A stretch of 64,000 nucleotides of DNA, taken from Sphingobium nicotianae (GTDB taxonomy: Bacteria; Pseudomonadota; Alphaproteobacteria; Sphingomonadales; Sphingomonadaceae). This document shows positions 1 through 64,000 of the stretch, piece after piece. The stretch's first letter is position 1. Every line of letters begins with the position of its first letter. Where the stretch lies: contig NZ_JAHGAW010000010.1 of the NCBI RefSeq assembly GCF_018603885.1, forward strand, positions 124,001 through 188,000. Reading direction: 5' to 3'. The position numbers and the translations under genes were made by a program. The notes below the pieces were generated by a model. That model was not told where the DNA came from, did not search any database, and saw only the letters and a program-made list of their open reading frames with translations.

Positions 1-288
1 CTGCGGCGTAGGCCAATATCGGTCGTTGCCGCACACGGTCTGTTGCGCGAAGCATCAGTTAGGTCTCGAACCCGATGCTCCCGCCCTAACCGGCTCCCGG
101 TCGCGAAGGCACACACTGGCCCGGCGCTTGCAGCGCTCAGTCATGTATAGAATTGACCAGACGCGATTGGTCGCGCGGCGTTGTAGTGACATCGACCTAA
201 CCCCGGCACGGACGTGACATATTTTCGCGTCGCGGAAAAGCCCCAGCGAGCTTTGAGGACGGGAATTTCCGTCGGGAAGGCTGGAGCA
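1..288. other. No gene seen at window start
   Basis: I see no convincing coding region here. The short open frames have arginine-rich, shadow-like composition. The stretch lies downstream of the minus-strand exporter operon and probably holds its 3' flank and the edge of a neighbour outside the window. Confidence 0.5.
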
Positions 289-1506
289 TCAGTGGTTTGC
301 GGCTACGCGGACCTTGACGTCCTTCCCGACCTTGTCGCCGGGATGCAGGATCACGCGGTCGCCAGGAGCGAGTCCGCCGAGTACCTGCGCCATCTCGTTA
401 TTGATGCGGCCGACGCGAACGGTCACCGGCTCCGCCCTGCCTGCCACGACCCGAAACACATTCCATTCCGCTCCGTTGCGAAACAGCGCGCCGAGCGGCA
501 CCAGCGCAACGTCGGGCGAAGACCAAATCGCGATCCGCACGGTCGCGCGGAACCCATGCCCCAGCCGCGCCCATGCCTCGCGCGGTTGCACGAAGCCGAT
601 GATCACATTGACCCGTTGCTCCTCGACGCCCAGCGCCGACACTTTGAGAAAACCATAAGGCTCAATCAGGCGGACATAGCCTTTGAGCGCCCGATCGCCG
701 CCCCAATCCTCGATCGAGACCGCGGCGCCTGGCCTGACCCGCACCGCATCCGCCGACAGAAGGTCCGTGACCATCTCGAGCCTCTCGGGATCTCCAACTG
801 TCACCAGCGGTGTCCCTGCCAGGACGGTCCGTTCGCTCTCCTGCGGAACGGTCAGCACATAGCCTGAAACGGGAGAGTGAACAGCGACCGGCGCGCCCGC
901 CGGAGCCCCCGTTCCGGGAGAAATGAGTCCGGCGCGCGCTGCGTTTGCACTCTCGCTTGCGGCATGCTCGGCTTCCCGAGCCGCTTGCACGGACGCCCGA
1001 GCCCTGTCCCGTGCTGCTTCCGCCTCGTCCAGCCTGGCCTGGGCGACATACCCGCTCTCGCGCAACGCCGCCGTGCGTGCCAGCTGACGTTCGGTCAGCT
1101 TGAGCGCCGCCTGTGAATCCCTTACCTGTGCGCGCGCCGCCGCCGTCTGCGCATCGAACAATCGGATGTCCGCCTTGACCTGGGCCAGTGTCCGCGCGTC
1201 CAGCGCGGCAGGTTCCGCCGGCTGGATGGTGGCGAGCAGCGTCTTTCCGGCGACCACCTTGTCGCCGGGCTTCAACGGCACGCGGCGCAGAGCGCCGGCG
1301 ATGGGCGCCGAGACAGTATAGAGATCGCGGACGCGCGTTTCGGCGAGGTCGTCAACCGTCACCGTCATTGGACCGCGCGCCACGATCCCCTCCTCCACTT
1401 CGATGGCCGGCGTACGGGTCGCGAAAACGATAGCGATCGCCACGACGATGACGATCAGCGCGACGACGATTCTAGGGCCGGTAATGAAGGTCCTTCCCAT
1501 GATCAT
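289..1506 (-). CDS. HlyD-like periplasmic adaptor of an ABC exporter
   Basis: Membrane-fusion (periplasmic adaptor) protein of about 405 residues that would link an inner-membrane ABC exporter to the outer membrane. The N-terminus is one membrane anchor (residues about 8-27, rich in V, I and A). A lipoyl-like half with APIAGALRRVPLKPGD follows, then an Ala/Arg/Glu-rich coiled-coil hairpin (about 115-210), the second lipoyl half (VHSPVSGYVL) and a beta-barrel domain. The ATG at 1506 is chosen because it overlaps the permease stop as ATGA; the open frame extends further upstream but only over permease sequence. It is the third gene of an ATPase-permease-adaptor operon, an order resembling DevBCA/MacAB-type exporters. 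The substrate cannot be told from sequence. Confidence 0.85.
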   Translation of the reverse strand: MIMGRTFITGPRIVVALIVIVVAIAIVFATRTPAIEVEEGIVARGPMTVTVDDLAETRVRDLYTVSAPIAGALRRVPLKPGDKVVAGKTLLATIQPAEPAALDARTLAQVKADIRLFDAQTAAARAQVRDSQAALKLTERQLARTAALRESGYVAQARLDEAEAARDRARASVQAAREAEHAASESANAARAGLISPGTGAPAGAPVAVHSPVSGYVLTVPQESERTVLAGTPLVTVGDPERLEMVTDLLSADAVRVRPGAAVSIEDWGGDRALKGYVRLIEPYGFLKVSALGVEEQRVNVIIGFVQPREAWARLGHGFRATVRIAIWSSPDVALVPLGALFRNGAEWNVFRVVAGRAEPVTVRVGRINNEMAQVLGGLAPGDRVILHPGDKVGKDVKVRVAANH

Positions 1507-3878
1507 TCCCTGGTTTTGAGTGCGCGGACGAGATCGAGCCTGTCGACTCGGCGACGGACGAGGAAAGCGGTCGCGGCCGCCGCGATGGCGACGACGAGAA
1601 CCCCTTGCGCGGGCACACGCGGATCGACGAAGAACGGGATCGTGAAGAGCTCCGTGTTGAACTGCCCGATCAGGAAGCGCCACAGCTCGATGCCGGCCCA
1701 TATTCCGAACGGCAAGGACACCAGCACCAGCACGGCCTGCTCGCCAAGCAGGATGAAGGCGACCTCGCCCCGGCGAAACCCCAGGACGCGCAGCGAGGCC
1801 AGGTCCCTTGCGCGCTCCGAGAGGCTGATGCGCGCGCTGTTATAGATGACCCCCACCACGACGAGCATCGCCAGACCCGTATAGAAATAGGTCTGGATGG
1901 AGAAATTTTCTTCGATCGTTTCGCCGATCGTCCGGAGGGTCGCCTCCCGCGCGGTGACGCCCGCGATCATCGGGCTTGCCTTGAGCCGCGCATAGACTTG
2001 GGGCAGCGCGGCCTTGTCAACCTGCAGGTACGCGCCGGAAAGAACGTCACCTTCTCGCATGGCTTGGTTCAGGATCGCCCGGTCGAGCGTCGCTGCTCCG
2101 CCAAAGGGGCTGTCGAGAATAGCCGTCACGCGCATGCGGAGCGCGGGCCGCTCACCTTCCGTGACAAGCGCCTCGACCAGATCGCCGACACCCACATCCA
2201 GGATCCGCGCGGTGCGGCCTGACAACATGACGCCCACGGGCGGCGCCTCGGAGGTCCGCCCCTCGATGTCGACCACGCGCGAAAGATCCCCGCGCTGCTC
2301 GACACCGACAAGGCCGTCGCGAACCTCATGATGGCGCGATCGTATGCGCGCGCCCACGGTCCGGAAGGGTTGAACGTTGAGGATGCCGGGGATGCGCTCG
2401 AGCTCATGGAAGGCGTGCGCATCGCGTGGTTCGGCAAAGGCGACGGCGAGATCGGACCGGTCGGCACGCGAGAAGCCCAGGTCGATCATCCGGTCCATGC
2501 TGCCGTTCGGGCTCATCGACGCAACATAGAGCATCGTTGCCGCCGCCAGTCCCAGGATGGCGAGAACCGAACGTATGGGCCGACGAAGCAGACCCCGAAT
2601 GATGATCCGGCTTGGCTCGTCAGGCCCGAGCGCTGCCGCCAGCCTCGTTACCGCGACGCCGGAATAGTCGGCTGGCGCTTCGGGCCGCATCGCATCGGCG
2701 GGCGCCAGCCGCGCCGCGCGCCAGACCGCCGTTGCTGCGCCCAACATCACCGGCACCAGGGTCGCGGCGAGCGCGACGAGATAGGCGGTCGCATCGATCC
2801 GGAACCGCAGGAAGGGGAAGGTGAAGAAGTTCTGATAAATGCCGGCCATCCCGCGGCCGAGCCAGGCGCCGAGCGCGATGCCGAGCGCGAGCCCGCCCAG
2901 CGACAGCAATATGGCCAGTACGATATAATGGAGCATGATCGCGCGCACGGGAAAGCCGAAGGCCTTCAGGAGGCCGATCACTTCGCGTTCCGTATCGACG
3001 AGCCGGGAAAGCACGATGTTCAGCAGGAATGCCGCAACCAACAGGAAGATCGGCGGCATCAGCGTCGCCATCGTGGTCAACTGATCGATCTCGTTGGTCA
3101 CGAACCGATCCGAAATTTGTTGCGCGCGCGGATAGGCGCCTGCCCCGCCATAAGGGGCAAGCAATATGTCGAGACGGCGCTCGACTTCCTTCCCGCCCTC
3201 GCCGGGCGACAGGCGGATCACGACGTCGTTGAATGCCTGGTTGAGGTTGAGCGCCGCCGCGAGCGGCTCGCGGTCCATCCAGAGGACGGCCGAGCGGCGA
3301 TTGTCGGGGAATATCTGTCCCGGCGCGAGGGCATAGACATATTCGGGCGACAGGACCGCTCCGACCAGCCGCAAATCGACCTGTTTTCCATAAAGCACGG
3401 CCTTCATGCGCGCGCCCAGGGGGAGACCCGCGGCTCTCACGAAAGCTTCGTTGGCAACGACCTCCTCGGGATGCCGCGGATTGGGGTAGCGCCCCGCGCG
3501 CAGCACGAGGCGATTGAGCGCGGAGGGGCTCGCCGCCGGCAGCGAGTGCACGCGCGCGGTGACAGGCTCCATGACCAGGGGCAGGTCGAGCGTCGCCCGC
3601 GTCGTAATCCGGCTATCCGCCGCGGCGACGCCCGGCAGCATGCGTATCTTCGCCATCAAGGTCTCGGGTGCCCGCACCAGCGGTGCGAACATGTCCGCGA
3701 AGCGATATTGATCATAATAGGTGTCACGCGTCGCGCTCATCGAGCCGATGAGACCGACCGCCATCACCATCGTGCCGACACCGGCGGCAATAACCAGCGC
3801 GATCGCGACGGCCTGGCTGCGCAGGCGCCAGAAATCGCGCATCAGCTTGACCGTCAGGGTGGAGCGAAGAAAGCTCAC
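1503..3878 (-). CDS. ABC transporter permease, FtsX-like, two-module
   Basis: Inner-membrane permease of 791 residues with one N-terminal membrane segment (about 20-45), a large extracytoplasmic region, three membrane segments around 275-400, a second extracytoplasmic region, and a final three-helix FtsX block around 670-785. This duplicated FtsX layout is that of large LolC/E- or YbbP-like permeases rather than the four-helix MacB. Both junctions overlap by ATGA (with the ATPase at 3875-3878 and the adaptor at 1503-1506), so the three proteins are translationally coupled. The likely role is lipid, lipoprotein or small-molecule export; substrate unknown. Confidence 0.85.
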
Positions 3879-4612
3879 CAGCTGAGGCCCAGCGGCGCGG
3901 CGCGGACTTGATTATGCCGTTGCCCGGTGATGCGTCCGTCCCCGAACAGCAGCACCTCGTCGGCCATGTCGGCGATCACCGCATTGTGCGTGATGATGAA
4001 GGTGGTGGTGCCGAACTCGCGATTGACCGTATCGAGCGCCGCCAAAACGCGGGTTCCGGTCTGACTGTCGAGCGCGCCGGTCGGCTCGTCACACAGCAGG
4101 ACCTCGGGACGCTTCGCGATCGCACGCGCGATCGCGACACGCTGCTGCTCGCCGCCCGACAGCTGGGCGGGGAAATGGTCAAGCCGCGCCTCGAGCCCGA
4201 CCAGCGCGAGCGCCTCGGCTGGGTCCATCGGATTGTCGGAAATCTCCGTGATGAGCGAGACATTTTCGCGCGCGGTAAGCGAGGCCACGAGATTGTAGAA
4301 CTGGAAGACGAAGCCCACGCTGCGGCGGCGATATTCGGTGAGCGCATCATCGCCGAAAGCGGTGACGTCGTTGCCATGAAACCAGACATGGCCCGCGCTC
4401 GCATGGTCGAGCCCGCCCAGGATGTTGAGCAAGGTTGATTTGCCCGAGCCCGAAGGCCCGAGGAGGACGATCATCGCTCCCTGGCGGGCCACCAGGTCGA
4501 CGCCGCGCAACGCATGCACGGCGCTTTCGCCCTCGCCATAGACCTTGGTCAGCCCGTCGACCCGAAAGATCGCCTCGGGCTCGCCGTCCGCCTGAGATGC
4601 CAATCGGGACAC
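3875..4612 (-). CDS. ABC transporter ATP-binding protein (LolD/MacB type)
   Basis: Cytoplasmic ATPase of 245 residues that would power the downstream FtsX-like permease. Walker A is GPSGSGKST (residues 52-60), the signature is [14 protein letters not shown] (about 155), and Walker B with the catalytic Glu is [12 protein letters not shown], followed by an H-loop in TFIITHN. Length and motifs fit the LolD/DevA/MacB ATPase family. It is the first gene of the minus-strand operon, and its stop overlaps the permease ATG. Confidence 0.9.
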
Positions 4613-4722
4613 GCACGCACACCCTTCCCGTTCCAGCTTGGAACTGAAGGAGCGCTAGAGCCCTCCCGGAGGTAGCGACATTCGTACCTTCCCTTAGCCG
4701 CAGGCGAAAACGGCCGCGCCCG

Positions 4723-5721
4723 TCAGGCCGCCCGAGGGATCAGCACCGCCGTGCCCATAAGAGCGCCCAATCGCAGGCGCTCGAGCGCGAGGTTCGCCTG
4801 CTCGAGCGGAAATTGTTCGGTCACGATCCTGATGGGCAGACGATCGATCGTCTCGAAAAACGAGGAGCCGTCCTGGCGCGTAAGGTTCGCGACCGAAAGG
4901 ATGTGCCGCTCCTCCCAGAGATCCGCGTAGGGAAAGCTCGGAATATCGCTCATGTGGATGCCCGCGCACACCACCCTGCCCCCTTTTCGGACGGCCTTGA
5001 GGGCAAGAGGCACGAGCTCGCCCGCCGGTGCAAAGATCAACGCCGCGTCAAGAAGCTCGGGGGCCGGCGCGCCGGACGGGCCTGCCCAGACGCAGCCCAG
5101 CGACCGTGCGAAGGTCTGGCCGGCCAAATCCCCTTCCCTTGTGAAGGCATAGACCTCCCGACCCTGCGCCCGGGCGACTTGCGCGAGAATATGCGCGGCC
5201 GATCCGAAGCCATAGAGGCCGATCCGGTTGCCTGGCCCCGCAAGGTGCAAGGCCCGCCACCCGATCAGACCGGCGCACAGGAGCGGCGCTGCCTCGACAT
5301 CGGAGAAGCGATCGGGGATCGCGAAGCAATATTGCGCATCGGCGAGCGCGTGGGTTGCATAGCCGCCGTTGCGCGTCGCGCCCGTGAATTGCGGGTGGTC
5401 GCAGAGATTTTCGTGGCCGGACGCGCAATAGGGGCAGACGCCACACGTCTTGCCGAGCCAGGGAACACCAACGCGCTGGCCAATCGCGACGCCCTGCACG
5501 GCCGCGCCCATCGCGCGCACGCGGCCCACAATCTCGTGGCCCGGTATGATCGGATACGTCGCCGGAATCTCGCCGTCCAACACATGAAGATCCGTTCGAC
5601 AGACGCCGCAGGCCAGGACCTCCAGCAAAATCTCGCTTGCCTGAGGGGGCGGCAGATCACACGCAACCCGTCGCAGCGGCTTGCCCGGCGCGTCGATCTG
5701 CATCCCGATCATCTTTGTCAC
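4723..5721 (-). CDS. Zinc-dependent alcohol dehydrogenase family protein
   Basis: Medium-chain zinc alcohol dehydrogenase of about 332 residues that would interconvert alcohols and aldehydes with NAD(P). The catalytic zinc site is CGVCRTDLHVLDGE with PGHEIVGRV downstream, the structural zinc loop has four Cys (CGVCPYCASGHENLC), and the Rossmann motif is LYGFGSAAH. It resembles the adh_fam_2 subgroup. I chose the GTG at 5721 because AGGAG sits 7 bases upstream; an ATG at 5712 is the alternative and longer frames lack an RBS. It is divergent from a universal stress protein gene, with about 280 bp shared upstream, which suggests stress or low-oxygen control. Confidence 0.85.
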   Translation of the reverse strand: MTKMIGMQIDAPGKPLRRVACDLPPPQASEILLEVLACGVCRTDLHVLDGEIPATYPIIPGHEIVGRVRAMGAAVQGVAIGQRVGVPWLGKTCGVCPYCASGHENLCDHPQFTGATRNGGYATHALADAQYCFAIPDRFSDVEAAPLLCAGLIGWRALHLAGPGNRIGLYGFGSAAHILAQVARAQGREVYAFTREGDLAGQTFARSLGCVWAGPSGAPAPELLDAALIFAPAGELVPLALKAVRKGGRVVCAGIHMSDIPSFPYADLWEERHILSVANLTRQDGSSFFETIDRLPIRIVTEQFPLEQANLALERLRLGALMGTAVLIPRAA

Positions 5722-6004
5722 CGCTGTGCTCCTGACATGAGGATGCAGTCCATCGCCTCCATCGTGGCTCGGCTTTCGCGATCTGCTCCCGCCGCCGTAG
5801 ATCAGGCGCGGTTCCGGTGCCGTCAGGGAATCTACGGATGCTCTGGCAACCGGCGCCATCGACAGGCCCGGCGGAGACGAGACGGACTTCGCTGGCGAAC
5901 GAGACCACCGCCGTCATGCGGGCCGACCAGCATCCGTATCATCCCTCATATGAAGCGACCGGCCAACGCCATAGCCATCGCCCCGACAGACGATGGAGGC
6001 GATG

Positions 6005-6805
6005 ATGAAGAATATTCTATTGCTCGTTCACGAAGACGCAGGACAGGAAGCCCGCCTTCAGGCCGCGCTTGATCTGACGCGCGCACTGGGCGGCCATCTG
6101 CGCTGCGTCGACGTGTCAATGATGCCCGCATTTGCCGGGGATTATTATTATGGCGCGATCGGCGAAGCGATGGTCTTTGCCGAGGAGCAGGAGCGCGAAA
6201 GCAAGAACAAGAGCAAGCTGGAAGCCCGGCTCGCCAGCGAAGACGTCTCCTGGGATTGGGTGGACTATACCGGCTCTCTGGCGCAGGGCGTCCAGGACTC
6301 GGCGGCGCTTGCTGATCTGATCGTCCTCAATCGCAAGCTGGACACCTTTCCTTATCCCGACATGCGCGAGGTCGCCAGCCAGGTTCTCGTCCACGGGCGC
6401 CGGCCGGTCGTCGCCGTGCCCGATGAACTGGACCATTTCGCGCTCGGCCGAGCCCTCGTCGCATGGGATGGCCAGGCTTCCTCGGCGGAAGCGATGCGAT
6501 CCTGCGTCCCGCTCCTCGCGCTCGCGAGCGAGGTTGAAATCTTCATGATCCGTGACGGCGCGGAACAGATCGAGCCAACCGAGGCGGCCGAATATCTCTC
6601 CCGCCACGGCATCCATGCCAGCGTCATGGTGATTGAGGACGGACTGACGGCGCCCGACTATCTCATCGCGGCCGAATGCGCCCGTTGGCATGCCGATTAT
6701 GTCGTGATGGGCGCTTATGGCCATGGCCGCATGATGGAGACGTTCGGCGGCGTCACCAAGCGCATGCTCGCCGACAGCAAGCTGCCGCTCATTCTCGCAC
6801 ACTGA
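6005..6805 (+). CDS. Universal stress protein, UspA family, tandem type
   Basis: Universal stress protein of about 266 residues, long enough for two Usp folds. The N-terminal half starts MKNILLLVHEDAG; the C-terminal half ends in YVVMGAYGHGRMMETFGG, close to the ATP-binding G-x2-G-x9-G pattern. Such proteins bind nucleotides and help cells survive starvation or hypoxia. The ATG at 6005 is preferred because GGAGG ends 5 bases upstream; ATGs at 5993 and 6002 are also in frame. It is divergent from the alcohol dehydrogenase gene. Confidence 0.88.
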   Translation: MKNILLLVHEDAGQEARLQAALDLTRALGGHLRCVDVSMMPAFAGDYYYGAIGEAMVFAEEQERESKNKSKLEARLASEDVSWDWVDYTGSLAQGVQDSAALADLIVLNRKLDTFPYPDMREVASQVLVHGRRPVVAVPDELDHFALGRALVAWDGQASSAEAMRSCVPLLALASEVEIFMIRDGAEQIEPTEAAEYLSRHGIHASVMVIEDGLTAPDYLIAAECARWHADYVVMGAYGHGRMMETFGGVTKRMLADSKLPLILAH

Positions 6806-6831
6806 AACCGGATATCATTGCAAGCATATGA

Positions 6832-6852
6832 GGCGGGTCGCAAAGGCCCGCC
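6832..6852. other. GC-rich hairpin after usp gene
   Basis: A short inverted repeat (GGCGGG ... CCCGCC) lies 26 bases after the usp stop. It has no U-tract, so it is at most a weak 3'-end stabiliser. From here to 7863 there is no protein gene; the stretch holds a palindromic repeat (7000-7120) and a candidate small RNA (7381-7483), listed separately. Confidence 0.3.
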
Positions 6853-6999
6853 CCAGACTGCGCGCTCTACGCCCGCGCCATCGGGTCCGCGGTGGTTCCC
6901 ATGATTAGGGGCGCGGGGACAGATAAGCGGCGGATAGCGGGTCCGCTCCGGGACGTTTCGCGACCGGAGTGGACAGCCGAAACCGAGTGAATTCCAGCC

Positions 7000-7120
7000 A
7001 TTAGCCCCTCCTCTTCAGAGGAGGGGGAAGGGGGTGGTGGCGATGCGCAGCATCGCTCGCGAAGCGAATAGCCCGACGTTGAACTCCACCTCCCCCCTCC
7101 TCTGAGGAAGAGAGGCTAAT
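7000..7120. repeat. Intergenic palindromic repeat, copy 1
   Basis: Two inverted arms of about 28 bases (7000-7027, starting ATTAGCCCCTCCTCTTCAGA, and 7091-7120, ending GGCTAAT) enclose a GCGATGCG/CGCATCGC-like core. Each arm is itself a hairpin with a TTCA-type loop. The same arms and core recur at 47350-47468 and, as a partial copy, at 59126-59205, so this is a REP/BIME-like intergenic family, not a single terminator. Confidence 0.8.
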
Positions 7121-7380
7121 GGTCGTATTGGCGACCCGTCAGTCCGCCTCTCGACGATATCTCTGCCCGAATTTTCCCCACGCGCCCCGGGACGTGAAAG
7201 CTCCAGACCGGCGCGCGATCGCACCTGTGCCCGCCGATCAACGGATGCACAGAGGTCTTGATCAGCCCCATTTCCCGTAAAGCCCTGGGCCGCTCAAGCG
7301 CTGACGCACGTCGCCTGAGCACCGGATCCGCGCCGACAATCGGGTTTCAGGGGCTGTGACTACCTACGGATAAATCCTCA

Positions 7381-7483
7381 ATGCAAATGCCGCGACGCTG
7401 CGGCACATGGAAAGGGCTACCCATTCTGGGCAGCCGACCCCCCCTCACTGGCCCCGCCGACAATCGGCGGGGTTTCTTTTTTT
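7381..7483 (+). ncRNA. Candidate small RNA with three stem-loops
   Basis: A gene-free stretch that could be transcribed as an sRNA of about 103 nt. Visible structure: stem TGCCGC/GCGGCA (7388-7405), stem GGCT-A-CCCA/TGGG-C-AGCC (7415-7434), a single-stranded C-rich segment (ACCCCCCCTCACTG), and an intrinsic terminator (7452-7483). A weak sigma70-like promoter fits upstream (TTTCAG 7345-7350, 18-base spacer, GATAAA 7369-7374). The C-rich linker could pair with Shine-Dalgarno sequences, as in many alphaproteobacterial sRNAs. No known family was recognised. The 5' end is inferred. Confidence 0.45.
7452..7483 (+). terminator. Intrinsic terminator
   Basis: Perfect 9-bp stem CCCCGCCGA/TCGGCGGGG (7452-7460 and 7464-7472) with a 3-base loop, followed by TTTCTTTTTTT (7473-7483). 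No coding region ends just upstream, which is the main reason to suspect a non-coding transcript. Confidence 0.85.
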
Positions 7484-7863
7484 CCATCTCGATGAGGGTG
7501 AACCCGCGCGTAGGGGGATCGACACGCTTTACCTGCTTGACGGCGACATGAGGTGCGCAAGGACATTGCGCGATGCTGTCCGGAGGCGCTCCCTTACGGG
7601 AAATCCCCAATTCCCGGTCAATGGAAATGATCTCAGAAAAAACCGCCAATTCGGCAAGGTGGGTTGTCAAATATAGGGACGGCACAGTCATTTTTGTGGC
7701 TGGCCATCGGTGATGCGCATCGGTCGCGCAGGTGAGCTGTCAACCGCCATGAGGGCGTTGACAGCGCGTGTTGCCGATACGCTTTCCGAGCTCGGTTTTG
7801 ATGATGCACTTCAACAATCCCTGGGGGCCTCCTTCCTCAGGGCAATGACGAAGGAATCGACCT

Positions 7864-8571
7864 ATGCAAAAATCCATGGTCCGCACCCTTGCGTTTGCCG
7901 GCGCCGCCCTCGCGGCATCGGTTTCCCAGCCGTCCCGTGCCGCCATCGAGGTGGTGAATGGCGCTTTCATCATCCCGACGGCCTTCAATGGCTTCGAGGG
8001 CATCGGCGCCCATGCCGGCACGTCCCCGACGCCCCCATGGAGCGGCCCCTATGCCGAAGGCGGGATTACCGTTCAGTCGATCGGGGGAGACAAGGTCGTC
8101 ACGACCTATCAGCACGACGGGCTCTACAGCTGGTATGATGGCTCCGGCCAGAATATCTACACCCGGTTCACGATGACCGATGGCGGCGTCATGAACGCCT
8201 TTCAGTTCGATGCGACGACGCAGCTGATCCAGCCTATCGGCGCCTTCCCGCCCTTCTACTATCAGCTCCTTCTGCAAGGGACGGTGGTCGCGACCGGCAG
8301 CGCTGGCGCGCTGTGCGATACGATCAACGTCTGCTTCAAGACCTATGGCTTCCGGGGCGGTCTTTTCGACGAGGTGCGCCTGCAAACCAATCTTTTCGAC
8401 CAACAGTTCAACCCGAACCTGCCGGGCGTGAATACGATGCTGTTCGACAATATTTTCGCGCGGGAAGTTCCTGAACCGGCAAGTTGGGCGCTCATGCTCG
8501 CCGGCTTCGGTGCTCTCGGCGCCGCGCTGCGCCGACGTCCCCGCCTCGCGCTGCGCTTCGCCAGCGCGTGA
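7864..8571 (+). CDS. PEPxxWA-CTERM sorting domain protein
   Basis: Exported protein of 235 residues with a signal peptide (cleavage near SRAAI, residue about 27). It ends with a PEP-CTERM signal: VPEPASWALMLAGFG, a hydrophobic helix and a basic tail (RRRPRLALR). The tail is recognised by an exosortase-type enzyme that sorts proteins to the outer surface. The middle has no family I recognise; it contains aromatic-rich beta-type sequence (TYQHDGLYSWYDGSGQNIY) and one Cys pair, which may form a carbohydrate-binding-like domain. A GAAGGA motif lies upstream of the ATG. No exosortase gene is in the window. Confidence 0.88.
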   Translation: MQKSMVRTLAFAGAALAASVSQPSRAAIEVVNGAFIIPTAFNGFEGIGAHAGTSPTPPWSGPYAEGGITVQSIGGDKVVTTYQHDGLYSWYDGSGQNIYTRFTMTDGGVMNAFQFDATTQLIQPIGAFPPFYYQLLLQGTVVATGSAGALCDTINVCFKTYGFRGGLFDEVRLQTNLFDQQFNPNLPGVNTMLFDNIFAREVPEPASWALMLAGFGALGAALRRRPRLALRFASA

Positions 8572-8695
8572 CGCCAGGGTCCCGGCGTCGCAGGAGGATC
8601 GATGAACTATGATTTTCCTGCGGCGCGGGGACCGGGCCGAGCGAGACGAGCCAGCCCGCCAGCTCCTCAAGAGAGGGCGACCGCCCGTAGCCCGA

Positions 8696-9148
8696 CTATT
8701 TTGGCCGGTCGCGTTCGAAACCGCGCTCGAGAAGCTTGAGGCGATCGACGATCGAAAAGAAGAAGGCGGTCGACCATCCAATGAGGATGATGCCGCTCGC
8801 ACCCTCGATCGCACCCAGCACGCGGCTGCCCTGCGGCAGGACGATATCTCCATAACCGATCGTGACGTAGGTCGACGTCGAAAAATACAGAGCCTCTTCG
8901 AAATCGGTCAACACACCCAGCCACCAATAGACGCCAGCCCATGCCCAGATTTCGATCGCATGAAGCGCGAAGAGCCCAAAAGCCCCGAACAGGATGGCGA
9001 GCGCGTTGACCAGTGCCGCCACAAGTCGACTGGCGGCATGTCGGTGACGGCGCAGGATCGCGAGCAGCGCGCCGAGGCCGGTGAGGTGGACGATGACGGT
9101 CGCCGCGACGACGAGCGTCGAGATGCCGAGCTGGGTGAACAAGGTCAT
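8696..9148 (-). CDS. Two-helix potassium channel family protein
   Basis: Small membrane protein of about 150 residues with the K+ selectivity filter TIGYGD in the context STYVTIGYGDIV. Hydrophobic segments lie before the pore (about 5-30 and 45-80) and one after it (GIILIGWSTAFFFSIV). The layout fits the Ion_trans_2 family, with no cytoplasmic regulatory domain. No start has a good RBS; I chose ATG 9148, with GTG 9187 as the alternative. It sits among stress and ion-transport genes, consistent with a role in membrane potential or osmotic balance. Confidence 0.8.
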   Translation of the reverse strand: MTLFTQLGISTLVVAATVIVHLTGLGALLAILRRHRHAASRLVAALVNALAILFGAFGLFALHAIEIWAWAGVYWWLGVLTDFEEALYFSTSTYVTIGYGDIVLPQGSRVLGAIEGASGIILIGWSTAFFFSIVDRLKLLERGFERDRPK

Positions 9149-9268
9149 GACACGAGGTTGCCACAGCGCACTCGTGGCGGGAATCACAATGTTCGGCGCC
9201 GCCTCAGTCGTCGGTCAGAAGTTGAATATGGTCAGCGTGTTGCTTTTGCCAGGCAACGACGATGGCCT

Positions 9269-9292
9269 CTCCCTCTTCAGGAGGAGAGGACG
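9269..9292. other. Hairpin in the region upstream of the P-type ATPase
   Basis: Inverted repeat CCTCTCC/GGAGAGG around a CTC-TTCA-GGA centre, similar to one half of the palindromic repeat family. The whole stretch 9149-9635 is otherwise gene-free apart from the direct repeat at 9446-9463. Confidence 0.4.
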
Positions 9293-9445
9293 GCACAGCT
9301 TGCCCCAAAAGGCTGTCGCGAAGTCGGGGCTGTCCTGTTGGGTCGCGTTAGAGCATGGCGAGCCGGGGCATGCGACGCTCGGTTCTTTCTCATCCCGAAC
9401 ACAGCGGCATGCGGGGAAGCGCGCGGCCTGTATCGTTACTGATAG

Positions 9446-9463
9446 TGTGACCTTGGTGTGACC
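9446..9463. promoter_or_regulatory. Direct repeat resembling a response-regulator box
   Basis: TGTGACC at 9446-9452 and 9457-9463, an exact 7-base repeat with an 11-base period. OmpR/PhoB-family regulators (Pho and PhoP boxes) typically bind 6-7 base direct repeats with this period. It lies upstream of the mgtA-like gene and its leader ORF, where a Mg2+- or stress-responsive regulator could act. Functional assignment is inference. Confidence 0.35.
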
Positions 9464-9635
9464 TCTGGACAATCCAGACCGGCCGGTTTGGCAAGATCGG
9501 TCGCCACGAACGACCACTGAAAATAGTCCACGCAGCCTAGGTATGTTTGCGGATTGGGCCTGATCGCCAAGGCGGTCATGGCTGGCATGCCGCGCCACGC
9601 GCAGCAGCGATGGCGGAGCGACTTGAAGGAACGCC

Positions 9636-9788
9636 ATGCCCCAGCCAGTCTATCTCGCTGAGCCCTGTCGGACGGATATCCGGGCCGACGAGCCCGGCCC
9701 GTATGCCTGCCTGGCCTTCATCTACCCACGCCTGGCAAGCGGTGTCGGGGTGTCGCTCATCAAAGCATTCGACCAGCGCCGCAGATGA
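9636..9788 (+). CDS. Small ORF coupled to the P-type ATPase
   Basis: Open frame of 50 codons starting MPQPVYLAEPCRTDIRADEP and ending KAFDQRRR. A GAAGGA motif sits 5 bases before its ATG, and its stop overlaps the ATPase ATG as ATGA (9785-9788). About three quarters of third positions are G or C, as in real genes nearby. No family recognised. It could be a leader peptide that couples translation to the transporter (compare the Pro-rich mgtL leader of enterobacterial mgtA), a small regulatory subunit, or chance. Confidence 0.45.
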   Translation: MPQPVYLAEPCRTDIRADEPGPYACLAFIYPRLASGVGVSLIKAFDQRRR

Positions 9789-12313
9789 GCAGCAACGCCG
9801 AATTCTGGCAGAGTCCACCCTCCGCCACTCTCGATCGTCTGAGCGCAACGCCCGACGGGCTCAGCGCGCACGAAGCAATGGCACGGCTCGCCCGGGATGG
9901 TCCAAACCGGCTGGCAATAGCTCCTCCCCGCCGCCTGCTGAGCGATCTGCTGCGCCGGCTCGCCAATCCTCTTGTCGCGATCCTGCTGGTTGCCGCGACT
10001 ATCGCCGGCATGACGGGCGATCTGGCGAGTTTCACGATCATCGTGCTCGTCGTCATCCTGTCGACGACGCTGGACCTGGTGCAGGAGCATCGCGCCGAGG
10101 CGACCGCCGAGGCCCTCAAGCGCTCGATCGCGCTTCACGCAAATGTCCTTCGCGACGGAGCCGCCGTCGAGCTGCCGGTATCCGATCTCGTCGCGGGCGA
10201 TATCGTCATGCTTTCGGCCGGGGACCTGATTCCGGCGGACGGGATCGCGATCGCGGTCAATGGCGCGCAGGTCAATGAATCGCTGCTGACCGGCGAGGCC
10301 TATCCCGTCCAGAAGCATGTGGAGCCCGCCGCGACCGCGACGATACCGGCGGAGGCGCGCAATGCCCTCTTTCACGGGACCTCCCTGATCGGAGGCACAG
10401 CGACGATGCTGGTGGTCGAGACCGGCGCCCGCACCCGTTTCGGCGCGATCGCCGCATCGCTGGCGCGCACCCAGCCTCCGACGGCATTCGAGCGCGGGAT
10501 TCACAAGCTTGGAATTCTCATCGCGCGGCTGACCGTCTTCCTGGTGCTCTTCGTCCTGCTTGCCCATCTTGCGCTGGGCCGGCCTCCACTCCAGTCCTTT
10601 CTCTTCGCGATGGCGCTGGCCGTGGGCCTGACGCCCGAGCTGCTGCCGATGATCATGACCGTATCCCTGGCGCGCGGCGCGCAGCGCATGGCGTCGGCCA
10701 GGGTCGTCGTGAAACGCCTCTCGGCGATCCACGATCTGGGGCAGATGGATATTCTATGCACCGACAAGACGGGAACGCTCACCGAGGCGCGCATCACGCT
10801 GGTCGGCCACCCCGGCATCGACGGCGAGGATGATGAGCGCGTGGCGGAGCTGGCGGCCGTCAACGCCCGTTTCGAGACCGGGCTGAAAAGTCCGCTGGAC
10901 GAAGCGCTGATCGTCCACGCGACGGCCGAGCGCATCGCCGGCTGGAGCAAGATCGACGAGCGCCCCTTCGATTTCGAGCGGCGGCGCGTGTCCGTCCTCG
11001 CCGAACGGGATGGAGAGCGGATCGAGATCGTCAAGGGCGCGCCGGAGATGCTGCTTGCGCTCTGCACCCGCGCCCAGGACCGCTCCGGCGCCCTCGTCCC
11101 GCTCGATGACGGCCTGCGGGCCAGGCTTGCGGCGCTCCGTGACGAGCGGGCGGCGCAGGGCCTGCGCCTGCTCGGCGTCGCCTGGAAGCCGGCGCCGGGG
11201 ATCAGCCGCATCGGCGCGGATGGCGACGAGGCGCTCATCTTCGCGGGCTATTGCGTGTTCGTCGACCCGCCCAAGGAGAGCGCCGCCCGCGCCGTCGCGC
11301 GCCTTGAGGCGTCGGGCATCCGGATCAAGGTCATTTCGGGCGACGCCGCCGTCGTGGTCGAGCATCTCGTCGCCGCGCTGGCTTTGCCGGTCCGAGGGGT
11401 CCTGACCGGCGAGCAGATTGAAACGCTGAGCGAGCCGGCGCTGGCGGCGCGCGTGGAGACGGTGGACCTTTTCGCGCGCGTGACGCCGGACCAGAAGACG
11501 CGGATCGTCCGCGCCCTGCGCGCGCGCGGCCACACGGTCGGATTCATGGGCGACGGCATCAATGACGCGCCCGCGATCCGGGCCGCGGACGTCGGCCTCT
11601 CGGTCGACGGCGCCACCGATGTCGCGCGCGAAGCGGCCGACATGATCCTCCTCGCACCCGATCTCAACGTGATCGCGGACGGCGTCGCCGAGGGCCGGCG
11701 GACCTATGCGAACATCATGAAATATATCCGCATGGGCACGAGCTCCAACTTCGGCAACATGCTGACGATGGCGCTCGCCTCGCTGGTCCTGCCGTTCCTG
11801 CCGCTCACGGCGGTCCAGGTGCTCCTCAACAACCTCATCTACGACATGTCGCAGATCGGCATCCCGTTCGACACCGCCGATCCGGCGGAGATCGCGCGGC
11901 CCCTGAAGTGGGACATGCGGGAGCTGCTGCGCTTCACCGCGATCATGGGCCCCTTGTCGTCCGTCTTCGACCTGGCGACGTTCGGGTTGCTGCTCTTCCT
12001 GTTCCATGCGGACGTCGCAACGTTCAGAGCCGGATGGTTCATCGAGTCCATGGCGACCCAGATTCTCGTCGTCTTCGTCATCCGCACCTTGCGCCCCGCC
12101 TGGTCGAGCCGGGCGCATGCCGCGCTCGTCACGACGGCGTCATGCGGCCTCGCTGCCGCGCTGGTCTTGCCGTTTCTGCCCTGGGCGGGCCTGCTGGGCT
12201 TCGCCGCGCCCGGGGCGGCAATAGCGGGCGCCATCCTCGTGCTGGTCCTGGCCTATCTGGCAAGCGCCGAGCTGTTCAAACGCGTCGCTCTTCCCCATGC
12301 CTCAGCATCCTGA
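9785..12313 (+). CDS. MgtA-like cation-transporting P-type ATPase
   Basis: P-type ATPase of 842 residues. The actuator loop has LTGEAYP (about 169), the phosphorylation site is CTDKTGTLTE (Asp near 327), and the hinge is MGDGINDAPAI (about 588). Membrane helices lie at about 60-110, 240-300 and 650-840. The segment LTPELLPMIMTVSLARGAQR and the late NNLIYDMSQIGIPFD resemble magnesium-translocating MgtA/MgtB (P3B) more than Ca2+ pumps. It would import Mg2+ across the inner membrane under stress. It overlaps the leader ORF by ATGA and the next gene by 17 bases. Mycobacterial CtpF is a functional analogue in dormancy clusters, but from another P-type subgroup. Confidence 0.88.
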   Translation: MSSNAEFWQSPPSATLDRLSATPDGLSAHEAMARLARDGPNRLAIAPPRRLLSDLLRRLANPLVAILLVAATIAGMTGDLASFTIIVLVVILSTTLDLVQEHRAEATAEALKRSIALHANVLRDGAAVELPVSDLVAGDIVMLSAGDLIPADGIAIAVNGAQVNESLLTGEAYPVQKHVEPAATATIPAEARNALFHGTSLIGGTATMLVVETGARTRFGAIAASLARTQPPTAFERGIHKLGILIARLTVFLVLFVLLAHLALGRPPLQSFLFAMALAVGLTPELLPMIMTVSLARGAQRMASARVVVKRLSAIHDLGQMDILCTDKTGTLTEARITLVGHPGIDGEDDERVAELAAVNARFETGLKSPLDEALIVHATAERIAGWSKIDERPFDFERRRVSVLAERDGERIEIVKGAPEMLLALCTRAQDRSGALVPLDDGLRARLAALRDERAAQGLRLLGVAWKPAPGISRIGADGDEALIFAGYCVFVDPPKESAARAVARLEASGIRIKVISGDAAVVVEHLVAALALPVRGVLTGEQIETLSEPALAARVETVDLFARVTPDQKTRIVRALRARGHTVGFMGDGINDAPAIRAADVGLSVDGATDVAREAADMILLAPDLNVIADGVAEGRRTYANIMKYIRMGTSSNFGNMLTMALASLVLPFLPLTAVQVLLNNLIYDMSQIGIPFDTADPAEIARPLKWDMRELLRFTAIMGPLSSVFDLATFGLLLFLFHADVATFRAGWFIESMATQILVVFVIRTLRPAWSSRAHAALVTTASCGLAAALVLPFLPWAGLLGFAAPGAAIAGAILVLVLAYLASAELFKRVALPHASAS

Positions 12314-13295
12314 GCGGGACGCCCCGAGGCGATCGCGCCCCTGGCGAGGATGGCTGTTCGGCCTGCTGATCGTGGCCGCCGTCGTCGCGACGGTTCTGCA
12401 CTTCAGCGATCTGGAGCATTTTGCCACCCTGACGCGGCGAGCGCGGCCAGGTTGGCTCGTCCTGGGCCTGCTGCTTCAGCTTGCGACCTATGCGGGTGTT
12501 GCCGCCGGCTGGTCCGCCGTGCTGCGCCTCGCCGGAACGCCGCGGCCGCTGCTCCGCCTGATGCGCATCGCGATCACGAAGCTGTTTGCCGATCAGGCGC
12601 TGCCCAGCGCCGGGATGGGCGGCAATGTGCTGCTCGTCGAGCAACTGCGCGCGCTCGGGGTGGCGCGAGGCGTGGCGGCGGCGGCCCTGCTGATTTCCAT
12701 GATCGGCTTCTATGCCGCTTACGCGCTGTTCGCCCTCGTCATGCTCGTCCTCCTGTGGCTCCATGATCGCGCGACGCCGCTGATGGCAGGCCTGGTCACA
12801 TTGTTCCTCGCGATCGCGATCGCCATTCCCGCGCTTGCGCTGTGGCTGCGACGCAGAGGGAGAGCGCCCCTGCCGCGCCGTATCGAGAAGATCGGGTTGA
12901 TCCGCTCCTTGCTCGACACGGTGGCGCAGGCGCCCGCAGCCCTGCTGACGGACCGTCCGCTTCTCGCCCGCGTGACGGCCTGCAATTCGCTGGTCTTCCT
13001 GGCGGATGCTGGGACGCTCTTCGCCTGTATCCATGCGCTCGGTCAGCCCATCTCCTTCGGGACAGCCTTCATCGCCCTCATCATGGCGTCGATCGTCGTG
13101 ACGCTCGGGCCCATCCCGCTCGGCCTGGGCACGTTCGAGGCGACCAGCACGGCAACGCTTCATCTGCTGGGCATTCCGCTCGAGACGGCCTTCACCGGAA
13201 CCCTGCTCCTGCGCATGCTGACTCTGTGGTTGCCCATGCTGCCGGGCCTTTTCCTTATGCGCGGGGCGCTCCGGTCCCGCTCCCATCCGGGCTAG
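12297..13295 (+). CDS. Lysylphosphatidylglycerol synthase-type flippase domain protein
   Basis: Integral membrane protein of 332 residues with about eight helices and no soluble synthase domain. It matches the flippase-like part of MprF/AglD (UPF0104): QLATYAGVAAGWSAVLRLAG, then LFADQALPSAGMGGN and the late LGPIPLGLGTFEA. Members move or protect lipid-linked substrates in the inner membrane. The start lies 17 bases inside the ATPase gene, so the two are co-transcribed. It is convergent with the cyclic glucan synthase. Confidence 0.8.
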   Translation: MPQHPERDAPRRSRPWRGWLFGLLIVAAVVATVLHFSDLEHFATLTRRARPGWLVLGLLLQLATYAGVAAGWSAVLRLAGTPRPLLRLMRIAITKLFADQALPSAGMGGNVLLVEQLRALGVARGVAAAALLISMIGFYAAYALFALVMLVLLWLHDRATPLMAGLVTLFLAIAIAIPALALWLRRRGRAPLPRRIEKIGLIRSLLDTVAQAPAALLTDRPLLARVTACNSLVFLADAGTLFACIHALGQPISFGTAFIALIMASIVVTLGPIPLGLGTFEATSTATLHLLGIPLETAFTGTLLLRMLTLWLPMLPGLFLMRGALRSRSHPG

Positions 13296-13321
13296 ACTCG
13301 TTCGCTCCCGCCTGCCGGGGC

Positions 13322-16300
13322 TCAGGATGCGAGTGCCGCCCGGCGCATCAGCCGGCAGTGGACTTCACGATGTTCGCCCGGGGCCGGAAACGATATGCGC
13401 ACGCTCGGCCAGGGCGCGCCGTCGACCAGCACATCGATATCGCCCGAGGCCAGCCCGTCCGGATTTTCGACGACGACGTGCAGGCTGCCTTCGTCCTTCA
13501 CGATGGTTGCCTCGAAGGAGGACCACGTCGTTGGCAGGCAGGGCGCCAGATCGAGGGCGCCATCCACGAGCCGCAATCCGAGTATCTCCTCCACCCCCAG
13601 GCGCCAGGTCCAGCCCGCGGCGCCCGTGTACCAGCTCCATCCCCCACGCCCGACATGCGGGGGCGCGCCGGCCACGTCCGCGGCCACCGCATATGGTTCG
13701 GTGCGGTAACGCGCGGCATCCGCGGCCAAGCTGGTCTGGGCGATGGGGCTTATGCGCCGGAAGATTTGCATGGCGCCGTCCCCATCGCCCATGCGGGCGA
13801 GCGCAATGCCGAGCCAGGCCGCCGCGTGCGTATATTGACCGCCATTTTCGCGAATCCCGGCCGGATAGGCCTTGATGTATCCCGGATCGCGCGGCGTCTT
13901 GTCGAACGGGGGGGCCAACAACCGTACCAGGCGATCATCGTCGCGCACGAGATGCGTCCGGGCCGATGCCATGGCGAGCGCACATCGCTCGGCATTGCCC
14001 GCCCCCGACAGCACCGCCCAGGACTGCGCGATCGCGTCGATCCGGCATTCGGTATTGGCGGCGGCTCCCCAGGCCCGTCCCTCGTCATCGAAGGCACGCA
14101 CATACCAGTCCCCGTCCCAGGCGCTTTGTTCCACGGCGGCGGCGAGCGCCGCCATGCGCGGTTTCCAGAGTTCGCTCAACGCTTTGTGATCGAGCCTGTC
14201 GCACAGCGCGACAAAGCCCTTGATCGTGGAAATCAGGAACCAGGCCAGCCAGACGCTTTCGCCCCGTCCCCTCTCTCCCACGCGGTTCATGCCATCGTTC
14301 CAGTCACCCGTGCCCATCAACGGCAGGCCATGCGAGCCCAATCGATAGCCGCGATCGAGCGCGCGTTCGCAATGTTCGAACAGCGATCGGCGGTCCTGCG
14401 TGACGTCGAACTGCGCATAATGATCGGCCTCGCCCTGCTCCAGGGGCGGCCCCCGCAGGAAGGATACTTCCTCGGTCAGAATCCCCGTGTCGCCTGTCGC
14501 CGACACGTAGGCGGCCGTCACATAAGGCAGCCATAGAAGATCATCGGAACAATGCGTCCTGACGCCGCGACCAGAGGGCGGATGCCACCAGTGGAGAACG
14601 TCGCCTTCCTCGAACTGGTGCGCCGCCGCCGCGAGGATATGGCTTCGGGCCAGACCCGGTTCGGCATGCAACAGGGCGAGCACGTCCTGCAGCTGATCGC
14701 GAAACCCGAATGCGCCACCGGCCTGATAGAAGCCGGCACGTGCCAGCAATCGCGCGCTGCGCGTCTGATAGGGAAGCCACCGGTTGACGAGGATATCGAA
14801 GGCCGGGTCCGGCGTCGTAACCTTTACCGCATCCAGGCGCTTATCCCATTCCTCCCGGCATTGCCGCAGCGCTCGGTCGCTATGCGCCATATCCTGCCAA
14901 CGCCGGGCGAGCATGCGTGCGTGAGCACGGTGGTCCCCCTGACCGACAATGAAGGCGAGTTCGGCTGTTTCGCCGGGAGGAATATCCAGGTGGACTTGGA
15001 AGGCGCCGCAGCAATCGGCACCTGCCGCGCTTTGCCGACCGCCCAAATCCCAGTTCTGCAACCCCTCGGGCCGGCGGTGATCGCCATTGGGGCCCAAGAA
15101 ATCGAACCGTGATGTCGTCAGGCTATGGGGTGGATGGCTACTTGTCAGAAAAGCGGTCCGGTCCTTGAATTCGTCGTTCCAGGGATTGTGCGCCATCACC
15201 GCGTGGACATCAGGGTCGTAGGAGGCCCGCCGCAAGGCTGCCGGTACTCCGGGAACGGTTCCCAGCAGCCATTCGGCATAATAGGTCGCCGTTATGCGCC
15301 GAGCGCGCGGCAACAGGTTTCGCACACGCAGCCGAACGACTTTGACCGGATCATCGATAGGCACGAAGGTCAAAAGCTCCTGCTCCAGACCCTCACTCCG
15401 ACTTTCCCAACTGGTGTAGCCCGCACCATGGCGAACCCTGCAAGCAGCCTCTGCGCCCGCTGGCTGCGGCGTCGGCGTCCAGACGCGGGCAGTCTCCTCG
15501 TCACGCAGATAGACGATTTCGGTCTGAGGATCCCGCACGGGGTCGTTGCTCCACGGCGTCAGACGATTTTCACCGCTGTTGATCGCCCATGTGAATCCGA
15601 GACCGGCTTCTGTGACCAGGGTGCCAAAGCCGTCATTCGCCAGGATGTTGGACCACGGCACCGGGGTCGTCCTCCCCGGTTCGAGATGAATCAGGTAATC
15701 CCGGCCATCGGGTGTAAATCCACCCCAGCCATTATCGAACCTCAGATCATCCGGCCGAGCGAGCGCCTGCGCTTCCTGCGCCGACGCCGCCGGCCCACCA
15801 ACCGGCTCGAAGCGGGGGCTGGTCAGCGGGCGCGGATAGGCATCGGCGAACTGCTCGGCGAGCGATCTGGATCCTCCGTCCAGAAGGATTTGCGCGGATT
15901 GCCGCAGGAGGATGGCGCGGTCGGCATCTCCCTGGCCAATGCCGACCAGATGCACGCCCCCCTTCTGTCCGAGGTCGTCCAGCACGCCAGCCTCGCGTAG
16001 AAACTGGGTCAAGCGCTCCTGGACCGGCTCGAGATAACCTGCCGCGCCTTCGTGCATGATCACCAGATCAAATGCGATGCCACGCCGGCGCCAGAGCCGC
16101 TGGGCCGACGTGGCAAATTGGAGCAGCGCTTTATTTTGACCTTCGCCAGCCGTCAGCAGCACGATGGGATGATCGCCCGAGAGCCCCAGCGCCCACAGGT
16201 CGCCGCGACTGAAATGCGCTGCGGTTGTGACCTCCGCAGGTCCATCGGACTGGGTCGGAGGCGTAAGAAATGCGGAAAGCAGCATTTGCGCATCCGGCAC

Positions 16301-19300
16301 GCGATCGGGTGAAAGGGCCAGCTCATGCATTTCACGGGCGGCCGCCGTCGCCGCATCGTTGATGGCCCATTCGAGCGCCGCCAACGTCGCGTAACGCCCG
16401 GCAAGCTCGATGGCCGTCCCGCGCGATCCCGCGACGATCGTCAGGAAGGCAAGCTCGCGCCGCCCTTGCGGCGGAAGCTCCAATTCGGCGCGCAACGCGA
16501 ATACGGGATCAAGCGTCCATCCGGTCGAGCCGCCGAGGATCTCGGACTGCATCGCCGCGGGATTGTGCGCGTCACCATGACGCCCCAGAAAGACCGCGCG
16601 ATCGGTCTCGACGCCACGCGGCAGAAATCCCTCCTCATCGCCAATCAACCGATGCAACAGGACGGGCGGGCGATCCGCTGCGTCCCGAGGGCGGCGCGTG
16701 AAGAGGAGGCCGTTGATGTCGGGCAATTCCTCGCTGCCCACGAAGAGTTTGCTGAAGGCCGGATGTCGCGCCGCATCCTGGGGCGGAGCAAGGACGACCT
16801 CGCCATAGCTGGTCACGTCGAGGGTCCGCGTCTGGTCGCTTTCGTTGACAAGCGTGAGGCGTCGGATTTCCAGGTCGTCGCCGTGCGGGATACTGATCGA
16901 CATTGTGACCGAAATGCCGTGATCACGCCGATGATACTCGACCTGATGCGCCTGGAAGGTCACGCGCCCGTCCGTCGGCGACACTGGCATCGGATCGGGC
17001 GTCGCCAACCATCGCTCTCCGCTGTCCTTGTCACGCAGGTAGATCCACAGGCCGGCATCGCCGGGCGCCCGACCGGGTTCGGTGAGCGCATAGCCCTGCC
17101 ACGTGAGGCTGCCGCCGCCGTTTGCCACGATCCGGCTTGAGAGGCGCCCGTTGCCGATTGCGTGGGATGGACTTCTTCCACCGAGCGGAACCGGAACCCA
17201 GGGCTGCAACCGCGGAATGGCATGCTCCGGAACCGGCTGGGGCTCGCGGATTTCGATGCGCGGAATTTCGGGCGGCAATTCCCAAGGGATGCGCTCGTTC
17301 AGCAGCAGATCGACGGTGCCGACATGGGGATTGCCATGGAACCATCGCACGAAGACATCGTCGCACAGCGCGTTGCCGAGCGCCGCCATGCTCATGCCTT
17401 GGTGGTGCGCCATATAGGAGAGCACCGTGACGAACCGTTGGCCCGGCGGGACGCGCTCGGCGGTGAAGTCGATCGCCTCGTAGAAGCCGTACAGCCCTAT
17501 GCCGCCGAGATCGGCAAGCTCATGCAGATTGCGGACCGACATGCACGCGCGCGCGGCAAGGGCCAGCACGGTGGCATAGGGCGCGACGACGAGATCACGC
17601 GCCAGGCCGCGACGCAGGCCGAGCCCCGGAACACCGAAGGCGTGATAGCGATAGACGCGGTCGGGCCCCATCGATGCGAAGGCGGATTCCGAGATACCCC
17701 ACGGAATGTCGTGTTTGATGCCGTAAACGCGCTGCAGATCGACCGCGCTGCGATCGCTCTGTCCCAGCAACGTATCCGGATCACTGCGCAGGAACAGGTT
17801 CGGCATGAGATACTCGAACATCGATCCGTTCCAGGACATGAGCGAGAGGCCCGCCGTGTTCGTGGTGATGGGCCTGCCCAGAAAAAACCAGTGTTCCGGC
17901 GGCACGTCGCCCTTGGCGATGGCGAAGAAGCTTGCCAGTCGGGCCTCGCTGGCCAGCAGGTCGTAATGGTGCTGATCGATGCGGTCGCCGCTGACGTCAT
18001 AGCCGATATGGAACAGCCGGCTGTTCACATCGAAGATCATACCGAAATTCATCCCCCACGCCCACCCCCCAGCCCTCCCCCCAACGTTGTCCAATCGCTC
18101 TTGCAGGAGCTTGAGGGCCTCCGCACCCCGGGCAAGAGTCCCATCAAGCAATTCCGCCCAGTTCCTTACCGGAGTCGGCTGGGTGACGTGCGGTTGAGTT
18201 GGGGGGGTGAGCATCGTTGCTAACTTCGCAGCGAACTCGGCGCAGTCGGGCGGTGCGGTTGCGAGGAGGGGCAGCCAGGGGCAAAAGGTCTCGACATCGC
18301 GGCGCATGCTCAGCAAATGGTGGTCGACGCGCTCGATCCAGGCATGGATGTCGCGGATCACCGCCACCGCGACGCCCTCGATGTCGGCAATCTCCTTGCG
18401 CAGCTCTCCGCGCAGTTCGGGCCAGATTCCGTCGCAAAGCGCATCAAGCCGGTCAGTCCACGCACGCGGATCCTCACCCGCCGCCGCGATGACGGACTTC
18501 GCGTCGCCCAGGCGCCTGCGCATCTTCGCGGTGAGATCGATCCGGTCGGGCGCGAGCGCCAGCTGAAGAAGATCGAACGTGTCCTCGAGCCCGGACCAGA
18601 GCGCCGGCGAGAGCGGGGCCCCTCGCGCCGCCTCGCGACAGGCTTCGGCCACGACGAGGAGGCATACCGCGAGATTGCCGCTGTCGACCGTGGACACATA
18701 GCGCGGTTCGAGCGGCCGCAAACTGCGCGTGTCGTACCAGTTCAGCATATGGCCGCGATAAGTCTCAAGTCGGTCGAGCGCGTCCAGCGTGTTGCGCAGA
18801 CGACTCTCCAGATCCTGAATGCCGATATAGCCGAGCTTCCAGGCGGTCAGGGTCGATAGCAGCAGCATGCCGACATTGGTCGGCGACGTGCGATGAGCGA
18901 TCTCCTCATGCGGCGGCTCCTGATAATTGTCGGGCGGGAGCCAGTTGTCCTGCGGCGTGACGAACGTCTCGAAGAACAGCCAGGTGCGCCGCGCGACATG
19001 ACGCAGGAACAGCCGGTCCTCCGCATCGAGCGTCTCGATTTTCGGGTCGCGCGGACGGCTGATGCGCAGGCTGATTTCCGGAGCAAGCAGCCACAGGATC
19101 AGCAGCGGCCCCGCCGGGAGCAGCGCCATCGGCCGCACCAGAGCGAGGCCCGACGCCACGACGACGGCCAGCGCGGGCGACACCCAGAGTTCGCGCCAGG
19201 CCGCGCGCCGCGGATCGAGCGCGGCAAAATGCGCGCTCATATGCGCTGCCGACGCCCATTCCAGCAGGCCGCGCCCGGACGCCAGACGCCATAAGGTCGT

Positions 19301-21718
19301 CACGATGGCACTGAGCGCCGTCGCCGCATCGCAGACCAGAAAAACAATGGAATATGCCCAGCGAACGCCTCCGTCCACCAACCGCCTGAGAACACCCTGC
19401 AGAACGCCCCGCCGTCGTCCGCGCGCAAATCCGGTCACGACGTCGGTGAAGAGATAGGCTGCGGGCGCTGTGAGCGCGAGCCCGGTCCAGACCCAGGGGC
19501 TCCCTCCGAGCAGGGTCCAGCCGCCGAGCAGCAGGGCGACAAGGCTGGGAGGCACCAGACTGCGACGAAGATTGTCGAAAATCTTCATCTGGTCGGTCCA
19601 GGTCAGGCGATTTGACAGTCGCACGCCACCACGGCCAGGAACGGTCGGAAACAGCCAGGGAAGCAGCTGCCAGTCGCCGCGAACCCAGCGATGCCAGCGC
19701 CGACGATAATCGAGATAGCCGGACGGAAACCCCTCGTAGATGATGATGTCGCTGACGAGGGCGGCCCGGCCATGAAGCCCCTCGAACAGATCATGGCTGA
19801 GCAGGTTGTTCTCGGGAATCCGGCCCTCCACGCTCCGATCGAAGGTGGCGACCTCGTAGATGCCCTTGCCGACGAAGATTCCCGACCCGAACAAGTCCTG
19901 ATACACATCCGAGACGGCCCGCGAATAGATGTCGATCGCGGTATCTCCGCCGAAATAATAGGCGAATGCCGACCGCTCGCGGCCCTCGGGCGCGATCTCG
20001 ACGCGCGGCTGGAGAATGGTGTAGCCGCGCGCGACCCGCCCGGTCCGTTCATCGAAATGGGCGGCGTTGAGCGGATGGGCCAGCGTCGCCACCAGACGCC
20101 TGACCACGCCGGTGGGAAGGCGCGTGTCGGCATCGGCCGTCACGACGAACCGGATTCCCCGCAATGCCTCGATGCGGCCCGCCGTCAGCGAGAAGGGGCC
20201 CAGATCGCCGCGAAGGACGAAATCGTTGAACTGCTCAAGCTTGCCGCGCTTGCGCTCCCAGCCCATCCAGGTCGCCTGAGCCGGATTGAACAGGCGCGGG
20301 CGATGCAGAAGCCGGAATGGGCTCGTGGCCGAGTGAAGGGCGTTCAACCGCGCGATGCCGTCCAGCAACGCGGCTTCCACCTCGGCGTCGCCCGGCAACA
20401 CGGCCTGGTCCGCATCGGCAAGGTCGCTCAACAGGACGAACTGCACGTTCGGGTCCGCATTTGCGAGATAATGCGCTTCGAGGCGGTGCATCATGGCCGG
20501 CACATCGGCCGCCCTGGCAACCAGGACCGGGACCGCAACGGCGGTCTTGCAGTTGTCGGGCACCCCCTCGTCAAAGTCCAGCTTCGGGAGCACTCTCGGC
20601 GCGACGAGCAATGTCGCGATCTTGTTGACGACGGTGACGCCCAGAATCGAGGCGGGCAAAGTGGTCAACACGATGCCCAGGAGCCAGCGCGTCGCCGTCG
20701 CCTCGACGGATGCGAGATAAAGCGCCGGGATGGCGAAAGCCACGAGCGCGGCAAGAATCAGGGCGGTGTTGTAGAGGATCTCCGGGCGGCGCAGCAGCTT
20801 GCGACCAAGGGATTGCAGGGTGCGCGCGCGCGCATTGATCGCGTCCTCGAACGCGGGCCGGCCCTTGTCCACCAGCCAGTAGCCGACATGCGCCGAAGGC
20901 TCGTCGCCATCAGATCGACATTGCGCGAGAAGGCGTTCCGCAACGCTCCACTCGGTGAGGTCGCCACGCAGGGACAATTGCTCGACGGCGTGGCGGTATC
21001 GATCCCGCGTGTCGAAATCCATGTGCGGATAGATGCCGGCCGGATCGCGCCGCAAAATCGCCTCGACGCGGCTTGTGCGATCGAAAAACTCCTTCCACTG
21101 GATTGTCGAGATGACGGCGAGGTTGGCGATGGCCCGCGAGACGCACTCGGTATCGTCCGCCGCGGCGGACAGGGCCGCATCCGGCCCTAACGCGAACGGC
21201 GCGGGAATGTCGGGAAAAATCCGCTCGAATCCGGTGATGAGAACCTCAAGACAGGCCAGGCGCAGCATTGCCGGAAAAGCCCAGAGCTCGGCGATGCTGA
21301 GCGGTTCCTCCTGCTGATAGCGATCGATGAACCGAACCGCCCCGTTCAGCGAAACCTGCAGATGGGACGCATGGAGCAAGCCGTGCGCAAGAGCATGGAT
21401 GCGAGGCAGGCCCTTCGCCGCCTCGCCAGCGACACCCGGCAAGCGGCGATAGAATTGGGGAGGCATATCCTCCTTGATCTGGAGGATGGCGCGCTGGACA
21501 TGATAATCATTGTCAAGAAGCCATTCGGCCGCGGAACTGCTCTGGGGTGGCGCGTCACCGGCGGCCCGGCGTGCCGCGGTCAGCCATTTATGCAGGGCCG
21601 GCAAATTCGCCCAGGCGGCCAGCGGGGCCGCGGGATGCACCAGACCCGCCAGCCGATGACGAAGCGCGAGATCATGCGCCACCGTCAGGATGGGCTCGCC
21701 TTCCCTCTCCTGAGACAT
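13322..21718 (-). CDS. ndvB: Cyclic beta-1,2-glucan synthase
   Basis: Giant membrane enzyme of 2798 residues, the usual length of NdvB/ChvB/Cgs (about 2800-2870), that polymerises and cyclises periplasmic beta-1,2-glucan from UDP-glucose. Membrane helices near 310-370 lead into a GT84-type glycosyltransferase with DADTRLPTG (about 529) and RWVRGDWQ (about 679), then more helices (710-900). A glycoamylase-like domain follows (about 930-1480; YMAHHQGMSMAALGN), corresponding to the part linked to cyclisation in related enzymes. The C-terminal third is a GH94-type phosphorylase module with GTGDWNDGMNRVG (about 2473) that controls chain length. The ATG directly follows a usp stop with no gap. Cyclic glucans serve hypo-osmotic adaptation and host interaction. 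Confidence 0.92.
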   Translation of the reverse strand: MSQEREGEPILTVAHDLALRHRLAGLVHPAAPLAAWANLPALHKWLTAARRAAGDAPPQSSSAAEWLLDNDYHVQRAILQIKEDMPPQFYRRLPGVAGEAAKGLPRIHALAHGLLHASHLQVSLNGAVRFIDRYQQEEPLSIAELWAFPAMLRLACLEVLITGFERIFPDIPAPFALGPDAALSAAADDTECVSRAIANLAVISTIQWKEFFDRTSRVEAILRRDPAGIYPHMDFDTRDRYRHAVEQLSLRGDLTEWSVAERLLAQCRSDGDEPSAHVGYWLVDKGRPAFEDAINARARTLQSLGRKLLRRPEILYNTALILAALVAFAIPALYLASVEATATRWLLGIVLTTLPASILGVTVVNKIATLLVAPRVLPKLDFDEGVPDNCKTAVAVPVLVARAADVPAMMHRLEAHYLANADPNVQFVLLSDLADADQAVLPGDAEVEAALLDGIARLNALHSATSPFRLLHRPRLFNPAQATWMGWERKRGKLEQFNDFVLRGDLGPFSLTAGRIEALRGIRFVVTADADTRLPTGVVRRLVATLAHPLNAAHFDERTGRVARGYTILQPRVEIAPEGRERSAFAYYFGGDTAIDIYSRAVSDVYQDLFGSGIFVGKGIYEVATFDRSVEGRIPENNLLSHDLFEGLHGRAALVSDIIIYEGFPSGYLDYRRRWHRWVRGDWQLLPWLFPTVPGRGGVRLSNRLTWTDQMKIFDNLRRSLVPPSLVALLLGGWTLLGGSPWVWTGLALTAPAAYLFTDVVTGFARGRRRGVLQGVLRRLVDGGVRWAYSIVFLVCDAATALSAIVTTLWRLASGRGLLEWASAAHMSAHFAALDPRRAAWRELWVSPALAVVVASGLALVRPMALLPAGPLLILWLLAPEISLRISRPRDPKIETLDAEDRLFLRHVARRTWLFFETFVTPQDNWLPPDNYQEPPHEEIAHRTSPTNVGMLLLSTLTAWKLGYIGIQDLESRLRNTLDALDRLETYRGHMLNWYDTRSLRPLEPRYVSTVDSGNLAVCLLVVAEACREAARGAPLSPALWSGLEDTFDLLQLALAPDRIDLTAKMRRRLGDAKSVIAAAGEDPRAWTDRLDALCDGIWPELRGELRKEIADIEGVAVAVIRDIHAWIERVDHHLLSMRRDVETFCPWLPLLATAPPDCAEFAAKLATMLTPPTQPHVTQPTPVRNWAELLDGTLARGAEALKLLQERLDNVGGRAGGWAWGMNFGMIFDVNSRLFHIGYDVSGDRIDQHHYDLLASEARLASFFAIAKGDVPPEHWFFLGRPITTNTAGLSLMSWNGSMFEYLMPNLFLRSDPDTLLGQSDRSAVDLQRVYGIKHDIPWGISESAFASMGPDRVYRYHAFGVPGLGLRRGLARDLVVAPYATVLALAARACMSVRNLHELADLGGIGLYGFYEAIDFTAERVPPGQRFVTVLSYMAHHQGMSMAALGNALCDDVFVRWFHGNPHVGTVDLLLNERIPWELPPEIPRIEIREPQPVPEHAIPRLQPWVPVPLGGRSPSHAIGNGRLSSRIVANGGGSLTWQGYALTEPGRAPGDAGLWIYLRDKDSGERWLATPDPMPVSPTDGRVTFQAHQVEYHRRDHGISVTMSISIPHGDDLEIRRLTLVNESDQTRTLDVTSYGEVVLAPPQDAARHPAFSKLFVGSEELPDINGLLFTRRPRDAADRPPVLLHRLIGDEEGFLPRGVETDRAVFLGRHGDAHNPAAMQSEILGGSTGWTLDPVFALRAELELPPQGRRELAFLTIVAGSRGTAIELAGRYATLAALEWAINDAATAAAREMHELALSPDRVPDAQMLLSAFLTPPTQSDGPAEVTTAAHFSRGDLWALGLSGDHPIVLLTAGEGQNKALLQFATSAQRLWRRRGIAFDLVIMHEGAAGYLEPVQERLTQFLREAGVLDDLGQKGGVHLVGIGQGDADRAILLRQSAQILLDGGSRSLAEQFADAYPRPLTSPRFEPVGGPAASAQEAQALARPDDLRFDNGWGGFTPDGRDYLIHLEPGRTTPVPWSNILANDGFGTLVTEAGLGFTWAINSGENRLTPWSNDPVRDPQTEIVYLRDEETARVWTPTPQPAGAEAACRVRHGAGYTSWESRSEGLEQELLTFVPIDDPVKVVRLRVRNLLPRARRITATYYAEWLLGTVPGVPAALRRASYDPDVHAVMAHNPWNDEFKDRTAFLTSSHPPHSLTTSRFDFLGPNGDHRRPEGLQNWDLGGRQSAAGADCCGAFQVHLDIPPGETAELAFIVGQGDHRAHARMLARRWQDMAHSDRALRQCREEWDKRLDAVKVTTPDPAFDILVNRWLPYQTRSARLLARAGFYQAGGAFGFRDQLQDVLALLHAEPGLARSHILAAAAHQFEEGDVLHWWHPPSGRGVRTHCSDDLLWLPYVTAAYVSATGDTGILTEEVSFLRGPPLEQGEADHYAQFDVTQDRRSLFEHCERALDRGYRLGSHGLPLMGTGDWNDGMNRVGERGRGESVWLAWFLISTIKGFVALCDRLDHKALSELWKPRMAALAAAVEQSAWDGDWYVRAFDDEGRAWGAAANTECRIDAIAQSWAVLSGAGNAERCALAMASARTHLVRDDDRLVRLLAPPFDKTPRDPGYIKAYPAGIRENGGQYTHAAAWLGIALARMGDGDGAMQIFRRISPIAQTSLAADAARYRTEPYAVAADVAGAPPHVGRGGWSWYTGAAGWTWRLGVEEILGLRLVDGALDLAPCLPTTWSSFEATIVKDEGSLHVVVENPDGLASGDIDVLVDGAPWPSVRISFPAPGEHREVHCRLMRRAALAS

Positions 21719-22732
21719 TCAGTGTCGGCCTGTCGCCGGGAAAGGCCCATCATGAAGCAGGTTGAGAGCAAAAGGCTCATCCGCCGTCAGGGACGGGCGG
21801 GCGATCAGCATGGGCACCGGGCAATGCGTCATCAGATAGCTCGCCACGCTGCCATAGGGAATGTCGGCATGGTGACGACCGCCATGCCCCCGGGCCGACA
21901 GGACGACGATATCGGCCCCCTCGGAGCGGATGAGGGATGCCAGGGCGGCGCGGACATCGTCGGCGCGAAGCGATATGACGCGAACCTTCAGGTCCGTTTC
22001 CGCGATGTAAGCACGCATATGCTCGAGATAGGCCCGGCCGGCCTGCTCGTTCCGCTCGATGACATGACGCTGAAGTTCAAGATCAATCGGTTCCAGCGGC
22101 CTGATCTCGGTCAATTCCGGCGTCGGGACGATATGAGCCAGGACGAGCTCGGCATGCGCCGACTTGGCAAGACGAACGGCGAGCGGCAAGACGCTCTCCG
22201 CCCATTTCGACCCGTCGACCGGGACCAGAATGCGGCGATAATTGCATGACGCCGCCCCCGCTGCCGCAGGCGGCACAAGCAGGATCGAACCGGGCGCGCG
22301 ATCGAGCACATGATGCGTCGTGCCGCCGATGCCTCTATGCCCCGCACCATTCTCCCCATGTGTCCCGAGCACGAGGAGGCTGTCCGGCTGCGCCTGCGCG
22401 AGGCGGCATATCTCATCGGCGGTTGCGCCCTCGGCCAGCTTGACCTGCGCGATCGCTCCTGAAGCCCCCGGCGCGGCTGCCAGTTGCCCGAGGCTGAGCC
22501 GGGCTTCGTGTCGGCGCAAATCCCATTCGAGCGGGTCCGGACGCATATCCAGCCCCTGGGGGCTATCAAGGACCTGGAGCAGCGTCACCGGGATATCCAG
22601 CGCACGCGCAATGGCAAAGGCATGAGGGACGATGCCGGCGGAATTTTCGGAACGATCGAGGCATGCCACGACCTGACTGCCGCCGGTCTGCCCGGCTGCT
22701 CGCGATGAATATAATGCGTTCGATGTCGGCAT
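21719..22732 (-). CDS. Universal stress protein, two-domain
   Basis: Tandem Usp protein of 337 residues. The first half (VVACLDRSENSAGIVPHAFA) contains LLVLGTHGENGAGHRGIGGT; the second (RILVPVDGSKWAESVLPLAV) ends in IVVLSARGHGGRHHADIPYG, VASYLMTHCPVPMLIARP. Both carry the G-x2-G type nucleotide-binding loop. GGAGG lies 7 bases before the ATG. It is the first gene of an operon with the cyclic glucan synthase, whose ATG is immediately adjacent to its stop, and is divergent from the orphan kinase gene. Confidence 0.9.
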   Translation of the reverse strand: MPTSNALYSSRAAGQTGGSQVVACLDRSENSAGIVPHAFAIARALDIPVTLLQVLDSPQGLDMRPDPLEWDLRRHEARLSLGQLAAAPGASGAIAQVKLAEGATADEICRLAQAQPDSLLVLGTHGENGAGHRGIGGTTHHVLDRAPGSILLVPPAAAGAASCNYRRILVPVDGSKWAESVLPLAVRLAKSAHAELVLAHIVPTPELTEIRPLEPIDLELQRHVIERNEQAGRAYLEHMRAYIAETDLKVRVISLRADDVRAALASLIRSEGADIVVLSARGHGGRHHADIPYGSVASYLMTHCPVPMLIARPSLTADEPFALNLLHDGPFPATGRH

Positions 22733-23001
22733 GGTCCCGCCTCCGCTTGCATGGTGGACATGCCGCGCGTCGCATCAGGGCCGCTTGCTAAAAATTCCGA
22801 TTTCGGTGGCCTGACGCGATGGCGCGGTTCCTCGATCCTCGCCACGGTGCGTGATCTCAGGCCAGCGCGAAATAAGGGTATGTACGGAGGGCAGAAGAGG
22901 TCACCGCCACCGATCGCGCCCAGACCGACCCTTACGGAATGTTGCGCATAGGCGTCTATCCCGCCCCGTTGCACAGATAGGCGACAGCGAGGAGGGGCGT
23001 G

Positions 23002-23721
23002 ATGCAGTTGCAGAGCCAGTCCGATCAGACCGAACCCGCAGGGGCGCAACGCGAGCTGGTGCACCACCTGCGCAATCTGTTCAGTGTCGTCGTCTCCGCC
23101 AAGCAGATGTTCGAGCGCGAACGCGACGATGCGGAGCGCGCCGTCCTGCTGGACGTCATTGAGGATGCGGCGCGACGCGGGAGCGAGCTCACCACCGGCC
23201 TGCTGGACGATCATCGGGACGCGGACGTGGCGACGATCGACATCGGTGCCAGATTGTCCGGCCTGCGCGTGATGATCGGCGCCCTGGCCGGCGATGGAAT
23301 CCGGATCGATTTTCACGTCGATCCGTCGCCGGCGCTCGTGCGGATCGTGCCTGCGGACTTCGACGCCGCCCTATTGGAGCTTGTCAGAAATGCCGCGGTG
23401 GCGGGCGCGACCAGGCTTGGCCTTCGGCTGCGGATCGTCGGGGCGAGGGCCTGGATCGTCATTGCCGACAATGGCCGCGGAATGTCCGCCACCGCGCTCG
23501 ACCATGCGCGGAGCGGCGCCGACGCCGGCCATGCCCACGGCGCGGGGCTCTGCCGCGTGCGGCACTTCCTGCGGGCAGCGCATGGTCAATTTCTGATCCG
23601 AAGCCGGCAGGGCGCCGGCACGACGATCTGCATGACCCTGCCGCTGGTCCTCCACCGGACCGCCGACGGATCCGGAGCGCCGGATGGGCGCGACCCTCTC
23701 AACATAGGAGACGCATCATGA
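23002..23721 (+). CDS. Orphan histidine-kinase core protein without sensor
   Basis: Cytoplasmic protein of about 239 residues with only a dimerisation/phosphoacceptor helix and an ATPase domain. The H-box is ELVHHLRNLFSVVVS (two His near residues 21-22), the N-box LLELVRNA, G1 DNGRGMS, and a weak G2 at AHGAGLCRVRHF. No membrane segment, PAS, GAF or haem domain is present, so any signal must come from a partner. GGAGG lies 6 bases before the ATG at 23002. Its stop overlaps the BON gene ATG as ATGA. No response regulator with a receiver domain is near; the solo LuxR-HTH gene at 30412 is a possible distant partner. Confidence 0.75.
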   Translation: MQLQSQSDQTEPAGAQRELVHHLRNLFSVVVSAKQMFERERDDAERAVLLDVIEDAARRGSELTTGLLDDHRDADVATIDIGARLSGLRVMIGALAGDGIRIDFHVDPSPALVRIVPADFDAALLELVRNAAVAGATRLGLRLRIVGARAWIVIADNGRGMSATALDHARSGADAGHAHGAGLCRVRHFLRAAHGQFLIRSRQGAGTTICMTLPLVLHRTADGSGAPDGRDPLNIGDAS

Positions 23722-24374
23722 AGAAGTCCGACAGCGAATTGCAGCGCGACGTGATGGCCGAACTCGAATGGGAACCCAGCGTGGACCACGCCGACATCGG
23801 CGTGGCCGTGAACGACGGGGTCGTCACGCTTTCGGGATATGTCGGGACATATCCCGAAAAGATGGCCGCCGAAAAGGCGACCCGGCGCGTCGCCGGCGTG
23901 AAGGCCATCGCCGAGGAGATCAAGGTCCGCTTCGCCTCCCAGCCGAAGACGGCCGATCATGAGATCGCCAAGCGCATCCTCGACCTGTTCAGCTGGAATG
24001 TCTTCGTTCCGGCCGACAGGATCACGGTGAAGGTGGAGCATGGCTGGGTCACGCTGACCGGAACCGTCGACTGGTTCTACCAAAGAAACGAGGCACGCAA
24101 GGCGGCGGGCCGGATCAGCGGCGTCGTCGGCATCAACGATCTGATCAAGGTTAGCGAAATGCCGATGGCCCACGACATCAAGGACCGCATCGTGGCGGCA
24201 TTCAAACGGCAGGCGAACCTGGACGCCAAATCGGTGACCGTCGTGACGGACGGCGGCACCGTGAAGCTGGGCGGCAGCGTCAAGGCCTGGAACGAGCGTC
24301 GCATCGCCGAGCGCGCCGCCTGGTCCGCGCCCGGCGTCTCGCGGGTCGAGGACAATATCGTCGTCTCCTTTTGA
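23718..24374 (+). CDS. Triple BON-domain protein
   Basis: Protein of 218 residues made of three BON repeats (about 5-73, 78-146 and 148-216), each with the V-x-V-x-(D/N)-G-x-V-x-L-x-G core: VAVNDGVVTLSGYVG, VKVEHGWVTLTGTVD and VVTDGGTVKLGGSVK. BON domains occur in OsmY and bind phospholipid or other envelope components. There is no signal peptide, so unlike OsmY it is probably cytoplasmic or membrane-peripheral. It is translationally coupled to the kinase core gene. Confidence 0.9.
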   Translation: MKKSDSELQRDVMAELEWEPSVDHADIGVAVNDGVVTLSGYVGTYPEKMAAEKATRRVAGVKAIAEEIKVRFASQPKTADHEIAKRILDLFSWNVFVPADRITVKVEHGWVTLTGTVDWFYQRNEARKAAGRISGVVGINDLIKVSEMPMAHDIKDRIVAAFKRQANLDAKSVTVVTDGGTVKLGGSVKAWNERRIAERAAWSAPGVSRVEDNIVVSF

Positions 24375-24448
24375 GCGCGGCGGGCCGGATGACCGCCCCG
24401 TAGTTCTACTTATTCGGCGCGGAGGGCCGCGGTGCTAGCGTTGCGGGC

Positions 24449-25441
24449 ATGAAGACGATCGCCACCCTCACGATGAACCCGGCCATCGACGTGGCCTATG
24501 AAGCGGACCGCGTGTTCCACACGCACAAGATCCGCGCCCGCCAGGAACGTTATGTCCCCGGCGGCGGGGGCATCAACGTTTCGCGCGTCATCGCCCGTCT
24601 GGGGGGATGCGCGCGGGCCCATTATATGGCGGGCGGCGCGACGGGCGAGACCTTCGACAGGCTGCTCGACATCCACCAGATGGTGCGCTCGCGTATTCCC
24701 ATCGCGGGCAACACGCGGATCAGCACGGCCGTCTTCGAACGCGAGTCCGGCAAGGAATATCGGTTCGTCCCCACCGGCCCTTCGGTCAGCCAGCCGGAAT
24801 GGGAGGCGTGCCTCGCCCATCTCGCCGAGATCGAGTGCGACATTCTGGTGGCGAGCGGATCGCTGCCGCCCGGCGTGCCGGACGATTTCTACAGCCGGGT
24901 GCGGCGTCTCGTCGCGCCGCGCGGGACCGGGTTCGTCCTCGACAGCTCGGGGGCCGCGCTCAGATGTGCCGCCGCCGATGGCGGGATCCTCCTGCTCAAG
25001 CCCAGTCTCGGCGAGCTTCAGCATCTGGTCGGCGAGCCGCTCGAGGCGCTGGACGACATCGCGGCCGCGGCCTCCCATATCGTCCGCCGCGGGCAGGCGA
25101 CCTATGTCGCGGTGACGATGGGGCATCAGGGCGCCCTTCTCGCGCAGGCGTCGGGATATCTTCACCTGCCCGCGGTCCCGGTTACCGCGATGAGCACGGT
25201 CGGCGCCGGCGACAGCTTCCTGGCGGCGATGACCTTCGCGCTTGCCTGCGAGCGCGATCCGGTCGACGCGTTCCGCTATGGCATGGCGGCCGGCGCGGCG
25301 GCCGTCCTCTCGCCGGGGACGGACCTGTGCCGGCTGGAGGATGTGGAGCGGATGTTCCAACTGGTTCCGCAGGGGGAGCAGTGCCCCTGCCCGCCCTCCG
25401 TCGGCATTCCGCATGTCGACGTGGTCGGAGACGGCTCGTAA
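24449..25441 (+). CDS. pfkB: PfkB-family phosphofructokinase
   Basis: Sugar kinase of 330 residues of the ribokinase/PfkB fold. The N-terminal substrate motif is TMNPAIDVAYE with GGGGINVSRV; the C-terminal ATP-binding motif with the catalytic Asp is STVGAGDSFLAAM (about residue 253). This fits 6-phosphofructokinase 2 or a related 1-phosphofructokinase/tagatose-6-phosphate kinase; motifs alone do not separate these. It would feed glycolysis when respiration is limited. The ATG is 74 bases after the BON gene. PfkB next to Usp and Hsp20 genes is typical of hypoxia or dormancy clusters. Confidence 0.88.
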   Translation: MKTIATLTMNPAIDVAYEADRVFHTHKIRARQERYVPGGGGINVSRVIARLGGCARAHYMAGGATGETFDRLLDIHQMVRSRIPIAGNTRISTAVFERESGKEYRFVPTGPSVSQPEWEACLAHLAEIECDILVASGSLPPGVPDDFYSRVRRLVAPRGTGFVLDSSGAALRCAAADGGILLLKPSLGELQHLVGEPLEALDDIAAAASHIVRRGQATYVAVTMGHQGALLAQASGYLHLPAVPVTAMSTVGAGDSFLAAMTFALACERDPVDAFRYGMAAGAAAVLSPGTDLCRLEDVERMFQLVPQGEQCPCPPSVGIPHVDVVGDGS

Positions 25442-25485
25442 CGGCGTCTGCCTGATCCGGCGTCGCGTCGCAACCTGGTTCCCCC

Positions 25486-25914
25486 TCAGGGGACGACGAG
25501 CACCGCGCAGCCGGCGAGCGACGTCAGCTTCTGGGAGACGCTGCCCAGCACCAGGCCCGTCAGACGCCCCCGGCCCCGACGCCCGACCACGAGCATCGTG
25601 GCGCCCTCGCTGCGCGCCATCTCGATAATGGCTTGGGCGGGATCGCCCCACGCGGAATTCGTCCGCACGGTGCCGGCTCCCGATCGATGCGCGCGCTCCG
25701 TCGCGTCGGCCAGGATCTGGTCGGCCGCGCTGTCAAGTGCGCCGCCGATGTCCTCCCCGGCCCTGGAGAGCGCGCGCAGATCGCTGGCGCCAAGATCGCC
25801 GCATATCGTGACGATCACCAGCTCCGCCGACAGCGAATGCGCGAGATATGCCGCGCGATCGACCGCCCGATCGGCCCCGGCCGAGCCATCGGTTGCAACC
25901 ATGATCCGTTCCAT
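25486..25914 (-). CDS. Universal stress protein, single-domain
   Basis: Single Usp domain of about 142 residues: MERIMVATDGSAGADRAVDR at the start and LVVGRRGRGRLTGLVLGSVSQ near the end, the ATP-binding G-x2-G-x9-G(S) pattern of the UspFG/MJ0577 type. The ATG at 25914 has GGAGGTGA 9 bases upstream; an in-frame TTG at 25923 is less likely. It is the last gene of the minus-strand run hsp20, kinase fusion, usp, and begins 5 bases after the preceding stop. Confidence 0.88.
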   Translation of the reverse strand: MERIMVATDGSAGADRAVDRAAYLAHSLSAELVIVTICGDLGASDLRALSRAGEDIGGALDSAADQILADATERAHRSGAGTVRTNSAWGDPAQAIIEMARSEGATMLVVGRRGRGRLTGLVLGSVSQKLTSLAGCAVLVVP

Positions 25915-25919
25915 GCCGA

Positions 25920-27518
25920 TCAATCACCTCCTGAATATGGCATCGCATGGCCCCCGTTCCATCGCCGGGGATGCTTCAGCCAGACCTGCGCCATCGCTGT
26001 CACGTCATCCAGCGAGCCGCTCGCCGGAATGAGGTGCCACGAGCCAAGTTCGCCGATGTCGAGCGCCGACTGGGCCTCCGCCACCCTGCGATCGGCATCC
26101 GACGCGTCGGCGGCGCGTGTTTCGACGCGAGCGATGCGCGCGGACATATCCGCTTCGAGCCAGAGACCGGTGAAATCGACGTCGCATTGCCGCGCGACCG
26201 CCTCGATCCGATCCCGCTCCGTTCGCCGGGCAAAGACCGCATCGGCGATGACCGACTGGCCCCCAGCGAGAGTCTCCGCGCAACCTGTATCCAGCGTCCG
26301 ATAAACCAGGGCGGCGGATTGCGCGGAGTAGCTGTCGGCAGGGAGCGTCTCTTCGGGTGCCAGACCGGCCAGTCGCTTGCGCAGGACATCGCTCCGCAAA
26401 ACCCGGGCGCCGGGCGCTCGCCCGATCGTTCCGCCCAGCTTGCGGGCCAGGCTCGATTTGCCCGTGCCGGAAAGTCCGCCGATCGCGACCAGCCGCGCCG
26501 GAACGGGCTTCAGCGCATTGAACGCCAGGTCGAGAAAGGATCGCGCTTCCCGCGCCAGAACCCTGTCGTCACCGGCTCGCACGCTCTGCGCAGCCAGAAC
26601 ATGGGCCCGGATCGCGGCGCGGACGGAGAGAAACAGGGGCAGCAGGGCGATGCCGCCCTCGTCCGGCGGCGACAGATCGAGATAGCGATTGAAAACGAGG
26701 TTCGCCTCCATCCGGAGATTGCGATGCCAGAGATCCATCAGGAGGAAACCGAGATCGTAAAGCACATCGATCGTCGCGAGCTCGGCACTGAATTCCAGGC
26801 AATCGAAAAGGGTCGGCACGCCTTCGATCCGCGCGATGTTGGCGAGATGGAGATCGCCATGACAGTGTCGCACGCGCCCCTGCCGGGCGCGTGCATCGAG
26901 CAGCGGCGCCATTTCCTTCGTCTTTTCCAGAAGCGCCGCTTCAAAATGCGTCACGATCCGGGGATCCAGAACGGCTGGATAAGCCGCCATGCTCGCCAGG
27001 TTGCCTTCAACGACGCGACGGAACGAAGCCGCGCCGTCCTGCGACGGCACCGGCTCGACCATCGCGTGGAGCGCGTGGATCCGATCCGCCAGCCCCGCGA
27101 GCATGGACTCGTCGAGCCGCCCGCGTTCCGCCAGGTGGCTGAGCAGCGCATCGTCGGGAAACCGATGCATCTCAAGCAGCCAGTCGATCGTCTCGCCGGA
27201 CCCGCCGATCGCGAGCTGCCCATCCGCTCTCCGCGTCAGCGGCTGCACGCCCAGATAGAGTTGCGGAGCCGTTCGGCGGTTGAGCGCAAGTTCGGCCTCG
27301 AGCGCCGCACGACGTTTCTGCACCGTGGAAAAGTCGAGATAGCCGAACTTGACGGCTCTCTTGAGTTTCCAGGCGCGATCGCCGACGAGGAAGATGCTGG
27401 CGCAATGCGTGTCGATGCGGATCGGTCGCTTGCCTTCAAAGGCGCTGCCTCCGCCCAGAAATGCAACGGCATCGCCCTGATCGTCCGGCGAGGCGGGCGC
27501 CGAGGATGCCGTTGCCAT
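25920..27518 (-). CDS. Fused aminoglycoside-phosphotransferase-like and P-loop kinase protein
   Basis: Two-domain protein of 532 residues. The N-terminal half (about 1-330) is a kinase-like fold of the aminoglycoside phosphotransferase type with RHCHGDLHLANI (about 219) and DCLEFSAEL as catalytic and metal motifs. The C-terminal half (about 340-520) is an AAA_33/gluconate-kinase-like P-loop domain with IGGLSGTGKSSLARKLGG (about 349). This architecture is that of the DosR-regulated mycobacterial Rv2004c. Substrate unknown. Six bases separate it from hsp20 upstream. Confidence 0.85.
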   Translation of the reverse strand: MATASSAPASPDDQGDAVAFLGGGSAFEGKRPIRIDTHCASIFLVGDRAWKLKRAVKFGYLDFSTVQKRRAALEAELALNRRTAPQLYLGVQPLTRRADGQLAIGGSGETIDWLLEMHRFPDDALLSHLAERGRLDESMLAGLADRIHALHAMVEPVPSQDGAASFRRVVEGNLASMAAYPAVLDPRIVTHFEAALLEKTKEMAPLLDARARQGRVRHCHGDLHLANIARIEGVPTLFDCLEFSAELATIDVLYDLGFLLMDLWHRNLRMEANLVFNRYLDLSPPDEGGIALLPLFLSVRAAIRAHVLAAQSVRAGDDRVLAREARSFLDLAFNALKPVPARLVAIGGLSGTGKSSLARKLGGTIGRAPGARVLRSDVLRKRLAGLAPEETLPADSYSAQSAALVYRTLDTGCAETLAGGQSVIADAVFARRTERDRIEAVARQCDVDFTGLWLEADMSARIARVETRAADASDADRRVAEAQSALDIGELGSWHLIPASGSLDDVTAMAQVWLKHPRRWNGGHAMPYSGGD

Positions 27519-27524
27519 ATAGGC

Positions 27525-28037
27525 TCATTCCTTCTCGATCGCGATTGTCCGCTTGCGGGCGGCCGCTGTCCCGTCCTTGCCCAGAGTCAGGGTAAGAACC
27601 CCGCGCTTGAAGTTCGCCTTGATATGATCGGGATCGACGTCAGCCGGCAGGGCAATCTGGCGCTTGAACGAGCCATAGCGCCGTTCGCTGAGCAGGAAGC
27701 CCTCCTCGCGACGCTCCTCTTCCGTCTTCTTTTCGCCGGAAATCGTGAGCACGCCGTCGGCGACGTTGATTTCCACATCCTTCTCTTCGAGCCCCGGCAG
27801 CTCGGCTGTCAGCCGATAGGCCTTCGCGTCCTCGACCATCTCAAGGGCCGGCATCAGTGGCGAAAAACCACGCGGTGCGAAGTTGAACAGGCTCCGGCCC
27901 GGCGAACCGAAATCGTCGAACAGTCGATCGATCTCGGATCGCAGCCAGCCGACCGGCTCGCTCATCTGCGCGGCAAGATCACGCAGCGGGGAACCTGGCC
28001 GCGCTGTCGCGACCGGCATTTTCTTGGAATCGCTCAT
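27525..28037 (-). CDS. Hsp20/alpha-crystallin small heat shock protein
   Basis: ATP-independent holdase chaperone of 170 residues. The alpha-crystallin domain (about 55-160) includes AYRLTAELPGLEEKDVEINV, VLTISGEKK, YGSFKRQIALP, and a final FKRGVLTLTLGK core. The C-terminal extension lacks an obvious I-x-I motif (it ends RKRTIAIEKE, where IAI may serve). AGGAGAAGG precedes the ATG. It leads an operon with the kinase fusion and a usp gene. Confidence 0.93.
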   Translation of the reverse strand: MSDSKKMPVATARPGSPLRDLAAQMSEPVGWLRSEIDRLFDDFGSPGRSLFNFAPRGFSPLMPALEMVEDAKAYRLTAELPGLEEKDVEINVADGVLTISGEKKTEEERREEGFLLSERRYGSFKRQIALPADVDPDHIKANFKRGVLTLTLGKDGTAAARKRTIAIEKE

Positions 28038-28088
28038 TTGACCTTCTCCTTACGCTGGGGTTGATTTCAGTGACTCGTCGATCCGCGA

Positions 28089-28322
28089 TCAGGCGAACAA
28101 TGCATGCTCCCCATCCTCCTCGATGGGCTCCGGAACGACCAGCTGGCCCTGCTCGTCATGATGCGGGACGAGGTGGGAATGCGGCAGGCTCAAGAGCGCC
28201 AGGTCGAGACCGGCATGCCACCAGGCCAGCGACACGGTGAAAGGCAGCCTCCATACGGCCAGCGTTGCGCTCGCAAGGCCTATCGGCGGTTGGGCGCTGT
28301 TGAGGTCCGGCTCTTCTCGCAT
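28089..28322 (-). CDS. Small hypothetical protein, conserved-looking
   Basis: Frame of 77 codons with a hydrophobic middle (LAVWRLPFTVSLAWWHAGLD), a His-rich stretch (PHSHLVPHHDEQG) and an acidic tail (PEPIEEDGEHALFA). The ATG at 28322 has GGAG 6 bases upstream, so I prefer it to an ATG at 28334. It lies 51 bases upstream of hsp20 on the same strand and is probably the first gene of that operon. No family recognised; the tryptophan-rich helix may contact membrane or polymer surfaces. Confidence 0.55.
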   Translation of the reverse strand: MREEPDLNSAQPPIGLASATLAVWRLPFTVSLAWWHAGLDLALLSLPHSHLVPHHDEQGQLVVPEPIEEDGEHALFA

Positions 28323-28597
28323 GCGGGTCTCCATCGAGTCCGGCGCAGATTAGATGTCCCCGGCTTGCCACCACATTGGGAAGTTTACCTATCTCCTCGC
28401 TGGCGGCGCCATGAGCCGGCGCCCCGCCGTCTCCGGGATATTACGGATTCTTCAATGATGCGATGCACCTGACAAGCGCGCGGCAACCGGGCCGCCGCGC
28501 GGACCAGCTCTGCCTTGCCGTCCACTCACCCATGCGGGCACATTCATTTCGGTGACGCCACTTCACCGTCTTCATCATCACAAGGTGCGCTGACATC

Positions 28598-30217
28598 ATG
28601 ACCAAAGACCTCACCCTCGGCTTTCACGGCGCGGCCCGCACGGTCACCGGATCCTGCATGGAATTTTGCCATGACGGAAAACGGCTGCTCGTCGACTGCG
28701 GGCTGTTCCAGGGCTCACGGACTCTCGAAACACTCAATCGCGCGCCCTTCACCTTCGATGCCGGAGAGGTCGATGCCGTTATCCTGACACATGCCCATAT
28801 CGATCATAGCGGCTTGTTGCCCAAACTCGTCGCCGACGGATTTGACGGCCCGATCTGGTGCACGAGGCCGACGGCCGATCTGCTGGAATTCATGCTCGCG
28901 GACGCGGGACGCATCCAGGAAACTGAAGCGGCGCGGCGCAACAGGCGCAGGGACAGGGCCGGCGAGGCGGAATTCGTGCCGATCTATACGGAACAGGATG
29001 CTCTCGCCGCCTGGCGGCAGGCGCAGACCACGGAGCTCGAAACATGGTTCGAGCCGATCCCGGGCTTTCGCGCCCGCTTCTGGAACGCCGGCCACATCCT
29101 GGGCGCGGCATCGGTCGAGCTCGACATTGCCGGCACCCATATCCTGTGCTCGGGAGATCTGGGGCCTGAGCACAAGGCCTTCTATCCGGACCCGGAGAGT
29201 CCCGCGGGCTTCGACCATGTGATCTGCGAGTCCACCTATGGCGATCGCAGGCGCGAGCATCTCACGATCGCCGAGCGGCGCACGTCGCTGGAGGCGGAGA
29301 TCAAGGCGGCGCTGACGCTGGGCGGAAATCTCATCATTCCCGTGTTCGCGCTCGAGCGGACCCAGGAGCTGCTGCTCGATATCGCCGCGCTGATCGACGC
29401 CAAACGCATCGCCTCCGTGCCCGTCTTCATCGATTCTCCGCTCGCGAGCCAGGCGACCAGCGTGTTCGACAAATATGCGGGATCGTTGGAAGATACGGGC
29501 GGCGCAGACGTCTTCCGGCACACGGCCTTTCATTTCGTCGACAGCGTCCAGGAATCGATCCGCCTCAACACCGTCTCGGGCGCCATCATCATGGCCGCCT
29601 CGGGCATGTGCGAGGCCGGGCGCATCCGGCACCATCTCAAGCATAATCTGTTCAGACGGGAGTCCACCATCCTGTTCGTCGGCTTCCAGGCGCAGGGATC
29701 GCTCGGCCGCGTCATTCTGGAGGGCGCCAAGCGCGTCCGGATTTCCGGAGAAGATATCGTCGTGCGCGCGCAGGTCCGTCACATCGACACTTATTCCGCG
29801 CATGCCGACCAGGACGATCTCCTTGCCTGGATGGAGGCGCGGCGCCCCATCGCGGGCAGCCTTTTCCTGTCGCATGGCGAGGCGAACTCGATCGAAGCCC
29901 TGCGCAGGCTCGCCCAGTCGCGCGATGTCTCCGCCTCGATCGTCGCGCCGGAACTGGGCGACGTGTACCGGCTCTCCCACAACGCGCCGGCCGCACGCAT
30001 CAAGACCGGCGATCCGGTGCTGCAGCAGGCCGTGGGACGTGACTGGCAGAACAGCTATGCCGCCTTTGCGACGAGCCTGAAACGCGAGCTGGCGGACATC
30101 AAGGATGCCGCGAACCGTCAGCAGGCGATCGAGGACATGCGCAAGATACTCGAAAGCTACAAGCAGGCGCAGCGGACGCGATCCACCCGGCGGCACGCCG
30201 ATCACCAGTCCGGCTGA
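28598..30217 (+). CDS. Beta-CASP metallo-beta-lactamase-fold hydrolase (YSH1-like)
   Basis: Cytoplasmic enzyme of 539 residues of the MBL/beta-CASP RNase group (COG1236). Metal motifs: THAHIDHSG (about 64), GHILGAASVEL, and SGDLGPEH; the beta-CASP and RNA-specificity parts contain PVFALERTQELL, SPLASQATSVF, SGMCEAGRIRHHLKHN, and VRHIDTYSAHADQDDLL. It probably cleaves RNA. Such genes recur in Usp/PfkB/Hsp20 stress clusters. It is divergent from the hsp20 operon, with about 275 bp between. Confidence 0.88.
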   Translation: MTKDLTLGFHGAARTVTGSCMEFCHDGKRLLVDCGLFQGSRTLETLNRAPFTFDAGEVDAVILTHAHIDHSGLLPKLVADGFDGPIWCTRPTADLLEFMLADAGRIQETEAARRNRRRDRAGEAEFVPIYTEQDALAAWRQAQTTELETWFEPIPGFRARFWNAGHILGAASVELDIAGTHILCSGDLGPEHKAFYPDPESPAGFDHVICESTYGDRRREHLTIAERRTSLEAEIKAALTLGGNLIIPVFALERTQELLLDIAALIDAKRIASVPVFIDSPLASQATSVFDKYAGSLEDTGGADVFRHTAFHFVDSVQESIRLNTVSGAIIMAASGMCEAGRIRHHLKHNLFRRESTILFVGFQAQGSLGRVILEGAKRVRISGEDIVVRAQVRHIDTYSAHADQDDLLAWMEARRPIAGSLFLSHGEANSIEALRRLAQSRDVSASIVAPELGDVYRLSHNAPAARIKTGDPVLQQAVGRDWQNSYAAFATSLKRELADIKDAANRQQAIEDMRKILESYKQAQRTRSTRRHADHQSG

Positions 30218-30411
30218 TCAGGCCTTCCCGCCATCGGGACCATTACGTAGCGACCCGCCCGCGATCGGCTGTCATGCCATGCTGACAGACAGAGGTTTCG
30301 ATCAATGGCCGTGACTATTCCCAGCTCGCCGTCCCGGTGCGGCATCCGCAAGACAGCAGGCGCGCGCTCGAACGGCGTTCGCGGTGGTCGTGGCGCTTGC
30401 ACGGGGGACGT

Positions 30412-30675
30412 ATGATGATCAGGCAGCGCGAGGCCCCGCACCCGTCGATCGATTGCCTCACCAGTCGCGAACAGGATGTCCTCTCCGGTCTCGTCTGCGG
30501 GATGACCAACAAGGAGATCGGCCGGGAACTCGGCATCAGCCACCGGACCGTCGAGATTCATCGCGCCCGGCTGATGCGCAAGCTCGGCGCGCCGACCCTG
30601 TCCGCCCTGCTCGCGATCGCGCTTCCGCAGCGCAGCAGGCTCGCGCCGATCGGCTCGTCCAACGATCTCAACTGA
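30412..30675 (+). CDS. Solo LuxR/FixJ-type HTH protein
   Basis: Protein of 87 residues that is almost only a LuxR-type DNA-binding domain: LTSREQDVLSGLVCGMTNKE, then IGRELGISHRTVEIHRARLM and a C-terminal helix, closest in style to FixJ. No receiver or ligand domain is present. A GGGGGA motif precedes the ATG pair at 30412. Either a constitutive or dimerisation-controlled regulator, or the surviving C-terminal part of a response regulator. At the edge of the stress island it could regulate that island; this is inference. Confidence 0.7.
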   Translation: MMIRQREAPHPSIDCLTSREQDVLSGLVCGMTNKEIGRELGISHRTVEIHRARLMRKLGAPTLSALLAIALPQRSRLAPIGSSNDLN

Positions 30676-30678
30676 TCG

Positions 30679-31278
30679 CTACGAAGCCTTGCCGGCGTAG
30701 ATGAGGCTGCCGGGGCCGAGACGCTCCAGAACCTGGGGCAGATCGGACCCGGCGACGGCCAGGCAGCCTTCGCTCCGCCCGAGCTTGCCGGTCTGGCGAA
30801 CGATGTCGTTGTTCACGTACCAGGCGCTGTGGATGACGATGGCGCGGGATTCGGCATTGCTGTTCTGCGGATCGAGCCCGATCAGGCGGCGCGACAGGCC
30901 ATGCTTGCCCTCATAGGTCGCGCCGGTCAGATAGGCGCCCGCGGACGAGGCCGCGGATCCGGGCTCGTTCGAGAAGCGCTCCAGCCACCCGCTATGATCG
31001 GGATCGGAGCCACGGCCGTGCGCGACGAGCAATGTCTCGACGCGGCCGCTCGACATATTGACGATGTGAAAGCGCGGCAGGCGCGACGCCACGCCAAAAT
31101 CGACGATGCCGATCGTCTCGCGGTTCTGCACGAGCGAGCCGTGACGATCGAGCGCGGCCCTGGCGCGCGCGAGCAAGGCGGGCGAGCGGCCGCCCGAAAG
31201 ATCGGCTGCGCGTGCGAAGCTGGGGACAGACAGGAGAGCGCCAGCGCTCAGCGAGAAGAAACGGCGTCTTGAAAGCAC
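30679..31278 (-). CDS. L,D-transpeptidase catalytic domain protein (YkuD_2 type)
   Basis: Exported protein of about 199 residues with a twin-arginine-like signal (SRRRFFSLSAGALLS, cleavage after FARA). The catalytic region holds IVIHSAWYVNN with the His and RSEGCLAV with the nucleophilic Cys, the pattern of murein L,D-transpeptidase-like proteins that remodel peptidoglycan crosslinks or attach proteins. The GTG at 31278 gives a normal signal peptide; a GTG at 31317 is possible and neither has a good RBS. It is divergent from a second L,D-transpeptidase and convergent with the LuxR gene (3 bases apart). Confidence 0.82.
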   Translation of the reverse strand: MLSRRRFFSLSAGALLSVPSFARAADLSGGRSPALLARARAALDRHGSLVQNRETIGIVDFGVASRLPRFHIVNMSSGRVETLLVAHGRGSDPDHSGWLERFSNEPGSAASSAGAYLTGATYEGKHGLSRRLIGLDPQNSNAESRAIVIHSAWYVNNDIVRQTGKLGRSEGCLAVAGSDLPQVLERLGPGSLIYAGKAS

Positions 31279-31387
31279 GATGATCCGGTGTCCGAGTTGT
31301 CCTGGCAATGTAGTCACGGGCGAGGGTGCGACACAGGTCCGTACAAACCCTTATGGTCCGAACCGGCCATCGCGCCGATGAGAGGGC

Positions 31388-32530
31388 ATGAAACGCATCC
31401 TACTCGCCTTTGCCGCCCTGTCCCTCTGCGCGGCCGCTCCCCTCCCCGCACCGCACTGGTCGCACGCCCAGGTGGAGCGGCTGATCGAGTGGCTGGTCTC
31501 GGCCGCTGACGACGGGCTCGGATCGGTGACGCCCGAGGCGGCGCTGCTGCGCGAACGCATCGCGGCGGGCGACGAAGCCAGCCTCGACGCCGAAGCGACC
31601 CGCGTGGCGGTGCGGCTGGTCAACGCCTATCGCGACGGGTGCTGCAACGCGTCGTTGCGCTCGGGATGGCGGATCTCGCCGACGCCAGCCTGGGGCGACG
31701 CCACATCGCTGGTCGCGGACGCCGTCAGCGCAAACCGGCTGGACCAGCTGTTCCTCCAGTCCCGCCCGTCGCATCCCTTTTACGAGGGGCTGCGGCGAGC
31801 CTATCGGCTGGAGAGCAACGCCGGGCGACGCGCGACGCTGGCGGCGAACATGGACCGCTGGCGGTGGATGCCGCGCGATCTCGGGTCCCGCTACCTGCTC
31901 GTCAATGCCGCCGCGTTCGAGGCCAGTCTGTGGGACCATGGGCAACTGGTCGGCCGCTGGAAGGTGGTGGTGGGCAAGTCCAAATCCCCGACGCCGATCT
32001 TCGCCGCGCAGGTGAGCGGGGTCATCTTCAATCCCTGGTGGGAAATTCCGCCGTCGATCGCGGCGGAGGGCGTCGCATCGATGGTCCGCAACCGTCCGGC
32101 GGTGGCGGCGGGGCGCGGCTATGTGCTGGAGAACGGGCGCTATCGCCAGCGCCCGGGCGCGAACAATGCGCTGGGCCGCATGAAGCTCGTCATGCCCAAC
32201 AGCTATAATGTCTATCTGCACGACACGCCCAGCCAGAGCCTGTTCGCGAGGGACGTGCGGGCGTTCAGCCATGGCTGCGTCCGGGTCGAGGATGCGCTCG
32301 GCCTCGCCACCACCCTCGTTTCCGCCCGCCCGGGCTGGGACCGCGCGCAGGTCGACGCGGTGATCGAAAAAGGCGAGACCATCAAGGTCGACCTGCCAAA
32401 CCCGGTGCCCGTCTATGTCACTTATTTCACGGCGGAGCCCGATGCGCTCGGCGCGATCCGCTATTTCCCGGACGTCTATCATCGCGACCGCGGCGCCAAG
32501 TCACCGACGAGCGAGGGGACTTGCCTGTAA
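31388..32530 (+). CDS. L,D-transpeptidase family protein (YcbB-like)
   Basis: Exported protein of 380 residues with a Sec signal (LLAFAALSLCAAAPLPA). A helical scaffold domain (about 30-170) precedes the YkuD catalytic domain (about 175-330), with VSGVIFNPWWEIP, and the active site FSHGCVRVEDAL (Cys near 298). It lacks the separate peptidoglycan-binding repeat of E. coli YcbB. It would make 3-3 crosslinks in peptidoglycan. Divergent from the YkuD_2 gene, with 109 bp between. Confidence 0.88.
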   Translation: MKRILLAFAALSLCAAAPLPAPHWSHAQVERLIEWLVSAADDGLGSVTPEAALLRERIAAGDEASLDAEATRVAVRLVNAYRDGCCNASLRSGWRISPTPAWGDATSLVADAVSANRLDQLFLQSRPSHPFYEGLRRAYRLESNAGRRATLAANMDRWRWMPRDLGSRYLLVNAAAFEASLWDHGQLVGRWKVVVGKSKSPTPIFAAQVSGVIFNPWWEIPPSIAAEGVASMVRNRPAVAAGRGYVLENGRYRQRPGANNALGRMKLVMPNSYNVYLHDTPSQSLFARDVRAFSHGCVRVEDALGLATTLVSARPGWDRAQVDAVIEKGETIKVDLPNPVPVYVTYFTAEPDALGAIRYFPDVYHRDRGAKSPTSEGTCL

Positions 32531-32557
32531 CGTCGACCCGCGGCGCGGGAGGCGACG

Positions 32558-33190
32558 CTACTGCAGCCGCTGGCTGCCCTGACTCTCGCCCCGCCGCATA
32601 TATTGCATGAGCTGGATCGTGAGCTCGGAGCGCTCCGGGAGGCTGGCGGCCTCCAGCAGCGCCTGCTTGGCGCCGATGTCGAAGGGCGCGATCTGCGCGA
32701 TCGCGTGGACCAGCGTCTCGTCGTCGAGCGAGGTCACGGCATCCCATTCGACGACATAGCCGAGCGCATCCGCGAAGGCGCGCGCCTCCTCCTCCAGCGC
32801 CGCGCGCTCGATCGGCGCGAGCACCGCGGGCTCATCCCCGTCCGTGTCGATCAGCTCGGCCTCGACCTGGCGAAACAGGGTCGGCACCTGCAGCTCGCGC
32901 GCGATCCGGAAGCGGGATTCACCGGCCAGGATGATGTTGAAGCGGCCATCCTCCAGCGCCTCGATCTCGGCGATGCGGCCCACGCAGCCGATCGTGAACA
33001 GCGGCGCGGGTTCACCCGGACCGCTCGGCTGGATCATGCCGATGCGCTGATCGCGGGCCATCGCCTCGCTCACCATCGCCCGATAGCGCGGCTCGAAAAT
33101 GTGCAGGGGCAGGTGCGCGCGCGGGAACAGCACGGCGCCGCCGAGCGGGAAGATGGCAAGCCGCCGCGTCGGAGCCGCGTCCTCAGGCAA
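32558..33190 (-). CDS. Lon substrate-binding-domain protein
   Basis: Protein of about 210 residues matching the free-standing LON N-terminal domain: LAIFPLGGAVLFPRAHLPLH, IFEPRYRAMV, IGCVGRIAEIEALEDGRFNI, ILAGESRFRI. No ATPase or protease domain follows, as is usual for this family. The frame is open far upstream, but sensible sequence starts at a TTG at 33190, overlapping the end of the YbbN gene by 8 bases; no good RBS is seen, so translational coupling is likely. Confidence 0.8.
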   Translation of the reverse strand: MPEDAAPTRRLAIFPLGGAVLFPRAHLPLHIFEPRYRAMVSEAMARDQRIGMIQPSGPGEPAPLFTIGCVGRIAEIEALEDGRFNIILAGESRFRIARELQVPTLFRQVEAELIDTDGDEPAVLAPIERAALEEEARAFADALGYVVEWDAVTSLDDETLVHAIAQIAPFDIGAKQALLEAASLPERSELTIQLMQYMRRGESQGSQRLQ

Positions 33191-34094
33191 AGAGGATGGC
33201 CGAGAGGCGACGGCGCTGGGCGAGCACCCACGGATCCTCCAGACCGACGACCTCGAACAGCTGGAGAAGCTGCGCGCGCGCCTTGCCCTCCTCCCAGTCG
33301 CGATCGCGCGCGATGCTCTCGAGCAGCGCGTCGGCCGCGCCGTCACGATCCCCGTTCGCCATCAGCGCCGAGGACAGCTCGAACAGCGCCTCATGATCGT
33401 CCGGATTGGCCGCGAAGCGGGCCCTGAGCGGGCCGACATCGACCCCCGGCGTCGCCGAGCGGGCGAGCGCGATGGCGGCGCGGCCGCGCTCGATCGCGGG
33501 ATCCTTGCCGATCTCGGCCGGGATCGCGGCGAGCAGCGCGTCGGCCTCGTCGGCCAGGCCCAATGCCGCGAGCGCGCGGAGCTGACCGCCGATCGCATCG
33601 GCATTGTCCGGCGCCATCTCGCTGATCTGTCCGAAGATGCTCAGCGCCCGCTCCGCATCGCCCGAGGCGAGCACCTCTTCGCCCATGGCGAGCAAAGGCG
33701 CGATATCCTGCGCGCGCTGGCCGGCTTCGCTCTCGATCGGGAGCTGCGACAGGATCTGGTCAAGCATCTGGCGATACTGGCCCTCGGTCCGTGCCTGCGA
33801 GAGATCGGCGACCGGCTGGCCCTGGAAGACGGCATAGACGGTCGGGATCGACTGGACGCGAAACTGGCTGGCGATGAAGCGGTTCTCGTCGACGTTGATC
33901 TTGACCAGCAGGACGCCGCGATCGGCATATTCGGCCGCGATCTTCTCGATGATCGGCGAGAGCTGCTTGCACGGGCCGCACCATTCCGCCCAGAAATCGA
34001 CGATGACGAGCCTGGTCTGCGACGGGTCCACGACGTCGCGGCGGAACGCTGCAACGGCCTGCTTGTCACTCTCGCTCAACCCCAGGGTCGCCAC
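33183..34094 (-). CDS. ybbN: YbbN-type thioredoxin/TPR co-chaperone
   Basis: Protein of 303 residues with an N-terminal thioredoxin fold (about 1-110; WAEWCGPCKQLSP keeps both active-site Cys, unlike E. coli YbbN with SxxC) and a C-terminal helical region of TPR-like repeats (about 130-290; GEEVLASGDAERALSIFGQI). YbbN proteins protect or deliver clients to DnaK/GroEL. It overlaps the Lon-domain gene and is convergent with tRNA-Gly. Confidence 0.88.
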   Translation of the reverse strand: MATLGLSESDKQAVAAFRRDVVDPSQTRLVIVDFWAEWCGPCKQLSPIIEKIAAEYADRGVLLVKINVDENRFIASQFRVQSIPTVYAVFQGQPVADLSQARTEGQYRQMLDQILSQLPIESEAGQRAQDIAPLLAMGEEVLASGDAERALSIFGQISEMAPDNADAIGGQLRALAALGLADEADALLAAIPAEIGKDPAIERGRAAIALARSATPGVDVGPLRARFAANPDDHEALFELSSALMANGDRDGAADALLESIARDRDWEEGKARAQLLQLFEVVGLEDPWVLAQRRRLSAILFA

Positions 34095-34325
34095 GTTGTC
34101 TTCTCCTGCTGCGCTCGCTGTTTTCGCGGTGCGATCACGGCTCTGCCGGGGCCGTCCGCCCCACCCGAAACCACGCCTGCGCGCTCATATGGGGTGGAAT
34201 GCGCCCGCTTCGCAAGGGCATGCGGGATTCTTTGGAAAAGGTGGTAAAAGGGACTTGCCGCCCCACAGGCGCGATGCTAGGTGCGCCGCTCACCCGTCGC
34301 CGGGCCTGCCCGAGCGACCGCCAGA

Positions 34326-34400
34326 GCGGGCGTAGCTCAGGGGTAGAGCACAACCTTGCCAAGGTTGGGGTCGAGGGTTCGAATCCCTTCGCCCGCTCCA
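34326..34400 (+). tRNA. tRNA-Gly (GCC)
   Basis: Seventy-five bases with a complete cloverleaf: acceptor GCGGGCG/CGCCCGC (34326-34332, 34390-34396), D-loop AGCTCAGGGGTAGAGC, anticodon stem CCTTGCCAAGG with anticodon GCC at 34358-34360, T-loop GGTTCGAATCC, discriminator T and an encoded CCA. Its 3' end is the presumed integration site of the adjacent element. Confidence 0.97.
34386..34400 (+). repeat. Putative att site, left (tRNA 3' end)
   Basis: 15-base segment covering the T-arm end, acceptor strand and CCA of tRNA-Gly; 14 of 15 bases match the copy at 36522-36536. Confidence 0.65.
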
Positions 34401-34401
34401 A

Positions 34402-34422
34402 ATCTTGGGATTCTCCCAAGAT
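34402..34422. other. Perfect 9-bp hairpin just after tRNA-Gly
   Basis: ATCTTGGGA (34402-34410), loop TTC, TCCCAAGAT (34414-34422), starting two bases after the tRNA CCA. No T-run follows. It may define the tRNA 3' end or be part of the element border. Confidence 0.5.
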
Positions 34423-34458
34423 ATTGAAAAACAAGTGCAAAAAATGGCGATTTCTGCC

Positions 34459-34476
34459 TGTGTAGGAATTGTGTAG
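34459..34476. promoter_or_regulatory. Putative integrase arm-type site pair, left
   Basis: TGTGTAG at 34459-34465 and 34470-34476, separated by 4 bases (period 11). The same 7-mer pair with C for T occurs twice at the other end of the element, the arrangement expected of recombinase arm-binding sites. Confidence 0.45.
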
Positions 34477-34526
34477 AAATTTTTGCGGATTTGTTTGCTG
34501 TGAGGTCCGCAAAGAATTCTTGCGCC

Positions 34527-34823
34527 TCACCCAAATAGCTCGCCCTGTCTGCTAGCGGCGTTGTGCGCCTGCCATTCCGGGTTGGTTGCTTCCTCGTCCA
34601 GCCATGCTTTTACCTGCGCAACAACATCGCCGCCCAATGCCTCGACCGTTCTGGGCTGGTGGAAATGCGAGAGATAGCCTGTGCCGGTGATTGGCAGCGG
34701 TGCTCGTTCGGGCTTGATGCTGCGGATTTCCAGATGAGCGATGACGCCGCCCCATTTATGCGGGTGATAGATGGCCTCGATTTCGATGCCCTGCCATGTG
34801 AAACGATAGGTTTGCGGCTCCAT
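34527..34823 (-). CDS. Hypothetical protein of integrative element
   Basis: Protein of 98 residues beginning MEPQTYRFTWQGIEIEAIYH, with two tryptophan/aromatic beta-like stretches and a charged C-terminus ending QGELFG. The ATG at 34823 lies immediately after the stop of the integrase-ArdA gene (TGA at 34825-34827), so it is in the same transcript. The longer frame upstream overlaps the fusion gene and is not chosen. No family recognised; position after ardA suggests conjugative-element cargo. Confidence 0.6.
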   Translation of the reverse strand: MEPQTYRFTWQGIEIEAIYHPHKWGGVIAHLEIRSIKPERAPLPITGTGYLSHFHQPRTVEALGGDVVAQVKAWLDEEATNPEWQAHNAASRQGELFG

Positions 34824-34824
34824 A

Positions 34825-36390
34825 TCAACGCGCCGCGAACACATGCACCACGTCCCACGCGGTCTTGACCGTGAACAGGTCGCCGTTGAGTTCTGCATCG
34901 CGCGCCATCGCCTGCCAGTCGATATAGAAGCGAAGCGATGCGGGAACGGCGGCGGTTTCCTCGGTCACGTCCTGCACATAGTCGGCAAGACTTGCATATG
35001 CACCGAGGTAGCAGTCGCTCAGCGCCTCCTGTGCCTCTTCCAAATCGCCACTGTAATGGTCAAGCACTGCCGCGCCTAACGCGCCATGCTCGGCAATGAA
35101 CGCGGCTAATTCCGCCACACGGTCGAGGCTGGCGTGTTCGCTGATACGCAGTGCGCCAAACCCTTCGTAATCATGAATTGCATATTCTTCGGCGTCGGCG
35201 ATCGGGGACGCGGCCAGCATGGACTCGACATCGCCCCATAGTGCCCAAGGCTCGCGAGCGGCGTCTATCCAAGTGCCATGAATGTAGCCGTTATTGTATG
35301 CCGCAAGGCAGGCCACATAGATGCGGGGTTGTTCGGTGGCGGTGAACGTCGCATAGGTGTGGCGGAAGCAATAGGTGGTGCGGGGAATGCCGCTCGGTCC
35401 GTCGCGGAGCTTGGCATATTTCAGCAGCTCCTCGACGGTATCGCGGTAAAGCCAGACGGCAGGCTTGCCGTTGATGATGGTGAAGACGGGATCATCGGGC
35501 TTGGTGGCTTTTGAAAGCGCGCGCACGCGCTCAAGATAGTCGCCGACACTCTGAGGTGCGATGAGTTGGCGCGTCTTGCCCTTGCCCTGCACGAAGATAA
35601 CCAGAATGTCGTTGCCGTCTTTGTCCTTCGCTTTGGTGACGTCACGCCAGCGCAGATTCTTGGCCTCGGGCGGACGCATGCCGGTGTTGCACATGATGAG
35701 AATGAAGTTGTAGCACATCTGGCGATACCAGACGCCTTGGGGTGTCGTGGCTTCCTTCATCCACTTGCGCCCCGTCGTGTGCAGCTTGCGATATTCCTCC
35801 AGCGTGAACTCGTCACGCCGCGCGGATTTGAGCTTGGGCATCCCCTCGAACCGATGGCTGGCAGGCACATATTTCTTGCTGATGGCGAAATTCATGATCG
35901 CCGCAAAAATGGTCATCTCGATGCGGATGGTTGAATCGCTGATGATGGCGTTGCGACGACCGGTGCCGTTCTCCCGCCGCCACAGCGGATAATCCGACCA
36001 GCGATCCTGACCGATCAGATGCACCTGCGCGCTGCCCACATAGGCGTTAAGTGGGCCAGCCACCTTATTTTTGATATTCATCGCGCGCGCCTGGCTGATC
36101 TCGCCAGCATTGGCGCGCCGTTGCTGCGCTTCGGCATATTCCTCGGCAACCTGAAGGAAGGGCCGATTGAACACAGGAACATCGTGCTTCACCCGGAAAC
36201 GGATGTCGGCATCCTGATCCATCGCGCGGTCGCGCGCAGTCTGCCGATCCGCCGTGTGCAGCGAGATTGTCTTGTAGCGATCTTCGTTCTGGATTCTCAC
36301 CCGACAGTAGAAATTGCTGTGCCCGACATCGCCACGGCGGAAGATGATGAGGCCGGGCTTTATCTGCTCCTTGTCGGTGATGAATTTCAT
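34825..36390 (-). CDS. Tyrosine recombinase fused to ArdA antirestriction domain
   Basis: Chimeric protein of about 521 residues. Counting from the upstream GTG at 36405, residues about 1-354 are a tyrosine integrase: an arm/core-binding part, then NTGMRPPEAKNLRWRDV with catalytic Arg I and TTYCFRHTYATF with Arg II. Right there (near base 35343) the integrase stops: the LGH and final Tyr region is missing. Residues about 360-526 are nearly a whole ArdA: RIYVACLAAYNNGYIHGTWI, EEYAIHDYEGFGALR, VPASLRFYIDWQAMARD. ArdA is a DNA mimic that inhibits type I restriction enzymes. The recombinase is expected to be inactive; the ArdA part may still work. ATG 36390 preferred over GTG 36405. Confidence 0.85.
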   Translation of the reverse strand: MKFITDKEQIKPGLIIFRRGDVGHSNFYCRVRIQNEDRYKTISLHTADRQTARDRAMDQDADIRFRVKHDVPVFNRPFLQVAEEYAEAQQRRANAGEISQARAMNIKNKVAGPLNAYVGSAQVHLIGQDRWSDYPLWRRENGTGRRNAIISDSTIRIEMTIFAAIMNFAISKKYVPASHRFEGMPKLKSARRDEFTLEEYRKLHTTGRKWMKEATTPQGVWYRQMCYNFILIMCNTGMRPPEAKNLRWRDVTKAKDKDGNDILVIFVQGKGKTRQLIAPQSVGDYLERVRALSKATKPDDPVFTIINGKPAVWLYRDTVEELLKYAKLRDGPSGIPRTTYCFRHTYATFTATEQPRIYVACLAAYNNGYIHGTWIDAAREPWALWGDVESMLAASPIADAEEYAIHDYEGFGALRISEHASLDRVAELAAFIAEHGALGAAVLDHYSGDLEEAQEALSDCYLGAYASLADYVQDVTEETAAVPASLRFYIDWQAMARDAELNGDLFTVKTAWDVVHVFAAR

Positions 36391-36405
36391 CTCTTCGCTT
36401 CCCAC

Positions 36406-36423
36406 TGTGCAGAAACTGTGCAG
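36406..36423. promoter_or_regulatory. Putative integrase arm-type site pair, right inner
   Basis: TGTGCAG at 36406-36412 and 36417-36423, period 11 bases, directly upstream of the integrase start. Binding here could also autoregulate the integrase gene. Confidence 0.45.
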
Positions 36424-36455
36424 AATGGCGAGCTAAGTACTTGATCCGCCGTGCC

Positions 36456-36473
36456 TGTGCAGGTTCTGTGTGG
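36456..36473. promoter_or_regulatory. Putative integrase arm-type site pair, right outer
   Basis: TGTGCAG at 36456-36462 and TGTGTGG at 36467-36473, again with an 11-base period. It lies about 50 bases inside the right att-like repeat. Confidence 0.4.
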
Positions 36474-36521
36474 GCGATTATAGCAAAAAATATTGTTTGT
36501 TTATAGTATTTTATTCTGATA

Positions 36522-36536
36522 CCTTCACCCGCTCCA
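36522..36536. repeat. Putative att site, right
   Basis: CCTTCACCCGCTCCA, one mismatch to the tRNA-Gly 3' end. The stretch before it (36478-36520) is much richer in A and T than the rest of the window, typical of an element border. Confidence 0.6.
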
Positions 36537-36712
36537 GATTCGATAACCTCGTGGATGAAACGGTCTCACCTGTGGCGTACCGGGAGGTGCGAGCTGATGA
36601 TCAGCAATCTGCGGCAGGAGTGATTGAGGCAGTTCCGGGTTAGGTGCAGCTCACAATGGAGCGCGCTTTGATAGTTTGGCACACTGAAGCTAAATGAGAA
36701 CGAAAGTGAGAG

Positions 36713-36776
36713 TTTGCCTTTCACAACCCCTTTAGTGAAACGCCAACGTTCTGCGGAGTGAGTCGTGAAAGGCAAA
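36713..36776. repeat. 12-bp inverted repeat upstream of fic
   Basis: TTTGCCTTTCAC (36713-36724) and GTGAAAGGCAAA (36765-36776) are perfect inverted copies separated by 40 bases. The stretch 36537-36888 has no protein gene and is AT-richer than the core chromosome. The repeat may be an operator, an RNA stem or a mobile-element scar. Confidence 0.55.
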
Positions 36777-36888
36777 GAGGCCGAGTAAGAATCATTAACA
36801 AGCCAGCGGAAATTTCAGTTATCACAAACAAGTTTGCGGAAGCCGAGAAGGCGTTACGGTTTACATAAACATCGGTGGATGATATCCG

Positions 36889-38028
36889 ATGTCCATGCCT
36901 TTGCCTTGCCAGCCCGACAGCCTGCCGCTCTCCGATCTCCGTTGGCGCGAAATTCTTCCTCTCGTTGGTCGAGCCAACGCCTCCCTTGCCCGCTATGACG
37001 GTATGCTTCAAACACTGCCGAATTCGGCAATTTTGCTATCGCCCATAACCGCAAACGAAGCGGTCCTCTCTTCGAAAATCGAGGGTACCCAAGCCACGCT
37101 GGACGAAGTCCTCGAAGCTGAGGCAGGCTTGGTCACATCTGAAACGCGACGGGGAGACATCGAAGAAATCAACAATTATCGGGCAGCGGTCAGTATTGCC
37201 GAGGCCGCTCTCGGACATCGGCCCATCACGTTGTCACTCATACGGGAGGTGCATCAGCAACTCCTGCAGGGAGTACGCGGTCGCGACAAAACGCCGGGAA
37301 AGTTCAGAGAGGACCAAAATTGGATCGGTCGGCGCGGAGATCCGATAGAAAAAGCGCGCTTTGTGCCTCCGTCCCCTCTCGTACTCAACTCGGCGCTCGA
37401 GGAATGGCAGACCTACATCGGTCTCACAACAGAAGACCCTGTTCTGCAGACCGCCGTTGCGCACGCCCAGTTTGAAATTCTCCATCCCTTCAAGGATGGT
37501 AACGGGCGGATAGGCCGAATGTTGATACCGCTCGTGTTGTATCAACGGCAGGCACTTTCGCGTCCGATGTTTTATATGTCAGAATATCTCGAAACGCATC
37601 GTGACGATTACTACGATCGTTTGCTAGGAATAACCGATCACAGAGACTGGCACGGCTGGCTGACCTTTTTCCTTCAAGGTATGATTGAACAGGCAGAGGC
37701 GAACCTCGCCAAGGTGAAAAACATACGCGATCTATACGAGGCGACTAAACGGTCTGTGGTCGATCTCACGCATTCGCAATATGCGATGGCAGTCGTCGAC
37801 GCATTTTTTACGAGGCCAATCATATCCGGAACAGCGTTTGCCCAAGCGGCGGGTTTCAACAACCGAGTGACGGCCAACAACATGCTCCGGCAGCTTGAGG
37901 GGGAGCGGATAATCACAAAAATTCGGGAAGGAAGTGGGCGAACTCCAGCGATTTACGCATTTCCCCGATTGATCAACATAGCAGAAGGGAAGGCCATCTT
38001 CAGAGAAGTAGAGCCTCGCCTCCTCTGA
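36889..38028 (+). CDS. Fic family protein, predicted AMP-transferase
   Basis: Protein of 379 residues. The Fic active site is HPFKDGNGRIGR (199-210), matching HPFx(D/E)GNGRxxR with all catalytic residues. The autoinhibitory helix SSKIEGT (61-67, Glu65) lies N-terminal, so it is a class II Fic enzyme whose activity is held off until that Glu moves. An N-terminal Fic_N-like part precedes the Fic core, and a C-terminal winged-helix-like part (about 300-360; TRPIISGTAFAQAAGFNN) may bind DNA. The usual reaction is AMP transfer to a target hydroxyl; target unknown. Codon use is less GC-rich than in core genes, pointing to transfer. Confidence 0.9.
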   Translation: MSMPLPCQPDSLPLSDLRWREILPLVGRANASLARYDGMLQTLPNSAILLSPITANEAVLSSKIEGTQATLDEVLEAEAGLVTSETRRGDIEEINNYRAAVSIAEAALGHRPITLSLIREVHQQLLQGVRGRDKTPGKFREDQNWIGRRGDPIEKARFVPPSPLVLNSALEEWQTYIGLTTEDPVLQTAVAHAQFEILHPFKDGNGRIGRMLIPLVLYQRQALSRPMFYMSEYLETHRDDYYDRLLGITDHRDWHGWLTFFLQGMIEQAEANLAKVKNIRDLYEATKRSVVDLTHSQYAMAVVDAFFTRPIISGTAFAQAAGFNNRVTANNMLRQLEGERIITKIREGSGRTPAIYAFPRLINIAEGKAIFREVEPRLL

Positions 38029-38034
38029 AAATCG

Positions 38035-38353
38035 GCCAGCCGGCCGCAGTGGGAGCGCGACCGGCTAGCTATGATGGACCGCGAGGGACGCCTGCGTGGG
38101 ATCAGGCGGCGGCCATCAGGAGACGCTCCTGATCGTTTTCGGCATGGGTACGGTTTCCGTCGTCTCAGCGGTGGTAGCGACGACTGGTGCGGGCTGGGGC
38201 CTGCGCGGATCGCGATAGATGAGCCGGCGGCTGGCCAGCACCACGGCGCCGATCGCGAGATAGACAGCCAGGGCCGTCCAGAAGCTGAAGAACATCCCGA
38301 CCGCGAACGCCGCGCGCAGATAATTGGCGCGGAAGCCGAGACCGTCGCCGATC
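38035..38353. repeat. Direct repeat flanking ars operon, copy 1
   Basis: About 320 bp strongly similar to 40617-40941 in the same orientation, covering the PspC-like coding part and its 3' flank (shared TGGGAGCGCGACCGG and CGCGAGGGACGCC). Similarity ends abruptly after GTCGCCGATCG. Small indels separate the copies and shift the reading frame at the gene's 3' end. Confidence 0.85.
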
Positions 38354-38457
38354 GTCTTGTTGGCGCACAGCATGCACAGACGATGGTGGGCGCCCTCGCT
38401 CTCGAATGGCCTGCGGCAGCGCAGACATGGCTGGATCAGCGTGTCCGGTTTCGCCAT
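38116..38457 (-). CDS. Zinc-ribbon/PspC-like chimeric membrane protein
   Basis: Protein of 113 residues. Residues 11-31 form C-x2-C-x13-C-x2-C (CLRCRRPFESE ... CMLC), a zinc-ribbon-like head; then comes the PspC-like segment IGDGLGFRANYLRAAFAVGM with one membrane helix (FFSFWTALAVYLAIGAVVLA). From the helix on it parallels the protein at 40688-41002, but its N-terminus is unrelated and its C-terminus is frameshifted: the DNA in the other frame still encodes AENDQERLLMAAA, like the paralogue end. So it is probably a recombinant, partly decayed copy. No RBS is evident. Confidence 0.65.
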   Translation of the reverse strand: MAKPDTLIQPCLRCRRPFESEGAHHRLCMLCANKTIGDGLGFRANYLRAAFAVGMFFSFWTALAVYLAIGAVVLASRRLIYRDPRRPQPAPVVATTAETTETVPMPKTIRSVS

Positions 38458-38529
38458 GCAAATCGCGCCGTAGCCGGTAGGACCGGCAGAGGACGCGATC
38501 GAGGCCCGTTGCCCACATGGGCCGCCGCG

Positions 38530-38940
38530 CTAGAGGCGCACGATTTCGCCGTCTTCCTTCGTGAAATGGTCCGGCTGGCGATCCAGGAGCGACAGGACGA
38601 CTTCGGAGGGGCGGCCGAGCTTCGTCCCCTTCGGCGTCGTGACGATCGGGCGGTTGACGAGGATCGGGTGCGCCACCATCGCTGCGACGATCGCGTCGTC
38701 CGATACGCCTTCGGCTAGCAAGCCGAGTTCGGCGGCGGGCGTGCCTTTCTCGCGCAGCAGGTCGCGCGGCTTCGCGCCCATTGCGGCGAACAGTTCGTCC
38801 AGCAGGGGCCGGGTCCAGCCGGTCTTGCGATAGTCGACGACGGTAGGAGCGTATCCGGCGGCTTCGATCATCGCCAGCGCATTGCGCGAGGTGCCGCAAT
38901 CCGGGTTGTGGTAGATCGTGATCGGGAATGTGTCGGTCAT
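38530..38940 (-). CDS. arsC: Arsenate reductase, glutaredoxin-coupled
   Basis: ArsC of 136 residues reducing arsenate to arsenite in the cytoplasm. The catalytic Cys is in ITIYHNPDCGTSRNAL (Cys15); the conserved Arg-rich substrate part is HPILVNRPIVTTPKGTKLGR. This is the glutaredoxin/glutathione-dependent family, not the low-molecular-weight phosphatase type. The ATG overlaps the aqpS stop as ATGA. Last gene of the ars operon. Confidence 0.93.
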   Translation of the reverse strand: MTDTFPITIYHNPDCGTSRNALAMIEAAGYAPTVVDYRKTGWTRPLLDELFAAMGAKPRDLLREKGTPAAELGLLAEGVSDDAIVAAMVAHPILVNRPIVTTPKGTKLGRPSEVVLSLLDRQPDHFTKEDGEIVRL

Positions 38941-39596
38941 TGTGGGCAATCCTCCCTGAAGAGCCACGCGAAGAAGCCGACAGCGGCGAAGGTGCCGACG
39001 ATCTGCCCGGCGATGAACAGCGGGACCGAGGCGGGCGCGATCCCGGCGAATGTGTCGGACAGGCTCCGCGCGATCGTCACCGCCGGATTGGCGAAGGACG
39101 TCGAAGCGGTGAACCAATAGGCGGCGGTAATATATAGCCCCACCGCAACCGGCGTGAATTCGGGGCGCGACCGGTGCGTGCCGAAGATCGTCCCGATCAG
39201 GCCGAAGGTGGCGACGCATTCGGCGAAGCCCTGCGACGGACCGTCCCGCAGCCTGGCCGAAACCTGGATGATCGGTTCGGCGAACATCGCGTGCGCCGCC
39301 CATACGCCCAGCACGGCCCCGACAAGCTGCGCCGCGACGTAGGAGATTGCCGTGCGCCGATCGGCTTCGCCGCGCAGCAGGAAGGCCAGCGTCACCGCCG
39401 GGTTGAAGTGCGCGCCGGATACCGGGCCGAATATGTGGATCAACACGACAAGCCCCGCGCCCGTTGCGATCGTGTTGCCGAGAAGGGCAATCGCATCGTT
39501 CCCGGCGGCAAGGCGATCGCCCATGATGCCGGAACCGACGACGACGGCGAGCAGGAAAGCGGTGCCGACGCATTCGGCGGCGATACGCCGGATCAT
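38937..39596 (-). CDS. aqpS: Aquaglyceroporin of the ars operon
   Basis: MIP-family channel of 219 residues with six helices and two NPA motifs (HFNPAVTLAF, NPA at 65-67; FANPAVTIARS, NPA at 170-172). In Sinorhizobium meliloti an aquaglyceroporin in the ars operon (AqpS) lets arsenite, made by ArsC, leave the cell down its gradient. No ArsB or Acr3 pump is present here, supporting that role. ATGA overlaps link it to arsR and arsC. Confidence 0.9.
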   Translation of the reverse strand: MIRRIAAECVGTAFLLAVVVGSGIMGDRLAAGNDAIALLGNTIATGAGLVVLIHIFGPVSGAHFNPAVTLAFLLRGEADRRTAISYVAAQLVGAVLGVWAAHAMFAEPIIQVSARLRDGPSQGFAECVATFGLIGTIFGTHRSRPEFTPVAVGLYITAAYWFTASTSFANPAVTIARSLSDTFAGIAPASVPLFIAGQIVGTFAAVGFFAWLFREDCPQ

Positions 39597-39934
39597 GCGG
39601 ACGGACAGCAACCTTGCGCGGCTTCGACAAGCGGCGCGCAAATTTCGGGCCGGCCGGCGCAGCAGTCGGCGACGAGGAAGCCCAGCAAGTCGCCCATGCC
39701 GCCATAATCGGCGGAATAGATGACGGAGCGGCCTTCGCGCCGCGACCGGATCAGCCCGGCATGTCCAAGGATCGTCAAATGCGTCGAAAGCGTGTTGGGC
39801 AACACGCCGACTTCGCGGGCGATTTCACCCGCTGGCAGGCCGCCCGCCCCCGCCCGGACCAGCAGGCGAAAGACGGCCAGGCGATGCCCATGGGCAAGCG
39901 CGGACAGGGCTTCGACGGCTTCGGGCAGCAGCAT
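39593..39934 (-). CDS. arsR: ArsR-type arsenical repressor
   Basis: Winged-helix repressor of 113 residues: LSALAHGHRLAVFRLLVRAG, recognition region GVLPNTLSTHLTILGHAGLI, wing RREGRSVIYSADY. Cys91, Cys92 and Cys99 (in DCCAGRPEIC) plus a C-terminal Cys109-Cys110 pair are near the end, so inducer binding is probably at the C-terminal helix, as in the AfArsR or methylarsenite-selective types, rather than the classical helix-4 site. The ATG at 39934 shares one base with the arsI stop (TGATG). Confidence 0.9.
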   Translation of the reverse strand: MLLPEAVEALSALAHGHRLAVFRLLVRAGAGGLPAGEIAREVGVLPNTLSTHLTILGHAGLIRSRREGRSVIYSADYGGMGDLLGFLVADCCAGRPEICAPLVEAAQGCCPSA

Positions 39935-40383
39935 CAGCAGCAAGCCGCGCTGGGGGCCGTGGCGGGCGCACAGCATGCGCTCGACGATGCTTCGGGCAAT
40001 TCTTCGTCCTCGCCATATGCGGTCGATTCGCCATGCGTGTAGAAGGTCTCCCACCGAACACCCGCCGTGTCCGTTACCCAGGACTTGTCCGACTTCGCAT
40101 AGCAACACGTCGTTGCCTCCTGATCGACCGTCGTTTCGCCAGCGGCCTTCAAACGCGTTGCCAGTTCGGCCAATTCGTCCGGGCTATCGACTTGCACGCC
40201 GACATGATCGACGCCGGTCGCGCGGGCACGCGACGATATGGCCAGATTGACGCGGGGATCGTCCAGCATCCATTTGGCATAATCGGCCTTCAGCACCGAC
40301 GGCGGCGCGTCGAACAAGGTGCTGTAGAATGCGACGGCTTCGTCGATCGACGGAACGCTCACGTGAAGATGCAACCGCTTCAT
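39934..40383 (-). CDS. arsI: ArsI-type VOC dioxygenase, C-As bond lyase
   Basis: VOC-fold protein of 149 residues. The expected non-haem iron ligands are His5 (RLHLHVSVP), His60 (GVDHVGVQV) and Glu112 (RWETFYTHG), and the arsenic-binding vicinal pair Cys93-Cys94 is in ATTCCYAKSDKSWVTD. This pattern is that of ArsI, which demethylates trivalent methylarsenicals using O2; the related CadI family is the alternative. A Cys-rich tail (SACCAPATAPSAACC) is extra and may bind metal. AAGGAG lies 8 bases before the ATG. First gene of the operon. Confidence 0.88.
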   Translation of the reverse strand: MKRLHLHVSVPSIDEAVAFYSTLFDAPPSVLKADYAKWMLDDPRVNLAISSRARATGVDHVGVQVDSPDELAELATRLKAAGETTVDQEATTCCYAKSDKSWVTDTAGVRWETFYTHGESTAYGEDEELPEASSSACCAPATAPSAACC

Positions 40384-40402
40384 GCCGATATCTCCTTTGC
40401 TT

Positions 40403-40430
40403 CGATAATTCGACTATATCCGAATTATCG
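40403..40430 (-). promoter_or_regulatory. Putative ArsR operator
   Basis: Perfect 10-bp inverted repeat CGATAATTCG (40403-40412) / CGAATTATCG (40421-40430) with an 8-base spacer, 20 bases upstream of the arsI ATG. It overlaps promoter-like sequence on the minus strand (TTGTCG upstream, TATAGT in the spacer). Position and symmetry fit an ArsR dimer blocking transcription until arsenicals bind. The remaining 40431-40616 holds no gene, only four tandem CCGGT units (40474-40493). Confidence 0.7.
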
Positions 40431-40616
40431 ATTCGACAAGCGGTATATGCCAGTTTCGACGGTTGGTCCTTTGCCGGTCCGGTCCGGTCCGGTTCGGAAT
40501 CGAACCTCGGCGAAGTCGGATAAATATACGAACCTCTGTCGGGTCGCGGCAAAGGGTTAACCTGACGCCCTCACGCCGGGCAAAGCTCCAGCCTGCGCGG
40601 TCCAATGAGCGCCAAC

Positions 40617-40941
40617 ATACAGCCGGCCGGCCGCGGTGGGAGCGCGACCGGCCGGATATGATGACCGCGAGGGACGCCCGTGTGGGATCAAGCGGCGGCC
40701 ATCAGGGGAAGTTGCTGATCATTTTCGGCAATGACCGGTGCGGTTTCCAGCGTCTCAGCGGCGGTGGCGACGACAGGCGCCGGCTGCGGCTTGCGCGGGC
40801 TGCGATAGACCAGCCGGCTGGCCAGCACCACGGCACCGACGCCGAGATAGACAGCCAGGGCCGTCCAGAAGCTGAAGAACACCCCGACCGCGAACGCGGC
40901 GCGCAGATAATTGGCGTGGAAGCCGAGATCGTCGCCGATCG
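40617..40941. repeat. Direct repeat flanking ars operon, copy 2
   Basis: Partner of 38035-38353, same orientation. With copy 1 it brackets about 2.3 kb containing the whole ars operon and its operator, so recombination between the copies could delete or duplicate the operon. Confidence 0.85.
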
Positions 40942-41002
40942 CCTGGCAGATGCCCAGCATGGTGTCGCTGCGTCCGAAAATCGAAGGTTGATAGGTCTGC
41001 AT
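40688..41002 (-). CDS. PspC-domain membrane protein
   Basis: Protein of 104 residues with a PspC-like domain: MLGICQAIGDDLGFHANYLR followed by a single membrane helix FFSFWTALAVYLGVGAVVLA and a short polar tail ending PLMAAA. AGGAG lies 7 bases before the ATG. PspC proteins sense or stabilise the inner membrane under envelope stress; this short form has no PspA/B partner nearby. Intact relative of the chimeric gene at 38116-38457. Confidence 0.75.
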   Translation of the reverse strand: MQTYQPSIFGRSDTMLGICQAIGDDLGFHANYLRAAFAVGVFFSFWTALAVYLGVGAVVLASRLVYRSPRKPQPAPVVATAAETLETAPVIAENDQQLPLMAAA

Positions 41003-41244
41003 GTCTGAACTCCTGTGGCCCGGCCGTTCCCGGCCATGATGCCCTCTCCATCATGCACTCAGCTTTGCACGTGCCGTGCCAATTGGCCGGAATGGCTCTT
41101 TTCCGCCGACGCGCTAGCAAGGACGGAATGAACGCGGCCTGACCTTGGCGGATTTCACCGCTAATATTTGGGAAATTTCGCTAATTTCCGAACGATCGCG
41201 GCCCCTTGTATCGCTCGGCGATGGCCGGGAGCACCAAGAGCAGG

Positions 41245-41865
41245 CTATCGCGGACGCACGGGCCGGTTCATGCCGTCAGCTCCTGCCGATTGCGCAGGCT
41301 TGCGGATAGCGCCCGCCACCTTCCATGCGCCCGTCACCAGGCCCGCGACGAGCAAGATGTTCGCGACCATCAACAGCGTCATCATGACAATGGACGCGCC
41401 GACCGATTCATCGCGCATCCATCGGCGCAGCTGCTCGCGCTGCACGGACACGTAGAGCGCCTGGATATAATCATCCTGGAACGGCGCGATCGCGGCGCGG
41501 ATACGCGCGGAAGGATGAATGGGCACGACGAAGAAGTCGACGGTCTCGCCATGCTTGACGGCGATCAGATGACGCTCTGCCACGATGAGATAGGCCGTCG
41601 CCGCCGCGCTCCCCGCCAGAATGGTGCCGATCACCAGGAGCGCCGCCCAGCTGCTGCTCATCTTGCGGATATTCGAGCGCAGCAGGATGACGGCCAGGAT
41701 GACGCCGACCGTCATGAAGAAGCTCAGCACCTTGATGAGATCGGCAAGGCTCGGCGGAATCTGGACCAGCCCGAGCAGCAGCGCCAGAGCGGGCATCAGG
41801 GCGATCAAGGCCCCGATCGACTGGATGACGCGCCCCGTCGCGCTGATCGTCGTCTCTACTGACAT
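41245..41865 (-). CDS. Four-helix membrane protein of unknown function
   Basis: Protein of about 206 residues with four hydrophobic segments: about 12-35 (SIGALIALMPALALLLGLV), 42-62, 68-90 and a C-terminal one near 165-190 (VMMTLLMVANILLVAGLVTG). Between helices 3 and 4 lies a polar domain with VAERHLIAVKHGETVDFF. The ATG at 41865 lies 10 bases inside the end of the Pro-rich lipoprotein gene, so both are one unit. No family recognised. Confidence 0.65.
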   Translation of the reverse strand: MSVETTISATGRVIQSIGALIALMPALALLLGLVQIPPSLADLIKVLSFFMTVGVILAVILLRSNIRKMSSSWAALLVIGTILAGSAAATAYLIVAERHLIAVKHGETVDFFVVPIHPSARIRAAIAPFQDDYIQALYVSVQREQLRRWMRDESVGASIVMMTLLMVANILLVAGLVTGAWKVAGAIRKPAQSAGADGMNRPVRPR

Positions 41866-42317
41866 GACAGCGTGACCGTGACCTTCTGCGCCTCGAACAA
41901 TATCTGTCCGGGCCTGAGCCGCGCCATGCTGAGCGTTCCGGCGCAACTGGGCAGGAACACATAGCCCGTGCCGATCAGAACATCGACCGAGGTCGGGCCG
42001 AAGCGCGGCCCGAATGCCGGGGTCGCCAGGACCTTCGCCATTCGCTGCGCCTCGGTGCCGGGCATCGCGTTAAGAGCGCTGCCCGGGAGGAAATAGAATG
42101 TCGCCGCGCCGGGGCCCGCGACCGCTATGCTGCCCACCGCGGGGCGTGAAATCCCCGCCGTCGGCGGCGGAGGGGGTGGCGGCGGAGGGGGTGGAGGCGG
42201 CGGGGGCGGAGGCGGAGGCGGAGGCGGCGGAGGCGGCGGCATGGTCGCACAGCCGCCCAGCGAAAAACTTGCCGCCGCGACGAGCGTCCAGAAGGAAATT
42301 CTGGCCAAGATTGTCAT
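41856..42317 (-). CDS. Lipoprotein with 26 consecutive prolines
   Basis: Predicted lipoprotein of 153 residues. The signal ends in lipobox SLGGC (Cys23); residues 27-52 are 26 prolines in a row (bases 42162-42239, all CCN codons), then a beta-rich domain with FYFLPGSAL, GPTSVDVLIGTGYVFLPSCA and a final VTVTLSCQ. The poly-Pro segment would form a rigid polyproline-II rod lifting the domain from the membrane, and its synthesis should need EF-P. It is coupled to the four-helix membrane protein downstream. Function unknown. Confidence 0.75.
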   Translation of the reverse strand: MTILARISFWTLVAAASFSLGGCATMPPPPPPPPPPPPPPPPPPPPPPPPPPTAGISRPAVGSIAVAGPGAATFYFLPGSALNAMPGTEAQRMAKVLATPAFGPRFGPTSVDVLIGTGYVFLPSCAGTLSMARLRPGQILFEAQKVTVTLSCQ

Positions 42318-42506
42318 TTGGTTCGCCCCCGCGAAGTCGTAACCAACTCCTATCTTGGCAAGATTAGCCTATTTTGACCTTATTTTCCAGCGCGGAAGAG
42401 GTGCGCGCAACCTCTCACCTTGACGAGGCGTCCGATTACTTCATGCCATTATTGGTGAGGGGATCATCGACATGTTGCGCGGCCGCGCCGCCTACGGGTC
42501 GAGGGC

Positions 42507-43715
42507 TCAGATCATGTCGCCCAGCAGGAGGCGCGGCCTTGGCCCGCTCTCGCCACGCGCCTCGGCCATGAAGCGCTCCTTGAGCGGGCCGATCTTCTGC
42601 ACGGCGGAGAGCCCCAGCCGGCGCACCAGCGAGGCTGGCTTGCCGGGCACGTCGAACAGGCGGACGAGCCCGTCCATCATGATCGTGACGCTCAGGCTGT
42701 CCAGCGCGCGCCAGCGCTGATAGCACGCGAGCAGCTGCGCGTCGCCCGGCTCCAGGCCGGTGCGCATCCCCTCGACGATGACTTCCGCCAGCGCTGCGGC
42801 ATCGCGATAGCCGAGATTGACGCCCTGCCCCGCGATCGGGTGAATGCCATGCGCCGCGTCGCCGACCAGCGCCAGCCGCGTGTCGATGATCCGCGCGGCG
42901 CGATGATAGCCAAGCTTGTAGCTCTGCATCGGCGCGGCGAGACGGATCGCGCCGAGGAAGCTGCCCATGCGCTTCTCCGCTTCGGCGAGCCACGCATGCT
43001 CGGGGAGTTTGAGATAGGCGGCGGCATGCTGGTTGGGCACGGTCCACACGATCGCCGAGCGCGTGCCGGGCAACATGGGCAGCAGCGCGAAGGGTCCGCC
43101 GGGATAGAAAATCTCGTAGGCGGTATTCCCATGTGGTTCGTCATGGTCGATCGCCGTCACCAGAGCGGTGTGCGGATAGGACCATTGCGCAACCGGGATG
43201 CCGGCCAGTTCGCGCGTCGGGCTCCCGCGTCCTTCCGCGCCGACGAGCAGGCTGGCGGCGATCCGCGCCCCGCTCTCGAGCCGCAGCGTCACGCCATAGG
43301 CATCGCGCACGATGTCCAGCGCCCGGTCCGGCTGGAACCGGGTGACGCCGGGCGCATCCTGCGCGGTGGCGTCGATCGCCTGCCGCAGCACACGGTTCTC
43401 GACCATGTAGCCGGTCGCGCCATCCTCCGGATCGGGCGCGAAATCGAGCGCGCCGCCGGTCAGGCCCTCGCTCACCCAGATGCGGTCGATCGGGCAGTTC
43501 CTGCCCGCAAGATGGGGCGCGACGCCGATCGCCTCGAACAGCTTCCAGCTCGCGCTCGATATTGCGGAGACGCGCCCGTCGAAGCCGGGCGCCATGGTCG
43601 CGGCGGGCTTGGCCGGGTCGACGACCGCGCTGGTCACGCCGTGCCGCCCGAGCGCGATGGCGAGCGTCAGGCCGACAAGGCCGCCGCCCAGGATGATGAC
43701 GTCGAAGCGCTGCAT
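42507..43715 (-). CDS. UbiH/UbiF/COQ6-family FAD monooxygenase
   Basis: Flavin-dependent aromatic hydroxylase of 402 residues of ubiquinone biosynthesis. FAD motifs: IILGGGLVGLTLAIALGRHG at the N-terminus and VGDAAHGIHPIAGQGVNLGY near 275. Substrate-position specificity (C5, C6 or C1 hydroxylation) cannot be assigned from sequence alone because alphaproteobacterial members vary. It works at the inner membrane with other Ubi proteins. Confidence 0.88.
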   Translation of the reverse strand: MQRFDVIILGGGLVGLTLAIALGRHGVTSAVVDPAKPAATMAPGFDGRVSAISSASWKLFEAIGVAPHLAGRNCPIDRIWVSEGLTGGALDFAPDPEDGATGYMVENRVLRQAIDATAQDAPGVTRFQPDRALDIVRDAYGVTLRLESGARIAASLLVGAEGRGSPTRELAGIPVAQWSYPHTALVTAIDHDEPHGNTAYEIFYPGGPFALLPMLPGTRSAIVWTVPNQHAAAYLKLPEHAWLAEAEKRMGSFLGAIRLAAPMQSYKLGYHRAARIIDTRLALVGDAAHGIHPIAGQGVNLGYRDAAALAEVIVEGMRTGLEPGDAQLLACYQRWRALDSLSVTIMMDGLVRLFDVPGKPASLVRRLGLSAVQKIGPLKERFMAEARGESGPRPRLLLGDMI

Positions 43716-43781
43716 GATCCCGTCTCTAGCGCCGCGCGGGGCGAAAGGCGACCGGGAATGACGCTGCCTGGCGCAGGCGTG

Positions 43782-44402
43782 TCAGCCCCGGGCCATGTCC
43801 GCGTTGCGGCGATACCGGAAGACGGTCGCGGGGGGAACGTTGCGCACGATGGTGCCGACACGCTCGACGCCGAGATCCAGCGCCCTGGCGACCGATGCGG
43901 CGAGCGGCGCGCGCGGGGAATAAGTGAACTGGATATAGGAACCGCCGGGCCGGAGCAGCTTGAACGCCTCGGCGAGGATCGACTGCTGCAAGGGCTTGCT
44001 CATCGCCAGCAGCGGCAACCCGCTGATCACGCACTGATACCCTTCCGCGCCGCCGACCGAGGCGGCCAGCACGGACTGGGCAGGCGCCTCGATGATGGTG
44101 ACGCCCGGGAAATTGCGGCGCAGATTGCGCGCGAAGCTCTCATTGATCTCGACCACTTCGAGATGATCGGCAGGCAGGCCGGTCGCGAGGATCTGCCGCG
44201 TGAGCGCGCCCATGCCGCCGCCAAACTCCATGACCCGCCCGCCCTGCGGATCGATCTGCGAGGCCATCAGGCGGCCGAGATAGGGGCTGCTGGGCACGAT
44301 CGACGCCGTCTGCCGCGGCTGGCGGATCCAGGCGTGGAGAAACTTGAGATAGTCGCCCGCCTTTGTGCAGTGGTCGCTCAGCACGGATCCGTCGGTGGTC
44401 AT
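43782..44402 (-). CDS. PmtA-like phospholipid N-methyltransferase
   Basis: SAM-dependent methyltransferase of 206 residues. The SAM motif is VMEFGGGMGALTRQIL with VVEINESFARNLRR; the N-terminus FLHAWIRQPRQTASIVPSSP, and SGLPLLAMSKPLQQSILAEA resemble Rhizobium-type PmtA, which methylates phosphatidylethanolamine towards phosphatidylcholine, and the related rRNA adenine methylase-like group. Membrane-associated cytoplasmic enzyme. It is 66 bases upstream of the hydroxylase gene on the same strand, perhaps one transcript. Confidence 0.75.
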   Translation of the reverse strand: MTTDGSVLSDHCTKAGDYLKFLHAWIRQPRQTASIVPSSPYLGRLMASQIDPQGGRVMEFGGGMGALTRQILATGLPADHLEVVEINESFARNLRRNFPGVTIIEAPAQSVLAASVGGAEGYQCVISGLPLLAMSKPLQQSILAEAFKLLRPGGSYIQFTYSPRAPLAASVARALDLGVERVGTIVRNVPPATVFRYRRNADMARG

Positions 44403-44518
44403 TGGCCCTCACACAGGCGTTTCATGAATATGTCATGTTAAAGAGAGGGCGTGCGCAAGGAAAGGGGCAAGATGCGTATTGGTGCAGGCGCGCGGCCTGG
44501 CGGCAGCGTTTCCGCCCG

Positions 44519-44881
44519 TCAGCGGCTCGCCCGCATGCCGATGGAGGCAGCGTCGTTATAGGGCCGGCGTTCGGCAAGCGCCGATTGCATGCGCGTGCGC
44601 AATGATTCGAGCGTGATCAGCGCGGTCTCCTGCGCCATGTCGCCGGCGCGCAGGGTGCGGGCGAGATTCTCGTTGCGCTGGCACAGCTCGTCGATCGTCT
44701 GCAACGCGCCGAAATGGCTGCGCACGATCTCCGGATCGCAGCAGAGCTGGACGCCCATCTCCTCCAGCGTCTCGCGGATCCGGTCGAGTTCGTCCGCGAT
44801 CAGGGCGCGCACGACCAGTTCCTCCGGCATGGGCGGGCACTGCTGCGGCGATGCGATGCGCATGGTGGGGAGGCTGCTCAT
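44519..44881 (-). CDS. Hypothetical helical protein next to cheY
   Basis: About 120 residues, largely helical and charged: LVVRALIADELDRIRETLEE, MGVQLCCDPEIV, TIDELCQRNENLARTL, with a likely coiled coil. The ATG at 44881 lies 25 bases after the CheY stop; longer frames are shadows of cheY. No RBS is clear; ATGs further in are alternatives. It is probably co-transcribed with cheY and might be a partner of the response regulator, but no family was recognised. Confidence 0.6.
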   Translation of the reverse strand: MSSLPTMRIASPQQCPPMPEELVVRALIADELDRIRETLEEMGVQLCCDPEIVRSHFGALQTIDELCQRNENLARTLRAGDMAQETALITLESLRTRMQSALAERRPYNDAASIGMRASR

Positions 44882-44906
44882 GGGAGCGGGTGTCGGTGCG
44901 CGGCGA

Positions 44907-45278
44907 TCAATGAACGACGTGCCGGACGGCGGCGACGAGGCGCTCGGGATCGAAGGGCTTGACGATCCAGCCCGTCGCACCGGCCTCACGGGCGCGGGCG
45001 CGCTTGTCGTCGGTGCATTCGGTGGTCAGCACGAGGATCGGGCGGCCGACATGACGGCGCCGCTCGCCGCGCAGCTTCTCGATGAAACCGAAGCCATCGA
45101 GGCGCGGCATGTTGATGTCGGTGATGATGAGATCGACCTCATTGTCCTCCAGCCAGTCGAGCGCGGCCTGGCCGTCCTCGGCCTCGACCACCTCGAAGCC
45201 ATTGCCATTGAGCGTCATGCGCAGCAGCGCGCGCATGCTGCGGCTGTCGTCCACCGTGAGAATCCTCGTCATCGGCAT
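44907..45278 (-). CDS. Stand-alone CheY-like response regulator
   Basis: Receiver domain of 123 residues without output domain: acidic pair in LTVDDSRSMRALL, phosphoacceptor Asp in DLIITDINMPRLDGFGF, Thr in VLTTECTDDKRAR and Lys in GWIVKPFDPERL. It would relay signals by protein contact, for example to a flagellar switch or a phosphotransfer partner. I chose ATG 45278; ATG 45272 is also in frame. No che cluster is in view. Confidence 0.88.
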   Translation of the reverse strand: MPMTRILTVDDSRSMRALLRMTLNGNGFEVVEAEDGQAALDWLEDNEVDLIITDINMPRLDGFGFIEKLRGERRRHVGRPILVLTTECTDDKRARAREAGATGWIVKPFDPERLVAAVRHVVH

Positions 45279-45432
45279 TTTGCCCGTCTTTCGTCCTTGC
45301 TGCCTGTCCACCGGCAAGTCTGTCTGCACGATAGGACGCCGCATGTTTAAAAATCGTTCAGCACGGCAAGATGATGCACCGCGACGAACCGCGGCTCTCT
45401 CGCAAAGCAGGATTGAACCGCTTGTGAACGCG

Positions 45433-45456
45433 AAAAAAGGCCCGCTTTCGCGGGCC
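45433..45456 (-). terminator. Intrinsic terminator, minus strand
   Basis: 7-bp stem GGCCCGC/GCGGGCC (45439-45445, 45450-45456), tetraloop GAAA on the minus strand, then six U (45433-45438). Confidence 0.8.
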
Positions 45457-45560
45457 CTTCCAGGGATTTGACGATGGAGAGAGTTAGCGCCGACCGCCGG
45501 ACCATGTGGGAGACTATGGCGGCGATCGGCGCGGTACTGAGGCTGGTTTAAGCGGAGTCT
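45433..45560 (-). ncRNA. Candidate small RNA with long hairpin and terminator
   Basis: Read on the minus strand: a 13-bp stem (45487-45499 with 45520-45532, one G-U pair) extended by CCAT/ATGG to an apical loop AGTCTCCCAC, then an unpaired pyrimidine-rich part (CTCTCTCC), then a strong terminator (45433-45456). Both C-rich segments could pair with ribosome-binding sites, a design common in alphaproteobacterial sRNAs. No protein gene ends upstream of this terminator on this strand. The 5' end near 45560 is a guess. The rest of 45279-45913 holds nothing I recognise. Confidence 0.5.
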
Positions 45561-45913
45561 GGTTACGAAAAGGTAAATGATGCGGTGAAGCGAGAGGCAA
45601 GGAAATGGCGCGGAACCGCCGTTTCCGGATCGGAACTTCACCAACTTATCACGTGTGACGCATGGGGAATTTTCAAAAGCCCCGGGCGGCCCGGGAAGAA
45701 GCACAGGATATTTCGGGGAACTCCACGGGGTCAAAGAGCGGGTGCCGTCCGGCACGTCGGGACTGACATGGAACCGGGCGTGCAGGACAAGCGAGCCAGC
45801 GCCCCTGCCCGGGCACGACGCCCTCAAATCAGGCGCCGATCCGAAAAAAGCTTAACATGATCATTTACAGCGGCGAGACGGCCCGCCTATCGTCCCGGCG
45901 TGAGGAGATGCCG

Positions 45914-47308
45914 GTGAACGAACAGTCCAACATTCCCCTGGCCGAGGCGAGCAGCGCGGAAAACCCCGCCGTGCCGGGCGTTTCGATGCGCTACGCCTGG
46001 ATCGTTCTCATCTTCCTGACGCTGACCAACCTGCTCGGCTTCATGGATCGCTACCTCATCAACATCCTGGCCCAGCCCATCAAGATGGACCTCAAGATCA
46101 GCGATGCCGAGGTTGGCCTGCTGTCCGGCTTCGCCATGTCGATCAGCTATTCGCTGTTCGGCCTGCCGCTTGCCTGGCTCGCCGAGCGGCGCAGCCGCGT
46201 CATGATCATCACGGCGTCGATGATCGCCTGGTCGTTCCTCACGGCGCTGTGCGGACGCGTCACGACATACGGGCAGCTCGTCCTCGCCCGTGTCGGCGTC
46301 GGCGTCGGCGAAGCGGGCGGCATGCCGGCCAGCCATTCGCTGATCACCGACTATTTTCCGCCGCACCGGCGCGGCCTGGCGCTGGCCATCTTCACCATCG
46401 CGATCCCGATCGGCGCGATCTGCGCGTCGATCATCGGCGGCTGGATCGTCGACCATCTGAGCTGGCGGGAAGCCTTCATCTATCTGGGCCTGCCCGGCGC
46501 GCTGGTCGCGATCATCTTCGCCCTCGTCGTGCGCGAGGCGCCGCGCGGACGCTATGATGCCGGCGCGATCAAGGGCGCGCAGCCGCGCATGATCGAGGTT
46601 GCGGCAGGCCTCTGGAGGGACCCGGTGACTCGCCAGGTCATCCTCGCTTATACGTCGGTCGTCCTGGTCACCACCGGCGCGAGCACCTTCTTCGCCCCGT
46701 TCCTGGCGCGGAAATATGCGGTCAGCTACACGACGATCGGGATCGTCCTCAGCTCCACCTTCCTCGCCGGCGGCATTCTCGGCAATCTGATCGGCGGCTA
46801 TCTCTGCGACCGGCTCGGCCGCCGCGATCCGCGCTGGCCGATGTGGGTGCCGGCGATCGGCATTCTCGTCTCGATCCCCTTCTATTTCACAGCCTATCTG
46901 CAGCCGACCGTCCTTCGCACCTCGGTCATCCTGTTCTTCCCCTCGGTCGTCGCCGTCTTCTTCACGCCGCCGACCTTCGCCGTGCTCCATGCCCGCACCG
47001 ATCCGCGCGCACGATCGATGATGGTCGCGATCGTCGGCCTCGTCTCGGGCCTGCCCGCCAGCCTCGGCCCCGTCCTCGCCGGGCTGGCCATCGACCTGCT
47101 GAGCGCGGCTTCTTATCCGGGCTCGTTCGCGACCGCCTGCGCCGGCGGCACCGGCGCCGTTGCCGGTGCATCGCCGGCCGCGATCAAGCTCTGCACCGAC
47201 GCCTTGCTCCAGGGCACGACGATCACTTTGCTGTCGAGCGCGCCGATGCTGGTCTGGCCGGCGCTGCATTATTGGCTGGCGGCACGGGCGATCGGGCCGA
47301 AGCGCTGA
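45914..47308 (+). CDS. MFS transporter, spinster-like
   Basis: Twelve-helix major facilitator of about 464 residues. Typical signatures: NLLGFMDRYLINILAQPIKM in helix 1, the loop 2-3 region PLAWLAERRSRV, and GVGEAGGMPASHSLI in helix 4-5. This pattern is of the spinster-like group found often in sphingomonads. The GTG at 45914 has AGGAG 6 bases upstream; an ATG at 45908 is possible and earlier starts are not supported. Substrate unknown. Confidence 0.85.
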   Translation: MNEQSNIPLAEASSAENPAVPGVSMRYAWIVLIFLTLTNLLGFMDRYLINILAQPIKMDLKISDAEVGLLSGFAMSISYSLFGLPLAWLAERRSRVMIITASMIAWSFLTALCGRVTTYGQLVLARVGVGVGEAGGMPASHSLITDYFPPHRRGLALAIFTIAIPIGAICASIIGGWIVDHLSWREAFIYLGLPGALVAIIFALVVREAPRGRYDAGAIKGAQPRMIEVAAGLWRDPVTRQVILAYTSVVLVTTGASTFFAPFLARKYAVSYTTIGIVLSSTFLAGGILGNLIGGYLCDRLGRRDPRWPMWVPAIGILVSIPFYFTAYLQPTVLRTSVILFFPSVVAVFFTPPTFAVLHARTDPRARSMMVAIVGLVSGLPASLGPVLAGLAIDLLSAASYPGSFATACAGGTGAVAGASPAAIKLCTDALLQGTTITLLSSAPMLVWPALHYWLAARAIGPKR

Positions 47309-47349
47309 GCATGCTCACCGGGGCAGCAGTCGACTATCTAGCGGACAGT

Positions 47350-47468
47350 TAGCCCCTCTCCTTCAGGGGAAGGGTAGGGGGTGGGGGCGATGCGTCCGCA
47401 TCGCTCGCATGGCGATCACTCGAAGCGTCCAGCCCCACCCCAACCCCTCCCCTGAAGGGGAGGGGCTA
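47350..47468. repeat. Intergenic palindromic repeat, copy 2
   Basis: Inverted arms TAGCCCCTCTCCTTCAGGGG (47350 on) and CCCCTGAAGGGGAGGGGCTA (ending 47468), each a hairpin with TTCA/TGAA loop, around the core GCGATGCGTCCGCATCGC. Lies between convergent MFS and LysR genes, where it may also end both transcripts. Confidence 0.85.
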
Positions 47469-47504
47469 CTGGCGGGAATCCCCTCCGACCCGGCAACCGC
47501 CGCC

Positions 47505-48383
47505 CTAAATCTCGGCGTTGATCAGCCAGTCGTGGAACACGCGCACGCCGCGGCGTTCGAGGGCCTTGGGGCGGCAGACGAAGAAATAGCGGTAGGGACT
47601 CTCGATCTGCTGATCGAACAGGCGCATGATGCGGGGATCATGCGCATTCTCGAAGTGCCGGCCGTGCATGACCGCGATGCCCAGGCCCTGCGCCGCTGCC
47701 TCCAGCATGAGCGCGCCGGAATCATAATAGTCGATCGCCGCCGGGGTCAGCTGCGGCAGGCCCACCGCTTCCTTCCAGATGTCGAACGTCGCCGACATGT
47801 CGCGGTGGATCAGGACGGTCTGCTTCGCCAGATCCTGCGGCTTCCTGATGGCATTCTCGCCCTCGACCAGCGCCCGGGACGCGATGAGGAAGACCTGATC
47901 GCGATCCAGTTCACGGCCGTAAAGCCCGGGGTCGACGTCGCGCGCCAGCACGATCGCGGCGTCCAGCCCCTCACCCAGCCGGGCGATGGCGTTGGGACTC
48001 GTATCCACGTCGAGATGGATATCCGGATGACCGCGATGAAACTCGCCCAGGCGCGGAAAGAGGCGCTGGCTGGCGAACAGAGGCAGCATGCCGAGCCGCA
48101 CGCGCATCGTGCGGGCGCCGCTGGTCGCGCTCTCGATCGCGGCGCCCAGCGCATCGAGCGCCGGTGCGATCTCCTTGAGCAGGCCATGCCCATGCTGGTT
48201 GAGCTCGAGCTGCTGATGCTTGCGCTCGAACAGGCTGTAGCCGAGGAACCGCTCGAGCGCCTGAATGCGACGACTGAGCGCCGGCGCGGACAGCGCCAGC
48301 TCCTCGGCTGCGGCCTTCACCGAACCGGTGCGCGCGACCTGGACGAAGGCTTCCAGGGCGGTAAGCGGTGGCAATCGGCGCAT
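47505..48383 (-). CDS. LysR family transcriptional regulator
   Basis: Regulator of 292 residues. The N-terminal winged HTH is LTALEAFVQVARTGSVKAAA then LALSAPALSRRIQALERFLG; the rest is a periplasmic-binding-like effector domain (about 90-290). Sequence style is that of the GcvA/TrpI branch. It is divergent from the M13 peptidase gene with about 226 bp between, so that gene is a likely target. Confidence 0.88.
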   Translation of the reverse strand: MRRLPPLTALEAFVQVARTGSVKAAAEELALSAPALSRRIQALERFLGYSLFERKHQQLELNQHGHGLLKEIAPALDALGAAIESATSGARTMRVRLGMLPLFASQRLFPRLGEFHRGHPDIHLDVDTSPNAIARLGEGLDAAIVLARDVDPGLYGRELDRDQVFLIASRALVEGENAIRKPQDLAKQTVLIHRDMSATFDIWKEAVGLPQLTPAAIDYYDSGALMLEAAAQGLGIAVMHGRHFENAHDPRIMRLFDQQIESPYRYFFVCRPKALERRGVRVFHDWLINAEI

Positions 48384-48609
48384 ATTTGGAGTCAGCTATC
48401 CCTGTTGATTTGCTGCATCGCACAACCATGCCGCAACTGCGAGCGAGATGCCAGTACCGTTTTTGCGTATCGGCACAGTTCTGCCCATAAGTGCACAGAC
48501 ATGGTGAACCCGATCGATTCAATGACGGTTCAGTTACGTTATTCCAATTGCTAGAGAGGCTTATCTGCTCGCCGCACGGCGAGGCATCCACGCTTCTGAA
48601 GGAAATTCC

Positions 48610-50682
48610 ATGCATCGCTCGTTTCTTGCGCTTGCCCTAGCGTCCGTCAGCCTGTCCGCCTGCTCGACTCGCCTCGCCAGCGAGGCGCCGGCGCCCGCTC
48701 CCGCGCCGGTCGCCCCCGCTGCCCCCGCAGCCGCGCCCGCCCCCAAGCCGACGATCGGCGACTATGGCTTCGACACCGCGGGAATGGACAAGAGCATCGC
48801 GCCGGGGGACAATTTCTACGACTATGCCAATGGTGGCTGGGCGAAGAATACCCCGATTCCGGCGGACAAGTCCAACTACGGCATGTTCACCGTGCTCGAC
48901 GATCTCTCCAAGCAGCGTACCCAGACGATCCTGGAGGAAGCCAAGGGCGATCCGAACAGCAAGATCGGCAATGCCTATGCCTCCTACCTCGACCAGGCCA
49001 CCGTCGAGGCACGCGGGCTGGCCCCGATCAAGCCCTGGCTGGACGCGATCAAGGCGGTGAAGACGCGCGCCGATTACGTTGCTATCCTCGCGCAGGCGGC
49101 GCGCAACGGCGTCGGCCGGCCGTTCGGCGGCTATGTCGGGCAGGACGACAAGGCGCCCGAGAGCTATATCTATACGCTGACCCAGAGCGGGCTCGGCATG
49201 CCCGACCGCGATTTCTATCTGCAGCCCGGCGACAAGATGGAGGCGACGCGCAAGGCCTATGTCGCGCATATCGCCAAGATGTTCGCGCTGGCCGGCGAGC
49301 CGGACGGCGAGAAGCGCGCCGCGGCGATCATGGCCTTCGAGACGGCGATCGCCAAGGTCCACTGGACCCGCATCGACAGCCGCGACGCCGACAAGACCTA
49401 TAACAAGATGACGGTCGCGCAGCTCACCAAGCTCGCGCCCGGCTTCGACTTCGCCAGCCTGTTCAAGGCATCGGGCGTCACCAGCGACGCGCTGCTGGTC
49501 AACCAGCCGAGCGCGATCAAGGGCGAGGCGGCGCTGATCGCCAAGGCGCCGCTGGCGCTGCTCAAGGACATGCTGATCATCCGCAGCCTCGACGGGTTCG
49601 CGGACTATCTGCCCGATGCCATCGCCGCCGAGAATTTCGCCTTCTACGGCACGACGCTGAGCGGCACGCCGGAGCGGGAGATCCGCTGGAAGCGCGCCGT
49701 CACCTTCGTCAAGGGCTCGCTCGGCGAGGAAGTCGGCAAGGAGTATGTCGCGCGCTATTTCCCGCCCGAGACCAAGGCGGCGGCGGACCAGCTCGTCAAG
49801 AACATCATCGCCGCGATGGGCAAACGCATCGACGGCCTCACCTGGATGAGCGCGCAGGCCAAGGCGCGGGCGCACCAGAAGCTCGCCAACTTCACGCCCA
49901 AGATCGGCTATCCGGACAAGTGGCGCGATTATACGGGCTATGAGGTGAAGCGCGACGACCTGTTCGGCAACGCGATCCGCTCCAACCAGTTCGACTATGC
50001 CTATATGATCGGCAAGCTCGGCCAGCCCATCTATCGCTGGGAGTGGCAGATGACGCCGATGGAGATCAACGCCTATGCCAATCCCGGCATGGTCGAGATC
50101 GTCTTCCCGGCCGCCATCCTGCAACCGCCCTTCTTCGATCCCAACGCCGACCCGGCTGTCAATTATGGCGGCATCGGCGCGGTGATCGGCCATGAACTCA
50201 GCCATCATTTCGACGATCAGGGCGCGAAATATGACGAGACCGGCAAGCTCGCCCAATGGTGGACCGATCAGGACGTCGCCAACTTCAAGGTGCTGACCGA
50301 CAAGCTGGTCAAGCAATATGACGCCTATGAGCCGCTGCCGGGCGAGCATGTCCAGGGGGCGCTGACCCTGGGCGAGAACATGGCCGACCTGGCCGGTCTC
50401 ACCATCGCCTATGACGCCTACAAGGCGGCGCTGGGTGGCAAGGACGCGCCGGTGATCGACGGGACCACTGGCGATCAGCGCTTCTATCTCGGCTGGGCGC
50501 AGGTGTGGCGGCGCAGCTATCGCGAGGCCAATCTGCGCCAGCGCCTGCTGACCGACCCGCACTCCCCATCCGAGCAGCGCACCGCGATCGTGCGCAATCT
50601 CGATCCCTGGTACGATGCCTATGCGATTCCGGCGACCGCGAAGCTGGCGCTGCCGAGCGATGCGCGAGTGCGTGTCTGGTAG
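48610..50682 (+). CDS. M13 family zinc metallopeptidase, lipoprotein
   Basis: Neprilysin-like peptidase of 690 residues anchored by a lipobox (VSLSAC, Cys near 18) and an Ala-Pro linker (about 23-45). The zinc site is IGHELSHHFDDQG (HExxH near 527) and GENMADLAGL (third ligand Glu, near 590). The N-terminal Peptidase_M13_N part has DNFYDYANGGW. It cleaves peptides in the periplasm or outside. Length is normal for the bacterial family. Confidence 0.92.
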   Translation: MHRSFLALALASVSLSACSTRLASEAPAPAPAPVAPAAPAAAPAPKPTIGDYGFDTAGMDKSIAPGDNFYDYANGGWAKNTPIPADKSNYGMFTVLDDLSKQRTQTILEEAKGDPNSKIGNAYASYLDQATVEARGLAPIKPWLDAIKAVKTRADYVAILAQAARNGVGRPFGGYVGQDDKAPESYIYTLTQSGLGMPDRDFYLQPGDKMEATRKAYVAHIAKMFALAGEPDGEKRAAAIMAFETAIAKVHWTRIDSRDADKTYNKMTVAQLTKLAPGFDFASLFKASGVTSDALLVNQPSAIKGEAALIAKAPLALLKDMLIIRSLDGFADYLPDAIAAENFAFYGTTLSGTPEREIRWKRAVTFVKGSLGEEVGKEYVARYFPPETKAAADQLVKNIIAAMGKRIDGLTWMSAQAKARAHQKLANFTPKIGYPDKWRDYTGYEVKRDDLFGNAIRSNQFDYAYMIGKLGQPIYRWEWQMTPMEINAYANPGMVEIVFPAAILQPPFFDPNADPAVNYGGIGAVIGHELSHHFDDQGAKYDETGKLAQWWTDQDVANFKVLTDKLVKQYDAYEPLPGEHVQGALTLGENMADLAGLTIAYDAYKAALGGKDAPVIDGTTGDQRFYLGWAQVWRRSYREANLRQRLLTDPHSPSEQRTAIVRNLDPWYDAYAIPATAKLALPSDARVRVW

Positions 50683-50916
50683 TGAACAGAGCGAAGGAGC
50701 GGTCGTTAAGACCAAGGGTTAACGCCGGCCGCTCCACCGCCACATTTTACAAACGGACCTTATCCACAGAGACCCGAAAAATGGCGAAAATCAGCCATTT
50801 ATTGCCGTCTCGTTTCGGCACAATCGCCTTAACCGAAAATATTAATTTTGTTTGCGAACCACGTCGACCCGTGCGATTATTCAGACAGCCACAAATTGGG
50901 GCGTGGGAGACCTACC

Positions 50917-51453
50917 ATGAACAAATATCTGCTTGCGGCCTCGGCTGCCGCAGCGGCGACATTGCTGGCACCGGCCGCCAATGCGTCTGTGACGATTTCC
51001 TGCCCGGGCTTTTCGGGGCTGGGCTACTGCACGTTCAACGAGGTGAACAAGACCGGCAATTTCGGTGACAGCTTCACCAGCGCGCAGTCCTTCAACGACA
51101 CGTTCACACTGACCCTGAGCCAGGCCTATGACCTGTCGCTCACGATGACGAACACGGCGGCGACCGGTGGCCCGATCACCTTCACCACCTATGCGTTGTA
51201 CGACAGCACGATGACGTCGCTCGGCAATTTCGCGTTCGGCTCGGTGCCCACGACCTACGCGCTCGGCGCCGGCGTCTATACGCTGAAGGTGGCGGGCAGC
51301 GCCTCGGGCAGCTCCAGCTATCAGGGCACGATCGACGTCTCGGCCGTCCCGGTTCCGGAGCCGGCGACCTGGGGTCTGATGCTGGTGGGCGTGACCGCGC
51401 TCGGCGCCATCATGCGCCGTCGTGTTGTCGCGGCGCGCGTGGCTTTTAGCTGA
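50917..51453 (+). CDS. FxDxF-type PEP-CTERM protein, paralogue A
   Basis: Exported protein of 178 residues: signal peptide (cleavage near ANASV), a short beta-sandwich-like domain with CPGFSGLGYCTFNEVNKTGN, the motif SFNDTFTLTL (F-x-D-x-F), and a C-terminal VPEPATWGLMLVGVTALG, helix and RRR tail for exosortase-type sorting. GGGAG precedes the ATG. It is clearly paralogous to the protein encoded at 51902-52432. Confidence 0.9.
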   Translation: MNKYLLAASAAAAATLLAPAANASVTISCPGFSGLGYCTFNEVNKTGNFGDSFTSAQSFNDTFTLTLSQAYDLSLTMTNTAATGGPITFTTYALYDSTMTSLGNFAFGSVPTTYALGAGVYTLKVAGSASGSSSYQGTIDVSAVPVPEPATWGLMLVGVTALGAIMRRRVVAARVAFS

Positions 51454-51802
51454 CCGTCAGACGGGCTTGATTGGGGGATCAGGCTCATCCGGTCAGTGAT
51501 GGTGGGAGAAAGAGGCGCGCGGCTCGGCGAGCTGCGCGTCTCTTACCTCTTTGGTTCGTGATCGGCCCAGCCTGTCGCCTTTTCCCGACACTGTCTCCAG
51601 GCGATGTCGACATGGCGGGCTGATCGCACGGCATGGGACTCGCGCAGCCGGATTTGTCGCGGTTGGGCGGGTTTGGAGTCGCGTTCGCCAGCGAAGGCGC
51701 GGACGGAGAGGTGGCCGATATGCCGATATCCATCCGATCCGGACCACAAAATCACCGGATCCGGCCTGTTCACGGACAGAGGGGCGCAAACCATCTCATT
51801 CT
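51454..51802. other. Gene-free spacer between PEP-CTERM paralogues
   Basis: About 350 bases without a convincing gene. Overlapping open frames in several phases have no homology I recognise. The end of the stretch carries the EcfG-like promoter for the downstream paralogue. Confidence 0.5.
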
Positions 51803-51828
51803 GGAACATCCAGTTGTAAAATATCGTT
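51803..51828 (+). promoter_or_regulatory. EcfG-type general stress promoter
   Basis: GGAAC at 51803-51807, 17-base spacer, CGTT at 51825-51828, an exact match to the alphaproteobacterial EcfG consensus GGAAC-N16/17-CGTT. It lies 73 bases upstream of the second PEP-CTERM gene, giving a leader of about 65 bases. Confidence 0.6.
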
Positions 51829-51901
51829 AACAAAGGGTTGAATTTTTGGCCCGCAAAAGGTTAATCTGCACGGGCCAACCAAGGCGTTGTGGGAGTACAT
51901 C

Positions 51902-52432
51902 ATGAAGAAAATTATTTGGGCGGCGTCTGCCGCTATCGCAGCGCTGAGCGTGACGCCGGCTGCACATGCGTCCGTGTCGATCGTCTGCCCCGGCAACTCG
52001 GGCCTGAGCTTCTGCACGTTCAATGAGGTCAACATGACCGGCAGCTTCGGCGACAGCTTCACCTCGCCGCAGTCGTTCACAGACAGCTATCAGATCAACC
52101 TGTCGACCGCCTATGTGCTGTCGATCACGGCGACCAACACCGCCGCGACCGGGGGCCCGATCAGCTTCACCTCGGCCGAGCTGCTCGACAGCGCGATGAC
52201 CTCGCTGGGCCCGATCGCGTTCGGCGCCGTGCCGACGACGTTCAATCTGGCCGCCGGCAGCTACTATCTGAAGTTCGTCGGCGCCTCGCAGGGCAGCGCC
52301 AGCTTCGGCGGCACGATCGACGTGCGCACGCCGGCCGTTCCCGAGCCCGCAACCTGGGCGATGATGCTCGCAGGCGTCGCCGCCGTCGGCGTGTCGCTGC
52401 GTCGTCGCGCGCGGGTCGTCGCGTTCAGCTAA
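51902..52432 (+). CDS. FxDxF-type PEP-CTERM protein, paralogue B
   Basis: Exported protein of 176 residues, the close paralogue of the upstream gene: signal peptide (cleavage near AHASV), CPGNSGLSFCTFNEVNMTGS, SFTDSYQINL in place of FxDxF, and VPEPATWAMMLAGVAAVG with a basic RRRARV tail. GGGAG lies upstream of the ATG at 51902; an ATG at 51887 is less likely. It is followed by two hairpins, the second an intrinsic terminator. Confidence 0.9.
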   Translation: MKKIIWAASAAIAALSVTPAAHASVSIVCPGNSGLSFCTFNEVNMTGSFGDSFTSPQSFTDSYQINLSTAYVLSITATNTAATGGPISFTSAELLDSAMTSLGPIAFGAVPTTFNLAAGSYYLKFVGASQGSASFGGTIDVRTPAVPEPATWAMMLAGVAAVGVSLRRRARVVAFS

Positions 52433-52493
52433 ATATCCGGCTTGGAAGGGTCGGGGCCCGGCCCCTGCCCTTCCCGCTTCGACAAATGATGGG

Positions 52494-52527
52494 CGCCAGC
52501 GATTGTGGGATCGCTGGCGTTTTTTTT
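52494..52527 (+). terminator. Intrinsic terminator after PEP-CTERM gene
   Basis: 10-bp stem CGCCAGCGAT/ATCGCTGGCG (52494-52503, 52510-52519) with a 6-base loop and eight T (52520-52527). Another strong hairpin (GGAAGGG ... CCCTTCC, about 52444-52475) lies between it and the stop codon. Confidence 0.9.
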
Positions 52528-52672
52528 GCGCGCCTCATTCCCTCGCGTGCTTGTTCGAGGCCTCTATCGCGTCGCACGGGGGACAATCGCCCCCGTCGAG
52601 CGGCCGACGCGGCGGGAGCAGGCTGGCCGGTCAGGCACCCACGATAGAGTCGGTCCCGCGTGCGTTAAATCA

Positions 52673-52750
52673 GTGCTCCTGCGGAAGCAGGAGCCCGGGG
52701 CTGCGGGTTCGTCCGTCACGCTCTGAGTTCCTGCTTCCACGGGAACACTC
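52673..52750. repeat. Pair of inverted palindromes (BIME-like)
   Basis: GTGCTCCTGCGGAAGCAGGA (52673 on) and, in inverse orientation, TTCCTGCTTCCACGGGAACA (52728 on) are diverged copies of the same palindrome. A motif of this type (GTTCCTGCnnnnGCAGGAAC) is a common intergenic element in sphingomonads. The rest of 52528-52899 has no gene I can support. Confidence 0.6.
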
Positions 52751-52899
52751 ATGCCGGGTCAATCTGAACCGAGCCAACCGCATTGCGCCACATGCATCCC
52801 GCCGACACCGGATGTCTGCAAGACGCAAGAGCGCTGCCGGGCGGCGCGAGAAGATCAGGCCCACGCCACTGCGTGACTTCGACGTGATCCGCTGGCGCC

Positions 52900-54120
52900 C
52901 TACCTCGCGCTGCGGGCGAGGCTTCGCCAAAGCCGCTCGACAGGGCCCTGCCCAAACGAGCGACGCCACAGGGGCGACCAGGCGAGCATCACGGCCCACA
53001 TGGCGAGCGCGACCAGCATCAGCGCCGCGCGGTTCAGGCTGCCGAACAGGCCGGCGCCATAGCCATAGAAGAGGCTCGTCATGACGAGGCTGGTCAGCAG
53101 ATAGTTGGACAGCGCCAGACGGCCGACCGACCGCACGGCGCGGACGATCGCCGCATCGGGCACGCGCCCGGCAATCTCCATCGCCAGCGCGGCCAGCGCC
53201 ACGGCAAACGGCAGGCGCAGTGGCAGCGACCAGCCGAAGCTCGCCGCCTGCACCGCAAGCGGATCGCGCGAGAGCAGCACCCACAGGGCCAGCCCGGCCA
53301 TCGGCACGAGACCGACCAGCAGCCCACGCTGCCATGTCGCGCGATATTGCTCGGCGCGCCACTGGCCGGCGAGGAAGCCGCCCTTGAGCATCGCCATGCC
53401 GAGCGCGACGAAGGCCAGCATTTCCGGCATGGCATAGACGAGCTGGTCGAGTGCATCGCCGGGGAACCGCGCCAAGCGGAACTGGAGGATCCCGCCATAG
53501 GTGCCGAGATAATGCGCCCGCTCGCTGGTCGCCGCAACACTGTCGCCCATGCCGAGCTGATCGGCATAGAGGCGCCAATGCGCCATGAGATGGGCCGTGG
53601 CGTCCGCGCTCCCGGCATGAGCACGCAGCCAGAATCCGGGCAGCACGGCCGACAGGTCGATCAGCCATTGTCCCAGAATAAGCGCGAGGGCGAGCTTGAT
53701 CAGGGACAGCGTCTCGAACCGCACGAACAGGGTCGCGACGAGGCCGCACAAGGCCAGCAGCAGCAGGATGTCGCCCGACCAGAGCAGGAGATAGTGCGCC
53801 AGGCCGATCGGCAGCAGCCAGAGCATGCGCCGGCGATGCGCGGCAAAGCCGTCGCGCCCGTCCATCTCCGCCGATTCCATGACGAGAAGGATGCCCGCGC
53901 CGAACAGCATCGCGAAGATGGCGCGCATCTTGCCGTCGACGAACAGGAAATTGAACAGCCATGCGGCGAGATCGACCGGGCCGCTCGTGCCGATGCCGAA
54001 CGGATTGTAAAGCGCCGGCAAGGGCAGCGCGAACAGCACGATATTGGCGAGCAGGATGCCCATGACCGCGCATCCGCGCAGAAAATCCAGCCCGTCTATG
54101 CGGAAACTCTCATCAGCCAT
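52900..54120 (-). CDS. DUF418 (YeiB-like) membrane protein
   Basis: Polytopic membrane protein of about 406 residues. It starts RIDGLDFLRGCAVMGILLAN, typical of DUF418/acyltransferase-3-like families, and ends in a region with LALSNYLLTSLVMTSLFYGY, the DUF418 core. About ten helices. AGGAAG precedes the ATG at 54120. Function of the family is unclear, perhaps transport or modification of envelope molecules. Divergent from the BioC-like gene. Confidence 0.85.
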   Translation of the reverse strand: MADESFRIDGLDFLRGCAVMGILLANIVLFALPLPALYNPFGIGTSGPVDLAAWLFNFLFVDGKMRAIFAMLFGAGILLVMESAEMDGRDGFAAHRRRMLWLLPIGLAHYLLLWSGDILLLLALCGLVATLFVRFETLSLIKLALALILGQWLIDLSAVLPGFWLRAHAGSADATAHLMAHWRLYADQLGMGDSVAATSERAHYLGTYGGILQFRLARFPGDALDQLVYAMPEMLAFVALGMAMLKGGFLAGQWRAEQYRATWQRGLLVGLVPMAGLALWVLLSRDPLAVQAASFGWSLPLRLPFAVALAALAMEIAGRVPDAAIVRAVRSVGRLALSNYLLTSLVMTSLFYGYGAGLFGSLNRAALMLVALAMWAVMLAWSPLWRRSFGQGPVERLWRSLARSAR

Positions 54121-54316
54121 GGCGCTTCCTAGAGCAGGCGGATCGATTTGGGAATCGCCCAGAGTGGCTGGTGGGTGGGCAAATTGCGATGCCGGCGAAT
54201 GTCGGCTGCGAGGCGGGCGTTGCGCTTGCGATGGACAGCCTGGGGTGGAGAGCTCAAGCGCGAAACCCTTCGCCTTTTGACGTGACCTGGCTCCCCGGCG
54301 GTGGCATGCGGCCCGC

Positions 54317-55078
54317 ATGAAGACAGCACGCAAAGCCCTGATCGGCGCGGCCTTCGCCGCCGCGGCGGAGCGCTATGACGCAGGGGCTGACGTCCAGCGG
54401 ACCGTCGCGCAGCGGCTGGCCGACATGGCGGGGCATGTGCGCCTCGCGCCGGGGGCGCGGATTCTCGAGATTGGCTGTGGCACGGGGCTGCTCACGCGCG
54501 AGATCGCGGCGCGCTGGCCGCAGGCCGAGCTGACCGCGACCGACATCGCGCCCGCGATGATCGACAGGGCGGCGCGCGCGGGCATCACCGCGCGGCTGAT
54601 GGCCATGGATGGCGAGGTACCGGTCTTCGAGGGACCACAGTTCGACCTCATCCTTTCCAGCCTCACCTTCCAATGGTTCGACGATCTGCCGCTGGCGCTG
54701 GCGCGGCTGCATGCCCTGCTCCGCCCCGGCGGCAGCCTGTATTTCGCGACCATGGGCGCGGAGAGTTTCGCCAGCTGGCGCGCCGCGCATGCGGCCGAAG
54801 GATTGGCGGCCGGACTGCCGCGCTACCCTAGCCTCGCCGAACTGGGCGAGATGCTCCATGGTTTCGGCGACACTTCGGTCAGCGAGGCGCAGCACCCCTT
54901 GCCCGCACGTGGCGGCCAGGCCCTGATCCGCCATTTCCGGGACATCGGCGCCCATGTTCCACGGCCGGACTACCAGCCGCTGGGACCGGCGGCGATGCGC
55001 CGCGTCATCAACTATTTTGACGGACAGGGCGGCGAGACGCGCTATCATGTGCTTTATGGCCGCATCACCCATGCCTGA
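54317..55078 (+). CDS. BioC-like SAM methyltransferase
   Basis: Methyltransferase of 253 residues with motif I ILEIGCGTGLLTREIA, LTATDIAPAMIDRA and FDLILSSLTFQWFDD, the last being characteristic of malonyl-ACP O-methyltransferase BioC, which starts biotin synthesis. No other bio gene is near, so this is a family-level call. The stop overlaps the following acetyltransferase start by 8 bases. Confidence 0.75.
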   Translation: MKTARKALIGAAFAAAAERYDAGADVQRTVAQRLADMAGHVRLAPGARILEIGCGTGLLTREIAARWPQAELTATDIAPAMIDRAARAGITARLMAMDGEVPVFEGPQFDLILSSLTFQWFDDLPLALARLHALLRPGGSLYFATMGAESFASWRAAHAAEGLAAGLPRYPSLAELGEMLHGFGDTSVSEAQHPLPARGGQALIRHFRDIGAHVPRPDYQPLGPAAMRRVINYFDGQGGETRYHVLYGRITHA

Positions 55079-55613
55079 CCCCGCGCCCGGAGGCACCCTT
55101 CGCCCCGCCACGACAGCCGACATTGCCACGCTCGCGGCGCTTAAACTCGCCTGCTTCCGCGAGACCTTCCTCGACGGCTTCGGCATCCCCTATCCGCCCG
55201 CTGATCTCGCCCGGTTCGAGACGGAGAGTTATGGCGAGGGGCGGATCGCGGCCGAGCTGGCCGATACCAGCCATGCGACCTGGGTCTGCGAAGCGGATGA
55301 CGGCACGCTGCTGGCCTATGCCCATGCCGGCCCCTGCAAGCTGCCTCACCCCGAGGTAACGGCGCGATCGGGCGAGCTTTATCAGATCTATGTGCGCGGC
55401 CATGCGCAGGGCCTGGGGCTGGGCCGGCGGCTGCTCGCGACGTCGCTCGACTGGCTGGGCACGCATTTCCCCGGGCCGCTCTGGCTCGGCGTCTGGTCGG
55501 GGAACGAAAAGGCGCAGACAGTCTATGCCGCCGCGGGGTTCCGCAAGGTTGGCGATTATCACTTCATGGTCGGCGAGCATCGCGATGCCGAATTCATTTA
55601 TCGGCGAGATTGA
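55071..55613 (+). CDS. GNAT family N-acetyltransferase
   Basis: Acetyltransferase of 180 residues. The acetyl-CoA loop is GHAQGLGLGRRLLATSLDWL (the R/Q-x-x-G-x-G/A pattern), with LYQIYVR before it and NEKAQTVYAAAGFRKVGDYH after. Substrate unknown. The ATG at 55071 is inside the BioC-like gene end, so the pair is translationally coupled. Confidence 0.85.
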   Translation: MPDPAPGGTLRPATTADIATLAALKLACFRETFLDGFGIPYPPADLARFETESYGEGRIAAELADTSHATWVCEADDGTLLAYAHAGPCKLPHPEVTARSGELYQIYVRGHAQGLGLGRRLLATSLDWLGTHFPGPLWLGVWSGNEKAQTVYAAAGFRKVGDYHFMVGEHRDAEFIYRRD

Positions 55614-55692
55614 ACGATCCGTCGCACCGCGCGTTCACCTCTGATCCATCATTACCGCATAGCGTGGATCACAGAACAGGGAGGACAGGGTC

Positions 55693-56766
55693 GTGACACA
55701 GCATAACTTCATCCGGTCACGCAAGGCGGCATCGCTTGCGATCGCCAGCAGCCTCGCCCTGATGCTCACGGCCTGTGGCGGCGACAGCGGCGCCAGCGGC
55801 ACGCCCACGACGATCCCCACGCCAACGCCCTCCCCCACGGCGACGCCGAGCCCCACGCCCACGCCCACGCCCGCGCCCACCCCGACGCCTACACCGACCC
55901 CCGCACCGACGACATGGTCGGGCCTGGCGGCGGCGCTCTACGATGTGCAGCCCGATGTCGCGACCTGCAAGACGGGCACGCTCAAGACCAGCGTTCGCAC
56001 CGAATTCCTCACCCGGCTCAACGCGCTGCGGGCGCTGCACAATCTGCCGGCGGTGACTTATTCGTCGGCGGACGATCAGCAGGTCGATGACTCCTCGCTG
56101 ATGATGGCCGCGAACAAGACGTTGAGCCACACGCCGCCGACGAGCTGGCTGTGCTACACCAGCCTTGGCGCCACCGGCGCCGGATCGAGCAATCTGATCG
56201 GGGCGTGGAGCACGGGCAACGGCCTGGGCTGGTCGACCGAGGACAGCTTCCTCGCCCTGTGGCTGACCGAGAATGGCTCGATCGACATCGGCCATCGCCG
56301 CTGGGTGCTCGATCCTTTCCTCGGCAAGATCAGCTATGGCAGGGTGACGCAACAGTTCATCGGCGGCGGCCAGGCCGACACCGCATCGATGAAGGTGTTC
56401 GGCTTCGCCGCCACGCCCGCGACCCCGACCGGCCTTCCCGCCTTCGTCGCCTATCCTTACGGCAACTATCCGACGCGCTATTTCGGCACCGGCGACTATC
56501 TCTCCTTCTCGGTGGTCGCCAATACCGGCAGCCGAGGGGCGAACGGCAGCGTCAGCTTCGCCAGCGCCACGGTGTCGGTCGCCAACGGCTCGACCAACCT
56601 CACGGTGACGGACGTGGCCAAGGACAATAATGGCTACGGCCTGCCCAACAACATCCAGTGGCGCGTCGCCAACCTGCAGCCGAATGTCAGCTATACGGTG
56701 ACGATCAGCGGCGTCACCGGGGCGCCACAGACGAGCTATAGCTATACGTTCAAGATCGTGCCGTAA
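55693..56766 (+). CDS. CAP (SCP/PR1) domain lipoprotein
   Basis: Lipoprotein of 357 residues: GTG start after a GGGAGGA motif, lipobox LMLTACGGD (Cys near 28), a Thr-Pro linker (about 38-74), then a CAP domain with [35 protein letters not shown] and [20 protein letters not shown], and a C-terminal beta domain (about 265-355). CAP proteins are extracytoplasmic and of diverse function. The TP linker is a repeat region and could vary in length between strains. Confidence 0.85.
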
Positions 56767-56818
56767 CCGCGCAGCAGCGGGAAGCTGGCGCGGCATTCAG
56801 CCGCCCAGCCCGCGTTCT

Positions 56819-59050
56819 TCAGATTTCCGCGTCCATCAGGCTCGGGAAGAAACTCTCATGCGCGGCGCGCAGGGCGTCGAGCGGGACGGCATGGTCGCTC
56901 TCGGGCAACTCGAAGATGATCCGGCCGGCGATGGTGCGGCCAAGCCGTGACACGGTAACGCCCTTCATCTCGGCCATGGCGAGCAACTCGACCAGCGCCG
57001 CATCACGCACCGTGATGACGTAAAGCCCCTGATCCTCGGCGAAATAGCTCTGCGCCGCGGTGCCGGCGAGCGGCTGGTCGAGCATCGCGCCGATGCCGCT
57101 GGCCAGCGCCATCTCGGCAATGGCGACGGCGACGCCGCCGTCCGACACGTCATGGCAGGCGGTGATCGCGCCGCAGCGGATCGCCTCGCGGATGAAATCG
57201 CCGGTGCGGCGCTCGGCGGCAAGATCGACGCGTGGCGGCGGGCCGGCATCCTTGCCTTCGAGGCCGTGGATTTCGCGCAACCAGACCGACTGGCCAAGAT
57301 CGCCGGAGCGCTCGCCGACGAGCAGGATGATGTCTCCGGTGCCTTTGAACGCGATCGTGCACATGCGCTCGATGTCCGGCAGCAGGCCGACACCGCCGAT
57401 GGCGGGCGTCGGCAGGATGGCACTGCCGCCGCCGGTTGCCTTGGACTCGTTGTAGAGGCTGACATTGCCCGAAACGATCGGGAAGTCGAGCGCGGTGCAG
57501 GCGGCCGCCATGCCCTCGATGCAGCCGACGAACTGCCCCATGATCTCGGGCCGCTGGGGATTGGCGAAGTTCATGCAATCGGTCGTGGCGAGCGGCGTCG
57601 CGCCGACTGCGGTGATGTTGCGCCAGCACTCGGCGATGGCCTGCTTGCCGCCCTCCACGGGATCGGCGAAGCAATAGCGCGGCGTGCAGTCGGTGCTGAT
57701 CGCCAGGCCCTTGCCCGTGCCGTGGACGCGCACGACGGCCGCGTCGCCGCCCGGGCGCTGGATCGTGTCGGCGCCGACCATATGGTCATATTGCTCCCAG
57801 ATCCAGCGGCGGCTGGCGAGATCGGGCGAGCCGACCAGCTTCAGCAGATCGTCGGCGATATTCGCCGTGTCGGGCACATTGGCGAGCGGTGCCAGCGCGG
57901 GCGTGGGCACGTGCGGCCGGTCATAGAGAGGCGCGTCGTCGGCAAGGGGTCCGAGCGGAATGTCACACACCGTCTCGCCATGATGGACGAGGACCATGCG
58001 GCCGGTGTCGGTGACCTCGCCGATGACCGCGAAGTCCAGCTCCCATTTGTGGAAGATCGCCTCGGCAAAGGCTTCACGGCCGGGCTTGAGCACCATGAGC
58101 ATGCGCTCCTGGCTCTCCGACAGCATCATCTCATAGGCGGTCATGCCCGCTTCGCGCTGCGGCACCTTGTCCATGTCGAGCCGCAGGCCGACGCCGCCCT
58201 TGCTGGCCATCTCGACCGAGGAACTGGTGAGACCCGCGGCGCCCATGTCCTGGATGGCGACGATCGCGTCCGAGGCCATGAGCTCCAGGCAGGCCTCGAT
58301 CAGCAGCTTCTCGGTGAACGGATCGCCGACCTGGACCGTGGGCCGCTTGGCTTCGGCATCCTCGCCGAAATCGGCGCTCGCCATGGTGGCGCCGTGAATG
58401 CCGTCGCGGCCGGTCTTGGAGCCCACATAGACGATCGGATTGCCGACGCCCGAAGCGGCCGAATAGAAGATCTTGTCGGTCTCGGCGACGCCGACGGTCA
58501 TCGCGTTGACGAGGATGTTGCCGTCATAGGCCGAATGGAAATTGGTCTCGCCGCCGACGGTCGGCACGCCGACGCAATTGCCGTAGCCGCCGATGCCGCG
58601 CACGACGCCCGAGATGAGATGCTTCATCCTGGGGTGATCGGGCCGGCCGAACCGCAGCGCGTTCATGTTGGCGACCGGGCGCGCGCCCATGGTGAAGACG
58701 TCGCGCAGGATGCCGCCGACGCCCGTCGCCGCGCCCTGATAGGGCTCGATGTAGCTCGGGTGGTTGTGGCTCTCCATCTTGAAGATGGCTGCCTGGCCGT
58801 CACCGATATCGATGACGCCGGCATTCTCGCCCGGGCCGCAGATCACCCAGGGCGCCGTCGTCGGGAGCTTTTTCAGATGGATGCGGCTCGACTTGTAGGA
58901 GCAATGCTCGCTCCACATGACCGAGAAGATGCCGAGCTCGGTGAGGTTCGGCTCCCGGCCGATCGCCCGCACGACGCGATCATATTCTTCCTGGGTCAGG
59001 CCGTGGTCGGCAACGATCTGGGGCGTGATGGCGGGCGCGTTTGTCGACAT
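56819..59050 (-). CDS. purL: Phosphoribosylformylglycinamidine synthase subunit PurL
   Basis: Small-type PurL of 743 residues that converts FGAR, ATP and glutamine-derived ammonia into FGAM in purine synthesis, acting with PurS and PurQ. Motifs: [14 protein letters not shown] at the start, [53 protein letters not shown], and the C-terminal [16 protein letters not shown]. Length is right for the three-subunit form. Confidence 0.96.
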
Positions 59051-59125
59051 GAGGGGCCTTTATCGTCGTGCGGCGGGAGAGACAACCTCGTGTAGGCGAT
59101 GCGAACCATATTGCGGGCCATATTA

Positions 59126-59205
59126 TAGGCCCTCCCCTTCAGGGGAGGGGTTGGGGTGGGGCTGGCGACATTGCAGATCGCTGCGCGACACCCACCCCGC
59201 ATCAG
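59126..59205. repeat. Intergenic palindromic repeat, partial copy 3
   Basis: Left arm GCCCTCCCCTTCAGGGGAGG (59129 on) and GTTGGGGTGGG match the palindromic family at 7000 and 47350; the core and right side are diverged (CACCCACCCCGC only). Confidence 0.75.
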
Positions 59206-59333
59206 GTAAACAGCGCCCCGCGCTGTTTAGGTCATGCCGGGGGCATGACCGACCTGAGGCGCCCTCCCTTGAAAGGGGCTTATGTGGTGCGACGAGGCTC
59301 GACAGTGCGAAAGCGCGCCGTCAAAGTGTTGTC

Positions 59334-60671
59334 ATGATCAAATCACTCGTCCGCATCGGCGCGCTCGCTCTGCCCCTCTTTGTCTTGGCGACGCCGCGTC
59401 CAGTCATCGCCAAGACCACCGCCCCACCCTCACCGCAAGCCACCCTCACCCGCCTCGCCGACGCCTTCGTGCCGCTGGTGCTGGAGATCGGCACCTATGA
59501 GCCGGATTTCGTCGACGCTTATTACGGGCCGGCCGATCTGCGGACGAAAGCGGAGGCCAAGCCCCGCTCGCGCGGCGCGCTGGAGCAGGCGGCGAGCGCG
59601 GCGGTCGTGCAGCTCGACAGGAGCGTCATCCCGCATCTGCGCGATCCCGCCGCGCTCGGCCGCGCCAAGGCTCTGCGCGGTTTCTACCGGGCGGCGGCGA
59701 TGCGGCTGGCGATGATCGGCGGCAAGCGCTTTCCGTTCGACCAGGAAGCGCTGGGGCTGTTCGCGGTGAAGCCACAGCTCAAGCCACTGAGCTATTACGA
59801 CGCGATCCTCGCCAAGCTCGACAGGCTGGTGCCCGGCGACGGCCCGCTGGCGGCGCGCGTCGATGCCTTCAACGACCGCTTCATCGTGCCCAAGGACAGG
59901 CTGCGCCCGGTGATGGAGGCGGCCATCGCCGAATGCCGGCGCCGCACCCTCGCTTATTTCGACTTGCCGAAGGAGGAGAGCTTCGACCTGGAGTTCGTCA
60001 CCGGCAAGAGCTGGTCGGGCTATAATTACTACAAGGGCAATTATCACAGCCTGATCCAGGTCAATACCGACCTGCCGGTGCGGATCGGCCGCGCGGTCGA
60101 CCTGGGCTGTCACGAGGGCTATCCCGGCCATCATGTGCTCAACATCATGATCGAGCGCAATCTGGTGCGCGGCAAGGGCTGGCACGAATATTGGGTCAAT
60201 CCGCTCTACGCGCCGCAGAGCCTGATCTCCGAAGGCAGCGCCAATTACGGCATCGACCTCGCCTTCCCCGGCGAGGAACAGCTCGCCTTCGAGCGCGACA
60301 CCCTGTTCCCGCTGGCCGGGCTCGACCCCAGCGAGGCGAAGGCGCTCTGGGACGTGCGCAAGGCGACGACCGAGCTCGGTGCTTCGCGCATGACGCTCGC
60401 CAAGCTCTATCTCGACGGCACGATCGACCGCGCGAAGACGCTGGAGCTGTTTCAGAAATACCAGCTCACCACGCAGAAGCGCGCTGAGCAGGGCATCGCC
60501 TTTTTCGATCAGTATCGCAGTTATACGATCAATTATTATCTCGGGCAGGATCTGGTGCGCGGCTTTGTCGAGCGCGGAAAGCCGGACGCGAAGACACGCT
60601 GGGCGCGGATGCGGCATGTGCTCTCCGACACGGTGATGCCGATGGACCTCGTGGCGAAACCGGCTCGTTAA
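59334..60671 (+). CDS. DUF885-like zinc metallopeptidase, exported
   Basis: Protein of 445 residues with a signal peptide (LALPLFVLATPRPVIA). The metal motif is GCHEGYPGHHVLN near 259, matching the HExxPGHH type of DUF885 peptidases, with LISEGSANYGIDLAF supplying a further Glu. Probably a periplasmic peptidase; substrate unknown. The ATG at 59334 is chosen because it begins the signal peptide; upstream frame sequence overlaps the repeat. Confidence 0.75.
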   Translation: MIKSLVRIGALALPLFVLATPRPVIAKTTAPPSPQATLTRLADAFVPLVLEIGTYEPDFVDAYYGPADLRTKAEAKPRSRGALEQAASAAVVQLDRSVIPHLRDPAALGRAKALRGFYRAAAMRLAMIGGKRFPFDQEALGLFAVKPQLKPLSYYDAILAKLDRLVPGDGPLAARVDAFNDRFIVPKDRLRPVMEAAIAECRRRTLAYFDLPKEESFDLEFVTGKSWSGYNYYKGNYHSLIQVNTDLPVRIGRAVDLGCHEGYPGHHVLNIMIERNLVRGKGWHEYWVNPLYAPQSLISEGSANYGIDLAFPGEEQLAFERDTLFPLAGLDPSEAKALWDVRKATTELGASRMTLAKLYLDGTIDRAKTLELFQKYQLTTQKRAEQGIAFFDQYRSYTINYYLGQDLVRGFVERGKPDAKTRWARMRHVLSDTVMPMDLVAKPAR

Positions 60672-60736
60672 CACGCTTGCCGGGTTCGACGCGCTGCGCC
60701 AAGCTGGGGCGGACATCAGGAGAGAGAGGACCGCCC

Positions 60737-61249
60737 ATGTTTCGTCAGATGATCGTCGCCGCCGCCTTGTGCAGCGTCACCGCTCCCGCGCTGGCCCAGG
60801 AGCCGGTGGTGGGCGTCGCCAATCCGGAGTCCTTGTTCACCGACAAAGATCCGGTCATCAACCGGAACAAGCAGGCCGCGCTGCACATCATGCGCGAGTT
60901 GCTGCAGTGCAATCACTGGAGCGATGCGGGCCAGTGGCTGACCGAGCGCTACCTGCAGCATAATCCCAATGTCGTCTCGGGTCTTGCGCCGGTCATGAAA
61001 TATTTCGCGCCGCGCCCGCGCACGCCGACCTGCGACAAGCTGACCACGCCGGTCGTCGCGGTGCTGGCCGACAAGGATCTGGTCGCGGTGGTGATCTCGC
61101 GCACGCTCAAGCATCCGACCGATCCGGGCAAGACCTACACGACGAGCTGGTTCGACATGTGGCGCTTCGTCGACGGCAAGGCCGACGAGCATTGGGATGG
61201 CGCCGAGCTTTACCCGCCACGCCCGCCGGCACCGGCCCCGGCACAATAA
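60737..61249 (+). CDS. SnoaL-like domain exported protein
   Basis: Protein of 170 residues with a signal peptide (cleavage near ALAQE). The mature part resembles NTF2/SnoaL-like predicted ester cyclases: HIMRELLQCNHWSDAGQWLT, ERYLQHNPNVVSGL, WFDMWRFVDGKADEHWDG. No enzyme activity can be named; many such proteins bind small hydrophobic molecules. GGAGAGAGAGGA lies upstream. It follows the DUF885-like gene by 65 bases. Confidence 0.75.
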   Translation: MFRQMIVAAALCSVTAPALAQEPVVGVANPESLFTDKDPVINRNKQAALHIMRELLQCNHWSDAGQWLTERYLQHNPNVVSGLAPVMKYFAPRPRTPTCDKLTTPVVAVLADKDLVAVVISRTLKHPTDPGKTYTTSWFDMWRFVDGKADEHWDGAELYPPRPPAPAPAQ

Positions 61250-61258
61250 GCGCGCATG

Positions 61259-61285
61259 AAAAAGGCCGGTCCTCGCGGACCGGCC
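61259..61285 (-). terminator. Terminator, minus strand (possibly bidirectional)
   Basis: 9-bp stem GGCCGGTCC/GGACCGGCC (61264-61272, 61277-61285) with a 4-base loop; five U follow on the minus strand (61259-61263). Lies between convergent genes, ending the lipoprotein gene at 61314 and perhaps the SnoaL-like gene. Confidence 0.8.
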
Positions 61286-61313
61286 TGATGAGGGGAAGCT
61301 TGGAAGGGGCTGA

Positions 61314-61703
61314 TCAGCCGAACTTGCAGGACTGGCCGTTAAAGGTGATCGTGTTGCCTTCACCGGCAGTGATCGTGGTCTTGCCGTCGGCCGAGACGAA
61401 GGGCTTGCCCTTCTCGGGCGCCTTGAGCGGCGTGATCGGCGCCTCCTGCTTGGCCTTGAAATTGGCGCTGACGTCGTCGGTCATGAAATCGACGTAGATG
61501 AGGCTGTTGTCCTTGCACCGATAAGGGTGGCTCGACTTGATCATCGGCAGCGGCGGCGGGGGAGCCGCATTGGCCAGCTCGGCCGCCATCGGATCGACAG
61601 TGCCGGTGTTCATGGTCTCGGGCTCTTTCTTGCAAGCAGCCAGAGCAAGGACGGCCGCGCCGAGCGCGACAGCGAGGGTTGTGCGAGTGCGAAGGGTTTT
61701 CAT
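61314..61703 (-). CDS. Small lipoprotein, weakly MliC-like
   Basis: Lipoprotein of 129 residues with lipobox LALAAC (Cys24), a polar linker and a C-terminal beta domain bracketed by two Cys (HPYRCKDNSLIYVDFM ... FNGQSCKFG). The Cys placement weakly recalls the MliC lysozyme-inhibitor fold, but the signature is too short to be sure. Ends at a clear terminator. Confidence 0.7.
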   Translation of the reverse strand: MKTLRTRTTLAVALGAAVLALAACKKEPETMNTGTVDPMAAELANAAPPPPLPMIKSSHPYRCKDNSLIYVDFMTDDVSANFKAKQEAPITPLKAPEKGKPFVSADGKTTITAGEGNTITFNGQSCKFG

Positions 61704-61827
61704 AACAAGCTTGCTATTGCGGCTCGAAACCTGCCGGTCAACTCAATTTCCATGACAATACGCCATTTTTCCATGAGAGGCAGACTGGGCGCTTGACCCT
61801 GCCGGGGCGGCGGGTCAATGCAGGCGC

Positions 61828-62070
61828 ATGGCAGATGCAGCCGACACCGAAACCCTGACCTTCGAGGAAGCGCTCCGGCGCCTGGAGGCGATTGTCCAGC
61901 AGCTCGAGCGGGGCGATGTGCCGCTGGACCAGTCGATCACCCTCTATGAGGAAGGCGACAAGCTGCGCGCGCAATGCCAGCGGCGGCTGGACGCGGCGCA
62001 GGCGCGCATCGAGCAGATCATGACCGGCGCGGACGGCGCGACCAAGACGGCCCCCTATCCGGCGCAATGA
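61828..62070 (+). CDS. xseB: Exodeoxyribonuclease VII small subunit
   Basis: XseB of 80 residues: LTFEEALRRLEAIVQQLERG, DVPLDQSITLYEEGDKLRAQ, CQRRLDAAQARIEQI, the complete helical-pair signature. It partners XseA in degrading single-stranded DNA. Its stop overlaps the ispA ATG as ATGA. Confidence 0.95.
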   Translation: MADAADTETLTFEEALRRLEAIVQQLERGDVPLDQSITLYEEGDKLRAQCQRRLDAAQARIEQIMTGADGATKTAPYPAQ

Positions 62071-62978
62071 GCGGCATGCGCGTGGATGCCCCGACCAGGC
62101 TCGACGCCGCCCTGACAGCGATGGCCGAGGCGATCGACGGCCAGTTCGACCAGCTCCTCGCCGTGCCGCAGGATCAGCGCGCGCGGCTCTATGAAGCGAT
62201 GCGGCACAGCGCGATCGGCGGCGGCAAGCGGCTGCGCCCGCTGCTCGTCAAGGCGAGCTGCGACCTCTTCAACATCGGCTGGGAGAGCGCCGTGCGCACG
62301 GGGCTCGCCGTCGAGTGCATCCATGTCTATTCGCTGATCCACGACGACCTGCCGGCAATGGACGATGACGATATGCGCCGCGGCAAGCCGACCGTTCACA
62401 GGGCGTTCGACGAGGCGACCGCGATCCTGGCGGGCGATTGCCTGCACGATCTGGCTTTCTCCATCCTGGTCGACGAGCGCACCCATCCCGACCCCTTCGC
62501 GCGCTGCGAACTGGTCCGCGCGCTGGCGCTATCGAGCGGTCCGGCGGGGATGGCCGGCGGCCAGATGATGGACCTCGCCGCGCAGGCCAGCCCTTACGAC
62601 CTGCCGACCGTGACGCGCATGCAGCAGCTCAAGACCGGCGCGCTGGTCGACTTCTGCATGGAAGCGGGCGCCATTCTCGCTCGCGTGCCCGAGGAGAGGC
62701 GCGTCGGCCTGCGCGGCTATGCGCGCGACCTCGGCCTCGCCTTCCAGATCGCCGACGACCTGCTCGATGTCGAGGGGGACGCGGCCGTGACCGGCAAGGC
62801 GGTCGGCAAGGATGCCGCGGCGGGCAAGGCCACGTTCGTCTCGCTCATGGGCGTCGACCAGGCGCGGGCGCAAGCGCAGCTGCTGGTCGATCAGGCCAAG
62901 GATCATCTCCACGGCTTCGGCAGCGAGGCCGATCTGCTGCGCGACGTCGCCGATTTCGCGATTCGCCGCAGCCACTGA
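62067..62978 (+). CDS. ispA: Farnesyl (geranyl) diphosphate synthase
   Basis: Polyprenyl synthase of 303 residues. First Asp-rich motif LIHDDLPAMDDDDMRRG, second IADDLLDVEGD; substrate Lys/Arg in GGGKRLRPLL. The class IspA makes farnesyl diphosphate from IPP and DMAPP for ubiquinone, undecaprenol and carotenoids. The ATG at 62067 overlaps xseB; a longer frame inside xseB is not used. Confidence 0.95.
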   Translation: MSGMRVDAPTRLDAALTAMAEAIDGQFDQLLAVPQDQRARLYEAMRHSAIGGGKRLRPLLVKASCDLFNIGWESAVRTGLAVECIHVYSLIHDDLPAMDDDDMRRGKPTVHRAFDEATAILAGDCLHDLAFSILVDERTHPDPFARCELVRALALSSGPAGMAGGQMMDLAAQASPYDLPTVTRMQQLKTGALVDFCMEAGAILARVPEERRVGLRGYARDLGLAFQIADDLLDVEGDAAVTGKAVGKDAAAGKATFVSLMGVDQARAQAQLLVDQAKDHLHGFGSEADLLRDVADFAIRRSH

Positions 62979-63000
62979 GGGACGAGGACAAGGACCGGGG

Positions 63001-63501
63001 ATGACGCAACGCATCGGGCTCTATCCAGGCACGTTCGACCCGGTCACGCTGGGCCATATGGACATCATCCGGCGCGGCGCAAAGCTGGTCGACAGGCTGG
63101 TCATCGGCGTCACCACCAATCCGAGCAAGTCGCCCATGTTCACGCTCGACGAGCGGCTCGCCATGGTGCGGCGGGAATGCGCCGACATCACCGATACCGA
63201 GATCGAGGTACGCGCCTTCGATTCGCTGCTGATCGAATATGCGCACTCGGTCGGCGCCTCCATCATCCTGCGCGGACTGCGCGACGGTGCCGACTTCGGC
63301 TATGAATATCAGATGGCGGGCATGAACCAGTATCTCGATCCGCGCGTCGAGACGGTGTTCCTGATGGCGCATGTGTCGCTCCAGGTGATCGCCTCGCGAC
63401 TGGTCAAGGAGATCGCCTATCTCGGCGGCGACATCAGCAATTTCGTGTCGCCGACCGTGCGTGAGGATATGCTGGCGCGGATCGGGCCAAAAGGCTTATA
63501 G
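63001..63501 (+). CDS. coaD: Phosphopantetheine adenylyltransferase
   Basis: CoaD of 166 residues: GLYPGTFDPVTLGHMDIIRR with the T/HxGH nucleotidyltransferase motif, RGLRDGADFGYEYQMAGMNQ, and the late SSRLVKEIA-like SRLVKEIAYLGGDIS. It transfers AMP to 4'-phosphopantetheine, the fourth step of CoA synthesis. GAGG-rich sequence precedes the ATG, 22 bases after ispA. Confidence 0.96.
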   Translation: MTQRIGLYPGTFDPVTLGHMDIIRRGAKLVDRLVIGVTTNPSKSPMFTLDERLAMVRRECADITDTEIEVRAFDSLLIEYAHSVGASIILRGLRDGADFGYEYQMAGMNQYLDPRVETVFLMAHVSLQVIASRLVKEIAYLGGDISNFVSPTVREDMLARIGPKGL

Positions 63502-63572
63502 GCGCGGTTCACGGGTCAGCGCCGGTTCAGCCACGAGCTGCCAGAGGGCTGGAAATTTTGAGGAAGACAAGA

Positions 63573-64000
63573 ATGCGCGTTTCCCACCTGATCGGCCATG
63601 GCGTGGCGATCGCCCTCCTGCTCGGCAGCGCCGCGCCTGCCTTCGCGCAGGGACGCAAAACCGCCGAAGATGTGATGAAGGAGGCCGAAATGGCCGCCCG
63701 CGCCAAGAAGGACGCCGATGCACTGCGCGCCGCGGCCGACAAGGCGGGCGTCAAGCCGCTGCAGGCCACGATGCCAATCACGCCGGAGAACACCTGGGTG
63801 CTCGATCTCTCCGATGGCGGCCATGTCCGCATCGCGCTCCGCCCCGATGTCGCGCCCGGCCATGTCGAGCGGATCAAGGAGCTTACGCGCAAGGGCTTCT
63901 ACAACGGCCTGGCCTTCCATCGCGTGATCGACGGCTTCATGGCGCAGGGCGGCGATCCCAAGGGTGACGGCACCGGCGGATCGGACCTGCCGGACCTCCA
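63573..64000 (+). CDS. Periplasmic cyclophilin-type peptidylprolyl isomerase, partial
   Basis: The first 142 or so residues of an exported cyclophilin; the gene runs off the window end. Signal peptide (GVAIALLLGSAAPAFAQ), an Ala/Lys-rich linker, then the isomerase domain start: VRIALRPDVAPGHVERIKEL, GFYNGLAFHRVIDGFMAQGG with the catalytic FHRVI-x-x-FM-x-QGG motif. GAGGAAG precedes the ATG. It assists folding in the periplasm. Confidence 0.93.
   Translation, partial: MRVSHLIGHGVAIALLLGSAAPAFAQGRKTAEDVMKEAEMAARAKKDADALRAAADKAGVKPLQATMPITPENTWVLDLSDGGHVRIALRPDVAPGHVERIKELTRKGFYNGLAFHRVIDGFMAQGGDPKGDGTGGSDLPDL

Follow-up and report, generated by a model that had tools for sequence, protein, structure and literature searches.

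What kind of gene is the long open reading frame at 34825-36405 of the 64-kb stretch of DNA analysed here (the window): a new protein in which an integrase carries an ArdA antirestriction domain, or what a deletion left of a genomic island? An earlier note, made from the letters alone, had described one uninterrupted frame running from an integrase N-terminus through the motif CFRHTYATF into ArdA, with the switch near base 35343. Both points were confirmed: a single open frame of 526 amino acids lies on the minus strand, Pfam and PHROGs agree on its two halves, and the join is at 35343/35344. The parts of the frame are:

34825-36405, minus strand: fusion ORF, integrase N-terminal part plus ArdA, as listed with a GTG start (Pfam and PHROGs)
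35344-36405, minus strand: integrase part, residues 1-354, through the Arg II motif, without the tyrosine segment (83-91% identity to L002-L013)
34825-35343, minus strand: ArdA part (residues 355-526 and stop codon), complete domain without its own start codon (Pfam, model and PDB match)
35343-35344, no strand: deletion junction, from codon comparison with the int and ardA genes of relatives

When the protein was searched in two halves, an integrase match was obtained at residues 216-353 (Phage_integrase, PF00589; profile positions 12-138 of 172), with a Pfam score barely above the cut-off (27.4 against 27.1 bits). The ArdA match at residues 362-517 (PF07275) reached 143.9 bits against a cut-off of 27 and covers profile positions 1-153 of 155; the ArdA assignment of residues 360-526 therefore holds. 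PHROGs gave the same picture (phrog_1, integrase, 28-353; phrog_2059, anti-restriction, 359-512), and an NCBIfam search of the ORF returned zero matches. The protein probably starts at the ATG of codon 6 (36390) rather than at the listed GTG, because this ATG is present in 15 of 15 relatives examined, whereas four of them (L002, L003, L004 and L010) have no start codon where the GTG stands. It would then have 521 amino acids. The assembly holds a single match to the fusion protein.

The integrase half is 83-91% identical, up to residue 353, to the integrases of L002-L013, most of which carry sphingomonad titles. We compared the best 80 of 429 relatives (14 integrase loci and 66 ArdA loci), and among these the closest integrase is that of L002 (91%), found in a MAG titled Rickettsiales. 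The fusion shares with phage-type tyrosine integrases (PF00589) the N-terminal region and the beginning of the catalytic domain, which is kept through the Arg II motif CFRHTYATF and ends at F354. After this residue, all 12 relatives that are long enough (L002-L013; L014 and L015 were left out, as they are ended by contig ends) read on as RLSAGVDVYI..QQMGTSVKMIEQHYGHV or close variants. Unlike these integrases, the fusion lacks the whole segment, including the presumed catalytic tyrosine, the Y of IEQHYGHV, which would be the nucleophile in this family. The tyrosine part is thus gone, as had been claimed. A search for the C-terminal integrase piece elsewhere in the same assembly did not find it (best E 0.985).

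The ArdA domain, on the other hand, is whole and should fold, since it matches a nearly full Pfam profile, its AlphaFold2 model is of high confidence and both sequence and model match the ArdA structure 2w82. The model of residues 354-526, built from an alignment with 25 relatives, reached a pLDDT of 93.5, and only the first three residues were below 50. Foldseek found 2w82_A and 2w82_B as sole matches at E ≤ 0.001 (2w82_B: E 6.3e-8, TM 0.70/0.74), and 2w82 was also the sole sequence match at E ≤ 0.1 in a phmmer search of solved structures (E 7.7e-12). With a net charge by residue count of -21 over its 172 residues, this half has the acidic composition of a DNA mimic; the integrase half has a net charge of +20. 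It shares with ArdA of Tn916 (ORF18; PF07275, PDB 2w82) the whole domain, the strong acidity and, by prediction, the fold, but 354 integrase residues replace its own start and about 3-7 N-terminal codons. The closest ArdA relative is about 76% identical. The ardA relatives compared start 9-13 codons ahead of RIYVACL, and the fusion keeps six of these; together with the start codon and what preceded it, about 3-7 codons were therefore lost at the join. The first in-frame start-like codon past the join is a GTG at residue 364, within the first strand of the modelled fold. Because the start codon and the preceding sequence are gone, full-length ArdA would only be possible within the int frame. 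The additional N-terminal sequence need not abolish ArdA, since long extensions at the N- or C-terminus are frequent in the products of ardA genes (Chen et al., 2014, PMC3969726). ArdA may also affect gene expression, as ArdA of R64 is reported to bind the repressor AllR (PMC13300388).

How the two genes came together can be read at the codon level. The int relatives have GCG ACG TTC (AGA or CGC) or close variants at the join, and the ardA relatives of the genus have GCA ACC ATC ACC (ACC or GCC). The fusion reads GCG ACG TTC ACC GCC ACC GAA CAA CCC CGC, int codons followed by ardA codons. About 2-3 nt in the same phase are common to int and ardA at this place, as judged from relatives, the parent genes not having been found. 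The join looks as if illegitimate recombination at a very short repeat had caused a deletion, and the frame would be kept across such a deletion with a chance of one in three.

The surroundings of the frame point in the same direction, as it lies between two att copies next to a tRNA gene:

34326-34400, plus strand: tRNA-Gly (gcc), integration target (ARAGORN)
34378-34403, plus strand: att copy in the 3' end of the tRNA gene, a 26-nt direct repeat 81% identical to 36514-36539
34458-34476, plus strand: arm-type-like repeat pair at the tRNA end (CTGTGTAG / TTGTGTAG, 11 nt apart), presumed role, with the same spacing to att as in L192 and L201
34527-34823, minus strand: small conserved ORF after ardA, no known family, presumed ATG at 34823 (listed as 34527-34898)
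36405-36473, plus strand: four arm-type-like repeats at the int end, starting at 36405, 36416, 36455 and 36466, presumed role
36514-36539, plus strand: att copy at the int end, direct repeat, with an att-like site in relatives

The 16-nt att core has two matches at ≤2 mismatches within the window, where 0.19 were expected, and one of 100 shuffles reached two. In all 15 relatives examined, an att-like site (≤3 mismatches) is located 114-115 nt ahead of the int frame. Of three arm-type-like repeats upstream of the int start, two are found at the same distances in 15/15 relatives and the third in 13/15. Both ends of the element are therefore preserved, as att copies and arm-type-like repeats match those of relatives at each end. 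The remnant between the att copy at tRNA-Gly (gcc) and the second one measures 2.1 kb and consists mostly of the fusion ORF, which together with the small ORF leaves only about 0.1 kb per side. Transfer genes (relaxase, coupling protein) are absent between the att copies, the fusion and the small ORF matching no transfer family.

The small ORF directly follows ardA and may act together with ArdA. No match was obtained for it in Pfam, NCBIfam or PHROGs. Its relatives, 60-74% identical, adjoin ardA in 4 of the best 80 of 429 relatives, and they do so in 7 of the 15 stretches examined, in one of these beside an ardA fragment only.

For an empty-site comparison, the flank on the tRNA side was found in the genus but the other flank was not. 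Region 36540-38535 was sought in 40 other genomes of the genus and gave no match over about 280 nt; it may be another acquired piece. A Fic-domain gene (36889-38028, Pfam) is located inside this region, to the right of the int-end att copy. Also to the right of the element, a repeat of about 340 nt occurs at 38035-38374 and 40622-40961 (85% identical by BLAST; 218/340 ungapped). In the nearest relative (G084, L200:10573-13537), the region corresponding to 40781-42995 sits just past the far side of the one corresponding to 32560-34400, in opposite relative orientation, so the flanks of the tRNA-Gly of the window look rearranged against this genome.

Intact islands of the same kind show what the remnant may have looked like before. 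In the one-contig genome G079, int (2052086-2053177) shares its strand with ardA (2077502-2078017). The order there is att and int, then 24.3 kb up to ardA, then the small ORF and att/tRNA-Gly (gcc) with the exact att core. G304 has this order too, with 18.3 kb from int to ardA and a tRNA-Gly (tcc), which an nSTAND-type gene separates from the small ORF. Two further contigs carry ardA downstream of int on the same strand, G220 at 15.1 kb and G001 at 7.9 kb, and no tRNA was found in the stretches examined from them. In all four contigs in which both genes are complete, ardA is thus located 8-24 kb downstream of int on the same strand. The related islands keep their ends apart, with att, arm-type repeats and a full-length int at one end and ardA at the other, where tRNA-Gly was present in the two islands traced that far. 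Scanned ORFs of the interior and tRNA-side end of G079 (9 of 18) include type III restriction-modification-type genes, an HTH protein, a T4SS coupling protein, a relaxase and an RTX-repeat protein; those of G304 (10 of 19) include MobA/MobL, a coupling-protein-like gene and methylases. By their gene content, both look like mobilizable islands. The related island of G130 (L199:3088-3225) has the same order, but its ardA is truncated differently at this end: only the C-terminal 46 residues of ArdA remain, 20 kb downstream of int on the same strand, and next come the small ORF and a tRNA-Gly (ccc).

The remnant shares with the sphingomonad tRNA-Gly islands (e.g., G079, G304 and those with the integrases of L002-L013) the att, the arm-type-like repeats and an integrase of 83-91% identity, and with G079 and G304 also ardA and the small ORF toward the tRNA end. 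It differs from the intact islands in that int is full-length there and ardA is separate, 8-24 kb away in the four contigs with both genes, whereas the two are fused here; transfer and restriction-modification-type genes are present in both scanned interiors and absent from the remnant. From the layout of G079 and G304 it follows that a deletion from int into ardA yields the structure of the window. The proposal that int and ardA were brought together by a deletion within an integrative element is therefore strongly supported. Against it, a search for the parent island did not find it (the best identities are 91% for the integrase and about 76% for ArdA), and two of the four contigs are more distant, the integrase of G220 being only 51% identical and the ArdA of G001 only 55%, without the small ORF.

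Could the join be an artefact of reads or assembly that brought two separate genes together? The assembly is a draft of 26 contigs. Nevertheless, the 2-3 shared nucleotides would be too short for an ordinary assembler to merge, the missing part of the integrase is nowhere else in the assembly, and both ends of the element are ordered as in intact islands, with their att copies. An artefact is thus almost certainly not the explanation.

We conclude that a mobilizable tRNA-Gly island very probably lost its interior by one deletion, which made the int-ardA fusion. In this scenario, an island of the family that integrates at sphingomonad tRNA-Gly genes would have been cut at one breakpoint in int just past the Arg II motif and at another in the first codons of ardA. 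Both genes point in the same direction and their phases would have agreed by chance, giving one open frame. Left over would be 2.1 kb with two att copies, arm-type-like repeats at each end and a tyrosine-less integrase. The remnant should be unable to excise itself, because its integrase lacks the tyrosine segment. Full-length ArdA, if made at all, would be the tail of a truncated integrase produced from the signals of int. We infer a single and recent event, with recombination presumably lost and with expression and any residual antirestriction activity likewise presumed.

If the fusion were instead a stable architecture with a new role, further copies would be expected, and the earlier note had proposed to look for them in other sphingomonads. 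In the genus, 14 of 94 genomes match at E ≤ 1e-30, namely the source genome, five on the integrase side only and eight on the ArdA side only, and none of the 93 other genomes has the fusion (all first-look candidates were scored, except in one genome, 15 of 17). In a sample drawn from the family, with up to three candidates scored per genome, 38 of 397 genomes match and only the own genome joins both halves (0 of 396 others). A class sample of 385 genomes contained 11 with ArdA; the longest open frame around any other ArdA has 325 amino acids, compared with 535 here. Among 155 ArdA frames and 57 integrase frames in 278 loci, some places being included repeatedly, none has both halves. Of 197 matching plasmid records and 131 matching phage records, none had a single place that accounted for 80% of the query, and a DNA search of 34300-36700 against plasmids was likewise negative (0 of 227). 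The viral scan gave 60 loci, every one of which matches on the ArdA side only, and none of the viral contigs contains the exact 24-nt junction. In two viral contigs (L244:4696-7284 and L256:3466-6867) an ArdA domain lies in frames of 864 and 1135 amino acids, in which Pfam sees ArdA alone. No integrase-ArdA fusion was found described in the literature at the level of titles and abstract openings, which is not proof of absence from print. A stable fusion family was rejected, and a stable architecture with a new role is not supported, as no second copy occurs in the searched genomes, plasmids, phages and viral contigs.

A single copy might still be functional. The N-terminal part of the integrase could bind the arm-type sites and carry ArdA there, or the basic half could mask the acidic ArdA, and selection would then keep the frame. 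The frame is indeed open, neither half is decayed, the net charges are opposite and the arm-type-like repeats are retained. The integrase half has changed 1 of 226 otherwise invariant columns (relatives 0-6) and the ArdA half 1 of 46 (relatives 0-5). Median pN/pS to relatives is 0.150 for int, compared with 0.143 among relatives, and 0.318 for ArdA, compared with 0.350. The relatives in this test, 20 for the integrase and 24 for ArdA, were distinct sequences with E ≤ 1e-30, a query coverage of at least 97% and an identity of at least 75% or 60%, and relative pairs with pN ≤ 0.02 were left out of the median. The test is weak for a short recent branch, as pS is about 0.5-0.7 and synonymous differences are near saturation. 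By these values the fusion is either recent or constrained, and since a recent event and selection predict the absence of decay equally, this result does not separate the two. Of the claim that a selected antirestriction gene remained under the int promoter, the dependence of ArdA on the int frame stands. The claim is otherwise only partly supported, the absence of decay fitting a recent event as well as selection, and a sigma-70-type promoter scan found one site, as many as by chance (1.3 expected) and not at the int start.

Precedents for a functional fusion exist in part: ardA genes with long extensions were mentioned above, and in polyvalent proteins ArdA occurs with ArdC-N, which was proposed to recruit ArdA to incoming DNA (PMC5512222). 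As in the fusion, ArdA there shares its polypeptide with a further domain that presumably handles DNA. These proteins are, however, recurrent and multidomain, with ArdA mainly in Firmicutes and together with ArdC-N, whereas here a single case with a broken integrase is present; a recurrent multidomain architecture was not found, the fusion having been seen in one genome only. The main text of PMC5512222 uses neither the word integrase nor the term tyrosine recombinase. Further points against a function are that the catalytic domain is cut mid-way and may not fold, that a recent deletion accounts for the lack of decay, and that a type I restriction enzyme for ArdA to inhibit was not seen at home, as HsdR_N (PF04313) has no match in the own genome and matches in 9 of 14 control genomes. 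We regard a selected functional fusion as highly improbable. There is a very slim chance that it works as a DNA-addressed antirestriction protein, whose integrase part docks on the arm-type repeats or other DNA and holds ArdA there, or whose basic half folds onto the acidic mimic and keeps ArdA off until DNA competes. Such self-masking through opposite charges is conceivable as a speculation.

Most likely, the fusion is a real but one-off leftover of an island deletion, a curiosity and not a new protein class. It indicates how a long, open and plausible two-domain gene can arise when a single deletion strikes at a very short stretch of shared sequence, which calls for caution when new domain fusions are proposed from a single genome. 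For the family of sphingomonad tRNA-Gly islands, it points to a tRNA-side end that can carry ardA and an unnamed conserved ORF. Should the fusion prove to be made and active, it would offer a natural case in which to ask whether ArdA tolerates a large basic partner at its N-terminus or is masked by it.
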